Shown here one piece after another: positions 1 to 49,651 of a stretch of 49,651 nt of DNA. The notes under the pieces are model-generated. The model was given only the letters and a program-made list of their open reading frames with translations, did not search any database and was not told the origin of the DNA. The DNA is from Paludibacteraceae bacterium (GTDB lineage Bacteria > Bacteroidota > Bacteroidia > Bacteroidales > Paludibacteraceae): the NCBI GenBank assembly GCA_017430235.1, contig JAFRNH010000026.1:1-49651 (forward strand), written 5' to 3'. Each line of letters begins with the position of its first letter. Within the stretch, counting starts at the first letter, position 1. The position numbers were made by a program, and so were the translations under genes.

Positions 1-59
1 GCATAATAAGCACGATAAATGATAGCGTAAGCATCAAGTAAAAAAAGCTTTTTTTCCAT
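1..59 (-). CDS. polA: DNA polymerase I, N-terminal start only (cut by window edge)
   Basis: Reading the minus strand from an ATG at 59-57 gives MEKKLFLLDAYAIIYRAYYA, which matches the very conserved N-terminus of bacterial DNA polymerase I (start of the 5' nuclease domain: KLFLLDAYA.IYRAYYA). Only 19 codons plus two bases lie in the window, so nothing can be said about the exonuclease or polymerase domains. The gene diverges from the polyprenyl synthase gene and has a Bacteroidota-type -7 box about 90 bases upstream. The identification rests on a short but distinctive peptide. Confidence 0.85.
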   Translation of the reverse strand, partial: MEKKLFLLDAYAIIYRAYY

Positions 60-82
60 AAGAAAAATTTAAGGTGACTTCA

Positions 83-100
83 ATAAATTCACCGTTTAAA
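83..100 (+). repeat. Dispersed intergenic motif (ATAAATTCACCGTTTAAA)
   Basis: One of several intergenic copies in the window of a motif close to TCTATAAATTCACYGTTTAAAC. Other copies are at 7591-7607, 8281-8296, 12445-12463, 17952-17970, 35244-35258, 45636-45658 and, inverted, 47895-47909. This copy lies between the divergent polA and polyprenyl synthase promoters. Function is unknown. Confidence 0.45.
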
Positions 101-146
101 TAAAAATAGTATAAAGCGTGGATTGTATAACCCACCTTTATAATGA

Positions 147-154
147 CAAAGATA
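147..154 (-). promoter_or_regulatory. -7 box for polA
   Basis: The minus strand reads TATCTTTG, matching the Bacteroidota -7 consensus TAnnTTTG, about 88 bases upstream of the polA ATG. No clear -33 element was picked out, so this is a consensus match only. Confidence 0.5.
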
Positions 155-220
155 AAAAAGTAATTAGAAAGAAAGATGTTGTAAAGAGCAAAACCATTAA
201 AATAAATGAAAAAATATTAC

Positions 221-228
221 TAATTTTG
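221..228 (+). promoter_or_regulatory. -7 box for the polyprenyl synthase gene
   Basis: TAATTTTG matches TAnnTTTG and ends 18 bases before the ATG at 247, implying a leader of roughly ten bases. No good -33 box is visible. Confidence 0.5.
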
Positions 229-246
229 CAAAAAATTTAATCGACG

Positions 247-1218
247 ATGATAAGTATCGAACAAATAAAAGAACCCATTCAAAAGGAATACGAAGAATTT
301 AAAATAAAATTCAGAGAAGCATTCCAAAGCAACAATGAACTTATCAACGTTGTTAATAAATACATCCTACAAAAAACAGGAAAACAGATCAGACCATTGC
401 TCACATTATTAGCAGCTAAAAGTTTAGGTGTTATTAATGAAGATACCTATCGATGTGCAATAGCAATGGAGATGCTTCATACAGCTAGTTTGATACATGA
501 TGATGTAGTAGACGAAAGTAATGAGAGAAGAGGACAAGCATCTGTCAACTCAAAATGGAACAATAAAATTTCTATCTTGATTGGCGACTATCTACTATCT
601 CAATCACTCGCTATAGCTAATCAAACTAAAAATCTGAAAATACTTGATAAAATAACCAGTTTAGGTAAGCAACTATCTGAAGGTGAACTAATTCAGATGG
701 ATAATGTAAAAAATATCAACTGCAAAGAAGATAGATATTTTGAGGTGATCAAAAAGAAAACAGCCTCATTGTTTGAAACTTGTACATACGCAGGAGCAGT
801 CTCTGTAGGAGCCAATAGCGAAGAGATAGAAAAACTAAGAAAATTTGGTGAGATATACGGAATCTGTTTTCAAATCAAAGATGATATTTTTGACTATATC
901 TCAACCGAAAAGAAGATAGGAAAACCTGTTGGTAACGACATACGAGAAGGTAAAATTACGTTACCTTTAATCTATGCACTCAATCAAAGTGAAGAGAAAA
1001 ATACCTACTTAGAGATTATCAAAAACAAAAACTTCACGAAAGAAAATATTGAAAAAATAATAGATTTTGTCATAAAAAATAAAGGCATTGAATATGCTAA
1101 ACAAAAGATGAAAGAATACCAAGAGAAGGCAAATTTATTATTGGAAACAATAGAAAATCAAGAGATTAAGCATTCACTAGAATTAGTATTACAACATACA
1201 ATAGAAAGAGAAGCATAA
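247..1218 (+). CDS. Polyprenyl diphosphate synthase (long-chain trans-prenyltransferase)
   Basis: A 323-residue class I trans-prenyltransferase that condenses isopentenyl diphosphate with an allylic diphosphate to build the isoprenoid side chain, probably of menaquinone. The first aspartate-rich motif is HDDVVDE (DDVVD at residues 85-89), the second is DDIFD at 212-216, and GKQIRP (45-50) is the usual diphosphate-binding stretch. The residue five before the first motif is alanine (A80); small residues here are typical of enzymes making products longer than C20, so a hepta- or octaprenyl synthase (IspB/HepT type) is more likely than an FPP synthase. Chain length cannot be fixed from sequence. 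Length is normal. It is transcribed divergently from polA and ends in a terminator shared with deoC. Confidence 0.93.
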   Translation: MISIEQIKEPIQKEYEEFKIKFREAFQSNNELINVVNKYILQKTGKQIRPLLTLLAAKSLGVINEDTYRCAIAMEMLHTASLIHDDVVDESNERRGQASVNSKWNNKISILIGDYLLSQSLAIANQTKNLKILDKITSLGKQLSEGELIQMDNVKNINCKEDRYFEVIKKKTASLFETCTYAGAVSVGANSEEIEKLRKFGEIYGICFQIKDDIFDYISTEKKIGKPVGNDIREGKITLPLIYALNQSEEKNTYLEIIKNKNFTKENIEKIIDFVIKNKGIEYAKQKMKEYQEKANLLLETIENQEIKHSLELVLQHTIEREA

Positions 1219-1248
1219 AAAAAGGTTGTCGATTGACAACCTTTTTTA
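1217..1248. terminator. Bidirectional intrinsic terminator
   Basis: An inverted repeat with arms AAAAAAGGTTGTC and GACAACCTTTTTT around a 4-base loop sits between the convergent polyprenyl synthase and deoC genes. The A- and T-runs on both sides make it usable in either direction. Confidence 0.85.
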
Positions 1249-1264
1249 GTATCATAAAATAATC

Positions 1265-2143
1265 TTAGAAATAAGAGATTTCTCGACCAGACAAAGATGA
1301 AAGAAGATGGTTGATCAACCGACTAGTACCAATTCTAAACAAAGAAGGATTCATCCATTCCTCACCTAAAATAGAAGCAACGATTGAATAATAAGAGACA
1401 GCAGTTGCTGTATCAGAAACACCACCAGCTACCTTCAAACCAACCTTTTGATTGTTCATTTCGTTGAATTCCTTAATCGCATTGGCCATCACATAAACAG
1501 CTTCATAAGTAGCACCAACAGAAGTTTTTCCTGTTGATGTTTTAATGAAATCAGCACCAGCAACCATAGCAATGATACAAGCTTTTTTAATAAGTACTGG
1601 GTCGTTCAACAAACCAGTTTCCAAAATCACCTTCAATTTTGCATCCTGACAAGCTGATTTAATTTCAGTAAGTTCATCATACGTCTCCTGATAGTTTTGC
1701 GAACAGAATTGAGATAAAGGCATAACAACATCAATTTCCGTAGCACCTTCCATAATGGACATACCAACCTCAGCAATCTTCACCTCTGGAAAAGTATTTG
1801 AATGAGGAAAACCTACTACAGTAGCAATCTCAAGATCCTCCTGAAGTGAATCCTTTACCGTACCAATAAACGAAGGATAAATACAGATAGCAGCTGGGTG
1901 AGGGAGAATCTCAAACTTTTCGTCAAACTTGTTCACTAATTCCACCAAGTTGGAAATAGAAGAAAAAGTATCATTCGAATTAAGAGAAGTCAAATCTATA
2001 CAACTCAAAATATTACTATAAACAGCATTCACATTATAGGTTTTGAAATTGTCTGCTATAACACGTTCAACTTGAGCAGTAACATTCTCTTTTTCTAAAT
2101 TAGAAAAATCATACTTTGAAAATAATTCTTCGAAACGATCCAT
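1265..2143 (-). CDS. deoC: Deoxyribose-phosphate aldolase
   Basis: A 292-residue class I aldolase that reversibly cleaves 2-deoxyribose 5-phosphate to glyceraldehyde 3-phosphate and acetaldehyde in deoxynucleoside catabolism. The Schiff-base lysine is K201 in ADFIKTSTGK. The second active-site lysine is K237 in VGLKVAGGV. EIDVVM (136-141) carries the conserved aspartate D138. The TIM-barrel core is complete; the protein is about 30 residues longer than the 259-residue E. coli enzyme because of an N-terminal extension. It lies 54 bases downstream of the MazG-like gene on the same strand and is probably cotranscribed with it, which fits a shared nucleotide-salvage or clean-up role. Confidence 0.95.
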   Translation of the reverse strand: MDRFEELFSKYDFSNLEKENVTAQVERVIADNFKTYNVNAVYSNILSCIDLTSLNSNDTFSSISNLVELVNKFDEKFEILPHPAAICIYPSFIGTVKDSLQEDLEIATVVGFPHSNTFPEVKIAEVGMSIMEGATEIDVVMPLSQFCSQNYQETYDELTEIKSACQDAKLKVILETGLLNDPVLIKKACIIAMVAGADFIKTSTGKTSVGATYEAVYVMANAIKEFNEMNNQKVGLKVAGGVSDTATAVSYYSIVASILGEEWMNPSLFRIGTSRLINHLLSSLSGREISYF

Positions 2144-2197
2144 AAATATATAATAAACAGTTATTTAAAGTGAGTCAATAAATTGATTTTATAAAAC

Positions 2198-2524
2198 TCA
2201 CTGAAGTTTTTCATTATTAATATGACGAGTGGCATCTCGCTGAGTTTTCTTTTTTAAATTAGCAGCAAAAGCCTCTTCTAAGTTGACACCAGTTTGATTG
2301 GCAAGACAAACAAGCACCCAAAGGACATCGGCCATTTCATCTTGCAACGAATATTGAAGATCGGATGCTTTGGAAGATTGATCTCCATATTTGCGAGCCA
2401 TTACACGAGCCAACTCCCCTACTTCCTCCATCAACACAGCCGTATTTGTTAATTCGCTAAAATATCGAACACCATACGTTTTAATCCATTGATCGACGGT
2501 GGACTGTAATTCATCTAAAGTCAT
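2198..2524 (-). CDS. MazG-like nucleotide pyrophosphohydrolase
   Basis: A 108-residue all-alpha NTP pyrophosphatase of the MazG/RS21-C6 superfamily, which hydrolyses (often non-canonical) nucleoside triphosphates to monophosphates. The metal-binding motifs are EEVGE (33-37) and DEMAD (62-66), matching the EExxE...ExxD signature. This is a single-domain form of ordinary length. It is the first gene of a two-gene unit with deoC. A -7-like box lies about 265 bases upstream, so the leader may be long. Substrate is unknown; the house-cleaning role is inferred from the family. Confidence 0.9.
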   Translation of the reverse strand: MTLDELQSTVDQWIKTYGVRYFSELTNTAVLMEEVGELARVMARKYGDQSSKASDLQYSLQDEMADVLWVLVCLANQTGVNLEEAFAANLKKKTQRDATRHINNEKLQ

Positions 2525-3016
2525 ACCTTATCTCTTTATGTACTCAATAAAAAATTTTTTTATCTTCTTTACTTATCAACCTTTTCTTTCTTATAGATTT
2601 TAAAATATTAAATAATATAGAAATAAATAAGTAATATAATAGGTTGTTAGTAACGTTCAAAGAAAAAATAAAAAAGAATTTTTTATATCAATTTTAAAAA
2701 TTCATCCACATTAATTAAGTAAAAATGTTAGTAAATTATCATTGAAAATCTGTGATTTAAAGGGTTTACTAACACTCTTAACAACTGGGCAAAGATACAA
2801 ATTATTAAAAGAAATTAGCAGTTGAAATGTGTAAATAAGTGGTTAAAACTTTTAGTAAAAATAAAGCTAAAAAATTTGGAGTTTATAGGTTGATGATTGT
2901 ATATATCTTTTTTTCAAATAATAAACTTTATTTTTTATTTTTTACTTTCCTCAATTTTACAAGTTATTAACAGGTTTTTCAATAGGTTTATAAACATAAA
3001 TTAGTAGTAATATTCA
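2525..3016. other. AT-rich intergenic region with no gene seen
   Basis: About 490 bases lie between the MazG-like start and the terminator of the T9SS cargo pair. I see no convincing open reading frame on either strand. The only structured signal is a minus-strand -7-like box (2790-2797). Confidence 0.5.
2790..2797 (-). promoter_or_regulatory. Candidate -7 box upstream of the MazG-like gene
   Basis: The minus strand reads TATCTTTG, a match to TAnnTTTG. It could drive the MazG-like/deoC pair with a leader of about 260 bases. There is no clear -33 partner. Confidence 0.35.
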
Positions 3017-3057
3017 TTAAAAAACAAGCCGCACCCATATAGATAGTGCGGCTTGTT
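3017..3057 (-). terminator. Intrinsic terminator of the T9SS cargo pair
   Basis: Arms ACAAGCCGCAC (3024-3034) and GTGCGGCTTGT (3047-3057) form a strong hairpin followed on the minus strand by a T-run. It lies 18 bases past the stop of the 681-residue protein. Confidence 0.85.
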
Positions 3058-3074
3058 GATATGATAGCTGATTG

Positions 3075-5120
3075 TTATAACGAAACTTTAAACACTTCGC
3101 CATTTACATTTACTATGAAGACACCTGAACCAAGCGAACTGATTGTCTCTTCATTTGAAGAGATGGGACCAGAGTAAACGATACGGCCCAATATATCTGA
3201 GATAATCACGCTTGAACCTAATGTAGCATTGCCTATGACAATAGTTCCATTATTCGTCCATACATGTGATAAAGAGTTAACATGCTTTGGTGCTCGTGTT
3301 TCATCATCCTTCTTATATACTACCGAAATTGTAGAATTCTCTGAGATTTCTGGTGTTTCATAAAGATCATCTTGCAACTGTTCTGTTACATCATCACCAT
3401 TGAATGAGACAGATTCGATAGACCATCCTTTTTCAGGTTCAAAAGCTAACTTGAAGGTCTTACATTCTTCCACCATCACATCAATCTTACCATTAGCACC
3501 ATCTTGGATGGTTAAATAGACTTCCGGACAACCTTCTGTTGTAATTTCACCTTCAATATTAAATTTTTCCTCTTCTGCACCATATCCTGGTTTGAATATG
3601 ATTTTATAAGTATATGAGCTACAAGACTCTACACTATCAACATAAGATCCTTTTGTAAAAATCTCTTTTGATAATTTATATTCTGTAGTTGTAGAATCGG
3701 TCAGATTTGTTTTGCTGAGTATAAACTCTGTTCCATCTGTCCATACTTTTCCACTCTTTCCCCATGAGATTTTTATAGTATTATTTGAAGTAAGAGTTGC
3801 TTTTGGATTCTTTGGAAAGAGATGGTCTCCATAAGATATGTCTACGGCTACTTTTCTTTTAAATTTTTTGAAACATTCCATATCTTTAAAAGTAGAACGC
3901 TCTACTGTGAATTCGTAATTAACCGCTCCAACATAACTTGGTATTTCATAAGAATAGTCTGTTATTCCAGCCTTATAAGGAACCTCTATTGTTTCTTCCT
4001 TTACATCTTCTCCTACTGTCCTCTTTAATGTGATAAGAAATGGACTATCGTCATAATCAGTGGAAGGAGCGTTTGGAATTTTCCATACAAATTGCTTTTT
4101 TGAATCTGAACCACCATCATCGAAATTTATATAAGAAACTTGAGGACAAGCATTTATTTCCACTGTTTGAGACTCATAAGTATACAAAAGTGTTTCTTGA
4201 ATACCATTAGCCTCTGTTATTAATTCACATTCATGTCTAAGTTTATATCTGTAAGAAGAATTCAGATTATGGTATTCATCTGTTGTAGAAACTTCTACTG
4301 ACAAAGGAGCTGGATCATATTTAGCATAACGGGCTACCACTCCTGGAAGATCGACATAGGAATCTGTTGATGCATCAATCAAGTAAACAGCACCTGATCC
4401 TGCAATTCCGGAAGAGTTTTTTCGTGTCCAATCAAAATTAAGCATTGGCTTGGAATTATTACAGTCATAATAGGCTTTGGTGATTTTTAATCCAGGATTA
4501 GTAGGATAAGTCAATGTCACTTTACGATAATCTGGAATATTATAGTCTTCGTCTTCTCCTTGACCTGAAATACCTTTTTTCCACCAGTGTCCTTTTAGGT
4601 CAATTGAAATTGTTTTACCCAAATCTTCTTGAGAAACAGGCACTGCGAACGTATAATAATATGTTTTCTCGTCACTTCCTCCCTGTGCAGCAGGTGCATC
4701 TTCACCAGCTGATTTTTCGCCTTGCAACTTTCTTCCATCAATGGTAGATCCTGCGTCGCCTCCATCTGTATTTAACACAATAGATATCACATGCTTTGTA
4801 TGTGTTTTTTGTGTCAGCGTAAGAGGGTCGCCATCTTCACCCCAACAACAACGTGCATTCGCTTCTCCTCCCCATGTTTGGTAAACTCTGATTTTGTAGA
4901 GAAGTACACCATTTTCAGGATCCCATTTGATTTCATCAAGGTAACTGTATTTCTCCCATGAACAACCACTGGTGATAGCAGAGGCATTTTGGTAGGGTAG
5001 TAAGCAAATTAAGCTTAATAGCAAAAGCCGTCCAAATTTGGAGATGCGGCTGCTATTTTTGCTGAAGAAATTTCTTTTCAATTTCTCGCTTATAATAGTT
5101 ATCATATTCATTTTTTTCAT
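3075..5120 (-). CDS. T9SS-secreted surface protein with C-terminal sorting domain (paralogue 1)
   Basis: A 681-residue secreted protein of unknown function. An N-terminal signal peptide has a long basic n-region and a hydrophobic core ending near QNASA (about residues 30-49). The middle is beta-rich and repetitive, with fibronectin-III-like stretches. Around residues 535-605 a segment beginning QDGANGK and containing GWSIESVSFNG resembles a divergent InlB B-repeat. The last 60-70 residues (GTIVIGNA, DILGRIVYSG, GSGVFIVNVNG) are a T9SS type A sorting domain, predicting export through the outer membrane and surface attachment or release. It follows its paralogue by 40 bases and shares its terminator. 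There is no catalytic motif; an adhesin or matrix role is only a guess. Confidence 0.85.
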   Translation of the reverse strand: MKKMNMITIISEKLKRNFFSKNSSRISKFGRLLLLSLICLLPYQNASAITSGCSWEKYSYLDEIKWDPENGVLLYKIRVYQTWGGEANARCCWGEDGDPLTLTQKTHTKHVISIVLNTDGGDAGSTIDGRKLQGEKSAGEDAPAAQGGSDEKTYYYTFAVPVSQEDLGKTISIDLKGHWWKKGISGQGEDEDYNIPDYRKVTLTYPTNPGLKITKAYYDCNNSKPMLNFDWTRKNSSGIAGSGAVYLIDASTDSYVDLPGVVARYAKYDPAPLSVEVSTTDEYHNLNSSYRYKLRHECELITEANGIQETLLYTYESQTVEINACPQVSYINFDDGGSDSKKQFVWKIPNAPSTDYDDSPFLITLKRTVGEDVKEETIEVPYKAGITDYSYEIPSYVGAVNYEFTVERSTFKDMECFKKFKRKVAVDISYGDHLFPKNPKATLTSNNTIKISWGKSGKVWTDGTEFILSKTNLTDSTTTEYKLSKEIFTKGSYVDSVESCSSYTYKIIFKPGYGAEEEKFNIEGEITTEGCPEVYLTIQDGANGKIDVMVEECKTFKLAFEPEKGWSIESVSFNGDDVTEQLQDDLYETPEISENSTISVVYKKDDETRAPKHVNSLSHVWTNNGTIVIGNATLGSSVIISDILGRIVYSGPISSNEETISSLGSGVFIVNVNGEVFKVSL

Positions 5121-5160
5121 TTTAAATTAATTGTCAATTCAATTTTCACTTATGTGTTTG

Positions 5161-7173
5161 TTAGAGAGATACTTTAAATATCTCACCATCCACTTCTACT
5201 AAGAAGATACCCGAACCTAATGAATCGATTGTCATCTCATTCGAGTTAATTTTTCCTGAATAAAGCACTTCACCAAAACTGTTTGTTATGGTTATCTCTG
5301 AGTCAAACGAAGCATTGCTGATGACAACACTTCCATTGTTTACCCATACACGCAACCATGAGTTAGCGATTCGTGGTGCAGGAGAAGCACTGTTTTTCTT
5401 GTAGACTACAGATAATGTTGAGTTGTCCAATATCTCTGGTGTCTCATACAAATTCTCTTGTAGTTGATCTGTTACATCGGTGCCATTGAAAGAGACTGAA
5501 CCAATAGACCAATCCTCTTCTGGCGTAAATCTAATTTTATAAGATTTGCAAGTTCCAGCGAGCATATTTGTCTTACCATTAGCTCCGTCAAGAATTGACA
5601 AGAAAACAGGTTCTTCATCCTCACAACCTTTCGTTTTAATTGTGTCAGTAATGTTCAATTTCATATCATCCATTCCTTTAGCAGGTTGAAAGAGGATATC
5701 ATACAAATACGAACTGCAAGGTTCAGCCTCGTCGATATAGGATAGTTTATTGTATTCAGCTTTCGATAGAGTATCCAGTTTTACCTCATTGGTTGTCAAG
5801 TTAGTACGACTAATAATGAACAATGTACCTTCCGACCAAGCTACACCCTCTTTTTTCCAAGTAAGTTCGATATTAGCTGGATATGAGACGAGTGCTGCGT
5901 GAGGCTCACTTGGATAAGTGTGTTTTCCAGCGGTTAATGTCACAGCTTTCGTTTTTCTTAATTTATCATAGCAACTAAGATCCTTTGTTGATGATCTTTT
6001 AATACTAAACTCATACTCTGCGCTTTCTGTAGAGACAGGCACTTCATACGTATAATCTGTTTTTCCTGGCTCATATTCAATTTCTTTGGTAGTTTCTGAC
6101 ACGACACTATCTTCCACTGTTTTTTTGATGGTAAGAAGGAATGAACCGTCGTCGTAATTAGATGTAGGCGCTGTCGGAATATTCCAACTGCAAGCTAGTT
6201 TATCATCATTAAGTTTGAAATTCATGTCAGAGACTTGAGGATAAGCATTGACTATTACTTTATTAGATTCAGACACATACGTAAGAATATTTTCGATTCC
6301 ATTTGCCTTTGTTTGAATATTAATCTCTTGTCTCAATTTATATGTGTAAGATTTGCTTAGATCGTGATAAGGAGCGGTATAAGCCACTAAAGAAAAACTG
6401 GTTAGGTCACTTCCTGGCGAATAGACTTTCGTGCCAGGCATAGATGTCATAGTGGATGAATCTGCCTCACACAAAGTGATGACTCCATAAGCATTCAGTC
6501 CTGTCGTATCCTTGCGTGTCCAATCGAAGTAGATCATTGGATTATTATTTGCGCCACAACCATAGTACACTTTAGTTATTTCTAGTTCAGGATCTTTTGG
6601 ATTGTTCAATGTAACTGTACGATAAGAAGGCTTATTAATATCTTCGTTTTTAGTGGAGCCAGCTCTGCACCAGTAACCTTTCAGATCAATCGTGATTTCT
6701 TTTCCTAAATCTTCTTGTGAAGCGGGAATATCAAATTCTAAAAAACGAGTTACATCACCATTATCAGAATATGGTTCGTCAGTTACGGTAAACAGAAGTG
6801 CTCTACCATCAATAAATGTTTGATTTTCGGAAGAACCACCGTTATTCATTTGAATTGTGATCACATGTTTGTCTTTGGTGTTTTGTACCAGTTTTAGAGA
6901 ATCTCCATCTAATCCCCATCCACATTGTCCAGAACCACTTCCTCCCCACGTTTGGTAAACTCTGATTTTGTAATGAATTTTTCCTTTATCAGGGTTCCAT
7001 GTGATTTCATCTAAATCACTATACTCTTCCCAACTAGCTACGGCTGAAGCGTTTTGCCATGCCAATAAAAATAGGCTTAGAAATAGTGCCCATTTAAATT
7101 TTGAAGTAGGACTCTTTTGTCCCGTGGAGAGATTTCTTTTTAGTTTTTCTCCCCCAAAAAACATTAAATTCAT
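5161..7173 (-). CDS. T9SS-secreted surface protein with C-terminal sorting domain (paralogue 2)
   Basis: A 670-residue paralogue of the next gene, with the same architecture throughout: signal peptide ending near QNASA (about 25-45), an early block around YKIRVYQTWGG, beta-rich repeats, an InlB-like segment (LDGANGKTNM, GWSIGSVSFNGTDVT) and a type A sorting domain (NSFGEVLYSG, GSGIFLVEVDGE, final KVSL). The two proteins are clearly homologous but diverged, so the duplication is not recent. This is the promoter-proximal gene of the pair, and no clear -7 box was found just upstream. The N-terminal region before the hydrophobic core is unusually long (about 27 residues), so a later start is possible, but the same LKRN motif in both paralogues argues for this start. 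Confidence 0.83.
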   Translation of the reverse strand: MNLMFFGGEKLKRNLSTGQKSPTSKFKWALFLSLFLLAWQNASAVASWEEYSDLDEITWNPDKGKIHYKIRVYQTWGGSGSGQCGWGLDGDSLKLVQNTKDKHVITIQMNNGGSSENQTFIDGRALLFTVTDEPYSDNGDVTRFLEFDIPASQEDLGKEITIDLKGYWCRAGSTKNEDINKPSYRTVTLNNPKDPELEITKVYYGCGANNNPMIYFDWTRKDTTGLNAYGVITLCEADSSTMTSMPGTKVYSPGSDLTSFSLVAYTAPYHDLSKSYTYKLRQEINIQTKANGIENILTYVSESNKVIVNAYPQVSDMNFKLNDDKLACSWNIPTAPTSNYDDGSFLLTIKKTVEDSVVSETTKEIEYEPGKTDYTYEVPVSTESAEYEFSIKRSSTKDLSCYDKLRKTKAVTLTAGKHTYPSEPHAALVSYPANIELTWKKEGVAWSEGTLFIISRTNLTTNEVKLDTLSKAEYNKLSYIDEAEPCSSYLYDILFQPAKGMDDMKLNITDTIKTKGCEDEEPVFLSILDGANGKTNMLAGTCKSYKIRFTPEEDWSIGSVSFNGTDVTDQLQENLYETPEILDNSTLSVVYKKNSASPAPRIANSWLRVWVNNGSVVISNASFDSEITITNSFGEVLYSGKINSNEMTIDSLGSGIFLVEVDGEIFKVSL

Positions 7174-7342
7174 TTGTTATATTTGTTTAGTTACTAAAAT
7201 CTATGGTTCATACAAAAGGCGATTTATGATATCACCATGATATTACCCATATTTGTGTTGATATCTTCCCTTTGTATTAAATATTCGTAATTGATATAAG
7301 TGTTTATTTTCAAATTGTTACTTTTTAATATAGGTTTGTTTT

Positions 7343-7420
7343 CTATGTAATTTTGTCTTCTGCAGATGAAGTAAAAACGATAGCTAATGGAATAGCTATA
7401 ATTGAAAGAATTTTCTTCAT
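7343..7420 (-). CDS. Possible 25-residue secreted peptide or signal-peptide relic
   Basis: The minus strand encodes a complete 25-residue frame beginning MKKILSIIAIPLAIVFTSSA and ending EDKIT: a basic start, hydrophobic core and an SSA cleavage-like site, then a stop after five more residues. A TAGATTTG -7 box lies about 90 bases upstream, and a 10-bp inverted repeat lies in the presumed leader. It could be a genuine tiny exported peptide or the surviving signal-peptide end of a lost secreted protein. No relatives are recognised. Confidence 0.35.
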   Translation of the reverse strand: MKKILSIIAIPLAIVFTSSAEDKIT

Positions 7421-7509
7421 TTCTCTACATTAAATTTAAATTATGGTTCTATGTTTATTTATAATTGTGTTACTCAATAGTAGAACCATATAACCGTTGA
7501 ATAATCGTG

Positions 7510-7517
7510 CAAATCTA
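7510..7517 (-). promoter_or_regulatory. -7 box upstream of the 25-residue peptide
   Basis: The minus strand reads TAGATTTG, a consensus TAnnTTTG match, about 90 bases before the ATG of the small peptide gene. Confidence 0.4.
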
Positions 7518-7697
7518 ATAAAATAGTAGAAAAATTTATAACAATAAATGTAAAAAATAATATCTTAGTAGCGTAATTTATATAGGAAAGTTCTATAAAT
7601 TTACCCATTAGTGTCTTGTTAAAACGGGACAGTAGTGCTCTGAACTATAAAGTTAACGAAGTATGAAAAAAAAAAGAATAGAAAGAATAGAAAGAAT

Positions 7698-8009
7698 TTG
7701 AATGGAGAAAAAGCAAATAACTCTGATTCAATCGAAAAGAATTTGAAATACTGTTTCTGGGGTGCTGCCATTATATTTGTCGTTTCGGAATACATCAGTT
7801 CGGGAAGGGTCTTAAATTCTGTGACATCTGAAGTGCTTTGGACAACTGTGATTATTACAATTGTTGGAGTCGTGCTCTTTTGGATTATATTCTTTTGTTT
7901 GAATGATTATAAAAACAAATGGTTGAAATTTTCGTTAGATGATAAATTAGTCACTATTGCAAGAGTTTTCACTTCCTTTTTTGTCGGTTTTTTTGGGTGG
8001 ATTCGCTAA
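7698..8009 (+). CDS. Small predicted membrane protein (possibly first part of a frameshifted gene)
   Basis: About 103 residues from a TTG codon, with three hydrophobic segments: GAAIIFVVSEYI (about 23-37), VIITIVGVVLFWIIFFCL (about 50-68) and VFTSFFVGFFG (about 89-100). There is no ATG in this frame. An ATG at 7663 lies in another frame and is followed by ten A residues; one extra A would join it to this frame and give a normal start. At the 3' end a run of seven T precedes the stop, and the next frame (7997-8266) overlaps by 13 bases. The gene may therefore be one membrane protein interrupted at two homopolymers. Function unknown. Confidence 0.5.
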   Translation: MNGEKANNSDSIEKNLKYCFWGAAIIFVVSEYISSGRVLNSVTSEVLWTTVIITIVGVVLFWIIFFCLNDYKNKWLKFSLDDKLVTIARVFTSFFVGFFGWIR

Positions 8010-8266
8010 TATGTTCGTATGCGGTTATATACCCTAATGATGAACCGATTAAAACACATGAGTGTCCTATTGATACATTTTACACTGATAAAAGAGGTTC
8101 CACATTTATATTTTACTATGAAGGTGAGCGTCAGGTTATCTCGAAGAAGATACCTAAAGTAGTTGCTAAGAATACAAGTTCTTTCGTATACGTAGTAGAG
8201 ACTCGAAGTTCTATACTGAATATGGACATTATTGAGAGTGCAGGATTCCGTAGAAAACAAGAATAA
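7997..8266 (+). CDS. Hypothetical protein (possibly second part of a frameshifted gene)
   Basis: About 89 residues from a GTG codon overlapping the end of the preceding frame. It begins with a hydrophobic stretch (DSLICSYAVIY) and continues as a soluble, charged beta-like domain (DKRGSTFIFYYEGERQ). Together with the preceding frame it would make a plausible membrane protein with a C-terminal cytoplasmic or periplasmic domain. The 7-T run at the junction is a natural slippage or error site. No family recognised. Confidence 0.4.
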   Translation: MDSLICSYAVIYPNDEPIKTHECPIDTFYTDKRGSTFIFYYEGERQVISKKIPKVVAKNTSSFVYVVETRSSILNMDIIESAGFRRKQE

Positions 8267-8280
8267 CGTGACAGTTGTGA

Positions 8281-8296
8281 AATTCACCATTTAAAC
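8281..8296 (+). repeat. Partial copy of the dispersed intergenic motif
   Basis: AATTCACCATTTAAAC matches the 3' two-thirds of the dispersed motif and lies just upstream of the J-domain gene, where it could overlap its leader. Confidence 0.35.
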
Positions 8297-8308
8297 AAAT
8301 AATATGTA

Positions 8309-9121
8309 ATGAATACGCTTGATATTACACCTGAAAAACGTCGTCTTCAACAAGAGTATGACGAACTGAAAAAGAAATTTGCGAACCTGATGCTCACTTT
8401 TGAGGAGATGAAGCAACAAGAGGGTCCGAAACTTGGTGCGTTATATCTGAAATTATTTGGAAATAATAAATATCAAATTTTAAATCTTCAAGTGGAGATA
8501 AAGTTGCTTGAGATGCGTAAGCAGTTACTTCAAAGATATATTAACCGTGACGAAACACCTGATTTGCAGAAGATATCATCAAAAATTGAAGAAGCTCTCT
8601 CCGCATATAATAAAATACTTGAAAATGAGGCTCAAAAACTCAAAGATGCAAAAGATTATTTAGAAGCTCCTCTATTAAGTGAGGCAGAAACAAACGAGAT
8701 GAAATCTTTATATCATTTGCTTGTGAAGCAACTTCATCCAGATCTTCATCCCAATCAAAGCGAAGAAGACAAGGATCTGTTTCAGATAGTTCAGACGGCC
8801 TATGCGCTTGGTAATTTAGAGAAACTACGAGAGATCAGTCTTGCCTTGGATGCCGGAAAATTGGTTAAACAGGAGGATTGTGGAGATCATCTTCAGGAGT
8901 ATGTAGACACGTTGAAAGGCAAGGTTCGTATTTTGGAGCAAAAGATATCGGATTTGGAAAACATTTTTCCATATAATCTGAAAGAACAATTGTTTGATCA
9001 GTCGTGGGTGGAGCAAGAGCAACGTAGGGATGAGGAAATGATTGCACTGTTGAAAGAGAAACGAGACCACTTATCAAAGATAGTGGAGGTGATGTCGGAG
9101 TATAAAACGAAGAAGCTATGA
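8309..9121 (+). CDS. Coiled-coil protein with J-like domain
   Basis: A 270-residue soluble protein. Residues about 8-120 and 190-265 are strongly heptad-like and rich in K, E, L and Q (coiled coil). Between them, about 125-178, is a J-domain-like segment with the diagnostic HPD tripeptide (143-145, QLHPDLHPN) and a following helix ending YALGNLEKL. J domains stimulate the ATPase of DnaK-type Hsp70, so a co-chaperone or assembly role is suggested, but no G/F or zinc-finger region of true DnaJ is present. Its TGA overlaps the ATG of the HIRAN gene (ATGA), so the two are translationally coupled. Confidence 0.72.
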   Translation: MNTLDITPEKRRLQQEYDELKKKFANLMLTFEEMKQQEGPKLGALYLKLFGNNKYQILNLQVEIKLLEMRKQLLQRYINRDETPDLQKISSKIEEALSAYNKILENEAQKLKDAKDYLEAPLLSEAETNEMKSLYHLLVKQLHPDLHPNQSEEDKDLFQIVQTAYALGNLEKLREISLALDAGKLVKQEDCGDHLQEYVDTLKGKVRILEQKISDLENIFPYNLKEQLFDQSWVEQEQRRDEEMIALLKEKRDHLSKIVEVMSEYKTKKL

Positions 9122-9507
9122 ATACAGGGATTGTAAAACTATCGCCAGAACTTTTGGCACTTGTAGGTACGGGGAATGCCAATAGTCTGATGCCATTCAG
9201 TCGTGAGATTTTTCTTTTGGACATTGTTGTGGCGGGGACGACGCATTGCAAAATGATTCATGAGGTGGAGTCTGAATTACTTCCATCGACTGTATTGCGC
9301 ATGATACGCCAACCTGACAACGAGTATGATGAGCAGGCGATAGGTATCTATTATAATGATCTACGAATAGGGTGGGTGCCACAGCAACTGAACACGGTTA
9401 TCAGTCGATTGATGGATGCCGGCAAGGAGTTTTTCTGCCGTATAGAATCAACGAAAATTGTAGGTTCGTGGGTGAAGATTAAGGCGAAGATATATATGGT
9501 GGAGTGA
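9118..9507 (+). CDS. HIRAN-domain protein
   Basis: A 129-residue protein whose residues about 33-127 match the HIRAN domain: VVAGTTHC, then RQPDNEYDEQAIGIYY (64-79), then LRIGWVPQQL (82-91). HIRAN domains are found at the N-terminus of Rad5/HLTF-type helicases, where they bind DNA 3' ends, and as stand-alone bacterial proteins of unclear role. It starts inside the stop of the J-domain gene. The pairing of a J-like coiled-coil protein with a stand-alone HIRAN protein suggests a common process at damaged or unusual DNA, which is inference. Confidence 0.8.
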   Translation: MNTGIVKLSPELLALVGTGNANSLMPFSREIFLLDIVVAGTTHCKMIHEVESELLPSTVLRMIRQPDNEYDEQAIGIYYNDLRIGWVPQQLNTVISRLMDAGKEFFCRIESTKIVGSWVKIKAKIYMVE

Positions 9508-9549
9508 AAAAATCCTTTGCGTTTAACGTTATTTCCTTACATATATCTT

Positions 9550-10506
9550 TTACGAAACAAAATTCTTAATCTTTGAATTCTTAATCTTTGACCATAATTT
9601 TTTGCACAGAAGATATTCTAATGCCGTAGCTAAAGTAGATAATACCAAAGCGATGAGAGATTTGATGACGAAGAGATAGTTGTCATTGTGTATCTGCCAA
9701 TATATTTTTTTTATATATTTTGAAGCCCTAACAAAATCCTTTTGTTGCACATCCATGGGTAATTCGTCAAGAGATGAAACCTCGATGATATTCGTGGCAT
9801 TGTCTTGTTTGTCGATGAGTAGATATGAACTATCTGTTGCCATAACAAGATACTGGTCGTATTCGGCTATTGAATCGATGGAATAATAACAGTTATTATT
9901 TTTATAACCTTCATAGAAGTTGTCAATTGAAGAAAACTCTCCATATGAGGTAGTCACTTTGATTGTAGGATCATCATAAAATAAATCGTAATCAATGCCG
10001 AACCAACTCTCAATAGTACTGACGCTTAAAAAGTAAATAATCGTGAAATTATAGATAAACAAAGGTGTAATGATAGCATTTCGTATGGTATGTTTAGACT
10101 TCTTTTTAATGGAAATTCCATAAGCTAATAACGTACCTAACACAAGGGGTGAAATCACTAATATCGTACTTCCGTCAGGTCCGAAAATGGTCATTATAAG
10201 TAATATGAAGAGGGCAAAGGTAATTCCACCTGTTAGAATCAAGGTGATTGCGAAAAAAATAATACTTTTTAAAAGTCGTTTGCTGTCACTATCCTTCTTT
10301 TTATAAAAACGGATCGCACCTTTTACTATTATTCTGATGGGAATAATAAGTAATAGAATAAGAAGAGTATCTATAATAGCATAAAAAGCATATCTATGGG
10401 ACGACAATATACGGCTAATGTATCCTGCTAATATAAACCATGGCACCAGTACCAAAATTGTAGCCAATAGCGCTCGCAACGAATATTTGAGAATTCCTTT
10501 AAGCAT
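9550..10506 (-). CDS. Multi-pass membrane protein of unknown function
   Basis: A 318-residue protein with about six hydrophobic segments: two near the N-terminus (about 9-30 and 42-62), two around 82-135, one near 145-165 and one near the C-terminus (about 282-302). A soluble loop of about 110 residues lies between the last two. No family is recognised. The C-terminus carries a small tandem duplication (KIKNSKIKN) that comes from a repeated ATTCTTAATCTTTGA. A second, 5'-truncated copy of the last ~90 codons is at 11514-11771, with the toxin-antitoxin pair between them. Convergent with the HIRAN gene. Confidence 0.7.
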   Translation of the reverse strand: MLKGILKYSLRALLATILVLVPWFILAGYISRILSSHRYAFYAIIDTLLILLLIIPIRIIVKGAIRFYKKKDSDSKRLLKSIIFFAITLILTGGITFALFILLIMTIFGPDGSTILVISPLVLGTLLAYGISIKKKSKHTIRNAIITPLFIYNFTIIYFLSVSTIESWFGIDYDLFYDDPTIKVTTSYGEFSSIDNFYEGYKNNNCYYSIDSIAEYDQYLVMATDSSYLLIDKQDNATNIIEVSSLDELPMDVQQKDFVRASKYIKKIYWQIHNDNYLFVIKSLIALVLSTLATALEYLLCKKLWSKIKNSKIKNFVS

Positions 10507-10600
10507 TTAATAGTCCTAACATAAATAATATAGCATCCATCAATCTGGTTTTATGTCCTTGGTTTCGTCGTATTCCTAGTGTAAAGAAGGTCGTAAGTAT

Positions 10601-11212
10601 TTACAGCAACTGGCTGCGAATATGCAAATATATATCAGGAAAACGTCTTGAAAAATAATCAGGCAATTGTTCACACATCAGCTGTGTTTCTCCATCCTCT
10701 ATTTGGAGAAGATTTGTATATACCTCGTTATTTACAGAATTATCCACGAAAAGAATCCTATCAAAAAAAGAGTGGTAAAGATTCAAATTTTTGTATCCCT
10801 CCTTCCATTTCAAATCTATAGTTTCGTTGTCAACAAAATGTCCATGGAACTCTGATCTGACAAGGACTCTCTCCCTTGCGATTTCTTGATTGTCTAAACA
10901 AAAGAAAATCATGTTTAACGTATAACCCTGCTCTTTATAGATTTTTGGCCAATGCAAGGGAAAAGTGTCAAAATTCGTTTCATAACAAAAATCCAGTTTA
11001 TGGTTCAATGATTCTTTTACTTGCTCTTCGAACAATTGCGTAGTCATATTCCTCGCCATCTCGTCTCTAAACTCACACTCTTGCAAAGAAGAATATATAT
11101 GCAGATAAACTTTGTCATAGTCAAAAGAGACAAGACCCTCTCTCAGGAAAGAAGAAGCAAACGTGGACTTTCCCGACCCGTTACAGCCAGCTATTACAGT
11201 AAGTGTCGGCAT
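10601..11212 (-). CDS. Zeta-toxin-like P-loop kinase
   Basis: A 203-residue P-loop protein with Walker A GCNGSGKST at residues 9-17, then a conserved YETNF segment (about 97-101) and an arginine-rich stretch ARERVLVRSEFHGH. This pattern is that of the zeta-toxin/AAA_33 group, whose toxin members phosphorylate UDP-N-acetylglucosamine and block cell-wall synthesis; other members are simple kinases or nucleic-acid enzymes. The start codon overlaps the stop of a 54-codon gene upstream (TAATG), the tight coupling typical of toxin-antitoxin operons. Toxin activity is inferred from family and context. Confidence 0.75.
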   Translation of the reverse strand: MPTLTVIAGCNGSGKSTFASSFLREGLVSFDYDKVYLHIYSSLQECEFRDEMARNMTTQLFEEQVKESLNHKLDFCYETNFDTFPLHWPKIYKEQGYTLNMIFFCLDNQEIARERVLVRSEFHGHFVDNETIDLKWKEGYKNLNLYHSFFDRILFVDNSVNNEVYTNLLQIEDGETQLMCEQLPDYFSRRFPDIYLHIRSQLL

Positions 11213-11376
11213 TAATACCCTTTGATTTTTTTGTTAGAGAGTCGGTTCTCCCGTTTTCTTATGGCATAAAGTTCATTACGAGGGATCACTATGCTGTTGA
11301 GTATTTCCTTCGCTTTACTCATCTGAAGAGCAATAGGCACTCCGGTGATGATTCTATCCTTGGCATTTGTTGTCAT
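11212..11376 (-). CDS. Small protein upstream of zeta-like toxin, candidate antitoxin
   Basis: A 54-residue frame on the minus strand from ATG at 11376-11374 to TAA at 11214-11212, beginning MTTNAKDRIITGVPIALQMS and ending KKIKGY. The sequence is basic and mostly helical, and the last base of its stop is the first base of the toxin ATG. A promoter with both -33 and -7 boxes lies just upstream. Size, coupling and order suggest an antitoxin or regulatory subunit; it does not resemble the epsilon antitoxin that I know, so the pairing would be a different zeta-type system. Confidence 0.6.
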   Translation of the reverse strand: MTTNAKDRIITGVPIALQMSKAKEILNSIVIPRNELYAIRKRENRLSNKKIKGY

Positions 11377-11409
11377 ATACTACGTTTTTCATTGTCAATC
11401 TTCTAAACA

Positions 11410-11440
11410 CAAAAATAATCACATCACATCAAAACACCAA
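11410..11440 (-). promoter_or_regulatory. Promoter of the toxin-antitoxin-like operon
   Basis: The minus strand shows TTG (11440-11438), a 20-base spacer, then TATTTTTG (11417-11410). The pair fits the Bacteroidota -33/-7 promoter and lies 34 bases upstream of the 54-codon gene. Confidence 0.55.
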
Positions 11441-11513
11441 CTTGTAACTAAAAAATATTCTCTAAGTTCCAATCAAAGCAAAAATATTTATTTTACCTGT
11501 AATATGGTCCTTT

Positions 11514-11771
11514 TCATGAGCCTCTCCTAATCTTTGACCATATTTTTTTGAACAGGAAATATTCCACTACCGTAACCAGAGCCGATAACACCAGAGCGAT
11601 AAGCGTTTTGATGACGTAGAGATAGTTGTCGTTGTGAATCTGCCAATATAGATCCTTTATATATTTTGAAGCTTTGACAAAATCTTTATGCTGTACATCT
11701 ATAGGCAGTTCGGTGAGAGATGACACTTCGGTAATTGTTGTGTCACTGGCTTGTTTGTCAACGAGCAAATC
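11514..11771 (-). pseudogene. 5'-truncated paralogue of the 318-residue membrane protein
   Basis: The frame (LLVDKQASDTTITEVSSL... through HNDNYLYVIK to the end) aligns with the last ~90 residues of the membrane protein at 9550-10506, including DVQHKDFVKASKYIK and the final transmembrane helix. The first ~225 residues are missing and there is no ATG, so this is a remnant rather than a small gene. The two copies differ at roughly a fifth of bases by eye, so the duplication is old. The zeta-like pair lies exactly between the two copies. Confidence 0.8.
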
Positions 11772-11789
11772 ATTGAAGAAAATGCAAAT

Positions 11790-12407
11790 CTACTTAGAAC
11801 AACCGTTTTTCTCCATTTCAATCAGTAATTTTTTTGCCATTCTTTTGATTTCTTCAGGAGAAAGTCCAATCTCATTTTTTTTGAGTTTATTATTGTTCAT
11901 GTTCAAAACCATGGTTATCCAAGTTTTCATATACTGATGACATCCATTTTTATATGACGACAATCTAGGTTGCTTCGTTTCAGCTTTTTCCCAATTTTTA
12001 TGATTCTTGTCACATAAATTATAGTATGCATATGATATAAACCACGAAGCACCCATTGTTCTCAATTTGGTTTTTGCATCATCTTTCTGAGAATTTATAT
12101 TGGGCTTCCTTTTTAGAGGAGAATGCGATTCATTCTTGCCTAAACATTCCTTCAACCGCTGATACTCCTCCAACAAATCCCACAGTCCATCTTCACTGAG
12201 CACACCACGCTTGAGGTCGGCTGGTAGTTTACCCTTTTCGTCGGCTTCGAAATCAGTGCGCCATTTGGTTTTGTAGTAGTTGTCTAATTCGTCGATGGTG
12301 GGTTGTAAAGCGGAAAAGTCATCGATCGCTTGTCTCAATCGCTGAATCACCTCATTGCTTTGGTCAAAGAGGTTTTCCATCTGTTCAATACGTTCTTTCT
12401 GTGTCAT
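11790..12407 (-). CDS. DUF4298-domain protein with C-terminal extension
   Basis: A 205-residue protein. The first ~95 residues match DUF4298: RIEQMENLFD, LDNYYKTKWRTDFEADE, and KRGVLSEDGLWDLL. Most DUF4298 proteins stop there; this one carries about 110 further residues, basic and helical, with no recognised domain (SWFISYAYYNLCDKNHKNWE). No signal peptide or membrane segment is evident, so it is probably cytoplasmic. Function is unknown. It sits immediately beside the membrane-protein remnant and is followed upstream by the ATPase-array region. Confidence 0.75.
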   Translation of the reverse strand: MTQKERIEQMENLFDQSNEVIQRLRQAIDDFSALQPTIDELDNYYKTKWRTDFEADEKGKLPADLKRGVLSEDGLWDLLEEYQRLKECLGKNESHSPLKRKPNINSQKDDAKTKLRTMGASWFISYAYYNLCDKNHKNWEKAETKQPRLSSYKNGCHQYMKTWITMVLNMNNNKLKKNEIGLSPEEIKRMAKKLLIEMEKNGCSK

Positions 12408-12432
12408 ATCTGTGAATGTTTGAGATACAAAG

Positions 12433-12699
12433 ATATAACGTGTGTTCTATAAATTCATTGTTTATGCAAAATTAATACAATTACACCATAATGGACGCGG
12501 CAGGTCATAACGGACGCGGCACGCCACGTCCCTACATAAAAAAACGATAGTCAACTAAATCCACCTATTTTAACCTAGATTTGGTTGGCTATCGGTATGT
12601 TTTTGTATGGATAGCCAACTAAATCTATACTTTTTGGGTACGATTTAGTTGGCTATCTGATATTTTGACGGAATAAGTCGTCGGCAATGATTTGGTTCT
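12433..12699. repeat. 267-bp direct repeat, copy 1 (3' flank and tail of the DUF234 ATPase gene)
   Basis: This segment reappears at 17940-18206 at the same length and in the same orientation. By eye I count five substitutions and no indel, about 98% identity. It contains, left to right, a copy of the dispersed motif, a GC-rich stretch with two GGACGCGGC boxes, the four-unit palindromic array, and the last 46 bases unique to the ATPase coding end. Copy 1 is joined to the intact gene, so it is the likely source. Confidence 0.92.
12546..12657. repeat. Downstream palindromic array of the DUF234 ATPase (4 units, 32-bp period)
   Basis: Four 16-bp units with starts at 12546, 12578, 12610 and 12642, exactly 32 bp apart, alternate between GATAGCCAACTAAATC and its reverse complement GATTTGGTTGGCTATC (one or two substitutions). 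The spacers are also 16 bp. The last unit overlaps the ATPase stop codon. The same four-unit design is found upstream of the gene. Confidence 0.92.
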
Positions 12700-14083
12700 G
12701 AACATCACCGGCATACTCGTTGTTAACCAATCCTTCTGTTGTTATCATAACCATGAACACAGCCTTTTTAGTCTCCGTCTTTGACTGAAAGATGGCGACT
12801 TTTTGACGTAGCTCATCAGCATACTTCTTTTTTATTTCGTACTTACCTTGTGAGAATTTTATTTCACAGAGGTTGATGACTCCGTCGGCACGGTCGATTA
12901 GCAGATCTATCTGCGTACCTGTTTCATTGTCGTTTTTAGGACGGTAGAGCCATGAATAGACACTGCTGATGACGCCCGTTATCCCCAATGCATTTTTTAT
13001 TTGGTCGATATGTTGTAAACAGACACGCTCAAATGCCAGTCCGCACCATGCATTGTAAGTACCTCCGCCTATGGATCGAGACCAGAATTGCGGGTCTTTT
13101 GTCGAATTGTCTTCTACAAATCGGAAATAGAACAACGTGAAATTGTCGAATAACTGATAAAGAGTGTCTTTTTTTGCTTTTCCGATGGGAGTATATGTGC
13201 GGATGAAACCGCATAGTTCGAGTTCTTTCAGTATTTTTGAAAGTGTTCCGCCATGATCTTGATTGATGGCTGTGGCGATTTCTCCGCGTGTCATTCCGGC
13301 CTTTTTCTTTCCCAATGCTCTGACAATCTGGATATAGGGTTCTTTGTTTTTGAAGAGTGATGAATAAAGAGCGTCGAATTCGTTTCTGAGACTTGAATTT
13401 TCATTAAAGAATAGGGCATCGATGTTTTGAGCCCAACTAAGGCCACGTCTGAGGAGACTCCAGTAGTAGGGTACGCCCCCCAGAATCATATATGTCTGTA
13501 ACACTTGCATACGGGTCATTTTCAGTCCGCAAGCAGATGAGAACAGTTCGCATTTGTGCAAACTAAAAGGTTTCAGAAAGATTTGACGAGTAAGACGGTT
13601 GTGTAGTCCGCCATAATTATTTACTATTTTGCTGACAATCCAAGAGGAGGCGCTTCCGCAGATAATGAGTATGATGTCGCGACGCATGGTTGCCCATCCG
13701 TTCCAGAAATGTTCGAGGGCAGATACGAAGTCTGATTTTGGAGTATCCATCCAGGGCATTTCATCTATAAAGACGATTTTTTTCTCAGCGGAGACACTTT
13801 GTAGGAAACTGCCAAGTGCATCGAAGGCTTCAAACCAATCGTTTAGTTTGGGGCATTTAGACATACCGGCGGCGACAAGAGATTTTTCGAATACGGAGAG
13901 TTGGCGGTTTCTGTCGCCATTCTGCACACCTGTATGTTGGAAAGCAAAGTTGTAGTTGAAAGTTTCCCTGACCAGATATGTTTTGCCCACACGTCTTCTT
14001 CCGTAGATAGCTACGAATTCAGACTTGTCACTCTTGAGGGTTTCCAAGAGTAAGTTTTGTTCCAATTCACGTCCTACCAGCAT
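12653..14083 (-). CDS. AAA ATPase with DUF234-type C-terminal nuclease-like domain
   Basis: A 476-residue archaeal-type ATPase. Walker A is GRRRVGKT (28-35), Walker B is IVFIDE (103-108), and a STAND-like CGSASSW follows. A winged-helix segment near 260-300 (RGEIATAINQDHGGTLSKILKEL) precedes the C-terminal DUF234 region, which contains the PD-(D/E)xK-like GTQIDLLIDR and CEIKF. Proteins of this group are common and multi-copy in Bacteroidota, with no established function. The gene is flanked on both sides by four-unit palindromic arrays; the upstream array overlaps its promoter and the downstream array overlaps its stop. Fragments of the same gene occur at 15017-15085 and 18161-18206. Confidence 0.85.
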   Translation of the reverse strand: MLVGRELEQNLLLETLKSDKSEFVAIYGRRRVGKTYLVRETFNYNFAFQHTGVQNGDRNRQLSVFEKSLVAAGMSKCPKLNDWFEAFDALGSFLQSVSAEKKIVFIDEMPWMDTPKSDFVSALEHFWNGWATMRRDIILIICGSASSWIVSKIVNNYGGLHNRLTRQIFLKPFSLHKCELFSSACGLKMTRMQVLQTYMILGGVPYYWSLLRRGLSWAQNIDALFFNENSSLRNEFDALYSSLFKNKEPYIQIVRALGKKKAGMTRGEIATAINQDHGGTLSKILKELELCGFIRTYTPIGKAKKDTLYQLFDNFTLFYFRFVEDNSTKDPQFWSRSIGGGTYNAWCGLAFERVCLQHIDQIKNALGITGVISSVYSWLYRPKNDNETGTQIDLLIDRADGVINLCEIKFSQGKYEIKKKYADELRQKVAIFQSKTETKKAVFMVMITTEGLVNNEYAGDVQNQIIADDLFRQNIR

Positions 14084-14106
14084 AATAAACGAGTTTTATT
14101 ATGCTA

Positions 14107-14137
14107 CAAATATAGTATTCATTTTTCGGATAACCAA
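14107..14137 (-). promoter_or_regulatory. Promoter of the DUF234 ATPase, overlapped by its array
   Basis: The minus strand has TTG (14137-14135), a 20-base spacer and TATATTTG (14114-14107), 24 bases from the ATG. The -33 TTG lies inside the first palindromic unit (14129-14144), so anything bound to the array should affect this promoter. Confidence 0.6.
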
Positions 14138-14240
14138 CTAAATCTACTATTTTTAACCTAGATTTGGTTGGCTATCGGTATATTTTTGTATGGATAGCCA
14201 ACTAAATCTATTGTTTTTAGGTGGGATTTGGTTGGGAATT
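14129..14240. repeat. Upstream palindromic array of the DUF234 ATPase (4 units, 32-bp period)
   Basis: Units of the same 16-bp sequence in alternating orientation start at 14129, 14161, 14193 and 14225, exactly 32 bp apart. The fourth unit has decayed at its 3' half. Spacers resemble those of the downstream array (for example GGTAT.TTTTTGTATG between units 2 and 3). Confidence 0.92.
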
Positions 14241-14447
14241 TAAACGGAAATAGTCGGACTTCCGTTGACTATTGCGATATATTTAGGAGTCTCTTGTTCA
14301 AGAAACTATGATTCTCTCTTTTACATAATGTTGTGGATTTTAGGTTCTTATGTTTTCCACTTAAAATTAACTCAAAAAATGTCAACTATGGGGGGGGAGG
14401 AGAAAGATGGCGGTGACGGATAAGATACCGAAGTTTGAAAAGTTTTA

Positions 14448-14455
14448 TATATTTG
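14448..14455 (+). promoter_or_regulatory. -7 box for the YoeB-like toxin-antitoxin pair
   Basis: TATATTTG matches TAnnTTTG and lies 39 bases upstream of the antitoxin ATG. No convincing -33 box. Confidence 0.45.
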
Positions 14456-14494
14456 TGGAGAATAAGTGAAGCCGGTTAACTAAAAATTAATAAT

Positions 14495-14695
14495 ATGGCA
14501 ACAATAACTTTAAGTTACAATGCAAGGAATTCGATAGCAGCAAGTATGATTGACGCTATACGTAAGTCAGGTGTTTTCAAAATAGAGGAGAAAAGTGAAC
14601 AAGAAAGCCCGTATGATCCTAAATTTGTCGAAAAAATAGAACGAAGTAAAAAGAGCAAAGGGAAAAGTATAAAAACAGAAGATTTATGGAAGTAA
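14495..14695 (+). CDS. YefM/RelB-like antitoxin
   Basis: A 66-residue protein with a short N-terminal domain (MATITLSYNARNSIAASMID) followed by a charged, probably disordered C-terminal half (PYDPKFVEKIERSKKSKGKS). This layout is common in antitoxins of RelE/YoeB-type toxins in Bacteroidota. It overlaps the toxin frame by ten bases. Since the toxin is broken by a stop codon, the antitoxin is now an orphan, unless it protects against another toxin. Confidence 0.75.
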   Translation: MATITLSYNARNSIAASMIDAIRKSGVFKIEEKSEQESPYDPKFVEKIERSKKSKGKSIKTEDLWK

Positions 14696-14943
14696 TATAC
14701 AAAATAGAAGCTCTTAAAGATATTGAATATTGGAAAAAGACAAATGACAGAAGAATATAAAAGAAAATTTCAGAACTAATAGAAGATATATGCGAACATC
14801 CTTTTACGGGAAAAGGAAAGCCTGAACCACTAAAACATAACCTATCTGGCTTATGGAGTAGGAGAATCACACAAGAGGATAGGATTGTGTACGAAGTGGA
14901 GAATGGAAAGATAAACATATTGTCACTGAGAGGACATTATTAG
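14686..14943 (+). pseudogene. YoeB/Txe-family toxin with an in-frame stop
   Basis: Translation from ATG 14686 gives an 85-codon frame with one internal TAA at 14758-14760 (codon 25). Beyond it the sequence is intact and typical of YoeB: KHNLSGLWSRRITQEDRIVYEV then ILSLRGHY at the C-terminus, retaining the RRI, the glutamate/arginine pair and the terminal HY used for mRNA cleavage in the family. Single-base change appears to be the only lesion. Reinitiation downstream is possible but would lose the N-terminal helix. The coupled antitoxin gene is intact. Confidence 0.85.
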
Positions 14944-15016
14944 TGATTGCACCGTAGACAGGTTAGTTTTTTATAATATAAATTCCTTTATGTCAAAAAC
15001 TTGAAAATTTTTAGAG

Positions 15017-15085
15017 GCCATTCTGCACACCTGTATGTTGAAAAGCAAAGTCGTAGTTGAAAGTCTCCCTGATTAGATATGTTTT
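15017..15085 (-). pseudogene. 69-bp 5' fragment of a second DUF234 ATPase copy
   Basis: This segment aligns without gaps to 13916-13984, an internal part of the intact ATPase near its N-terminus (residues about 34-56), with about six substitutions. It is then joined directly to the 5' flank array, so some 135 bp that include the start codon are deleted. It marks a former second copy in the same orientation. Confidence 0.85.
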
Positions 15086-15095
15086 CATTTTTTCG

Positions 15096-15210
15096 GATAG
15101 CCAACTAAATCTACTCCTTTTAACCTAGATTTGGTTGGCTATCGGTATGTTTTTGTATGGATAGTCAACTAAATCTATATTTTTTTGTGTGTGTGATTTG
15201 GTTGAAAATA
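15096..15210. repeat. Palindromic array attached to the 5' ATPase fragment
   Basis: Three units of the DUF234 array start at 15096, 15128 and 15160, keeping the 32-bp period. The fourth, degenerate, starts at 15195, displaced by three bases through a small GTGTGT expansion. This is the left-hand border of the restriction-modification genes. Confidence 0.88.
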
Positions 15211-15245
15211 TCGCAGTTGAATTCTTTTGTAATCCAAATCATATC

Positions 15246-15392
15246 TTATTCATCAACGCCATCATCTTCTATAAATCTTGTAAGAATATCATCCAATAAA
15301 ACATCGTCCCTTGAACTGTAGTTTGGCAGATATTCTTCGATAAACTGCCATAAAATATTGTGAGGGCTATCACTATTTTCAATATTGTTCAT
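15246..15392 (-). CDS. Small acidic protein downstream of the restriction enzyme
   Basis: A 48-residue frame on the minus strand (MNNIENSDSPHNILWQFIEE at the start, ending FIEDDGVDE) lies 22 bases after the endonuclease stop. It is very acidic and leucine-rich at its centre (DDVLLDDILTRF). It is probably cotranscribed with the restriction-modification genes. No relative is recognised; it may be a spurious frame, though composition and spacing look gene-like. Confidence 0.4.
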   Translation of the reverse strand: MNNIENSDSPHNILWQFIEEYLPNYSSRDDVLLDDILTRFIEDDGVDE

Positions 15393-15414
15393 AATGTTAT
15401 AAATAAAATGAAAC

Positions 15415-16125
15415 TCAATACTTGAATTTTATATAGTGTACTATTTTAGAAGCAAATTCCTCATAGTCATTATAAATGACAGCAGAAGAAAAAGTCCCAT
15501 ATTGTGCTTCTGATTCGCATACACACATATCTTCGTAATTTGAATAATATATAGTATATTCACTTCTGTTTCTTATTTCTTCGTTGATTTCAGGAAGATG
15601 AATAACAAAAAGAAGCGTTTTTGTTGGTGTGTGAATTGATGTTTCAATATTATCATTTGATAAAATTCGATACTTAGATGAGTTATGCAAGCTAAATTCT
15701 TCCCATTTCTGAAGTGTCCCATCGTTTTTATAATATGGAAGTTTGTCTGGAATGATAAAAATCTGGAAATAAGGTATGTCTGCACAACGTATATTGGCAG
15801 TTTCTCCCAACATGTTTTCAAAATAATTATTCGAATTCTGTGAATAATTTTGCATGACAAATTTCACGCCAATTCCAGCTATAGGTCTTTGGTTCTTTAA
15901 AATTGTAATGTCAACAGCTTTATCTATGTATTTGCCATCAATTTTCATTTCTTTCCCGTTTCCGATACCTAATGATTGTACAGAAAAACCTGATCCTAAA
16001 CGAGTCTGTAAATCTCTGGCAATTGCTCCATGAAGGATTTTTAACTTCTCATTACTTCGAGAACCTGTTTCAAGGAACTTTTTAAAAGAGTTCCCTACTA
16101 CTGTTAGAAATTCTTGATTGTCCAT
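15415..16125 (-). CDS. Type II restriction endonuclease (predicted)
   Basis: A 236-residue protein translated from within the 3' end of the methyltransferase gene (44-base overlap). Residues 65-113 contain KYIDKAVDITIL, then IAGIGVKFV (D72, K88), then a QNSNNYFENMLGETANIR block. This pattern occurs in a family of type II restriction enzymes with a PD-(D/E)xK-like core, although the central acidic residue is not obvious here (GVK). It presumably cuts unmodified DNA at the site methylated by the adjacent enzyme. Recognition sequence cannot be predicted. The pair is AT-rich relative to the 20-25 kb region, consistent with acquisition. Confidence 0.75.
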   Translation of the reverse strand: MDNQEFLTVVGNSFKKFLETGSRSNEKLKILHGAIARDLQTRLGSGFSVQSLGIGNGKEMKIDGKYIDKAVDITILKNQRPIAGIGVKFVMQNYSQNSNNYFENMLGETANIRCADIPYFQIFIIPDKLPYYKNDGTLQKWEEFSLHNSSKYRILSNDNIETSIHTPTKTLLFVIHLPEINEEIRNRSEYTIYYSNYEDMCVCESEAQYGTFSSAVIYNDYEEFASKIVHYIKFKY

Positions 16126-17536
16126 ATTTTTCTGTTAATTTATAATTCAAGTAATGTTCTAAGTCTTTAGAAGCGTAGGTATAATATCCTCCGCTTTTGT
16201 AATTTTTTAAAAGCTTGATGTATTCAATAAAATCTTCTGAATAAATAAGTTGTCTAATAGTTTCGAAATCGATGTCGGTCAAAATATACAGCCCACTATA
16301 GACTCCACAACCTTCGGGAACTATCTCCAATTTTATGCTATGTATGTCTTTGATAATGGTGTTTATAGCATATTTTGTTTTTGATACATCTTTTATCGCT
16401 TGTGTGCGACCGAACAAATACCAATATTTGTCATCTTGGATATCTCTGTTTTTTGGTAGTTTGTCTTGATGTGATAATAAAAAATCGTATGCCTCTTTCT
16501 TTATTATGAAATCACTTTGTGTTAATGGTTTCCCAAATTTGTCATACGGATAAATACATTTACTCCACTTCCCTGTTGATGCTTTCAAAATGTTTATTGT
16601 GCCTTCTGAAAAATCAAAATCACCAATGAAAATTTTATCCGCTAATGTTGCAAAACCATTCTTGACAGAGACATATTGATAAGAATGATTTTGTTTTATT
16701 TTTGTTAGAAATTCAAGATTCTCATTTTTAGACAGATAAATATTCTTACCAATGTTAATATTATTATAGGAGATATTATCTTGGAATTGTTTATCATGTG
16801 TATTCTCATTATAGTTGAAATATTCTATTTGATCGAACTTTTGTTTGTTATTAAATTTTGATATTAAAGTATAGGTTGTCGCTTCAAAAGGTTGATAATG
16901 TTCTAAATCAATTACCCCAGATAAGTTATGGTGTATCAGAATGTATTCTCGTAGTTTTGTCCCTGCTAAACTACTTAGCCATGAACTTGGCGTGATCAAA
17001 CACATCAAGCCATTTTTATTTAGCATTTTGAATCCTATTTCAAAAAAGACGATGAATAGGTCTGTCATTCCATCTTGAGCAAAGTTGTACTTCTTTACAG
17101 ATGTGTAACTGTTTTCAAGGTTATGAACACGCACATAAGGAGGATTTCCGAATACATAATCCATTTTTTCATTAAAGTCATCAATTGTAAGTGTGTCTGC
17201 ATTTAGTATGTTCCAATGTGTGTTTGTTATTCCATATTGTGAGGAAACTTTATCAAGATTGCTTTTACATTTTTCACATTCGACTTCATCTAATTCAATG
17301 CCATGGATGTATGTTTCTAACTCATGTTTTAGTAATGTTAAATCACTCTTTGTTTGAAGGAAATGTGAACAATAACGATTCACGATTTCGGTAAGAAATG
17401 CGCCATCTCCGCAACTGTTGTCGATGACGTGTTTGTGTAACAAATCGATAGTGTTATAGCCACCAAAATCAAGGATTAGATTTACAATATGGTCGGGTGT
17501 ATAGACACGACCATGCTTTTTTACAGCTTTTGCCAT
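16082..17536 (-). CDS. Type II N6-adenine DNA methyltransferase
   Basis: I choose the ATG at 17536 (MAKAVKKHGRVYTPDHIVNL) rather than a further upstream one, because the family begins with the GRVYTP motif and the extra 43 residues have an unlikely composition. The 484-residue product has motif I DNSCGDGAFLTE (about 39-50), motif IV NPPY (131-134) and a long C-terminal target-recognition region, as in Eco57I/TaqI-type gamma-class methyltransferases. It methylates adenine within the restriction site and protects host DNA. The endonuclease gene overlaps its 3' end, so the two are coupled. The whole module lies between two decayed ATPase-array remnants. Confidence 0.9.
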   Translation of the reverse strand: MAKAVKKHGRVYTPDHIVNLILDFGGYNTIDLLHKHVIDNSCGDGAFLTEIVNRYCSHFLQTKSDLTLLKHELETYIHGIELDEVECEKCKSNLDKVSSQYGITNTHWNILNADTLTIDDFNEKMDYVFGNPPYVRVHNLENSYTSVKKYNFAQDGMTDLFIVFFEIGFKMLNKNGLMCLITPSSWLSSLAGTKLREYILIHHNLSGVIDLEHYQPFEATTYTLISKFNNKQKFDQIEYFNYNENTHDKQFQDNISYNNINIGKNIYLSKNENLEFLTKIKQNHSYQYVSVKNGFATLADKIFIGDFDFSEGTINILKASTGKWSKCIYPYDKFGKPLTQSDFIIKKEAYDFLLSHQDKLPKNRDIQDDKYWYLFGRTQAIKDVSKTKYAINTIIKDIHSIKLEIVPEGCGVYSGLYILTDIDFETIRQLIYSEDFIEYIKLLKNYKSGGYYTYASKDLEHYLNYKLTEKYGQSRISNSSRELF

Positions 17537-17939
17537 ACGCAATAATTTTGTGCGTTTGGCAATTTGTCTCCTACGAACACAGAGCGTGGACGAATCTTGT
17601 CCAACTCTGCGGTCGTAGGAAACCGAATCACACAGACAAAGAAACGCCCACGCAAACGTGAGCATTCACTAATCTGTTCATCGGTGTGAATTTTGAAATT
17701 TCCTACGTTTCAGAGTTCTCCGAACAAATAGCAAACGCTAAGATTAATACTATGTTAATTAAAAATACTTTCTGTTTTTGTATAAATAGTTATAAAAATT
17801 CAACATAAGTTGTTACTTTGCGGGTGCCACTGCAACTTTAGCGTGTTGAAGCGCACTTCGTAATCATCTACAAATATATTATCTTATTTTGAAAGAATCA
17901 TATTTCTGGAAGATTGATGTTCGATAAATTTTCTAAATC
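17537..17939. other. Region upstream of the methyltransferase
   Basis: About 400 bases with no start-codon gene that I trust. On the minus strand a frame without ATG is open from 17709 to 17521 (protein-like stretch PTTAELDKIRPRSVFVGDKL) and ends 16 bases inside the methyltransferase start; it may be a relic. On the plus strand a TTACTTTGC near 17814-17822 resembles a promoter box with no gene after it. The 267-bp repeat begins at 17940. Confidence 0.4.
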
Positions 17940-18206
17940 ATATAACGTGCGTTCTATAAATTCATTGTTTATGCAAAATTAATACAATTACACCATAATG
18001 GACGCGGCAGGTCATAACGGACGCGGCACGCCACGTCCCTACATAAAAAAACGATAGTCAACTAAATCCACCTTTTTTAACCTAGATTTGGTTGGCTATC
18101 GGTATGTTTTTGTATGGATAGCCAACTAAATCTATACTTTTTGGGTACGATTTGGTTGGCTATCGGATATTTTGACGGAATAAGTCGTCGGCAATGATTG
18201 GGTTCT
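17940..18206. repeat. 267-bp direct repeat, copy 2 (with 3' tail of a lost ATPase copy)
   Basis: About 98% identical to 12433-12699. The right end contains only the last 46 bases of the ATPase coding sequence, after which the match stops. The rest of that ATPase copy is gone. It forms the right border of the restriction-modification genes. Confidence 0.92.
18053..18164. repeat. Palindromic array within repeat copy 2
   Basis: Four 16-bp alternating units start at 18053, 18085, 18117 and 18149, again at exactly 32 bp. Same sequence family as the arrays at 12546, 14129 and 15096. Confidence 0.9.
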
Positions 18207-18230
18207 TTGCTGGTTGTTAGGCTGGCACCG

Positions 18231-18258
18231 TAGAGACGCAATGCATTGCGTCTCTACA
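18231..18258. repeat. Perfect 28-bp palindrome (REP-like)
   Basis: GTAGAGACGCAATG is followed immediately by its exact reverse complement CATTGCGTCTCTAC. Palindromes built on GTAGAGACG...CGTCTCTAC are dispersed in several bacterial genomes; a related element is at 49299-49342, inside a gene. Possibly spread by a REP-associated transposase elsewhere in the genome. Confidence 0.8.
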
Positions 18259-18352
18259 TGGCGATGGTCGTTCCTCGATGTGGATATTGTGGAGTTTATT
18301 TAACATGGTTGCAACCAATTGGTAGAAAAACACAATTCGCGAACAACAGGAT

Positions 18353-18499
18353 TCAATTCCCAAATTGATCTTGAAATAGGTATAAACGCATTATCATTAC
18401 GAATGAGTTTTTAGCAGCCGCAATGTCGCCGAATGAACGGTAAATGTGCGTGTTGCGAAAGCCGTTATGTAGGTAGAAGGCATGGCGTCGCTTACGTTG
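18353..18499 (-). pseudogene. Possible C-terminal fragment of an acetyltransferase gene
   Basis: The minus-strand frame reads RRHAFYLHNGFRNTHIYRSF and runs to a stop at 18355-18353. The AFYLHNGF pattern resembles the last motif of GNAT acetyltransferases. There is no start codon and the fragment begins directly after the stop of the lipoprotein gene. Weak evidence based on one motif. Confidence 0.3.
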
Positions 18500-18502
18500 G
18501 AC

Positions 18503-19045
18503 TTATTTAAACTGGATAGAGTTCAATATTTCATCAACATACTTAGTTGATTTCCCGTCATCATAGGATGACAACACACACGACTTGTCTGTTTCATTGT
18601 CAAACAAGAGATAGAATCTCCAGTATATATTTTCTCCGTCCTCATCAATATATTTACAGATGCGGTACAAGCATTTGTTTCCATTTATGGATTGCACACC
18701 TCGATCCACGTCGTTCATGGAGATCTCCTTATGTTCTTTCTTTTTCCAAACTTCCCAATGATGGTCAAGATTTGAGAAAGAACTATCTGCCTTGTATTCA
18801 GAACACAAGGTGACTATACTGTAGCAAGGATCATCCTCGTTCATAAGATCATAAATATAAAGGTCTTTACCTTCTATATCATAAGCAAGACTTGCATCAC
18901 AACTAAATTCTTTTGGAACGATGAATTTCACTTGTTCTGTTTCCGCATAATAGAGAGAATCAGTATTTGGAGAATTGGTTCGACAACCGATGAAAAAAAT
19001 ACTGCTGGTAGCAAAAGAAATAATTTTTTTTAGAATACGCCTCAT
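18503..19045 (-). CDS. Hypothetical lipoprotein
   Basis: A 180-residue protein with a lipoprotein signal peptide: basic start MRRILKK, hydrophobic core, and lipobox FIGC with the acylated cysteine at residue 21. The mature part is beta-strand-rich with conserved-looking aromatic residues (WRFYLLFDNE) and a C-terminal helix YVDEILNSIQFK. This resembles small periplasmic lipoproteins that Bacteroidota encode in many copies. Function is not recognised. It diverges from the DUF4143 ATPase gene at 19282 and lies just right of the decayed repeat region. Confidence 0.7.
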   Translation of the reverse strand: MRRILKKIISFATSSIFFIGCRTNSPNTDSLYYAETEQVKFIVPKEFSCDASLAYDIEGKDLYIYDLMNEDDPCYSIVTLCSEYKADSSFSNLDHHWEVWKKKEHKEISMNDVDRGVQSINGNKCLYRICKYIDEDGENIYWRFYLLFDNETDKSCVLSSYDDGKSTKYVDEILNSIQFK

Positions 19046-19170
19046 ATTAATAATCTACCTTGTGTTTATAATAAGATTCACAAAAATAAACAAAATACCT
19101 TTTTGGTTCAAATATTAAAAAAGCACTGCAAGAGGGAGATTTCGTCCGCCCCCTCTGCAATATCATGCAA

Positions 19171-19274
19171 AAAGTTTTAATCATACTTAAAACTCTTCCA
19201 ATTTTTTACAAAAGTTTTAATTGTATTTAAAACTTTCATATATTTGCGCAAAAGTTTTAAGTACATTTAAAACA
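19171..19274. repeat. Operator-like array: three 24-bp palindromes, 40-bp period
   Basis: Units AAAGTTTTAA-N7-TTAAAAC start at 19171, 19211 and 19251, exactly 40 bp apart. Each is an imperfect palindrome (AGTTTTAA...TTAAAACT). The spacers are 16 bp and unrelated in sequence. Unit 2 covers the -33 region and unit 3 covers the transcription start and leader of the downstream ATPase, the arrangement expected for a repressor-binding site. Confidence 0.9.
19239..19246 (+). promoter_or_regulatory. -7 box of the first DUF4143 ATPase
   Basis: TATATTTG lies in the spacer between palindrome units 2 and 3, 35 bases from the ATG. Confidence 0.55.
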
Positions 19275-19281
19275 TTCGACA

Positions 19282-20496
19282 ATGAGCAAGAGAAGGGAAA
19301 TCATAGAACGGAACGAGTATACATCTCGCATACAGCCATTTATAGGCAAGCAGATTATAAAAGTGTTCACAGGGCAACGTCGTGTGGGTAAGAGTTGTTT
19401 GCTTCAACAAATCATGAACAAAATCAGTCTCACACAACCTGACACAGCATTAGTCTATATCAACTTAGAGGAATACGAACTCTCAAAAATCAGAACCGAT
19501 GAGCATTTGCATCAATATATCACCACACACACATCTCCTGATAAAAAAACGGCATTGTTCATTGATGAAATACAGAATGTCAATGGCTTCGAGAAAGTCC
19601 TCCGTTCACTCTTACTTAACGAATCTTTCGATATCTATGTGACAGGTAGCAATGCCAAAATGCTCTCAAGTGAGTTGGCAACTTACCTGAGTGGTCGTTA
19701 CATAGAAATACCTGTTTATGGCCTTTCGTATCCCGAATTTATTGAATTTAACAACATTGCCGATTCTGATCAAAGCTTTGAAAAGTATGCACGATTCGGT
19801 GGACTGCCTTTCCTTCGTCATCTTCCTCTTGAAGAGTCAATCGTCACTGATTATCTGAAATCGGTTTATTCCACCATCTTATTCCATGACATAACCGAAC
19901 GGTATCAAATCCGTAACACTTTGTTTTTAGAAAACTTAGTGAAATTTCTTGCGGATAATGTTGGTTCACTTTTTTCGGCAAAAAACATCAGTGATTATCT
20001 GAAATCGCAGTTTTCAACATTGTCAGTCAACCAAATACAAGCATACGCAGGTTATCTATGCAATGCATTTATGCTTCATAACGTGAAACGATATGATTTG
20101 GCAGGCAAACGGATGTTTGAAGTAGGAGAGAAATACTATTTTGAAGACCTAGGGATACGTAACGTGTTGGTGGGATACCGGTCCAAAGATAAAGGGAAGA
20201 TACTTGATAATCTGATTTTCAAGCATTTGAAATATTTAGGATATGATATAAAGGTGGGAAATATGAATGGACAGGAAATCGATTTCGTCGCTGAAAAGAA
20301 CAATGAGCGCATCTATATACAGGCTGCCCTTGCCATAAATGATGAAGAGACGGAGAACCGTGAATTCGGCAACCTATTGAAAATCAAAGATAACTATCCT
20401 AAGTACGTCGTCACATGGAATGGCTTCGAAGGCAATACATACGAGGGAATTGAGGAACTTTCCGTTCGCCAATTCTGTTCAAGAAAAGATTTCTGA
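19282..20496 (+). CDS. AAA ATPase with DUF4143 domain
   Basis: A 404-residue P-loop ATPase. Walker A is GQRRVGKS (31-38), Walker B is ALFIDE (91-96), followed by VTGSNAKML sensor-like residues (about 116-124). A winged-helix-like part (FSAKNISDYLKSQ, about 233-245) precedes the DUF4143 region. The nuclease-like core EIDFVAEKNNERIYIQAAL has glutamine where catalytic lysine would be, so nuclease activity is unlikely. Function is unknown for this widely duplicated Bacteroidota family. Expression is probably controlled by the three palindromes over its promoter. The next gene follows by 16 bases. Confidence 0.85.
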   Translation: MSKRREIIERNEYTSRIQPFIGKQIIKVFTGQRRVGKSCLLQQIMNKISLTQPDTALVYINLEEYELSKIRTDEHLHQYITTHTSPDKKTALFIDEIQNVNGFEKVLRSLLLNESFDIYVTGSNAKMLSSELATYLSGRYIEIPVYGLSYPEFIEFNNIADSDQSFEKYARFGGLPFLRHLPLEESIVTDYLKSVYSTILFHDITERYQIRNTLFLENLVKFLADNVGSLFSAKNISDYLKSQFSTLSVNQIQAYAGYLCNAFMLHNVKRYDLAGKRMFEVGEKYYFEDLGIRNVLVGYRSKDKGKILDNLIFKHLKYLGYDIKVGNMNGQEIDFVAEKNNERIYIQAALAINDEETENREFGNLLKIKDNYPKYVVTWNGFEGNTYEGIEELSVRQFCSRKDF

Positions 20497-20512
20497 AAAT
20501 AAGAATGACAAT

Positions 20513-21085
20513 ATGAATATACTGATTATCAATGGAAGTCCGCGCAAGAAGGGACTTATATCACAGATGCTGGGCATCATGCAGGAAGAGGCTCTGTCGA
20601 ACAATATGACAGTGGAGACGGTCAATATCATGGACCTCGAGATGAAACCCTGCATCGGCTGCATGGTCTGCCGAACCAAGGAGAAATGTGTGTTACCCGA
20701 GGATGACACGCTGAAGGTGTTGGAGAAACTACGTTGGGCAGATACCATCATCATGGGAGCGCCTTGCTACTGGGGCAACATCCCCGGACAGATGAAGGTG
20801 TTGTTCGACCGTCTGGTCTATGGCATGATGCGAGACACACCCCGTTTTCCCGAACCCCTGATGAAGGGGAAGAAATGTATCCTCGTCAGCACTTGCACCA
20901 CACCTTGGCCGTTCAACATCTGGTTCAAGCAATCACGAGGCGCCATCCGTGCCATGCGTGAGATATGCCGCTATGCTGGATTTAAGATTGTCAAGGAGAT
21001 TGAACGGGGAGGTACAGTGATGAAGTCCCAACTGACGGACAAGGACAGACAGAAATGCATCAAGGCGATTGATAAGGTGAAGTGA
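20513..21085 (+). CDS. Flavodoxin-fold NAD(P)H-dependent oxidoreductase with cysteine motif
   Basis: A 190-residue flavoprotein of the NADPH-dependent FMN reductase family. I start it at ATG 20513 because MNILIINGSPRKKG is the typical N-terminus; a longer upstream frame would overlap the ATPase. GSPRKKG (8-14) binds FMN phosphate. C47, C50, C53 and C59 (CIGCMVCRTKEKC) form the cysteine cluster seen in iron-sulfur flavoproteins. APCYWGNIPGQMKVLFDR is the conserved flavin-side loop. It probably reduces quinones, nitro compounds or disulphide-type substrates; substrate unknown. A second member is at 24938. Confidence 0.87.
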   Translation: MNILIINGSPRKKGLISQMLGIMQEEALSNNMTVETVNIMDLEMKPCIGCMVCRTKEKCVLPEDDTLKVLEKLRWADTIIMGAPCYWGNIPGQMKVLFDRLVYGMMRDTPRFPEPLMKGKKCILVSTCTTPWPFNIWFKQSRGAIRAMREICRYAGFKIVKEIERGGTVMKSQLTDKDRQKCIKAIDKVK

Positions 21086-21140
21086 AGATTCCTGTAATGG
21101 TTAAGTTCACAAGGAATGTACAATCAAGAAAAATTTTATC

Positions 21141-21263
21141 CGACAACACCTTTATCTCGATAAAAATGACACTCCGACACACTTTTATCACGATAAAAAT
21201 GTAATTCGACAACACTTTTATCACGATAAAAATGTCACTAGACAACACTTTTATCGAGATAAA
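21141..21263. repeat. Operator-like array: four palindromic repeats, 33-bp period
   Basis: Cores TTTATCNCGATAAA (first and last units vary) start at 21151, 21184, 21217 and 21250, exactly 33 bp apart. Each is preceded by CGACAACAC or a close variant, so the full unit is a direct repeat of about 33 bp containing a 16-bp palindrome TTTTATC..GATAAAA. The array ends one or two bases before the -33 box of the ATPase promoter. Confidence 0.92.
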
Positions 21264-21264
21264 T

Positions 21265-21295
21265 TTTGTTGGTTTGAATTAAAAATCTATTTTTG
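21265..21295 (+). promoter_or_regulatory. Promoter of the second DUF4143 ATPase
   Basis: TTTG (21265-21268), 19-base spacer, TATTTTTG (21288-21295), 25 bases before the ATG. A full match to the Bacteroidota -33/-7 promoter, abutting the palindromic array. Confidence 0.65.
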
Positions 21296-21320
21296 TGCTT
21301 GAAAATCAAATAAAAAGCCT

Positions 21321-22646
21321 ATGAAACGAGATGCACTTCAGTTACTTGTAAAATGGAAAAATCAGAAAAGACGTAAGCCGCTTATTGTACGAGGGGCCAG
21401 GCAGACAGGTAAGACATGGTTGATGAAGGAGTTCGGAAGACAGGAATTTAAGGAAACTGTATATATTAATTTTGAGAATGAACCCCGTTTCGGGGATTTG
21501 TTTTTGCAGGATTATGACACTAAACGCATCATTTATACTATTCAGATATTTTATGGTAAACCGATTGATGCTGACACAACCCTTATTATTTTCGATGAGA
21601 TACAAGCGGTTGAAAGGGGATTGACGTCATTAAAATATTTTTGCGAGGAAGCACCTCAATATGCGGTCATTGCCGCTGGGTCGTTATTAGGAATTTCGCT
21701 TCATGAGAAAAACTCATTTCCAGTGGGGAAGGTGTCGTTTATTGATTTGCATCCACTTTCGTTCGAGGAGTTTTTGATGGCAAACGGGAAAGAGATGTTG
21801 GTGGATGTCATGCGAAAAGGTCAATGGGACATACTGAGGTCTTTCCATACGGAGTTGCTTATGTTCCTGCGTTATTATATGTTTGTAGGCGGGATGCCTG
21901 AAGTGGTACAGCGGTGGATTGACACAAAGGAATTTTCAGAAGTGCGAGATGTCCAACATGAGATATTGCGTTCCTATCAAGCTGATTTCTCCAAACATGT
22001 TCCCAAAGAACAAGTGCCAAGGTTGGATATGGTTTGGAACAGTTTGCCGGCACAACTCAGCAAAGAGAATAAAAAGTTTGTTTATGGAGTAATGCGAGAT
22101 GGTGCGAGGGCAAAGGATTTTGAATTGGCCATAATGTGGCTTTTCGACTGCGGACTGGTACTTAAATCGAACAGAGTGAGTGCTGCGAGAATGCCTCTCG
22201 TCGCTTACCAGGACCTGCATGTTTTTAAATTGTTCATGGTGGACGTTGGGTTACTAAGTGCCATGTCAGGGTTAGACGAAAAGACCTTGATCGATGGGAA
22301 TGCGATATTCACCGAGTTTAAAGGAGCTTTGACAGAGCAGTTCGTCATGCAGAATCTTGCCACGATTGCCACTGATTACATTGGCTATTGGACAAATGAT
22401 CGAAGTACATCGGAAATAGACTTTCTTGTGCAGCAACAAGGTGATATAATTCCTATTGAAGTGAAATCGGGTGAAAACTTACGTTCTCGTAGTTTCACGC
22501 TTTTCTGTCAGACGTATCAGCCCGTTTGTGCAGTGAAAACCTCTTTGTTGCCGTTCCATTCAGACACGAAAATTCAGAACGTGCCACTGTATGGGCTAAG
22601 TACGTATCTGCGGACGAGGGGAGAGGTGACAAATAATGGAGAATGA
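21321..22646 (+). CDS. AAA ATPase with DUF4143 domain
   Basis: A 441-residue ATPase of the same broad class but a different subfamily from the one at 19282. Walker A is GARQTGKT (25-32), Walker B is LIIFDE (88-93), and AAGSLLG (about 116-122) is the sensor segment. LHPLSFEEFL is the signature leading into the DUF4143 region. The C-terminal EIDFLVQQQGDIIPIEVKSG keeps the E..D...E.K residues of the PD-(D/E)xK fold, unlike the previous ATPase. Function is unknown. Its promoter directly adjoins four 33-bp palindromic repeats. The stop overlaps the ATG of a small zinc-ribbon gene (ATGA). Confidence 0.87.
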   Translation: MKRDALQLLVKWKNQKRRKPLIVRGARQTGKTWLMKEFGRQEFKETVYINFENEPRFGDLFLQDYDTKRIIYTIQIFYGKPIDADTTLIIFDEIQAVERGLTSLKYFCEEAPQYAVIAAGSLLGISLHEKNSFPVGKVSFIDLHPLSFEEFLMANGKEMLVDVMRKGQWDILRSFHTELLMFLRYYMFVGGMPEVVQRWIDTKEFSEVRDVQHEILRSYQADFSKHVPKEQVPRLDMVWNSLPAQLSKENKKFVYGVMRDGARAKDFELAIMWLFDCGLVLKSNRVSAARMPLVAYQDLHVFKLFMVDVGLLSAMSGLDEKTLIDGNAIFTEFKGALTEQFVMQNLATIATDYIGYWTNDRSTSEIDFLVQQQGDIIPIEVKSGENLRSRSFTLFCQTYQPVCAVKTSLLPFHSDTKIQNVPLYGLSTYLRTRGEVTNNGE

Positions 22647-22840
22647 AAACTTATCTCCTCCTTTCCCAATGTGATACTTGTCACAAGCCCATGATAGATG
22701 ATGGAGCGGAGCATTACTGTTCTGACAAATGCCTTCACGATCAAATGACAGATGAAGAGTTTCAAGAGATGAGTGGGGAAGATGGGACTTCCTATATCTC
22801 TAATTGGTATGAGGATTCGATGACGTATAAAAGTTTCTGA
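22643..22840 (+). CDS. Small zinc-ribbon-like protein
   Basis: A 65-residue protein that begins inside the ATPase stop (ATGA). CDTCHKPM (10-17) and YCSDKC (25-30) form a four-cysteine treble-clef-like zinc site; the second half is acidic (EFQEMSGEDG). Translational coupling suggests that it is expressed with the ATPase. Function unknown. Confidence 0.6.
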   Translation: MKTYLLLSQCDTCHKPMIDDGAEHYCSDKCLHDQMTDEEFQEMSGEDGTSYISNWYEDSMTYKSF

Positions 22841-22862
22841 AACGGTTTTTTTCAACTCTCGA

Positions 22863-23591
22863 TTATTTCAGCAACCGATTAATCTGCCTCTCCGTAGCAT
22901 TTGGCAATAGGTGTTTCAGGTGATTGAACATCCGCTGGTGCGACTCTTCGGGTGTCCGTTGGCAGCGGCAGGCGGAACGACCCAGCAACTGCTCGGGTGT
23001 GGTGAGTAACGACCAGCCAAAACCATACTCATTGCCATGCTTGTCGGTGGGATAGACAAAATCCTCGGTGATGATGTAACAAGCCATCTGCAACCGGGTG
23101 ATATAGGCGTCGAACTTACTCCGCATCTTCGGTCCGGTAAAGCCACAAGCCGCCCGCAACTCACGGGTGATCAGACTCCCATGCTCCTGAAGTGTCAGCA
23201 CGATTGTCTCCTCAATGCTTCCAGGCTCCAGCCGTGGAGTCTGACTACGACGCCAGTTGTAGAAGTCCGGCCACCATTCGAGACTGAGAAAACCAGCCTT
23301 GCCAGCGAAGAACTTGCCATAAACGCAGTCGCTCTCTGTGATGACCGTACCCTTCCATGTCCACAAGGGCCACTCCCAACTTCCATCGTCGAACTGCACG
23401 TAACGGCAATCCTCATCCATCATCCCTTCGGCGCAAAACCCTGGTATGCCACTCTCCAGCAAGGGGAGGAACCCAATCTGTTGGATGCACTCCATCAGTT
23501 CTGGACAAGAGTGAATCATGCCAAGTTCACCCTGAGAACCATTTTTCTCGTAATAGTTTTTGAAGAAGTCAGTCATGTTTTCCATAAGCAC
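22863..23591 (-). CDS. AlkZ-related winged-helix protein
   Basis: A 242-residue soluble protein. It contains WPLWTWKGTVI (about 73-83) and a later winged-helix-like part HGSLITRELRAACGFTGPK followed by RLQMACYIITEDFVYPTDKHG. This resembles the AlkZ-related proteins, distant relatives of the YcaQ/AlkZ DNA glycosylases, but the glycosylase QxQ/QxD catalytic motif is not evident, so a repair role is not assured. The C-terminal helices end in QINRLLK. Convergent with the zinc-ribbon gene. It starts at MLMENM; a start a few codons later is equally possible. Confidence 0.65.
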   Translation of the reverse strand: MLMENMTDFFKNYYEKNGSQGELGMIHSCPELMECIQQIGFLPLLESGIPGFCAEGMMDEDCRYVQFDDGSWEWPLWTWKGTVITESDCVYGKFFAGKAGFLSLEWWPDFYNWRRSQTPRLEPGSIEETIVLTLQEHGSLITRELRAACGFTGPKMRSKFDAYITRLQMACYIITEDFVYPTDKHGNEYGFGWSLLTTPEQLLGRSACRCQRTPEESHQRMFNHLKHLLPNATERQINRLLK

Positions 23592-23676
23592 GAATCAAAT
23601 CAGCGGAATAATTTGTTTGTAAAGATATGGTAAAAAAGAAGAATGGAAGGACTTTCCCCCTTAAAATTAAATGCGA

Positions 23677-23700
23677 GCGTGGTATATCCGTAAACCACGC
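23677..23700. repeat. Intergenic hairpin (GCGTGGT/ACCACGC)
   Basis: A short inverted repeat with a 10-base loop lies between the divergent AlkZ-related gene and the HEAT-like operon. There is no T-run, so it is not an intrinsic terminator. Possibly a REP-like remnant. Confidence 0.4.
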
Positions 23701-23708
23701 CCCAAAAC

Positions 23709-23739
23709 TTGTGAAACTACCTTCTGAGATATAACTTTG
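23709..23739 (+). promoter_or_regulatory. Promoter of the HEAT/CatA-like/flavodoxin operon
   Basis: TTG (23709-23711), 20-base spacer, TAACTTTG (23732-23739), 41 bases before the ATG at 23781. Good match to the Bacteroidota consensus. Confidence 0.65.
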
Positions 23740-23780
23740 CATTAAGATGCGAAACGCCTTAAATCAACCGTTAAACCGAG

Positions 23781-24302
23781 ATGAAACTGACAGAAGAACA
23801 AATAGCAGAGACCAACAGTGAGTTATCAGCGCAGGCGGTATATCGTGAACTGAAGCAATCGAATGATTTCATCGGCTTCGCTCGGTGTTTCATCTTCAGC
23901 ACGGAACGCCATGTGGCACGCAATGCCCTATGGGTGCTCACCAAGGCGACGGATGCGGAGCTGGCGCAGTTGCAGGGAATGTTGCACGAGCTGACTGCCC
24001 TCGCTATGCAGACGAGCGAATCCGCAGTAAGGCGACTCTCCCTGAACATCGTGTTGCGTCTCAAGATGGAAGAGGAGGATCTTCGGACCGACTTCCTCGA
24101 CTTTTGCCTGGAGCACATGGCAGATGTCCGGGAGCTCCCCGGCATCCAGTCCCTCTGTCTGAAACTCGCCTTCCGTATGTGTCAATTCTACCCCGAACTG
24201 ATGGGAGAACTAAAACGCACCCTGGAAGCAATGGAGATGGACTATTACACACCTGCCATCAAATGTGTTAGGAATAAGATATTAAGTGGGAAAATGAAGT
24301 AA
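23781..24302 (+). CDS. HEAT-like alpha-helical repeat protein
   Basis: A 173-residue all-helical protein with HEAT-like helix pairs, for example RHVARNALWVLTKATDAEL (about 44-62) and SAVRRLSLNIVLRL (80-93). It probably acts as a protein-binding scaffold; no catalytic motif is present. It is the first gene of a tight operon: two bases separate its stop from the CatA-like gene. GC content and codon use are higher than in the 12-19 kb island. Confidence 0.65.
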   Translation: MKLTEEQIAETNSELSAQAVYRELKQSNDFIGFARCFIFSTERHVARNALWVLTKATDAELAQLQGMLHELTALAMQTSESAVRRLSLNIVLRLKMEEEDLRTDFLDFCLEHMADVRELPGIQSLCLKLAFRMCQFYPELMGELKRTLEAMEMDYYTPAIKCVRNKILSGKMK

Positions 24303-24304
24303 GT

Positions 24305-24928
24305 ATGAAACAGGAAATCAACCCTCAAGAGACCAACCGGGCGTATGCTTTCGAGATGTGGATGAAGTCGCCCATGCCAATGGTGACGCTCACCAAAACC
24401 TTCGACGTGACCCGCCTCCTCAAGTTAAGCAAGAGGGGAGGGTGGAAGTTCACCATGCTCCTATGCTGGTGCATCGGCAAGGCGGCCAGCCGCATCGAAG
24501 AGTTTCGGATGCTGCCCGAAGGTGATAAGTTGTACCGATACAACCAACTTGCCATCGACGTGATCGTGAACAACCGTGCGGGAGGCATCAACTCCTGCAG
24601 CATCCCCTACACGGATGATTTGCAGCAGTTCAATGCAGACTATCTCTCACGGACGCAGAGGGTGAACGATTCCTGCGAAAGCATCACCATAGAGGATGCC
24701 ATGGTGATTGGCACCTCCGCCATGGTGGAGACGGAGCTCGACAGCATCGTCAACCAGTACAGCGGAGTCTTCAACAACCCGATGGTGATGTGGGGGAAAT
24801 ACTGCAAGGGATGGTTTAAGACCACATTACCCATCTCGTTCCAGTTCCATCACACGCAGATGGACGGCGGGGATGCCGCACGTTTTTTGGAGGAGCTGCA
24901 GCGGTGTATCAATGAGGGAGGAAAATAG
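24305..24928 (+). CDS. CatA-like O-acetyltransferase
   Basis: A 207-residue protein of the chloramphenicol acetyltransferase fold. The catalytic motif is near the C-terminus, HHTQMDGGDAARFLEELQ, with H183 as the likely general base and D187 conserved (HHxxxDG). The N-terminal strand MVTLTKTFDVTRLL also fits. Many Bacteroidota members confer no chloramphenicol resistance, so the acceptor is left open and no resistance is claimed. Length is close to the ~215 residues of classical CAT. It lies between the HEAT-like and flavodoxin-like genes in one operon. Confidence 0.82.
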   Translation: MKQEINPQETNRAYAFEMWMKSPMPMVTLTKTFDVTRLLKLSKRGGWKFTMLLCWCIGKAASRIEEFRMLPEGDKLYRYNQLAIDVIVNNRAGGINSCSIPYTDDLQQFNADYLSRTQRVNDSCESITIEDAMVIGTSAMVETELDSIVNQYSGVFNNPMVMWGKYCKGWFKTTLPISFQFHHTQMDGGDAARFLEELQRCINEGGK

Positions 24929-24937
24929 GCTAATCAC

Positions 24938-25471
24938 ATGAACATACTAATCCTATCAGGAAGTCCACGGAAGGGTGGCAATACAGATCAATTGGTGGAG
25001 GCATTCGTCAGGGGTGCATCGCAAAAACACACGGTGGAGGTCGTCTCCGTCCACGACCACAAGGTGGCGCCCTGCATGGGTTGCAACGCCTGTTCCAAGA
25101 GCGAAGAGCACGTCTGTGTGCAGAAAGACGAGATGATAGATATCTACAACAAAATGAAGCAGGCGGATATGCTGGTGATTGCCTCACCCGTCTATTTCTA
25201 CGGGTTAAGTGCGCAGTTGAAGGCGGTCATCGACCGTTGTCACAACCCGATTCGGGACACCTTCAATATCAAAAAGATGGCGCTTCTCTTGGTAGGTGCC
25301 GCCACGCTTCCCGAGCTCTTCGATAGTATTCTCGCACAATACCAGCTTTGCCTCAACTTCTTCCACTTAGAGGATGCGGGACGCATTTTGGTGCGGGGTG
25401 TGAAGGAGAAGGGGGACATCACTTCGACGGACGCTTTGCGGCGGGCTTATGCTTTGGGGGTGGGTGTATAA
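24938..25471 (+). CDS. Flavodoxin-fold NAD(P)H-dependent oxidoreductase with cysteine motif
   Basis: A 177-residue flavoprotein related to the one at 20513. The FMN phosphate loop is GSPRKGGNT (8-16); C46, C49, C52 and C60 (CMGCNACSKSEEHVC) form the cysteine motif; SPVYFYGLSAQLKAVIDR is the flavin loop. Likely a quinone or iron-sulfur flavoprotein reductase. It is the last gene of the operon, nine bases after the CatA-like gene, and is convergent with the GNAT gene, only four bases away. Confidence 0.87.
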   Translation: MNILILSGSPRKGGNTDQLVEAFVRGASQKHTVEVVSVHDHKVAPCMGCNACSKSEEHVCVQKDEMIDIYNKMKQADMLVIASPVYFYGLSAQLKAVIDRCHNPIRDTFNIKKMALLLVGAATLPELFDSILAQYQLCLNFFHLEDAGRILVRGVKEKGDITSTDALRRAYALGVGV

Positions 25472-25475
25472 AATG

Positions 25476-25985
25476 TCACCTCACCACCCCATACCTCACC
25501 ACCGTATAGACCTTCCCATCCTTGATGGCTCCTTTGCGTATGGTAGCTTCCAGTTCATATCCGTTCTTTTCCAGCACCTTGGCGGAGGCGATGTTGGGAG
25601 CGAACACATGTGCGCTGATGCGTTGGATATCTAGCAACTCGAAAGCTAGGCGAGTGATTTGCGCCACGGCCTGCGTCATGATGCCTTGCGACCAATGGTC
25701 CGTCAGCAGCATATAGCCCAACTCACCGTCTATGCGGTAGACATCCTCTCTACGCTCCACCGAGATGCTACCTACCACCTGATCGTCCACCGTTACAGCA
25801 CGAAACAGACCGGTCTTACCCTCTGCTTCAGTCACCATATTTATCCACCATTCCGCATCGGAATCGGTGTAGGGGTACGGCAGACGGTCGGAGAGATATT
25901 GCCTGTCAACAGTATTGCACAATGCTTTCAGACTCTCTTTGTCGGATGATTGCCATTTGCGAAGTTGAACCATATTGATTACCAA
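25476..25985 (-). CDS. GNAT-family N-acetyltransferase (RimJ/RimL type)
   Basis: A 169-residue acetyltransferase transferring an acetyl group from acetyl-CoA to an amine. The acetyl-CoA-binding region is around HWSQGIMTQAVAQITRLAF (about 96-114), followed by VFAPNIASAKVLEKNGYELE (about 125-144), both typical of RimJ/RimL-like enzymes. Substrate unknown; it could acetylate a protein N-terminus or a small amine. The start MVINMVQLRKW overlaps the stop of the M13 peptidase by seven bases; the second Met (residue 5) would avoid part of the overlap. Last gene of the four-gene minus-strand operon. Confidence 0.87.
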   Translation of the reverse strand: MVINMVQLRKWQSSDKESLKALCNTVDRQYLSDRLPYPYTDSDAEWWINMVTEAEGKTGLFRAVTVDDQVVGSISVERREDVYRIDGELGYMLLTDHWSQGIMTQAVAQITRLAFELLDIQRISAHVFAPNIASAKVLEKNGYELEATIRKGAIKDGKVYTVVRYGVVR

Positions 25986-28033
25986 ATAACAATTCGATCT
26001 TCTGGTTTCACATACATAGAATCTGTTTCAGCGATGCCGAAAGCAGAGTAGAAGAAGTCTAACATTGGTACTTGAACGTTCACACGGTATTTTCCGTTTG
26101 CATGTGGGTCGGTGATGACTTGTTGACGAAGGTATTCATCGCGGTAGTTACCAGCCCAGATGCGTGAATATGCGTATAAGAAGCGTTGGTCGTAGGTCTG
26201 TCCGTCGATCAATTTTTCAGGTTCATTTTCTTTCAAAGTATTTAAGAAAGCTTGATGTGCTATGTTAAGTCCACCTAGATCGGCAATGTTTTCACCTAAA
26301 GTAAGATCGCCATTGCAATAGAGAGAATCGATCACATTCACTTTAGAGAATCGGTTTTTTATTTTTTCGGCAACTTGTTTGAATCGTTCTGCATCAGCGC
26401 TTGTCCACCAGTCGTGTAGGTTACCATCCTTATCAAATTGTCTTCCTTGGTCGTCAAAGCCGTGAGTCATCTCATGACCGATAACAACACCGATGGCGCC
26501 ATAGTTAACTGCATCGTCACCTTCGGCATAGAAGAAAGGTTCTTGTAGGATACCGGCAGGGAAAACGATCTCATTGCTTAGCGGATTGTAATAGGCGTTG
26601 ACTGTTTGAGGAGTCATATACCATTTATTTTTATCTACAGGTTTTCCCACTTCACGCATCTCTTTCATACTGTGGAAATAGGTGAGGTTGATGTAGTTTT
26701 CCACTAAACTGAGTGATTTATCCACCGTAGCGTTGGAATAGTCTTCCCATACATCTGGGTAACCTACCTTAACAGTGATGGCAGCCAATTTATCTTTTGC
26801 TTGTAGCTTGGTGCTATCAGACATCCAGCTAAGGTTATCGATACGTTGTCCGAATGCAATGCGAAGTTCTTCAATAAGGTCAATCATTCTATTTTTAGCA
26901 TTTTCAGAGAAATGTTTCTCCACAAAAAGTTGTCCCAATGGTTGTCCCAAACGACCTTGTACCATATCGAGGGAACGTTTCCAAAGAGGTTTTAGTTCGG
27001 TGACGCCTCCCAATTGTTTGCTATAGAATTCAAACTTAGTCAACATATAGTCTTGAGACAGGTAGCTGGCCAAGTGGTTGATGGTGCAGAATGTGAGATA
27101 ATCGTTCAGCACATTGATGTCCGTTTGTTTGATAAGAGGGAAGACACCCTTAAAGAAACGCGGTTGACCGATTGTGATTTCTGCTGGTTTGACAGGGAAA
27201 GAGGAGAAGTAAGCCTCCCAATTGAAATCAGGAATGAATGTCTTCAGTTCATCGTAGCTCATTTTGTTGTAAGTCTTCTGAGGATCGCGGTTTTCCACTT
27301 TTGTGTTCATCAGAGAGGCTAATTCTTTTTCGAAGTTGTAGATAGCTTCAGCTCTTTGTTTGCAATTTTCACCGCCCAATAGTTGTAAGTATTTTGCGAT
27401 CATATTTTTATATCCTTCGATGATCTCTTTTCCTTTGGTGGATTCATCGAAGTAGTAGTCGCGGTTAGGGAGACCGATACCTTCTTGCCATAGTTCGGCG
27501 ATGTTCATCGAGCTATTTTTTGCATCAGGCGTACAAGCAGATGCAAAGAATGGGTTACCAAGGTGAAGGTGATGGTATGCGATATACTGAGCGAAAGCAG
27601 AGTCTTGTAAGTTGTATGATTGTTTTTTAATATCATCCAAAATAGATTGAATAGGAGAGATTCCCTCTTGGTCTCGTTTGGCAGTGTCCATGGCAAGAGC
27701 GTAAAAGTCGCCTATTTTTTGTTTGTTGGACCCAATTGGAGCGTTAGAATTTTGGGCAGTTTCGACAATTTCTTTTAGGCGTTCAAGATTTTCGTCATTG
27801 AGTACGTCGAAGGTGTTGAGACGACTTTTTTCGCCTGGAATAGGGTGAGCGTTCATCCAGCCCCCATTTGTATATTGGTAAAAGTCATTTCCTAACGTTA
27901 CTGTTGTATCAAAATCACTACTGAGGAAATGAGCTTGTTTATTTTCATCGTTGTTGTCCTTATTGTTGACATTATTACAAGCGAATAATAGGGAGGATGA
28001 TAATCCCATCATAATCAGATTTTTTAGTTTCAT
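25979..28033 (-). CDS. M13-family zinc metallopeptidase lipoprotein
   Basis: A 684-residue neprilysin/PepO-type endopeptidase. The zinc motif is HEMTH (about 522-526, in VIGHEMTHGFDDQG), and the third ligand is the glutamate of ENIADLGGL (about 580). NAYYNPLSNEIVFPAGILQ upstream is the substrate-binding segment of the family. The signal peptide carries a lipobox, LLFAC (Cys19), so the enzyme is anchored in a membrane facing the periplasm or surface and degrades oligopeptides. Length is normal. It follows the lipoprotein metallopeptidase gene by seven bases. Confidence 0.95.
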   Translation of the reverse strand: MKLKNLIMMGLSSSLLFACNNVNNKDNNDENKQAHFLSSDFDTTVTLGNDFYQYTNGGWMNAHPIPGEKSRLNTFDVLNDENLERLKEIVETAQNSNAPIGSNKQKIGDFYALAMDTAKRDQEGISPIQSILDDIKKQSYNLQDSAFAQYIAYHHLHLGNPFFASACTPDAKNSSMNIAELWQEGIGLPNRDYYFDESTKGKEIIEGYKNMIAKYLQLLGGENCKQRAEAIYNFEKELASLMNTKVENRDPQKTYNKMSYDELKTFIPDFNWEAYFSSFPVKPAEITIGQPRFFKGVFPLIKQTDINVLNDYLTFCTINHLASYLSQDYMLTKFEFYSKQLGGVTELKPLWKRSLDMVQGRLGQPLGQLFVEKHFSENAKNRMIDLIEELRIAFGQRIDNLSWMSDSTKLQAKDKLAAITVKVGYPDVWEDYSNATVDKSLSLVENYINLTYFHSMKEMREVGKPVDKNKWYMTPQTVNAYYNPLSNEIVFPAGILQEPFFYAEGDDAVNYGAIGVVIGHEMTHGFDDQGRQFDKDGNLHDWWTSADAERFKQVAEKIKNRFSKVNVIDSLYCNGDLTLGENIADLGGLNIAHQAFLNTLKENEPEKLIDGQTYDQRFLYAYSRIWAGNYRDEYLRQQVITDPHANGKYRVNVQVPMLDFFYSAFGIAETDSMYVKPEDRIVIW

Positions 28034-28040
28034 AGAATAG

Positions 28041-29231
28041 TTATTTTATAGAAATTGGGATGTTAAAAGGAATGGCGCCGCCTCTGTTTGCGAAGACAGT
28101 GGAGAGGCTATTTTCTGTTGAGGCTCTTAATGAACCGTTAGATTTACTATAGCACATAGAGGAGGTGACTGTGACTGTATTTTTAGAAGGAGTCACTAAT
28201 CCGAAACTAACATATTTTTGATCAGCCATGTAATCGTTGCGATAGATAAGTTGATCGTTGACATAGAAATATAGTTCGTTGTTAGAACGTTCTATGGCGA
28301 GCTTTGTTTCGGTTTGGTTGCCTAGTTGGCAAACATCTTTTTGAAGGATTACTTCGGCAAGTGGTTGCATGCATTGCATGTGGCCTGCATAAGCTCTCAG
28401 TTCGTTGTAGTTATTGTTTTTTGAAATGTAGAAATAGTTGCCCACGCCTGTTGTGTCGGAGGTAGGGTAGCTAGCGATGACACCCACGCAATCACCATTT
28501 CCTGCAAGTTTAGTTTTCACTTTGACCTCGTAGTAGAAATCACCGGTGAAATTTTTTCTCATATGGAAATAGACGATGTTGTTGTATTCATTGTTTGTTG
28601 TGATGCTATAGGCATTATTACTGATGTCATAGACGTTACCATCTGCATCTGTGAAATGTTTATTTTCGGAGAAATCGTATGACTCAACAAGGGTTCCTTT
28701 ATCACCAGAGAAGGTATCACCATATTTGAAGAAATCAGGTTCAGGAGTTCTTGTATTGAATAGTTCGTCGAGATAATATTTCTTGCGCATACCGGAGAAG
28801 TTGACTTGCCAGCTGCGGTCACGAACGATGTCACCGCCACACATAATGGATTTCCATTCGGTGTTGCTCATGGTATGATTGTCATGACTACGGTTGAGCA
28901 GTCCGTGACCGAGTTCGTGGAAGACAACGTTTTGACGCAGGTCTTCGCAGTTGTTGTATTCGGTCACCTTTTTCCAATAGGTACGATCTATCTGAACGAG
29001 CAAAGGATTGCTATAGGTGCATAGTCCAATAGTGGGACTTTCCAAGTCTGCGAATTTCAGAATAAGTCCATCCTCTTCCACGTTGAAGTTGAAACCTCTT
29101 TGTTTAGCTTCTTGGAGAAAGAGTTGCAGATAGGGATCAAGTGTAGGATCCACTTGATATACATCTCTCTTTTTGCAGGAAAAGAGCAGAAGTGAGATGA
29201 GTCCCAATAGAAGAATGCATTTTTTTTTCAT
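28041..29231 (-). CDS. Lipoprotein with HExxH metallopeptidase-like and lectin-like domains
   Basis: I start at ATG 29231 (MKKKCILLLGLISLLLFSC) because this gives a proper lipoprotein signal with the acylated Cys19; the 13 extra upstream codons would overlap the preceding gene. The 396-residue product has the zinc-binding sequence HELGHGLLNRSH (H104, E105, H108, H115), as in putative zincin-like lipoproteins of Bacteroidota. The second half (about 170-375) is beta-rich, with features of a concanavalin-like jelly roll (YFYISKNNNYNELRAYAG, FYVNDQLIYR). It may bind and cleave surface polymers or proteins. It lies four bases after the DUF1846 gene and seven before the M13 gene. Confidence 0.8.
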   Translation of the reverse strand: MKKKCILLLGLISLLLFSCKKRDVYQVDPTLDPYLQLFLQEAKQRGFNFNVEEDGLILKFADLESPTIGLCTYSNPLLVQIDRTYWKKVTEYNNCEDLRQNVVFHELGHGLLNRSHDNHTMSNTEWKSIMCGGDIVRDRSWQVNFSGMRKKYYLDELFNTRTPEPDFFKYGDTFSGDKGTLVESYDFSENKHFTDADGNVYDISNNAYSITTNNEYNNIVYFHMRKNFTGDFYYEVKVKTKLAGNGDCVGVIASYPTSDTTGVGNYFYISKNNNYNELRAYAGHMQCMQPLAEVILQKDVCQLGNQTETKLAIERSNNELYFYVNDQLIYRNDYMADQKYVSFGLVTPSKNTVTVTSSMCYSKSNGSLRASTENSLSTVFANRGGAIPFNIPISIK

Positions 29232-29235
29232 AACA

Positions 29236-30732
29236 TTAGTGTTTATGGTAACTTCTTTGAGCCTCCTCATATTTAGGTTCGCAGGTGAGTGTGATACCTA
29301 GTTTCTTAAATGTTTGCTCATCGATGGAAGAGACCAAGACGGTGGTATGAGCGGTCGAACCTTTTAGTTTAGGTAATTGCTGCATAGCACGTTCGGCCAA
29401 TTCGTTATGAGCGGCGGATGAGGAGAGGGCAATCAATATCTCGTCTGTATGGAGCCGAGGGTTATTGCTACCTAAGTATTCGGTTTTCAGAGTTTGAATC
29501 GGTTCGATAGCGAGACGAGAAACCAAGTTGAAAGACTGGTCGATCTTACCCAATGCTTTTAATGCGTTTAGGAGAGCGGCAGCCAGTGGTCCGAGCAAGT
29601 CACTTGTCTTACCAGTAACGATGGTTCCGTCGGGTAGTTCGATGGCAGCAGCGGGACGACCATTGGTTGCCTCCTCTTTTTTACGGGCTGCTTCCACCAC
29701 TTTATAGTCGGTCACTTTCACATGTGCTTGATACATGAGTGACTCCAGTTTCTCTTTATTATCGGAGCTTTCGCCATAACGCTTCTTGTCGCATAGGCAC
29801 TTGAAGTAACGACGGATAATCTCATGTTTGGAAGCCTCTTTGCAGACTTCATCGTCGATGATGCAGTTACCAGCCATATTGACACCCATGTCGGTTGGAC
29901 TTTTATACGGACTCTCTCCGTAGATAAGTTCAAAGGTGGCGCTTAAGACCGAGAATGCTTCTACGTCGCGATTGTAGTTGACGGTGGTTTCGCCGTATGC
30001 TTCCAAGTGGAAGGAGTCGATGATGTTCACATCGTTCAGATCGGCGGTGGCAGCCTCGTATGCTAGGTTGATAGGGTGTTTCAATGGAATGTTCCAGATA
30101 GGGAATGTCTCAAATTTAGCATATCCAGCATTGATGCCACGTTTATGTTCGTGGTACAATTGAGAAAGGCAAACCGCTAATTTACCGCTACCTGGTCCCG
30201 GTGCTGTGACAACAATGAGAGGACGTTGTGTTTTGATGTATTCGTTTTTACCATATCCTTTATCAGAGACGATTAACTCCACGTTATTGGGATATCCATC
30301 AATACGGTAGTGATGGTATACAGAAATACCTAACTCTTTTAATCTTTTTTCGAATAATACGGCGGATGGTTGTTTGTTGAACATGGTTAAGCAGACGCTT
30401 CCCACAAAAAGACCTACTCCGTTAAATGCGTCGATCAGTCGCAACACATCCTCATCGTAGGAGATACCATAGTCGGCACGTATCTTGTTAGATTCGATGT
30501 CTTCAGCATTGATAGCAATGATGATTTCGATTTTCTCCTTGAGCTTAAGAAGCATTTGGAGTTTAGAATCGGGGTGAAATCCAGGTAGTACACGGGATGC
30601 ATGGTAGTCGTCAAAAAGTTTTCCTCCTATTTCGAGGTAGAGTTTATTGCCAAATTTTTTTATTCTTTCAGCAATGTGGGACGATTGCATGCTCAAGTAC
30701 TTGTCGTTGTCGAATCCAATTTTTCCATCCAT
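29236..30732 (-). CDS. DUF1846 domain protein
   Basis: A 498-residue cytosolic protein that matches the DUF1846 family across its whole length (MDGKIGFDNDKYLSMQSSHI at the start; VVTAPGPGSGKLAVCLSQ with a P-loop-like GPGSGK near 181-186; GVNMAGNCIIDDEVCKEAS later). The family has a solved structure but no established activity; nucleotide binding is suggested by the loop. It is the first gene of the operon with the two metallopeptidases and GNAT, with the divergent activase gene behind it. Confidence 0.93.
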   Translation of the reverse strand: MDGKIGFDNDKYLSMQSSHIAERIKKFGNKLYLEIGGKLFDDYHASRVLPGFHPDSKLQMLLKLKEKIEIIIAINAEDIESNKIRADYGISYDEDVLRLIDAFNGVGLFVGSVCLTMFNKQPSAVLFEKRLKELGISVYHHYRIDGYPNNVELIVSDKGYGKNEYIKTQRPLIVVTAPGPGSGKLAVCLSQLYHEHKRGINAGYAKFETFPIWNIPLKHPINLAYEAATADLNDVNIIDSFHLEAYGETTVNYNRDVEAFSVLSATFELIYGESPYKSPTDMGVNMAGNCIIDDEVCKEASKHEIIRRYFKCLCDKKRYGESSDNKEKLESLMYQAHVKVTDYKVVEAARKKEEATNGRPAAAIELPDGTIVTGKTSDLLGPLAAALLNALKALGKIDQSFNLVSRLAIEPIQTLKTEYLGSNNPRLHTDEILIALSSSAAHNELAERAMQQLPKLKGSTAHTTVLVSSIDEQTFKKLGITLTCEPKYEEAQRSYHKH

Positions 30733-30753
30733 AGTTTATCGAATTTAATAGTG

Positions 30754-30761
30754 CAAAGTTA
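30754..30761 (-). promoter_or_regulatory. -7 box of the DUF1846 operon
   Basis: The minus strand reads TAACTTTG followed by C, 22 bases upstream of the DUF1846 ATG. Confidence 0.6.
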
Positions 30762-30846
30762 TAAAAAAAGAGATATCAGATTTGAATGTCCAATGGTTTT
30801 CTTTCAGCAAAATAAAATTTTATCAAATAGTTATCTAAAATTTTGT

Positions 30847-30854
30847 TAACTTTG
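30847..30854 (+). promoter_or_regulatory. -7 box of the activase gene
   Basis: TAACTTTG followed by CAC, 57 bases before the ATG. It is divergent from the DUF1846 promoter about 90 bases away. Confidence 0.6.
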
Positions 30855-30910
30855 CACGCTTTATACATAGTAACATTATTTAGAGAGATTATAATTTTTT
30901 AAAATACAAT

Positions 30911-33900
30911 ATGTTCAAAATCGGTCTCGACATTGGTTCTACAACTGCAAAGATTGTAGTACTCGACGAAACAAAAAAGGTAATATATTCTTCATACAAG
31001 AGGCACATGGCGAATGTTAAGGGTGCCATAACTGGTTTCTTGGAAGAATTAAACTCGACGCTAAAAAATGAGAAATTCACTCTTTCTATAACAGGTTCTG
31101 TTGGATTAGGTGTTTCTGAAAGATATAATATACCATTTGTACAAGAGGTGATTGCGGCTACGGAATTCACCAAACAAGTTCATCCTGAGATTTCTACGAT
31201 TATCGATATTGGAGGTGAGGATGCCAAGATTGTATACCTAAAAAACGGACAGGTTTCCGACCTTCGTATGAATGGAAACTGTGCTGGAGGAACAGGAGCT
31301 TTTATTGACCAGATGGCTCTCTGTTTGGGTGTTGAGGTGACAGATATGGATGGGTTGGCAAAGAATGCTCAGCATGTTTATCCGATTGCTTCTCGTTGTG
31401 GAGTTTTTTCAAAAACAGATATTCAGAACTTAGTAGCACGTAATGCTACGAAAGAAGATATAGCGGCTTCCATCTTCCGTGCGGTGGCTGTGCAGACTGC
31501 CAGCGCCTTGTCTCACGGATGTGAGGTTCGTCCGAAGGTACTTTTCTGTGGAGGTCCGCTCACCTTTATCGGTTCTCTTCGTAAGGCGATTGCTGATTAC
31601 TTTGGATTGGACATTGAAAAAGATTGTGTAGTGTTGGAGAATGCGAACATTATTCCAGCATGGGGTACAGCTCTTTTCAAGAATGATATGGAGCCGGTTG
31701 ACGTGAAGGAGTTGACAGAGATTTTGAATCGTGAGCCTCAGCCAAAGGTAACCAACAATCCGAATAAGAACAAAACCAACGTTACCCTTCCTCCTATCTT
31801 TAAGGATGAAGAGGAATATATGATGTGGAAGTCGGAGAAAGAGAAGATGCACATTCCAGTTGTCAATTTGAATGAATGCAAAGGGAAAACTTACCTTGGA
31901 ATCGATTCTGGTTCGACGACTACGAAGATTGTTTTGATTAACGAAACAGGTGATATCCTTTATAAATATTATACTCATAATGGAGGTAATCCGATTGGGG
32001 CAGTTCGTCGTGGATTGGAGAAGTTGAAGATTCGTTGTGAAGAGGAGAAGTTAGATCTTGAAATCACGGCAGGATGCTCAACGGGATATGGAGAGGATTT
32101 GATTAAGGCTGCTTATTCGCTCGATTATGGTATGATTGAAACCATGGCGCATTATGTAGCGGCTAAGAATATGTGTCCGGATGTCTCATTCGTCCTTGAT
32201 ATTGGTGGACAGGATATGAAGGCCATGTTTGTCGAGAATGGGGCATTGACTCGTATGGAGTTGAACGAAGCATGTTCTTCAGGATGTGGTTCATTCATAG
32301 AGACGTTTGCGCAGACTTTGGGTTGTGAGATTACAGACTTTGTATACCAAGCATGTCAGAGTCAGAATCCATGTGATTTGGGAACCCGTTGTACGGTGTT
32401 CATGAATTCAAAGGTGAAGCAAGTGCTTCGTGAAGGGGCAGAGGTGAGTGATATTGCCGCTGGATTGGCCTATTCGGTAGTTAAAAACTGTCTGTTCAAG
32501 GTTTTAAAGATAAAGAATTACGAAGAGTTGGGTCCTAACATTGTTTTACAAGGAGGAACCATGAAAAATGACTCTATTGTAAAGGCGTTTGAGAACCTGA
32601 CAGGTAGAACAGTATATTGTAATAATGTACCTGAATTGATGGGTGCGTATGGTTGTGCTCTTTATGCAAAGAAGATGCATGATCAAAATAAAAAACCAGT
32701 TGCGCTTGATAAATATTTGCATGCAGCAGAGTATGAATCTAAGATTCTCTCATGCAAGGGATGTGACAATAATTGTCAGATTACCAAGTATTTGTTCAAG
32801 AATGGCGGTGTTTATTACTCAGGTAATAAGTGTGAGAAGATTTTCAATAACGGAAAGAGCGATGTGAAGCCAGGTGTTGATATGAGTGCACGCAAGTACC
32901 ACGAATTGTTCGATCGGGCGGAACAACCATCCAAATTGATCACACCATTATTCAAGATGGGTATTCCTCGTGCGTTGAATATGTACGAAGAGTTTCCATT
33001 CTGGCATACATTCTTCACGGAGTGTAACATTCAGGTAGTGTTGTCATCTACATCTACCTATAGAAATTATGAGAAGGGTGTTCACTCTGTGATGTCGGAT
33101 AATATCTGTTTCCCAGCCAAGTTGGTTCATAGTCACATTTATGAGTTACAGGATAGTGGGGTAGATAGAATCTTCTTCCCTCGTGTGGTATACGAAAGAG
33201 TGGAGGATGATGCAGCACATAATAGTTTCAACTGTCCGATTATCATTGGATATCCAGAGGTTGTAAATAGTGCTATTGATTCAGAAATTCCAATTGATTC
33301 GCCTGTTATTTCCTTTAAGGATGAGAAGTTGTTGTTGAAGCAGTTGATACGTTATATGAAGACGTTTGGTGTCTCTGAGAAAATTGTCAAAGAGGCACAT
33401 AAGAAGGCGGTTATAACATACAGTGAGTTTGGCTTGAACCTTCGTAAGATCAATGAGGAAGCGTTCGAGAAATCGCAAAAGGAGAATCATTTAACAATTG
33501 TATTGGCAGGACGTCCATATCATACGGATCCACTTATTCAGCATAAGATATCAGAGATGATTTCACAGATGGGAGTAGATGTCATTACGGAGGAGGTTTC
33601 GCGTAAAAACAATTGTGATGAGAAAGAGGCGTTCATCATCAAGCAGTGGTCATTTGTCAATCGTATCTTGAATTCTGCTCAGTGGGCAGCGCGTCAGGGT
33701 AAGAATGTACATTATGTGGAGACGACCTCTTTTGGATGTGGACCAGACGCCTTCTTTACAGATGAGGTTCGTAGTTTGTTGAATCGTTATGGCAAGCCGT
33801 TGACGTTGTTGAAGATTGATGATATCAACAATGTAGGATCCATGAAACTTCGTGTTCGTTCTTTGATAGAGAGTTTGAAGTTTGATGCGAAAGAGACGAC

Positions 33901-35146
33901 AGAGGTGAAGCCGTTTGTGAAACCGAAACGATTTGAGGTGGGAGATAATGAACGCAGGAAGATTCTTGCGCCATTCTTCACAGAATATTTGTCTCCATTA
34001 TTCCCTGCCGCATTCAAGTGGGCGGGTTATGATTTGGAGTCGTTACCATTGAGTAATGCAGAGTCTAATGATGTAGGATTAAAATATTCCAACAATGAGG
34101 TTTGCTATCCAGCTACGTTGATTGTAGGAGATTTGATTAAGGCATTGCAGTCGGGCAAGTATGATTTGGACAAGGTGGCAGTTGCGGTGACGCAGTTAGG
34201 ACAGTGTCGTGCGGCCAACTATCCTCCATTGATTCGAAAGGCGATTGTAGATGCTGGTTTTGAGCAGGTTCCTGTGATTGGTATTGGAGGGACGGATAAC
34301 ATTGAGGATCAGCCAGGATTCAAGTTGAATCTGATTAAGGCGGCTCCGTTGGTTATCTATGCCACTATGTATGGTGACTGGTTGTCCATTTTCTATCATG
34401 CGATAGCTGTTCGTGAGAGAAACAAGGGAGAGGCACGTAAGCTGAGAGATCTCTATTTGGAGAAGGCAAAACCATTGGTAGAAAAGAATGATACGAAAGG
34501 ATTGTTGAAATTAACCGGAGAGGCAGCACGTGCATTCAATCAGGTGCCTATCTACGAAGATCGTGTCTATCCAAAAGCGGGTATCACGGGAGAGATCTTC
34601 TTGAAGTTTAATCCGTATGCACATCGTTACGTACCAGATTGGTTGATGGAACATGGGGTGGAGGTGATACCATCTACGGTTCATAATTTCTTCTTCCGTG
34701 CATTTGTCAATTACAAGTTCAACAAGGAGAACTTCGTGAAGCGATTTAAGGTGCCGCCATTGGTGATAGACATGGCTTACAATTTGATTCGTAAGGTGAT
34801 GAAGAAGTTGGAGAGTGAGGCATCGCAGTTTAAGTTCTATAAGCCAGAGCAAGATATTAAGACCATCAGTGAGTATGCAAAGGATGTGATCAGCCTTTCC
34901 GCTCAGTTTGGTGAGGGATGGTTGTTACCAGCAGAGGTGATTGCATTTATGAAGGATGGATGTAACAACGTGGTGAGTATGCAGCCATTTGGATGTATAG
35001 CCAATCACATTGTGGCTCGTGGTATAGAGAAGAAGTTGAAACAGAAATATCCTCAATTGAATATGCTTTCGTTGGATTTCGACGGAGGTGTCAGTGAAGC
35101 TAATATCGCGAATCGTCTGTTGTTGTTCACAAGCAATATGAAATAG
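30911..35146 (+). CDS. Acyl-CoA dehydratase activase, double ATPase plus dehydratase-like domains
   Basis: A 1411-residue protein of the BadF/BadG/HgdC (2-hydroxyglutaryl-CoA dehydratase activator) group. Two actin-fold ATPase domains begin at IGLDIGSTTAK (4-14) and YLGIDSGSTTTK (about 327-338). Each has the cysteine motif that holds the shared 4Fe-4S cluster (NCAGGTGAFIDQMA and CSSGCGSFIETFAQ). A CKGCDNNC motif (about 616-623) opens the DUF2229 region, followed by a C-terminal 2-hydroxyacyl-CoA dehydratase-like part. Classical activators are about 260 residues and deliver an ATP-driven electron to a separate dehydratase. Here everything is on one chain and no dehydratase subunit genes are adjacent. 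The oxygen-sensitive cluster fits an anaerobe. Substrate unknown. Confidence 0.9.
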   Translation: MFKIGLDIGSTTAKIVVLDETKKVIYSSYKRHMANVKGAITGFLEELNSTLKNEKFTLSITGSVGLGVSERYNIPFVQEVIAATEFTKQVHPEISTIIDIGGEDAKIVYLKNGQVSDLRMNGNCAGGTGAFIDQMALCLGVEVTDMDGLAKNAQHVYPIASRCGVFSKTDIQNLVARNATKEDIAASIFRAVAVQTASALSHGCEVRPKVLFCGGPLTFIGSLRKAIADYFGLDIEKDCVVLENANIIPAWGTALFKNDMEPVDVKELTEILNREPQPKVTNNPNKNKTNVTLPPIFKDEEEYMMWKSEKEKMHIPVVNLNECKGKTYLGIDSGSTTTKIVLINETGDILYKYYTHNGGNPIGAVRRGLEKLKIRCEEEKLDLEITAGCSTGYGEDLIKAAYSLDYGMIETMAHYVAAKNMCPDVSFVLDIGGQDMKAMFVENGALTRMELNEACSSGCGSFIETFAQTLGCEITDFVYQACQSQNPCDLGTRCTVFMNSKVKQVLREGAEVSDIAAGLAYSVVKNCLFKVLKIKNYEELGPNIVLQGGTMKNDSIVKAFENLTGRTVYCNNVPELMGAYGCALYAKKMHDQNKKPVALDKYLHAAEYESKILSCKGCDNNCQITKYLFKNGGVYYSGNKCEKIFNNGKSDVKPGVDMSARKYHELFDRAEQPSKLITPLFKMGIPRALNMYEEFPFWHTFFTECNIQVVLSSTSTYRNYEKGVHSVMSDNICFPAKLVHSHIYELQDSGVDRIFFPRVVYERVEDDAAHNSFNCPIIIGYPEVVNSAIDSEIPIDSPVISFKDEKLLLKQLIRYMKTFGVSEKIVKEAHKKAVITYSEFGLNLRKINEEAFEKSQKENHLTIVLAGRPYHTDPLIQHKISEMISQMGVDVITEEVSRKNNCDEKEAFIIKQWSFVNRILNSAQWAARQGKNVHYVETTSFGCGPDAFFTDEVRSLLNRYGKPLTLLKIDDINNVGSMKLRVRSLIESLKFDAKETTEVKPFVKPKRFEVGDNERRKILAPFFTEYLSPLFPAAFKWAGYDLESLPLSNAESNDVGLKYSNNEVCYPATLIVGDLIKALQSGKYDLDKVAVAVTQLGQCRAANYPPLIRKAIVDAGFEQVPVIGIGGTDNIEDQPGFKLNLIKAAPLVIYATMYGDWLSIFYHAIAVRERNKGEARKLRDLYLEKAKPLVEKNDTKGLLKLTGEAARAFNQVPIYEDRVYPKAGITGEIFLKFNPYAHRYVPDWLMEHGVEVIPSTVHNFFFRAFVNYKFNKENFVKRFKVPPLVIDMAYNLIRKVMKKLESEASQFKFYKPEQDIKTISEYAKDVISLSAQFGEGWLLPAEVIAFMKDGCNNVVSMQPFGCIANHIVARGIEKKLKQKYPQLNMLSLDFDGGVSEANIANRLLLFTSNMK

Positions 35147-35170
35147 AAATTTTTTGTTTGAAGATACGAT

Positions 35171-35207
35171 AGAGGGTGCGTCAAAAATTATTTTTGACGC
35201 ACCCTCT
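35171..35207 (+). terminator. Terminator of the activase gene
   Basis: A perfect 17-bp stem (AGAGGGTGCGTCAAAAA with its complement) and a 3-base loop, followed by TATTTTATT, 25 bases past the stop. Confidence 0.85.
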
Positions 35208-35243
35208 ATTTTATTCCAACGTTTCATTATGATAGGTGGTGAG

Positions 35244-35258
35244 TTCTATAAATTCACC
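35244..35258 (+). repeat. Copy of the dispersed intergenic motif
   Basis: TTCTATAAATTCACC lies between the two convergent terminators. It sits inside a small inverted repeat, GTGGTGA (35236-35242) and TCACCAC (35254-35260). Confidence 0.45.
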
Positions 35259-35281
35259 ACATCTTATATTATAAAAACAAA

Positions 35282-35311
35282 AGGCGGGTGTACCTACTGG
35301 TACACCCGCCT
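35282..35311 (-). terminator. Terminator of the giant T9SS gene
   Basis: Arms AGGCGGGTGTACC and GGTACACCCGCCT with a 4-base loop, followed on the minus strand by TTTTGTTTTT. It lies about 40 bases past the stop of the 3344-residue protein. Confidence 0.88.
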
Positions 35312-35352
35312 CGTCCTAATAGTGACGTTTCATTTTAAAAACGTTTCTTTCA

Positions 35353-38300
35353 TCATTTCTTTGTGAATCGTTTGATGACAGTTCCATTTTCAGTCTCCAT
35401 CACAAGGATGTATGCACCTTGTGTTAAAGCGGAAACGTTGATAGTGAACTCAGAACTGCTCACTTCGCCACCCATCATAATTCTTCCTGAGATATCAGAA
35501 ATGGAGTAGCTAGTAACATTCAAAGATTCAGCTTTCACATTCAATGAAGTCTCCACCAAAGTTGGGTAAACTGAGATAGAGCCGTTCAAGACATCAGAGT
35601 TAGCATCTACCGGATTCAATTGAATGATGTAAGGATTGCTCAAAGTACCAAGTGTTGCATCGTCTGCATATACGAGGTCTTGATCCAATACATATTCAAA
35701 GCCGTTGTAGATTACTTTGATCGTCAACGCGTCGGCAGACTCGCCACCCATTACGGTAAGGAATGCCAAAGAGTTTTCATCCGTAGCGGCAGCCGCACGG
35801 CATTTGCCCTTAGCATCGAAGATGCCTATCTGAACGTCGTTAAGAACATCGTGGCCATCTTTTACCACTGCAACGATGGTCATGTTGCCAGAGTATGCAG
35901 TTTCATTGACAGTCTTGTAGACGGTCTCAGTGGTTGTGTTCTTAGAGATGAGAGATCTCAAAGAAGAGCTCTTAGCAGGATATTTGAATGTGCGTTTTTC
36001 ACTAGCCACACTCTTGAACATATATCCCTTGCCAGGAGTCAACGCGTTCAGCGTACCTACCCACTCGTAACCCTCGTAGTAAGCGAATCCGCTTTGTCCT
36101 TTGACCATATCACCATCCACAGGGTTCAAATCAGCGAATGCCTCGTTCAATGACATGATGGCAGTGCTGTTGAATCCGATCCAGTTCCATCCGGACTTGA
36201 TGGTTACCGTCTCCTTGCTAGCGTCTATTGCGTCGCCGGCAACTTGATAGTCGGTAGCGGTGTTCATCTGAACTTTGTACATAGAACCGATCTTTACAGT
36301 CTTCAAAGCACCAGAGAACTCATCGCCATTGGATTGAGAGAAGTTGGTCTTTGATTTCAAAACGTTAGTCTTGTTAGCGATATCGCCGAAGACAGCGTTG
36401 ATAGAGTCGTTGGATGGTTTAACATTCAACGAGATCCAGTTCCAACCCTTCTTCAAATCCAAATTCTGCTCTTGCAACTTGTTCGAAGAAAGAATGATAG
36501 GTTCAGCCATAGAACCGTACAATTTGTTCGAAGAGAATTTGATGTTTGAAGAGGTGCTCAAAGTAGGGTATGTCACACCAGTGGAAGCATCCCAAGCTTT
36601 GAATACAACCTTCTTGTTAGCATCGGTTGAGTTGCCATAGATGTCCAAAGAGACGAAGTAAGCATCGTAGCGAGAATAGTACTTAGGAGAAGCGACTCCC
36701 ACACAAGTACCATTGATGAACGCAGCCACTAGGTCTTCAGTGTCAGTGCTATAGTTGTCATCCAATTTCAATTGAGCGATTACACTCATTGAGTTTTCGA
36801 ACTGAGAAGGATCGACATTCCAGTTAGGTTTGCCAGCGTTCACCTTCAAGTTGAGGGTGAATGGTACGTTGATACCCTCGTTACCAACAAGGTAAATGGT
36901 CTCTTCGTAAGAGCCTGTTGGTACGGCGTTGCTAATTTGGAACTCGATAGTTTCAGATTTCAAAGCAGATAAAGAACCGCTGTTCTTGCTAGCAGTCAAC
37001 CAAGAAGGAAGATTGCTGATAGACCAAGATTCAGTAGTAGCGCCTTGGTTGACAACAGAGACATTGAATGAAGCCTCATCCTCAGTGTTCTTCTCCAAAG
37101 AGATGGCGTCGTCACCCCAGATCAAACGATTTTGGTTGACGTATGCGCTCCATGTAACAGGCAATGAGAAGTTGTTGTTCTCATCACGTACGTTCTTCAC
37201 TGTGAAGTTAACTGTTGTACCTTCCAAGCGACTAGGGTTCTCGTTCAATGTGATTGCCACAGTACGTTCAGATGCTACAAAGCTGTAGTTTACTTTCGTC
37301 ATGTTTGGTTTTGGTTGCAATGCAGGGGCAGTAGCAGCTTCGGTAACAGAGCCTTTAGCTTTTCCTACGGCGTTGAGGCTCATATCTTTCAATGAGAACT
37401 CGTATATAGTTATACCTGCATCCAAAGTATCTCTTTCAAATGGATAGTAAGCTTCCAAACCAGCCTCGTCACCCTTTAATCGGATATAACGGTTTTGGTC
37501 AATAGCTTTTGCATTGAAGGTAGCTAACCAGTAGCGAACCTCATCCACATCACCCTTGAAGTAGTCTTTATAGTCGAATACTGCGTAACTTGGACTATAA
37601 CGTTGAGCACCGATTGTCAATTCTGATGCCTGAAGAGCAGGTACTTTAGTAGAAGACAATTGTTTAACGATAGCACCATCCACATAGATAGTAGTAGTAC
37701 CATTGCGCAAAACGTTCATTGCAACGTGGTGCCATGCACCATCCAGATAGTTTGCTGTAGAGAGTTGGTTCTCCACGCTATCAGTAAGCAATGTCAAGTA
37801 ACCGTTAGCATTGAATTTCAATGCCACCTTTGTATTTGCACTCCATAGAGTAGCGTTCTTTTGGCTTTTTCCACGGAACCACATCTCCATCATATAGTCG
37901 TCAGAACTCAAAGCAGTGCTGCGAGTGATGTCGAGTGACAAGTGGTTTTCACCAGTAAGTTTAGCTGCAATGTTCTTGTTGTTCAAATACCAGCTATCTG
38001 CTGCCAAAGCCATATTACGGCTACGTGCTGCATCCTTAGCCACTGTACCATGACCTTCATTGAATTTCCAGTAACCGATTAAGTTTTCTGTAGAAGCAGA
38101 TTTAGCAAAATGCATTTGACTTTGCGATTCATCATTAGTACGTTTTGTTCCCCACAATGCTACTTCGCTAATAGCACCACGGATATTCTTTCCTAATGAG
38201 AGTGTTCCCGTTGCACCATATACAGGAAGTTTCTTGTCGGCCAACAATTTCACATCTTCAGCATCGTAAGCTACCAATGCGCTGATAGAAGCAGCAGAAT

Positions 38301-41300
38301 CTGATTTGACGTCGTAGCTTAATGTCAAGAAGCACCATTTGTTGAATGGAATAGTCTCGGATGAAGTAGCTTTTGTACCATTGACATTGACGGTCAATTT
38401 ACCGGTTGAACCAACGGAAACAGTGAAGTTCTCGTCCTTAGAGTTGTGTTTCAACAATGTACCGCCAGAAGAAAGGTTCACCCACATATCGATAGTGAAG
38501 CTCTTCTTAGCCAAACCGATTTTAGCTTCAGTGGCAGCTGCGAATTTAGAAGTGCTATCCATCTTCAAAGCTACGTTATGATCCACTTCGGCATCGTTCA
38601 AAACAGCCTCTATGATGAAGTTATCATTCTTAGAAAGCAAACTGTTGCGGATATCCTCGTTGTAAGTAACGCTGATTTCGTCGCCAGCCTCTAAGATACC
38701 GTCAGAAGGATTAGGATTACCCAACACTTGAGGGCGAGCCATATCCTTGATCAATTCGATTGTCTCACTCTCGTTGGTAATGATGTCGCTTGCACCCTTA
38801 GCACATACGGAGATGGCGCGGAATTGATAAGTTTGATCATTGAACAAGTTGGAAGACATAGGGTAGGATATAACCTGACGAGCACCGTCAAGATCTTCCA
38901 CCATGAATTTTTTAGCCAAGTTCCAATTGTTGTCACGCTCACCCTTGTATTGTAGACGGATCTCGGTGAAGTTTAAATAATCCTTCTCGAAATCTTTTAT
39001 AACCAATTGAAGTGTGTCGTGAGTTTCAATGTTCATCGTTCTGTCATCGATTTGAAGAGTCAATGGAGAACAGCTAGGGATGAATTCAACAGACAAGTAA
39101 ATCGTATCAGCGATATCTTCCTGACAATTAGAAGAAAGAACCACAGCGATGCTATCGTACTTCATGATATCCATACGAGATTGCTTGATCTGAAGGTTCT
39201 TGTGAGTAGTCTCCATAGCGTTCACCAAGATCTGACGAGCGGTAGCAAATGGCACACCATCGATAGACAAAGCGGCACCGTTAGGATTGGTTTCGTCCAA
39301 TACTCTCATTGTGTACCAGATATTTTCACTTGTTTCAGACAAGTTGTCGAGATTCAAGGTGAAGTTGGCAGCAGAACCACTTGGAATGTTAATCTGTTTT
39401 TGAGCTTTCAGATTATTTTCAGCAACAGTGATTCTTGGATATTCAATTTGCATGGTCTTGGTAGCCAATGTGTGCTTATCCTTTTCATAATATTTGGTCT
39501 TCTTTTCATCCTCGTAAGGACATGAAGTCTGACCTGCACGAGTATAGAAAATAGGGCCAAAACCATCAGGAGCTTGGAATACATCCACAGACAAAGCATC
39601 ATTAACTCCATCGTCTGCCAATGTATAACCGATTGACGTACAATTCTCAGTCTCAGAAGACTCTTCGAATCCTTCTGTACCACCTTGTTTAGTTTCAGCT
39701 TCGATAGAGAAACCGAAACCGGAGAATGTGAATCCAGTTGCAAGTCCAACAACAGCTAATCCCTTTGTGCTAGTAGCATCTGTAGTAGATGTTGAACCAC
39801 AACGTTCAATAGATTCTTCTACTTCTGTACCAGCATCAAAAGAGACATTTTTCACTTTCCAACCATTATTATAGAATAAAGTGATGCCCATCTCGTTTGG
39901 TTTGGCAAGTAAATATTTTTCGTATTCTTCACGAGAAATAAGTAATTTGTCAAAAATGGCATCAATCATAATTTTATTGTCTCCGTATTCTGAATATTTA
40001 ACGCCATCTTGGTATTTGAACCAGAAAGTTGAATCTAACTTCACATATTCTGGTTTATCCGGATTAAATAGTAAATAGAGAGTGTTTTCTAATGATTTAG
40101 CTTCCTCAATCTTTCTAACGGCCTTATTGTATTCTTCTTCATTGTAATCTGAATGAGATTCAATAGCATACACTTTTGCTATCTCATTGTATGCTAATTG
40201 CATTTTCCAAGTATTTATTTGAGAGTTGAAATAACCAACAGTATCTGTGTGGTTATCTTTATTCTTGATTGATGGAATACAATAATAGGTTCCTTTGGTA
40301 CCATACTGTTCATTATCTTCATTCAATTTCGTAATATAGATTGTCTCATCCGTATTGTTAGGATAGTCCATGCTATATTCCGTTGCACTTACCTTTCTCA
40401 AGAAAGAATTACGGACAGTCGTCAAGTTAGGAATTAATACATTCTCAATATAGTTTTGGGTGTATTTGAACTGAGTTGTAAGCTCATCGCCCAAACTTAC
40501 TGCTTCAAACATATCGATTGAATAATTTCCATCAACATCTTTCACAGGAGCTACCTTACGAGTTTTTCCCATGATAATGTTGGTAGAACTACCTATAAAC
40601 AAATCACCGTCTTCACCTACATAGTCACTCTCAGAAGATGTACTAATTTTTTCTGTTGCCGTTATTTTGTATGTGTTAGATTGTTCATGAGTAGCGTCAT
40701 AACTGATTTCAGTTCCAACGTTCACATCAAATTTGCTTTCTGCGTCAGAAATAATAGCAACACCTATTCCCACTGCGGTTCTGGTTTCCAAACCAAATTT
40801 CAATACAGACTTTAATGAATACTCAGAATTATACTCTGTAGTAACCTTAGATGATGTAGTAATTGTTTGACCTTTTTCCAAATAAGCAGAAGAGCCGGAT
40901 CCTGGTGGGTCACGTAGTACGAACAACACCTTGTCTGGTCCTGCGGTAATGAAATTGCTACCTGTTTGCAATCCTCCTGTCACGATACCTGCGAATTTGC
41001 CATTCTCAGACCATTCGTAACTTTCATCATTGTAAACGAAGTTTATGTTCATTCCCAAAGTGTATGGCTCTACAATGTTTGGATATGTAGCTTGGAAAGA
41101 GTAGTCGACCTTTCCTAAAGAGTCTGTTAGTAAAGCCATGTTGCCAGATTCAACGACATCACCATCCTTGACATCGTTACCATTTTCATCTGTTCCATTT
41201 TCGATAGCGACTGCTATAGCGCCTAAGTTATTGGAAATCTTAATGTCTGCATTTGTCAATGGAATCTCAGTCTTTCGAACTGTTGTGCTATCGTAATTGT

Positions 41301-44300
41301 AGTATGGTTCATACAAGTATATTTGATGTTTATATTTACACCCTTGTGTGAACAATGGATAACCAAATGTGTAAGATACGTTTCCAATGCTATCTACAGA
41401 ATACAGAGGTATTGTGTCGAGAGCCAATGTCGCGTCATCCTTATATACATATTTTTCGTCTCCAAATGCATTGATATTATTGTTGTTTGACGTAAATTCT
41501 AATACAGGATTAGAACGATGGATTAGATCCAAAGCATACAAATACTCAAATGTAGCAGTATCTCCTTCAGCTATTGCTAAAGAATCTGTTGTTGTATGTA
41601 ATGAACCTGTTCCAAGCAAGATTGATTCAATATTCTCCGTAGAGAATTGAATAGTTGGGTTGTTGTCCACTTTCACACTCTTGACTTTAAAGTCAACTGG
41701 TGGCAAAGAGACAGCAAACTCACCTGTTGCAGAATCTGTGTGAATAGTAATGACTTTTGCTTTTTCACCATCATCGTATTTGCCTGTTGTAACAGTCGAA
41801 TTCACATATTCAGAAGGATTGCCAAATGTACGGATTTTTGTTTTGTCCAAATTAAATTGCACATTATCTCCTGCTGTCAATGTGATGGTTGCTTTTCCGA
41901 TGGTAGCTTGTCCAGTACCCAATCCATGAGGTTTCTTGCTTTCTGGTACACCTCCAGCAACACGACCGGTGAGGGTAACGAATGTGGAATCGTAGAAGGT
42001 CAATCCACTCAATTCTGACTCAAATGTATATTCCTTCAATGAATTGGATGGGAAACGTCCGTTATTCGCAAATACGTGGGTCAATCCATTCTCTTGTTTC
42101 TTCACTTGGATGTGGTGATCTCCGATAGGAACACTGATGATAAATTCACCATTTGCATCTGTTGTGATTAACTCGCCATCCTTGCTACATATTGTACCAT
42201 CCACATAGATGTTGGCACCTTCAACTGGATAGCTTGTATTGTAGTAGGTAACAGATCCTTTTACAGGGAAGGAAGATACATCTTCAAAATTGACACCAGA
42301 ATAAACCAATGAGGTAGGAGAGATAAAACGTGTTGCATCCTCTGGTGTGAACTTATGAACGCCATAACTTGGGGTAATCATATAAGTAGTACCCTCTCCA
42401 CTAAATGGGATACCGTTAATTGTGTAATTACCTTTGTTATCAGTATATCCAAAGATACTTAATTGGTTTTCCGTAGGAATATTGTTTGAGGAAACGAAAT
42501 CTCCTTTCACGATTGTTCCGTGGTTATTATTGCAAGCACCAGCTGTCTTTGAGTAATCATAAAGTGTAGATTGGTTATTGATGCCCTCATCCATTGGCCA
42601 ATACAACACTAAATTTTCTTCATTTCCTGATAATGTATGGTTAAAGTTTTTCTTAATCTCCGCATCTGTGAGTTCCTTGCCAGAGAAGATTCTTACTTCG
42701 TCTAAATAGCCACGGAAAATATCCTTGTCGTTGGATGCAGCTCCGAACAGTAGACATGAGTCTGCTTTGTATGTGATTGACTCGGCTTTTACTGAAGATT
42801 TTGTAATCTTCTCAACTGCATCTGTACTTCTCACTTGGAAATTACCATTGCCATCATAGCTGAATGTCAGATGAGAATATTTATTGACAGGGATCTTGAC
42901 CGATGTCTCCACATATTTCATTGAATCACCAGTAGCATACATCACACCAACAGTATATTTCGTTTTACTTGCTGGAGTCAGATAGAGACCAAAGTTATTT
43001 TTGGAATCTATCAAAACTGATTTCTCCACGACATCTCCATTTCTACCTTTGATACTGTCTTCAGGTCTAACATACATCTGGATGGTCCATGGTTTGCCTT
43101 CAAAATAGGATTTTCCTTTTTCCTCGGTCAAAGGCAATTGAATACCATTTCCATCTGCACGAAGTGCATAGAATTGATCTTTGCCTCCTTCATCTACATT
43201 TTTTATTGCTACGACTTTCACGCCTTCAACAGCTGTACCTGTTCCATAAGTTACACGACCAGAAAGAACACCGGTAGCACGACAGAAACCTTCAGCATAT
43301 TTAGACAAAGGTTGAGTTTCGGCACTGTCTTCTGGACAGTAGTAAGATGAGGATACTTTATACTCATAATATTTCCCTGGCAAAGCAGAGTTATCATCGT
43401 AAGCATAACTTGTTTCTGTTCCAGATACGTTGTAAATCTTTACCCAATCTCCAGAGGTTCCTAACTCACGACGATACACATTATAATTCGTACTTTGTGT
43501 TCCTACTTGAATAGCACTCCATGATAATTTCACAACTCCTTGGTACATTCCTTTGGAGGCTTCAACAGAGGTGACTTGTGAAGATGACGTTAGATTACCA
43601 GATACCATATTGCTGCAGAATTGTCGACCTTTAGTCAAATCATCGCTAAATAAATAGGAGGTTTTTACGTAATAAAAATAGGTTGCACAGCCACTTTCTA
43701 TGGATTTGTCTTGATAACTATAATGAGTGACGGAATTATCAGTCACAGAAATAGGAGATGTTAATATTGAAGAAAAATTTGCAGAATCTTTTTCATCTGT
43801 TCCTCTATATATTTGGAATGAGTGGCTTTCCTTATCCATAAAAGGAGTAATGTCCCAATCTATTTGAATATAATCATCATTAGGACTTATATTGGCTGTT
43901 ATAGAAAAGTCTCTAGTTAAAACATTTTCTTTTGATTGAGAAACAGCATGACGACCAATCAATTTATTATCATCAGTCCAATTACTTGGGATAAATTCTA
44001 CCCAATAGGTATAGTTTACATCATATAATAATGATTCATCGCTGTCAAAATCTCCGGACTTTGCCCCCTGTATAACGAGTTTACAATCTGCTTGAGTACC
44101 TATTCCATCCTCTGTTACATATCGATATACATTATAACTGCCGCTTGCATTGTTCAACACATCCTCATCCCATGTTAATTTAAATGCTTTTTTCCATGGG
44201 TTAGGGGTGCATGATAGATTCATGGCATTTGAATATTTATATTTGAAATTTGAATCTTTTATATTATCTTCTATAGAATTCAAATTACATCTATTCCCTG

Positions 44301-45387
44301 CCACGTCGGATACTGAATTGTTTATCGAATTGACTTTCAATTCATTGGCGTCAATTTTTTCATTTAAAACGCCTTTAAAATAAAGGATATTCGACCCATC
44401 GCCTCCAGCATAATCAAATGTACCTACATTTGTTTCTATTTTTGAGGATGATGAAATATTAACAATCTCATTAAATTTTAATGCAATAGTTAAAATATCT
44501 CCACGAGTATATCCACGTTCGCTATTACATGAGACTCCCAAAAGTTTTGGCGCATCAGTATCATATACTCTAAAGTATCCAGTAAGATTAGAGACTATAA
44601 TTTCATCATCGCTGTCACCTTCAGCATCCCACCATGTGTATAGCAGATCTCCTCCTTTTCTAGGGTCTAATACTTGTCTTTCCCATACACCAAAGGAACG
44701 GGTATACCATGTTTCTGAAGAGCCCCAATCATCATACCTATTATCTATTACCCAAGCGTCATTAATAATGTGAGCTTTTATCATATAATAACCATGATAA
44801 AGTCGATACGTGTTAAATGAAAACCAAGTATCAATTTTCCATCCTTCTGGTTGAGCAATCATATATTCTTGCTCTGCAGGTGTGAATATATCCCAAAAGT
44901 AAACAAAATATTGTTTGACGGATTTATCATTCCATGCAAATTGGTTTGACATTAATTTTGAACGCCAATTTGAATTATAAGAAAACCCTTTTTTGGTTTT
45001 GTATACTGCTTCTGCATAATGATTCTCACTAAAATCATTCCAAGCAACGAAACCATATTTACGATCCACGTTACTAAACGCATCTATGCCTGAAGGATTA
45101 TCTATTGTTTTTACTTCAACACTTTGTGTGGTTACTCCTTTGTCGAAATACAATCTTCCAGATTGATGCTCAAAGTGTATTCCACCAATTGCTGAACCAT
45201 CCATGGTTCGATAATTCACAACAGTTGCCGCCGATGCGTCCGCTCGTTCGACGGTAAACTTATTTCCATTAACCGTGACGGATTTAATCACGTCACTCTG
45301 CGCTGCCCAACATAATGAGCTTATGCTCAGGAATATGGCCATAAGCCACCCTCGCATTCGCGCTTTCTGAAAAAATACTTTTCTCAT
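35353..45387 (-). CDS. Giant T9SS-secreted multidomain surface protein
   Basis: A 3344-residue protein, the largest gene here. The signal peptide ends near LCWAA (about residues 24-29). A Calx-beta-like segment (about 50-95) is followed by fibronectin-III-like repeats (about 390-705), carboxypeptidase-regulatory-like beta-sandwiches (about 705-745 and 1035-1110), and three LamG-like jelly-roll domains (about 760-935, 2280-2445 and 2485-2650), each with its WxMDEG, WKFNEGHG or YYPFERDT end motif. A BACON-like domain (PSWLTASKNSGSL, about 2790) and the type A sorting domain (last ~75 residues, DISGRIMMGG... ending KRFTKK) complete it. LamG and BACON-like parts suggest binding to glycans or host matrix. 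A single-gene unit with its own promoter and terminator. Confidence 0.88.
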   Translation of the reverse strand: MRKVFFQKARMRGWLMAIFLSISSLCWAAQSDVIKSVTVNGNKFTVERADASAATVVNYRTMDGSAIGGIHFEHQSGRLYFDKGVTTQSVEVKTIDNPSGIDAFSNVDRKYGFVAWNDFSENHYAEAVYKTKKGFSYNSNWRSKLMSNQFAWNDKSVKQYFVYFWDIFTPAEQEYMIAQPEGWKIDTWFSFNTYRLYHGYYMIKAHIINDAWVIDNRYDDWGSSETWYTRSFGVWERQVLDPRKGGDLLYTWWDAEGDSDDEIIVSNLTGYFRVYDTDAPKLLGVSCNSERGYTRGDILTIALKFNEIVNISSSSKIETNVGTFDYAGGDGSNILYFKGVLNEKIDANELKVNSINNSVSDVAGNRCNLNSIEDNIKDSNFKYKYSNAMNLSCTPNPWKKAFKLTWDEDVLNNASGSYNVYRYVTEDGIGTQADCKLVIQGAKSGDFDSDESLLYDVNYTYWVEFIPSNWTDDNKLIGRHAVSQSKENVLTRDFSITANISPNDDYIQIDWDITPFMDKESHSFQIYRGTDEKDSANFSSILTSPISVTDNSVTHYSYQDKSIESGCATYFYYVKTSYLFSDDLTKGRQFCSNMVSGNLTSSSQVTSVEASKGMYQGVVKLSWSAIQVGTQSTNYNVYRRELGTSGDWVKIYNVSGTETSYAYDDNSALPGKYYEYKVSSSYYCPEDSAETQPLSKYAEGFCRATGVLSGRVTYGTGTAVEGVKVVAIKNVDEGGKDQFYALRADGNGIQLPLTEEKGKSYFEGKPWTIQMYVRPEDSIKGRNGDVVEKSVLIDSKNNFGLYLTPASKTKYTVGVMYATGDSMKYVETSVKIPVNKYSHLTFSYDGNGNFQVRSTDAVEKITKSSVKAESITYKADSCLLFGAASNDKDIFRGYLDEVRIFSGKELTDAEIKKNFNHTLSGNEENLVLYWPMDEGINNQSTLYDYSKTAGACNNNHGTIVKGDFVSSNNIPTENQLSIFGYTDNKGNYTINGIPFSGEGTTYMITPSYGVHKFTPEDATRFISPTSLVYSGVNFEDVSSFPVKGSVTYYNTSYPVEGANIYVDGTICSKDGELITTDANGEFIISVPIGDHHIQVKKQENGLTHVFANNGRFPSNSLKEYTFESELSGLTFYDSTFVTLTGRVAGGVPESKKPHGLGTGQATIGKATITLTAGDNVQFNLDKTKIRTFGNPSEYVNSTVTTGKYDDGEKAKVITIHTDSATGEFAVSLPPVDFKVKSVKVDNNPTIQFSTENIESILLGTGSLHTTTDSLAIAEGDTATFEYLYALDLIHRSNPVLEFTSNNNNINAFGDEKYVYKDDATLALDTIPLYSVDSIGNVSYTFGYPLFTQGCKYKHQIYLYEPYYNYDSTTVRKTEIPLTNADIKISNNLGAIAVAIENGTDENGNDVKDGDVVESGNMALLTDSLGKVDYSFQATYPNIVEPYTLGMNINFVYNDESYEWSENGKFAGIVTGGLQTGSNFITAGPDKVLFVLRDPPGSGSSAYLEKGQTITTSSKVTTEYNSEYSLKSVLKFGLETRTAVGIGVAIISDAESKFDVNVGTEISYDATHEQSNTYKITATEKISTSSESDYVGEDGDLFIGSSTNIIMGKTRKVAPVKDVDGNYSIDMFEAVSLGDELTTQFKYTQNYIENVLIPNLTTVRNSFLRKVSATEYSMDYPNNTDETIYITKLNEDNEQYGTKGTYYCIPSIKNKDNHTDTVGYFNSQINTWKMQLAYNEIAKVYAIESHSDYNEEEYNKAVRKIEEAKSLENTLYLLFNPDKPEYVKLDSTFWFKYQDGVKYSEYGDNKIMIDAIFDKLLISREEYEKYLLAKPNEMGITLFYNNGWKVKNVSFDAGTEVEESIERCGSTSTTDATSTKGLAVVGLATGFTFSGFGFSIEAETKQGGTEGFEESSETENCTSIGYTLADDGVNDALSVDVFQAPDGFGPIFYTRAGQTSCPYEDEKKTKYYEKDKHTLATKTMQIEYPRITVAENNLKAQKQINIPSGSAANFTLNLDNLSETSENIWYTMRVLDETNPNGAALSIDGVPFATARQILVNAMETTHKNLQIKQSRMDIMKYDSIAVVLSSNCQEDIADTIYLSVEFIPSCSPLTLQIDDRTMNIETHDTLQLVIKDFEKDYLNFTEIRLQYKGERDNNWNLAKKFMVEDLDGARQVISYPMSSNLFNDQTYQFRAISVCAKGASDIITNESETIELIKDMARPQVLGNPNPSDGILEAGDEISVTYNEDIRNSLLSKNDNFIIEAVLNDAEVDHNVALKMDSTSKFAAATEAKIGLAKKSFTIDMWVNLSSGGTLLKHNSKDENFTVSVGSTGKLTVNVNGTKATSSETIPFNKWCFLTLSYDVKSDSAASISALVAYDAEDVKLLADKKLPVYGATGTLSLGKNIRGAISEVALWGTKRTNDESQSQMHFAKSASTENLIGYWKFNEGHGTVAKDAARSRNMALAADSWYLNNKNIAAKLTGENHLSLDITRSTALSSDDYMMEMWFRGKSQKNATLWSANTKVALKFNANGYLTLLTDSVENQLSTANYLDGAWHHVAMNVLRNGTTTIYVDGAIVKQLSSTKVPALQASELTIGAQRYSPSYAVFDYKDYFKGDVDEVRYWLATFNAKAIDQNRYIRLKGDEAGLEAYYPFERDTLDAGITIYEFSLKDMSLNAVGKAKGSVTEAATAPALQPKPNMTKVNYSFVASERTVAITLNENPSRLEGTTVNFTVKNVRDENNNFSLPVTWSAYVNQNRLIWGDDAISLEKNTEDEASFNVSVVNQGATTESWSISNLPSWLTASKNSGSLSALKSETIEFQISNAVPTGSYEETIYLVGNEGINVPFTLNLKVNAGKPNWNVDPSQFENSMSVIAQLKLDDNYSTDTEDLVAAFINGTCVGVASPKYYSRYDAYFVSLDIYGNSTDANKKVVFKAWDASTGVTYPTLSTSSNIKFSSNKLYGSMAEPIILSSNKLQEQNLDLKKGWNWISLNVKPSNDSINAVFGDIANKTNVLKSKTNFSQSNGDEFSGALKTVKIGSMYKVQMNTATDYQVAGDAIDASKETVTIKSGWNWIGFNSTAIMSLNEAFADLNPVDGDMVKGQSGFAYYEGYEWVGTLNALTPGKGYMFKSVASEKRTFKYPAKSSSLRSLISKNTTTETVYKTVNETAYSGNMTIVAVVKDGHDVLNDVQIGIFDAKGKCRAAAATDENSLAFLTVMGGESADALTIKVIYNGFEYVLDQDLVYADDATLGTLSNPYIIQLNPVDANSDVLNGSISVYPTLVETSLNVKAESLNVTSYSISDISGRIMMGGEVSSSEFTINVSALTQGAYILVMETENGTVIKRFTKK

Positions 45388-45510
45388 AAAAAATTAATTA
45401 AAATAAAAACTATATTTAGTTCGAAATAACTAATTCTAGTGTAATAATCTTGTCATTTGAAAACGGTTCCAAATAGTCGTTTGTTTTCTTTTTACACAGA
45501 AATCACCTCT

Positions 45511-45518
45511 CAAAGGTA
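45511..45518 (-). promoter_or_regulatory. -7 box of the giant T9SS gene
   Basis: The minus strand reads TACCTTTG, matching TAnnTTTG, about 124 bases upstream of the ATG. The leader would be long. No -33 box identified. Confidence 0.45.
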
Positions 45519-45635
45519 AAAATTGTTTTTAATATAAGAAAAAAAATATTTTAACAAATTTTTATGTTTCGTTTTTAATTGATAAATATTATTTAATGCA
45601 AATTAAATTGATGTTCAGTCAAGCACAAAAGTGTC

Positions 45636-45658
45636 TCCTATAAATTCACTGTTTAAAC
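45636..45658 (+). repeat. Fullest copy of the dispersed intergenic motif
   Basis: TCCTATAAATTCACT followed by GTTTAAAC, the most complete of the copies and the basis of the consensus used here. Confidence 0.5.
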
Positions 45659-45714
45659 AATCTATGGATGCAATTTTGTTGTTTATCAGATAGATTTGTG
45701 TAGTACAATAAAAA

Positions 45715-45743
45715 AAGGCGTACCAGAAATTCTGATACGCCTT
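45715..45743 (-). terminator. Terminator of the NfeD-flotillin operon
   Basis: Arms AAGGCGTACCAGA and TCTGATACGCCTT (one mismatch) form a hairpin followed on the minus strand by a T-run. It is 23 bases past the flotillin stop. Confidence 0.83.
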
Positions 45744-45765
45744 CAGGATGATTATTCGCTAATCA

Positions 45766-47169
45766 TCATTTTTTCTTATTATCTTTTTCTTTTACTTCTT
45801 CAGCCGTTGTTTCTGTAACAGTTGGCTCTTCTTTTTTCTTTGCCAAGTACTCTGGAAGACTCATTCCTGCTTGGTCGAACAATTCTGACAATGGGGGAAC
45901 GCTCTTCATTAGTCCTGACAAAAAGTTGGCTGTGCTTGTCTTGCCATCTCCAGTTCCGCCACCATTATCCCAAACAGTAACCTTATCGATTTGGATTCCC
46001 TTGATGGCATCAACTTGTGTCTTCACTAATTCAGGGAGTTTCTCAAGCAACAATAATGTGTAGGCTTTTGTGGCATCTCCACCAGCTGCTTGTATCATTC
46101 GGTCGTAACCATCAGCTTGCTTTGTAAGGATTTCGTACAAACCTTTTGCTTCTGCCTCCATCTTTGCATATATTGCGTCGGCCTCTCCTTTTGCATTTAC
46201 TCTCTTCTGCTCTGCCTCTGCCTCTGCTGCGATGACCAAACGTTTCTTTTCAATCTCTTGTGCGACGATGACGTTGGCGGTCTGTGTTGAACGCTCACGG
46301 TCGGCACGTGCCTCCTCTGCTTTCTGCTCGGCTGCATAAGCCTCCTCCAACGCTTTTGCTTGTGCTACTTTTTCTGCTGCAGTTGCTTTACGTTGTGCCT
46401 CTGCCTCTGCTTCACGACGCTCTGCATCGGATTGTGCAATGTTTACCTTAGCCTCATTTTCACCTCTCACTGCAGCTGCATTTGCCTCTGCCGTACGGAT
46501 ACGTGTCTCACGAACTGCATCTGCCTTACCAATCTCTCCGATCTTCTCTTGTTCTGCCACACGAACCTTAGCTTCGTTGATGGCCTTAGCGGCAGCCTCT
46601 TGTCCTAATGCCTCGATATATCCACTCTCATCCTTAATATCGGTTACGTTTACGTTGATCAATTTCAAACCGATTTTCTTCAACTCCACTTCCACATTGG
46701 CGGTGATGGCCTCAAGGAACTTATCACGGTCTGAGTTCAACTCCTCAATACTCATTGTAGCGATCACCAAACGCAATTGTCCGAAAAGGATATCTCTTGC
46801 TAGTTCCTGGATCTGCTGTGCGCTTTGTCCGAGCAAACGCTCTGCTGCTGCAAGCATTGTTTCTGGCTCTGTACTGATACCCACTGTAAATCGACATGGC
46901 ACGTCCACACGAATATTCTGTCGAGAAAGTGCATTTGTCAAATTGGCATCAATACCAATTGGAGTCAAGGATAGGTAAGCGTAGTCTTGGATGATTGGCC
47001 ATACGAACGTACCACCACCGTGTACACATTTTGCACTCTTGTTTCCTCCGGATGTTCCATATACTACCAAGATTTTATCCGATGGACACCGGCGATAACG
47101 ATTAATCAAAGCGGCTACTAAACCGATTAGAACCGCAACTCCAATGAAAATTAAAAATGTAGGTTGCAT
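45766..47169 (-). CDS. Flotillin-like SPFH-domain membrane protein
   Basis: A 467-residue flotillin/YqiK-type protein. One N-terminal membrane helix (about 4-23) is followed by an SPFH domain (about 30-200, with CPSDKILVVYG and RQNIRVDVPCRFTVGIS) and a long alanine- and glutamate-rich coiled coil with many EA repeats (about 200-350). A C-terminal charged tail ends in KKK. Flotillins oligomerise at the membrane and organise functional microdomains. It is cotranscribed with the NfeD-like gene upstream, matching the yuaF-floT arrangement of Bacillus and similar pairs in Bacteroidota. Confidence 0.9.
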   Translation of the reverse strand: MQPTFLIFIGVAVLIGLVAALINRYRRCPSDKILVVYGTSGGNKSAKCVHGGGTFVWPIIQDYAYLSLTPIGIDANLTNALSRQNIRVDVPCRFTVGISTEPETMLAAAERLLGQSAQQIQELARDILFGQLRLVIATMSIEELNSDRDKFLEAITANVEVELKKIGLKLINVNVTDIKDESGYIEALGQEAAAKAINEAKVRVAEQEKIGEIGKADAVRETRIRTAEANAAAVRGENEAKVNIAQSDAERREAEAEAQRKATAAEKVAQAKALEEAYAAEQKAEEARADRERSTQTANVIVAQEIEKKRLVIAAEAEAEQKRVNAKGEADAIYAKMEAEAKGLYEILTKQADGYDRMIQAAGGDATKAYTLLLLEKLPELVKTQVDAIKGIQIDKVTVWDNGGGTGDGKTSTANFLSGLMKSVPPLSELFDQAGMSLPEYLAKKKEEPTVTETTAEEVKEKDNKKK

Positions 47170-47197
47170 AAATTAATTTTTTATTATATGAATTTTA

Positions 47198-47779
47198 TTA
47201 AACTTTTTCTACTCGAAGAATTTTGTTATTCAATATTTCCACTACTGTTACTTTTGATCCACTTGGAATCATCTCTCCATCTGTCAGAGCATCTAATTCC
47301 TGAACGGAACCGTTGAAACTGATTTGTACCTTTCCTGTTCCAGCTCTGTTGGCAGGGATCCTTAAATAGACGTCGCAAGTTTTTCCTATTGCGGTGTTGA
47401 TATCAAAGGCTCCATTCGATTCAAGTTTCATCATCTTTTTGAAGACGTATATGAATATGGCAACAAAAGCTAATCCGAATATAATAGAGACGAGTCCAAG
47501 GATGAAGCCATTGGATATTCTATTGTAGAAACAGACGCCCGACCATCCTAAACCTAACAAGAAGTTGATGGCGTTTCGCATGGATAACAAATCGGAAAAT
47601 CCGCTCGAATCCATGCCATCCCCACCGCCTACATCAAGGTCTGTCTCGAAATCCCCAATGCCAATTAGCGATACGATGGTTTGTATCAGAAATACGATGG
47701 ATGATACTATTGCTATTGCCCAATATATTTTAATTCCCGGTTCTAAGTTGCAGAACCAATCTAAAAATGTTCCTATCAT
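47198..47779 (-). CDS. NfeD-like membrane protein with OB-fold domain
   Basis: A 193-residue protein with three hydrophobic segments: about 18-40, 67-85 and 90-110. A soluble C-terminal OB-fold domain (about 120-190, IGKTCDVYLRIPANRAGTGK and GSKVTVVEILNNKILRVEKV) resembles the C-terminal domain of NfeD/YuaF proteins. Short NfeD proteins without the protease domain accompany flotillins and are thought to modulate them. It is the first gene of the operon, 28 bases upstream of flotillin. Unusually for this window, it has a strong Shine-Dalgarno sequence. Confidence 0.82.
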   Translation of the reverse strand: MIGTFLDWFCNLEPGIKIYWAIAIVSSIVFLIQTIVSLIGIGDFETDLDVGGGDGMDSSGFSDLLSMRNAINFLLGLGWSGVCFYNRISNGFILGLVSIIFGLAFVAIFIYVFKKMMKLESNGAFDINTAIGKTCDVYLRIPANRAGTGKVQISFNGSVQELDALTDGEMIPSGSKVTVVEILNNKILRVEKV

Positions 47780-47786
47780 GACTGTA

Positions 47787-47793
47787 CCCTCCT
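47787..47793 (-). promoter_or_regulatory. Strong Shine-Dalgarno of the NfeD-like gene
   Basis: The minus strand reads AGGAGGG seven bases before the ATG. Such sites are rare in Bacteroidota and absent from nearly all other genes in the window, so it supports this start and efficient initiation. Confidence 0.7.
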
Positions 47794-47894
47794 AGAATAA
47801 ATTGTTTTTGTAAATGTAAAAATTTATTTTTGATTCCCCAATTTTTTTCGACCAATAGCTTTTTTTTCATGTGAAATTCTCCAAATAATTGGAT

Positions 47895-47909
47895 GGTGAA
47901 TTTATAGGA
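47895..47909 (-). repeat. Inverted copy of the dispersed intergenic motif
   Basis: The minus strand reads TCCTATAAATTCACC, between the NfeD-like promoter region and the malate dehydrogenase terminator. Confidence 0.45.
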
Positions 47910-47937
47910 CTTGCCTCAAATAATCTGTATAGGAATA

Positions 47938-47968
47938 AAAAAAGCGAGCCTCTAAGGACTCGCTTTTG
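47938..47968 (-). terminator. Terminator of malate dehydrogenase
   Basis: Arms AAAAGCGAG and CTCGCTTTT around a 10-base interior, with A/T runs on both sides, about 20 bases past the stop of mdh. Confidence 0.75.
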
Positions 47969-47987
47969 ATTTGTATCGAAACCGTGA

Positions 47988-48980
47988 TTATAGGTTAGCG
48001 TTGTATTTCTTCCAGTCAGCAACTGCAGGGAGAACGCCCATACCGATTACTTCATCACGCATCTTGCAAAGGTGCTCGTAAGAAGCGTCAAGAGCTTTCT
48101 TCTCGTCAGCTGAAAGGTTAGCCTCAGTGTAAGAAACACCGTTCTCGTCGATAGTTGACTTCATAGCCATACATACGTTCTTGTAACCGTACATACCGTC
48201 TTTTACGAAGCAACCAGCAGGCAAAGTGAACTTCTTACCACCCATAGCAGCCTCGATCATTTCGATAGCAACGTATGCAGGGCTCAAGTTAGAAGAGCGA
48301 CCACGAAGAGCGATGATGTTAGAACCACCTTGGATAGTCTTTTGTTTGATCTCCTCGAACTTGTCAGCAGGGATGTTATATTTAGAAAGAGGTTTACCCA
48401 TAACCATAACGTCAGAAGTAACAGGAACCACCTTTTCTCCGTGACCACCAAGAGTAGCGCAACCGCTAACTGCGTATTGAGGGATACCGAAGTATTTAGC
48501 CAACTCGCTTTGAAGACGAGTAGAATCCAAACCAGCCAAAGTAGTTACTTGGTTAGGTTTCAAACCAGATTTAACCAAAACTACCAAACCAGTTACGTCA
48601 GCAGGGTTGAAGATAACTACGATGTGCTCGCATTTAGGGCAATATTTCTTTACGTTGTCACCGAAGTCAGCAGCGATTTGTGCATTACCCTTCAAAAGGT
48701 CTTCACGAGTCATACCTTCCTTACGAGGAGCACCACCAGAAGAGATGATGAAAGAAGCGCCAGTCAAAGCCTCTTCAACGTTGTCAGTGAAAGTGAAGTT
48801 AACACCTTCGAAACCACAGTGACGCATTTCCTCATAAACACCTTCAAGACCCTTCAAGTATGGATCGTAAAGAGTGATGTTGTTTGTTAAACCTTTAACA
48901 GCTGCCAATTGAGCCATTGTAGAACCGATAGCACCTGCGGCACCAACGATAACTAATTTTTTGTTTGATAAGAAACTCAT
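47988..48980 (-). CDS. mdh: Malate dehydrogenase (NAD-dependent)
   Basis: A 330-residue lactate/malate dehydrogenase-fold enzyme interconverting malate and oxaloacetate. The dinucleotide loop is GAAGAIGS (13-20); substrate-binding arginines are in GGAPRKEGMTREDLL (R86, R92) and LDSTR (R155); the catalytic histidine is H180 in GGHGEKVVPV. An arginine at R86 followed by a methionine-containing active-site loop is typical of malate rather than lactate enzymes. Codon use is strongly biased (AAC, GTA/GTT, CGT/CGA repeats), suggesting high expression. A consensus -7 box precedes it and a terminator follows, so it is monocistronic. Confidence 0.94.
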   Translation of the reverse strand: MSFLSNKKLVIVGAAGAIGSTMAQLAAVKGLTNNITLYDPYLKGLEGVYEEMRHCGFEGVNFTFTDNVEEALTGASFIISSGGAPRKEGMTREDLLKGNAQIAADFGDNVKKYCPKCEHIVVIFNPADVTGLVVLVKSGLKPNQVTTLAGLDSTRLQSELAKYFGIPQYAVSGCATLGGHGEKVVPVTSDVMVMGKPLSKYNIPADKFEEIKQKTIQGGSNIIALRGRSSNLSPAYVAIEMIEAAMGGKKFTLPAGCFVKDGMYGYKNVCMAMKSTIDENGVSYTEANLSADEKKALDASYEHLCKMRDEVIGMGVLPAVADWKKYNANL

Positions 48981-49023
48981 ACGATTAAAATTTTATAAAA
49001 TTTTTGTCCTTATTTTAGAACCA

Positions 49024-49031
49024 CAAAGTTA
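49024..49031 (-). promoter_or_regulatory. -7 box of mdh
   Basis: The minus strand reads TAACTTTG, a full match to TAnnTTTG, 44 bases before the ATG. No good -33 box seen. Confidence 0.6.
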
Positions 49032-49097
49032 CAAATTTCTTCTGTCTTATCGAAAAAGAAATCAAACTTTTAGTGGGGGACTAAATTTTTGAACATT

Positions 49098-49651
49098 TTA
49101 TTCCTGACAAGCAGGCTCCATCACCATGTCGCACATCTCCTTCGTTGGCGGGAATGGCACGCAGGAACCAAGCCTGCGGATATCATCTCCAGAAAGGTGA
49201 TAGACTTGCAGAAACTGACCTGAATCGACCAATTGCGACCATGTTTTTCCCTCATATTCCTCTTTGGAAAGAATGAAGAGGGAGATGGTGTCGGCAACAC
49301 CTTCATGTAGAGACGTGGCTCGCCGCGTCTCTACATGAAGGTCGGTCACTGCCGTGAACAATGAGTCAAGACCATTGTCTATCACATAGAGACCAACCAA
49401 GCCAGTACCTCCGCAAAGATAGTGAATTTTTCGTTCTTTGCCCTCTGCGTCCACCTCACTTTCGAAGTCATCGCAATAATATTTTGTTCGTTGCAACTTG
49501 CCCCCCTTGTAGAGCTGCGTCATGCAACGGGTATGGTCGGGGCGGTATGTGATCTTATAGGTCAGGTCTCCCTCCACAATCTTGTCCACCATGCGATATG
49601 CGTCGGTGCTCACCGTACGCTTGCCATTAGGAGCATAGCTCTTATAGGTGA
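49098..49651 (-). CDS. C-terminal part of an RHS-like protein, chimeric, cut by window edge
   Basis: The frame is open to the window edge, so only the last ~184 codons are visible. Upstream residues (TYKSYAPNGKRTVSTDAYR, YLCGGTGLVGLYVIDNG, DSLFTAVTD) match the RHS/YD-repeat core of Bacteroidota, where GLDSLFYxYTDHLGS is usual. At the point where HLGS is expected the frame enters a palindromic element (encoding HVETRRATSLHEG) and then continues as an unrelated segment, DTISLFILSKEEYEGKTWSQ through CVPFPPTKEMCDMVMEP, which resembles the end of small Bacteroidota lipoproteins. The gene therefore appears to be a fusion across a REP-like element. Function of the product is doubtful. Confidence 0.6.
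   Translation of the reverse strand, partial: TYKSYAPNGKRTVSTDAYRMVDKIVEGDLTYKITYRPDHTRCMTQLYKGGKLQRTKYYCDDFESEVDAEGKERKIHYLCGGTGLVGLYVIDNGLDSLFTAVTDLHVETRRATSLHEGVADTISLFILSKEEYEGKTWSQLVDSGQFLQVYHLSGDDIRRLGSCVPFPPTKEMCDMVMEPACQE
49299..49342. repeat. Palindromic element inside a coding frame
   Basis: Arms ACCTTCATGTAGAGACG and CGTCTCTACATGAAGGT (17 bp, perfect) with a 10-base centre lie inside the RHS-like frame. The core GTAGAGACG...CGTCTCTAC is shared with the palindrome at 18231-18258. The reading frame stays open through the element. Confidence 0.82.

Follow-up and report, generated by a model that had tools for sequence, protein, structure and literature searches.

The ATPase gene studied here and the palindromes that flank it are best explained as a mobile element of one gene, the product of which acts on the palindromes at the element's own ends, a reading to which we assign a probability of about 0.62. 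The gene lies in a 49,651-nucleotide stretch of DNA from a Paludibacteraceae bacterium, referred to throughout as the window, and an earlier note on this stretch had offered "ends of a mobile cassette" as one explanation for the arrays around the gene. That suggestion is well supported, both by blocks of homology that, at different sites, stop at the palindromes or close to them and by the existence of empty sites and solo palindromes. Judged from such comparisons, mobility of the palindrome-gene-palindrome block is well supported, and we infer that the encoded ATPase-nuclease drives its movement. The element would measure about 1.6-1.8 kb and carry one long gene, with two palindromes per side in the window version; other open reading frames only overlap this gene, in the window and at locus L245 (L and G numbers denote loci and genomes, respectively).

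All eight 16-bp units described earlier sit where they had been placed, in one series starting from 12546 to 12642 and another from 14129 to 14225, and seven of them differ from GATAGCCAACTAAATC by 0-1 mismatch on one strand, the exception being the degenerate outermost upstream unit at 14225-14240 (4 mismatches, counted by eye). The window holds 15 matches to GATAGCCAACTAAATC at ≤3 mismatches, of which 14 fall within arrays and one stands alone at 17455; 100 shuffles averaged 0.44 matches and never gave more than 3, which excludes a chance origin of the units. These matches form four arrays, starting at 12546, 14129, 15096 and 18053, two more than the pair known before; at ≤2 mismatches the 2.71-Mb draft genome (88% complete) contains no further array, and its six isolated matches outside arrays each have 2 mismatches. 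Each array is built of two 48-bp palindromes (16-bp arms, 16-bp loop) separated by a 16-bp gap, and none is assigned a strand. Array A (12546..12657), the downstream end, comprises palindromes at 12546-12593 and 12610-12657, whose single strands fold strongly (z -4.3 and -11.4, one per palindrome), and its last unit (12642-12657) covers the stop codon at 12653-12655, as had been proposed. Array B (14129..14240), the upstream end, comprises palindromes at 14129-14176 and 14193-14240, the second with a degenerate outer half-site. Array C (15096..15204) is of the upstream type, 88% identical to array B plus its near flank, and its outermost half-site, degenerate like that of array B, is truncated; array D (18053..18164) is of the downstream type. 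Other identities for these arrays were rejected: Rfam gave no match at gathering thresholds that would indicate an RNA element, the sequence that separates the units changes little from one array to the next and so does not resemble CRISPR spacers, and the palindromes are confined to elements, remnants and one solo site, unlike a dispersed REP family.

The exact 32-bp period first described applies across the array in the window and in L002 (genome G006), but L003, L004, L006 and L007 show spacings of approximately 32, 41 and 32 bp, which rules out exact phasing. As half-site spacing inside the palindrome is kept while the gap between palindromes varies, the palindrome is the conserved unit. 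The proposal that bound units would face one side of the helix across the array fails for the same reason, the gap between palindromes having changed in relatives, and because, in most homologues where a palindrome was detected, the side concerned carries a single one.

The window also appears to hold traces of further copies of the element. A 267-bp segment at 12433..12699 (no strand), which spans the array A region and includes 42 bp of the 3' end of the ATPase gene beyond the array, is 98.1% identical to 17940-18206, where array D lies. The 42-bp gene remnant adjoins array D at 18165..18206 (minus strand), and a remnant of a second ATPase copy, drawn from its 5' part and corresponding to approximately residues 33-57, adjoins array C at 15017..15085 (minus strand). 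Given the duplicated 267 bp and these gene pieces, arrays C and D look like leftovers of further element copies. Between them, at 15415..17665 on the minus strand, lie genes for an Eco57I-type methyltransferase (16082-17665) and a 236-aa protein with no family match (15415-16125). In genome G015 these remnants recur with one palindrome and neither intervening gene, the state that would result if D and C had recombined, or that would have preceded the entry of the genes.

The gene itself (12653..14083, minus strand) encodes a 476-aa protein, P0001, which combines an ATPase_2 domain (Pfam PF01637) with a PD-(D/E)XK-like C-terminus and belongs to the PDC-S27 family of PADLOC. The PDC-S27 profile covers residues 2-471 of 476 with an E-value of 5e-205, and all 69 aligned homologues match it. 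As in archaeal-type ATPases of the DUF234/ATPase_2 kind, the ATPase_2 domain is common, occurring in 69 of 69 homologues; the label "DUF234-type" given previously does not hold at the Pfam cut-off: P0001 scores below it for DUF234 (PF03008), an entry for which no function is given (19.3 vs 22.5 bits), and 20 of the 69 homologues match it weakly at E≤0.01. The middle part of the protein gives weak helix-turn-helix matches in some homologues (IclR-type in 5/69). Across the 69 aligned sequences the Walker motifs are conserved, as are E352, Q391, D393 and K409 (all invariant) and E407 (≥90%), a pattern of conservation that corresponds to PD-(D/E)XK and leads us to predict a nuclease-like domain at the C-terminus. 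Among PDB sequences, the top match is TnsC of Tn6677 (profile positions 21-175, E 1.3e-4), a weak one whose best stretch alone has an i-E of 0.0097 and which may reflect the ATPase fold alone. No DDE or HUH transposase family was matched by P0001 in Pfam or appeared among the 22 families matched by the 69 homologues.

Palindromes flank this gene in many of its relatives. Our first sample comprised the best 80 of 279 relatives from a scan of genome contigs, matches in 16 genomes of the genus and loci from seven more genomes, 109 distinct genes in total. Upstream, 67 of 108 genes had a palindrome at a distance of no more than 130 bp, as did 47 of 106 downstream, counts that are lower bounds, the finder having missed two short palindromes seen by eye upstream in L009-L013; of 140 control stretches at distances above 1.3 kb, 1 contained a palindrome, and shuffles gave none (0/108 and 0/106). 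The upstream and downstream flanks resembled each other (local score >20) in 50 of the 100 genes with 350 bp on both sides, compared with 2 of 204 neighbouring open reading frames, although many of the 109 genes are orthologous to one another and these 50 are not 50 independent cases. The two neighbours above the threshold are one orthologous ATPase-like gene (judged by eye; L040, L059) with a 43-bp near-repeat. A second draw, made with the PDC-S27 profile at E≤1e-50, found the family in 23 of 149 genomes of the order, with nine copies in one of them; of its 30 loci, four were left out as incomplete, and shared flanks were present in 11 of the remaining 26, or 9 of 23 once three genes of the first sample were removed. 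The earlier note named homologues without flanking arrays as evidence that would refute its reading, and about half of the homologues do lack similar flanks (50 of 100, and 14 of the 23 new ones); a downstream palindrome went undetected in more than half of them, and both absences weigh against the mobile-element reading. Among three DUF4143-type ATPases (PDC-S01) with enough flank, none had shared flanks and two had an upstream palindrome, a sample too small for a verdict.

At most loci with shared flanks, the two copies are alike within the locus and different between loci, and the half-site common between loci, read from inner to outer, is approximately GATTTCCGCAGATTATAA (consensus by eye). 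The two end palindromes are mostly alike in direct orientation, a comparison from which loci with ≤80 bp of flank were left out. Half-site distance tracks protein distance, with a Mantel r of 0.569 that none of 2000 permutations reached (largest 0.206; n=66 palindromes, from 103 aligned proteins of ≥440 aa); by part, the correlation was 0.39 for the C-terminal part (0.13 among distant pairs) and 0.56 for the ATPase part (0.43 among distant pairs). This joint divergence of protein and palindrome fits co-evolution but would also arise from joint descent alone.

The argument for mobility begins with pairs of homologues that share 78-100% DNA identity, which are often alike only over the gene and its palindromes. 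We list 37 such pairs, pairs with homology far into the flanks having been left out; they are not all independent, nor do all have detectable palindromes, and they include L120/L132 (one site with an indel), L057/L058 (which terminate close to the ends of contigs), five pairs that involve the truncated L059 and six in which more homology appears at a greater distance. Against the mobile reading, the block of homology in L006/L007 and L009-L013 reaches only to the stop codon or its vicinity. The genomes compared are mostly draft MAGs. Five genomes carry the element of L127, distributed over three sites (G016; G017 and G022; G019 and G020); relative to G016, homology in G019 and G020 spans from outer to outer palindrome edge, and in G017 and G022 it is 36 bp longer on the upstream side. 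The left flank of the G016 site occurs without the element in G021, G017, G019, G018 and G022, so that G017, G019 and G022 carry the element elsewhere and have the G016-type left flank empty. The L136 element of G019 is likewise found at another site in G020, with homology running from palindrome to palindrome, and G020 carries the left flank of G019 on a separate contig without element or palindrome; empty sites for the L127 and L136 elements were found on the left side only. The L136 element also recurs in L055, where homology extends from -92 to +61 and the palindrome edges are at -92/+60, and at -91/+59 for L055. Inspection of the junctions by eye revealed no target-site duplication, a further point against the reading, although clean two-sided sites are few among them.

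Sites resolved on both sides are found in the 16 genomes of the genus. The L088 site is occupied in G014 and G000; in G001, G004, G005, G009 and G013 it is empty, both flanks being present and separated by 30 bp of other sequence; G006 has a different insert; and in the remaining seven genomes the flanks were not found together. In G003 both flanks enclose a single palindrome-bearing repeat, and flank trees group this genome with the occupied ones (support 0.99 left, 0.79 right), which favours reading the solo palindrome as the scar of an element since lost; possibly it was already there before the insertion. A second solo palindrome, of the L136 type, lies behind a fabG-like gene (named by eye) in G021, and the same place has no palindrome in G018 and G022. 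For the element of the window, the outer flanks of L003 and L004 are nearly joined in G003, G004 and G013; its right edge lies approximately 20 bp past the array, and on the left the insert extends further, to 2.6-4.1 kb, larger than the gene and its arrays. The window-type palindrome occurs in 7 of the 16 genomes, five with the gene and two, G014 and G015, with remnants, the two palindrome remnants of G014 flanking two other genes; the ATPase gene is interrupted by a stop codon in G006 and cut by a contig end in G008. The latter, a 310-contig draft, holds an empty junction and an occupied copy together and may mix strains.

In the same 16 genomes, the window-type palindrome had no carrier but the gene or its remnants, and in seven genomes the L136-type palindrome was found at two elements and one solo site and on no other carrier. 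None of the seven genomes searched with three elements contained several near-identical copies, the pattern that an active insertion sequence would produce, and this tells against the mobile reading. Beside the L095 element in G002 there is a repeat of approximately 200 bp, which constitutes a separate dispersed family. Carriage of the family by phages looks rare: a scan of IMG/VR confirmed no relative, and the phage records matching the family number 7 of 50,697, all below 60% identity. Matching plasmid records number 132 of 72,556, also all below 60%, and include 19 conjugative and 4 mobilizable plasmids.

How the element might move can be sketched from its parts. The winged-helix-like and ATPase parts of the protein would bind the palindromes, and the PD-(D/E)XK-like domain would cut at or near them, perhaps when they are extruded as a hairpin or cruciform, after which the block would be transferred or copied to another place. 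The direct repeats could later recombine, deleting the gene and leaving one palindrome behind. Bound at the upstream end, the protein would presumably also repress its own gene, much as binding at the end represses expression in many insertion sequences. In the window, we take TATATTTG (14107-14114) and TTGG (14134-14137), both located by eye, to be a Bacteroidota-type promoter of the ATPase gene (14107..14137, minus strand), and the TTGG lies inside the first palindrome of array B, 19 bp ahead of the TATATTTG box. The overlap of the upstream array with the -33 box that the earlier note described thus exists here, under the first unit, but it does not extend across the family, in which a TTG at -33 inside the palindrome is strictly present in only 5 of 57 genes, and we rejected it as a general rule. 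More widespread is TAnnTTTG, the Bacteroidota -7 box, which 81 of 108 genes have no more than 75 bp from the ATG (5% in mononucleotide shuffles) and which lies, where both features are present, 2-21 bp past the inner edge of the palindrome in 50 of 57 genes, so that the upstream end covers the upstream half of the promoter. Since the distance between palindrome and promoter is nearly fixed and the palindromes diverge with the protein, autoregulation through the palindromes as predicted binding sites of the ATPase is plausible, and it is compatible with mobility.

This arrangement also invites the view that the palindromes serve solely as operators or terminators for the gene of an autoregulated enzyme and that gene conversion keeps their flanking copies similar. 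Both the position of the promoter box and that of the upstream palindrome, whose centre lies -58.5 to -81.5 from the ATG in 53 of 67 genes, would follow naturally from it, yet it leaves unexplained why blocks end at palindromes, stand at different sites, and are matched by empty sites and solo palindromes, and we consider it improbable. Somewhat better placed, though still unlikely, is the idea that the block moves as a passenger, its hairpins being recognised by an unrelated transposase or an HUH-type single-strand enzyme. Hairpins are typical signals for HUH transposases, the strands of the array fold strongly and the encoded protein matches no transposase family. The use of hairpins as transposase signals is documented for IS608 and ISDra2 in the available portion of one account (PMC6006769), and it lends the idea some weight. 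Against it, the same ends were found on no other element, neither for the one type sought in seven genomes nor for the window type in 16, and the ends diverge with the protein that they enclose.

The least probable of the explanations we weighed is that PDC-S27 is a genuine single-gene antiviral defence, shuffled between genomes by homologous recombination and neighbouring mobile elements. The match of every aligned homologue to PDC-S27 and the methyltransferase gene between arrays C and D speak for it, as does the manner in which PDCs were found, by guilt-by-embedding (PMC12988326, as far as its text was available). However, ordinary recombination does not produce a block that ends at its own palindromes at unrelated sites, and a mobile gene would likewise appear embedded in other systems. 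Defence and mobility of PDC-S27 are not mutually exclusive.

Among known elements, insertion sequences resemble the present one in their single gene, in an end that adjoins the promoter, and in their occurrence at different sites with empty counterparts (several of them one-sided here), but it has no known transposase family, carries the same palindrome at both ends and shows no target duplication at its few clean two-sided sites. Tn7-like elements may offer a parallel in TnsC, to which the ATPase part of the P0001 family is weakly similar, and in TnsA, a nuclease of the PD-(D/E)XK fold; they differ in that we find no DDE transposase (TnsB), one long gene and palindromic ends. In REP/RAYT systems the palindrome is matched to its gene. 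There too the gene (TnpA-REP) is accompanied by palindromes that alternate in orientation within composite arrays, according to the part of the description available (PMC2817692). In contrast to those systems, our element has no HUH/Y1 transposase match and its palindromes are not dispersed through the genome.

The original preprint on PDCs is reportedly that of Payne et al. 2024. In the available text of another source, PDCs are defence candidates derived from guilt-by-embedding, most of the core set still awaits validation, and PDC-S27 is counted 3503 times in Archaea and 4562 times in Bacteria (PMC12988326); a survey of rumen genomes, seen likewise in part, gives 2865 occurrences (PMC13356809). 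PDC-S27, to which P0001 belongs by its profile, and the related PDC-S01 are described there as proteins that join an ATPase to a PD-(D/E)XK-type domain, the arrangement of P0001 (PMC12988326), and in the portions of both sources available they are treated as single defence genes, with no mention of palindromic ends, empty sites or scars (PMC12988326, PMC13356809). A literature search, conducted mostly at the level of titles and abstracts and outside preprints, returned no account of palindromic ends or mobility for this ATPase family.

More broadly, and tentatively, at somewhat less than even odds, PDC-S27 may constitute a class of autonomous transposable elements in which an ATPase-PD-(D/E)XK enzyme moves DNA between its own co-evolving palindromes without a known transposase or recombinase, so that many genes counted as defence candidates would be mobile elements. 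If PDC-S27 genes of Bacteroidales are palindrome-ended mobile genes, the fact that they are embedded in other systems might stem from insertion and not from function, and counts of defence genes in surveys would have to be corrected. Our analysis offers a concrete end sequence and a set of residues for an ATPase family of no known function, and the family possibly represents a way of moving DNA that none of the known recombinase classes covers.

The locus that the ATPase gene of the palindrome-flanked PDC-S27 element occupies in the window holds, in one relative's genome (G014:C27, L303 2490-4465), two remnants that each consist of a palindrome plus a gene tail and that together enclose two other genes. 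Next to the PDC-S27 element of another relative, G002, a dispersed repeat of approximately 200 bp is inserted (L095 1195-1392); among the matches listed, this repeat lies at more than 15 places in G002 and more than 15 in G007, and G007 is without it at the place matching the G002 insertion. In G019 (L245 50-1420) and G020:C16, we recognized by eye an ATPase-like gene downstream of a fabG-like gene, flanked on both sides by terminator-like hairpins and with a half palindrome to its left; this gene is absent from the corresponding place in G021 and was not seen in the approximately 100 bp viewed for G018 and G022.

Within the window, at 14495-14945, a DUF2683 gene is followed by a second reading frame, apparently broken by a stop codon, in a layout that by eye appears toxin-antitoxin-like. 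The window also contains a perfect 28-bp palindrome, GTAGAGACGCAATGCATTGCGTCTCTAC (18230-18257), and an open reading frame of 3344 aa (35353-45387). Upstream of a DUF4143-type ATPase gene (19282-20496) of PDC-S01, a related PADLOC phage-defence candidate, we noted by eye three palindrome-like copies of approximately AAAAGTTTTAA-N6-TTAAAAC, spaced about 40 bp apart (19168-19280), which may represent an operator or end repeats.
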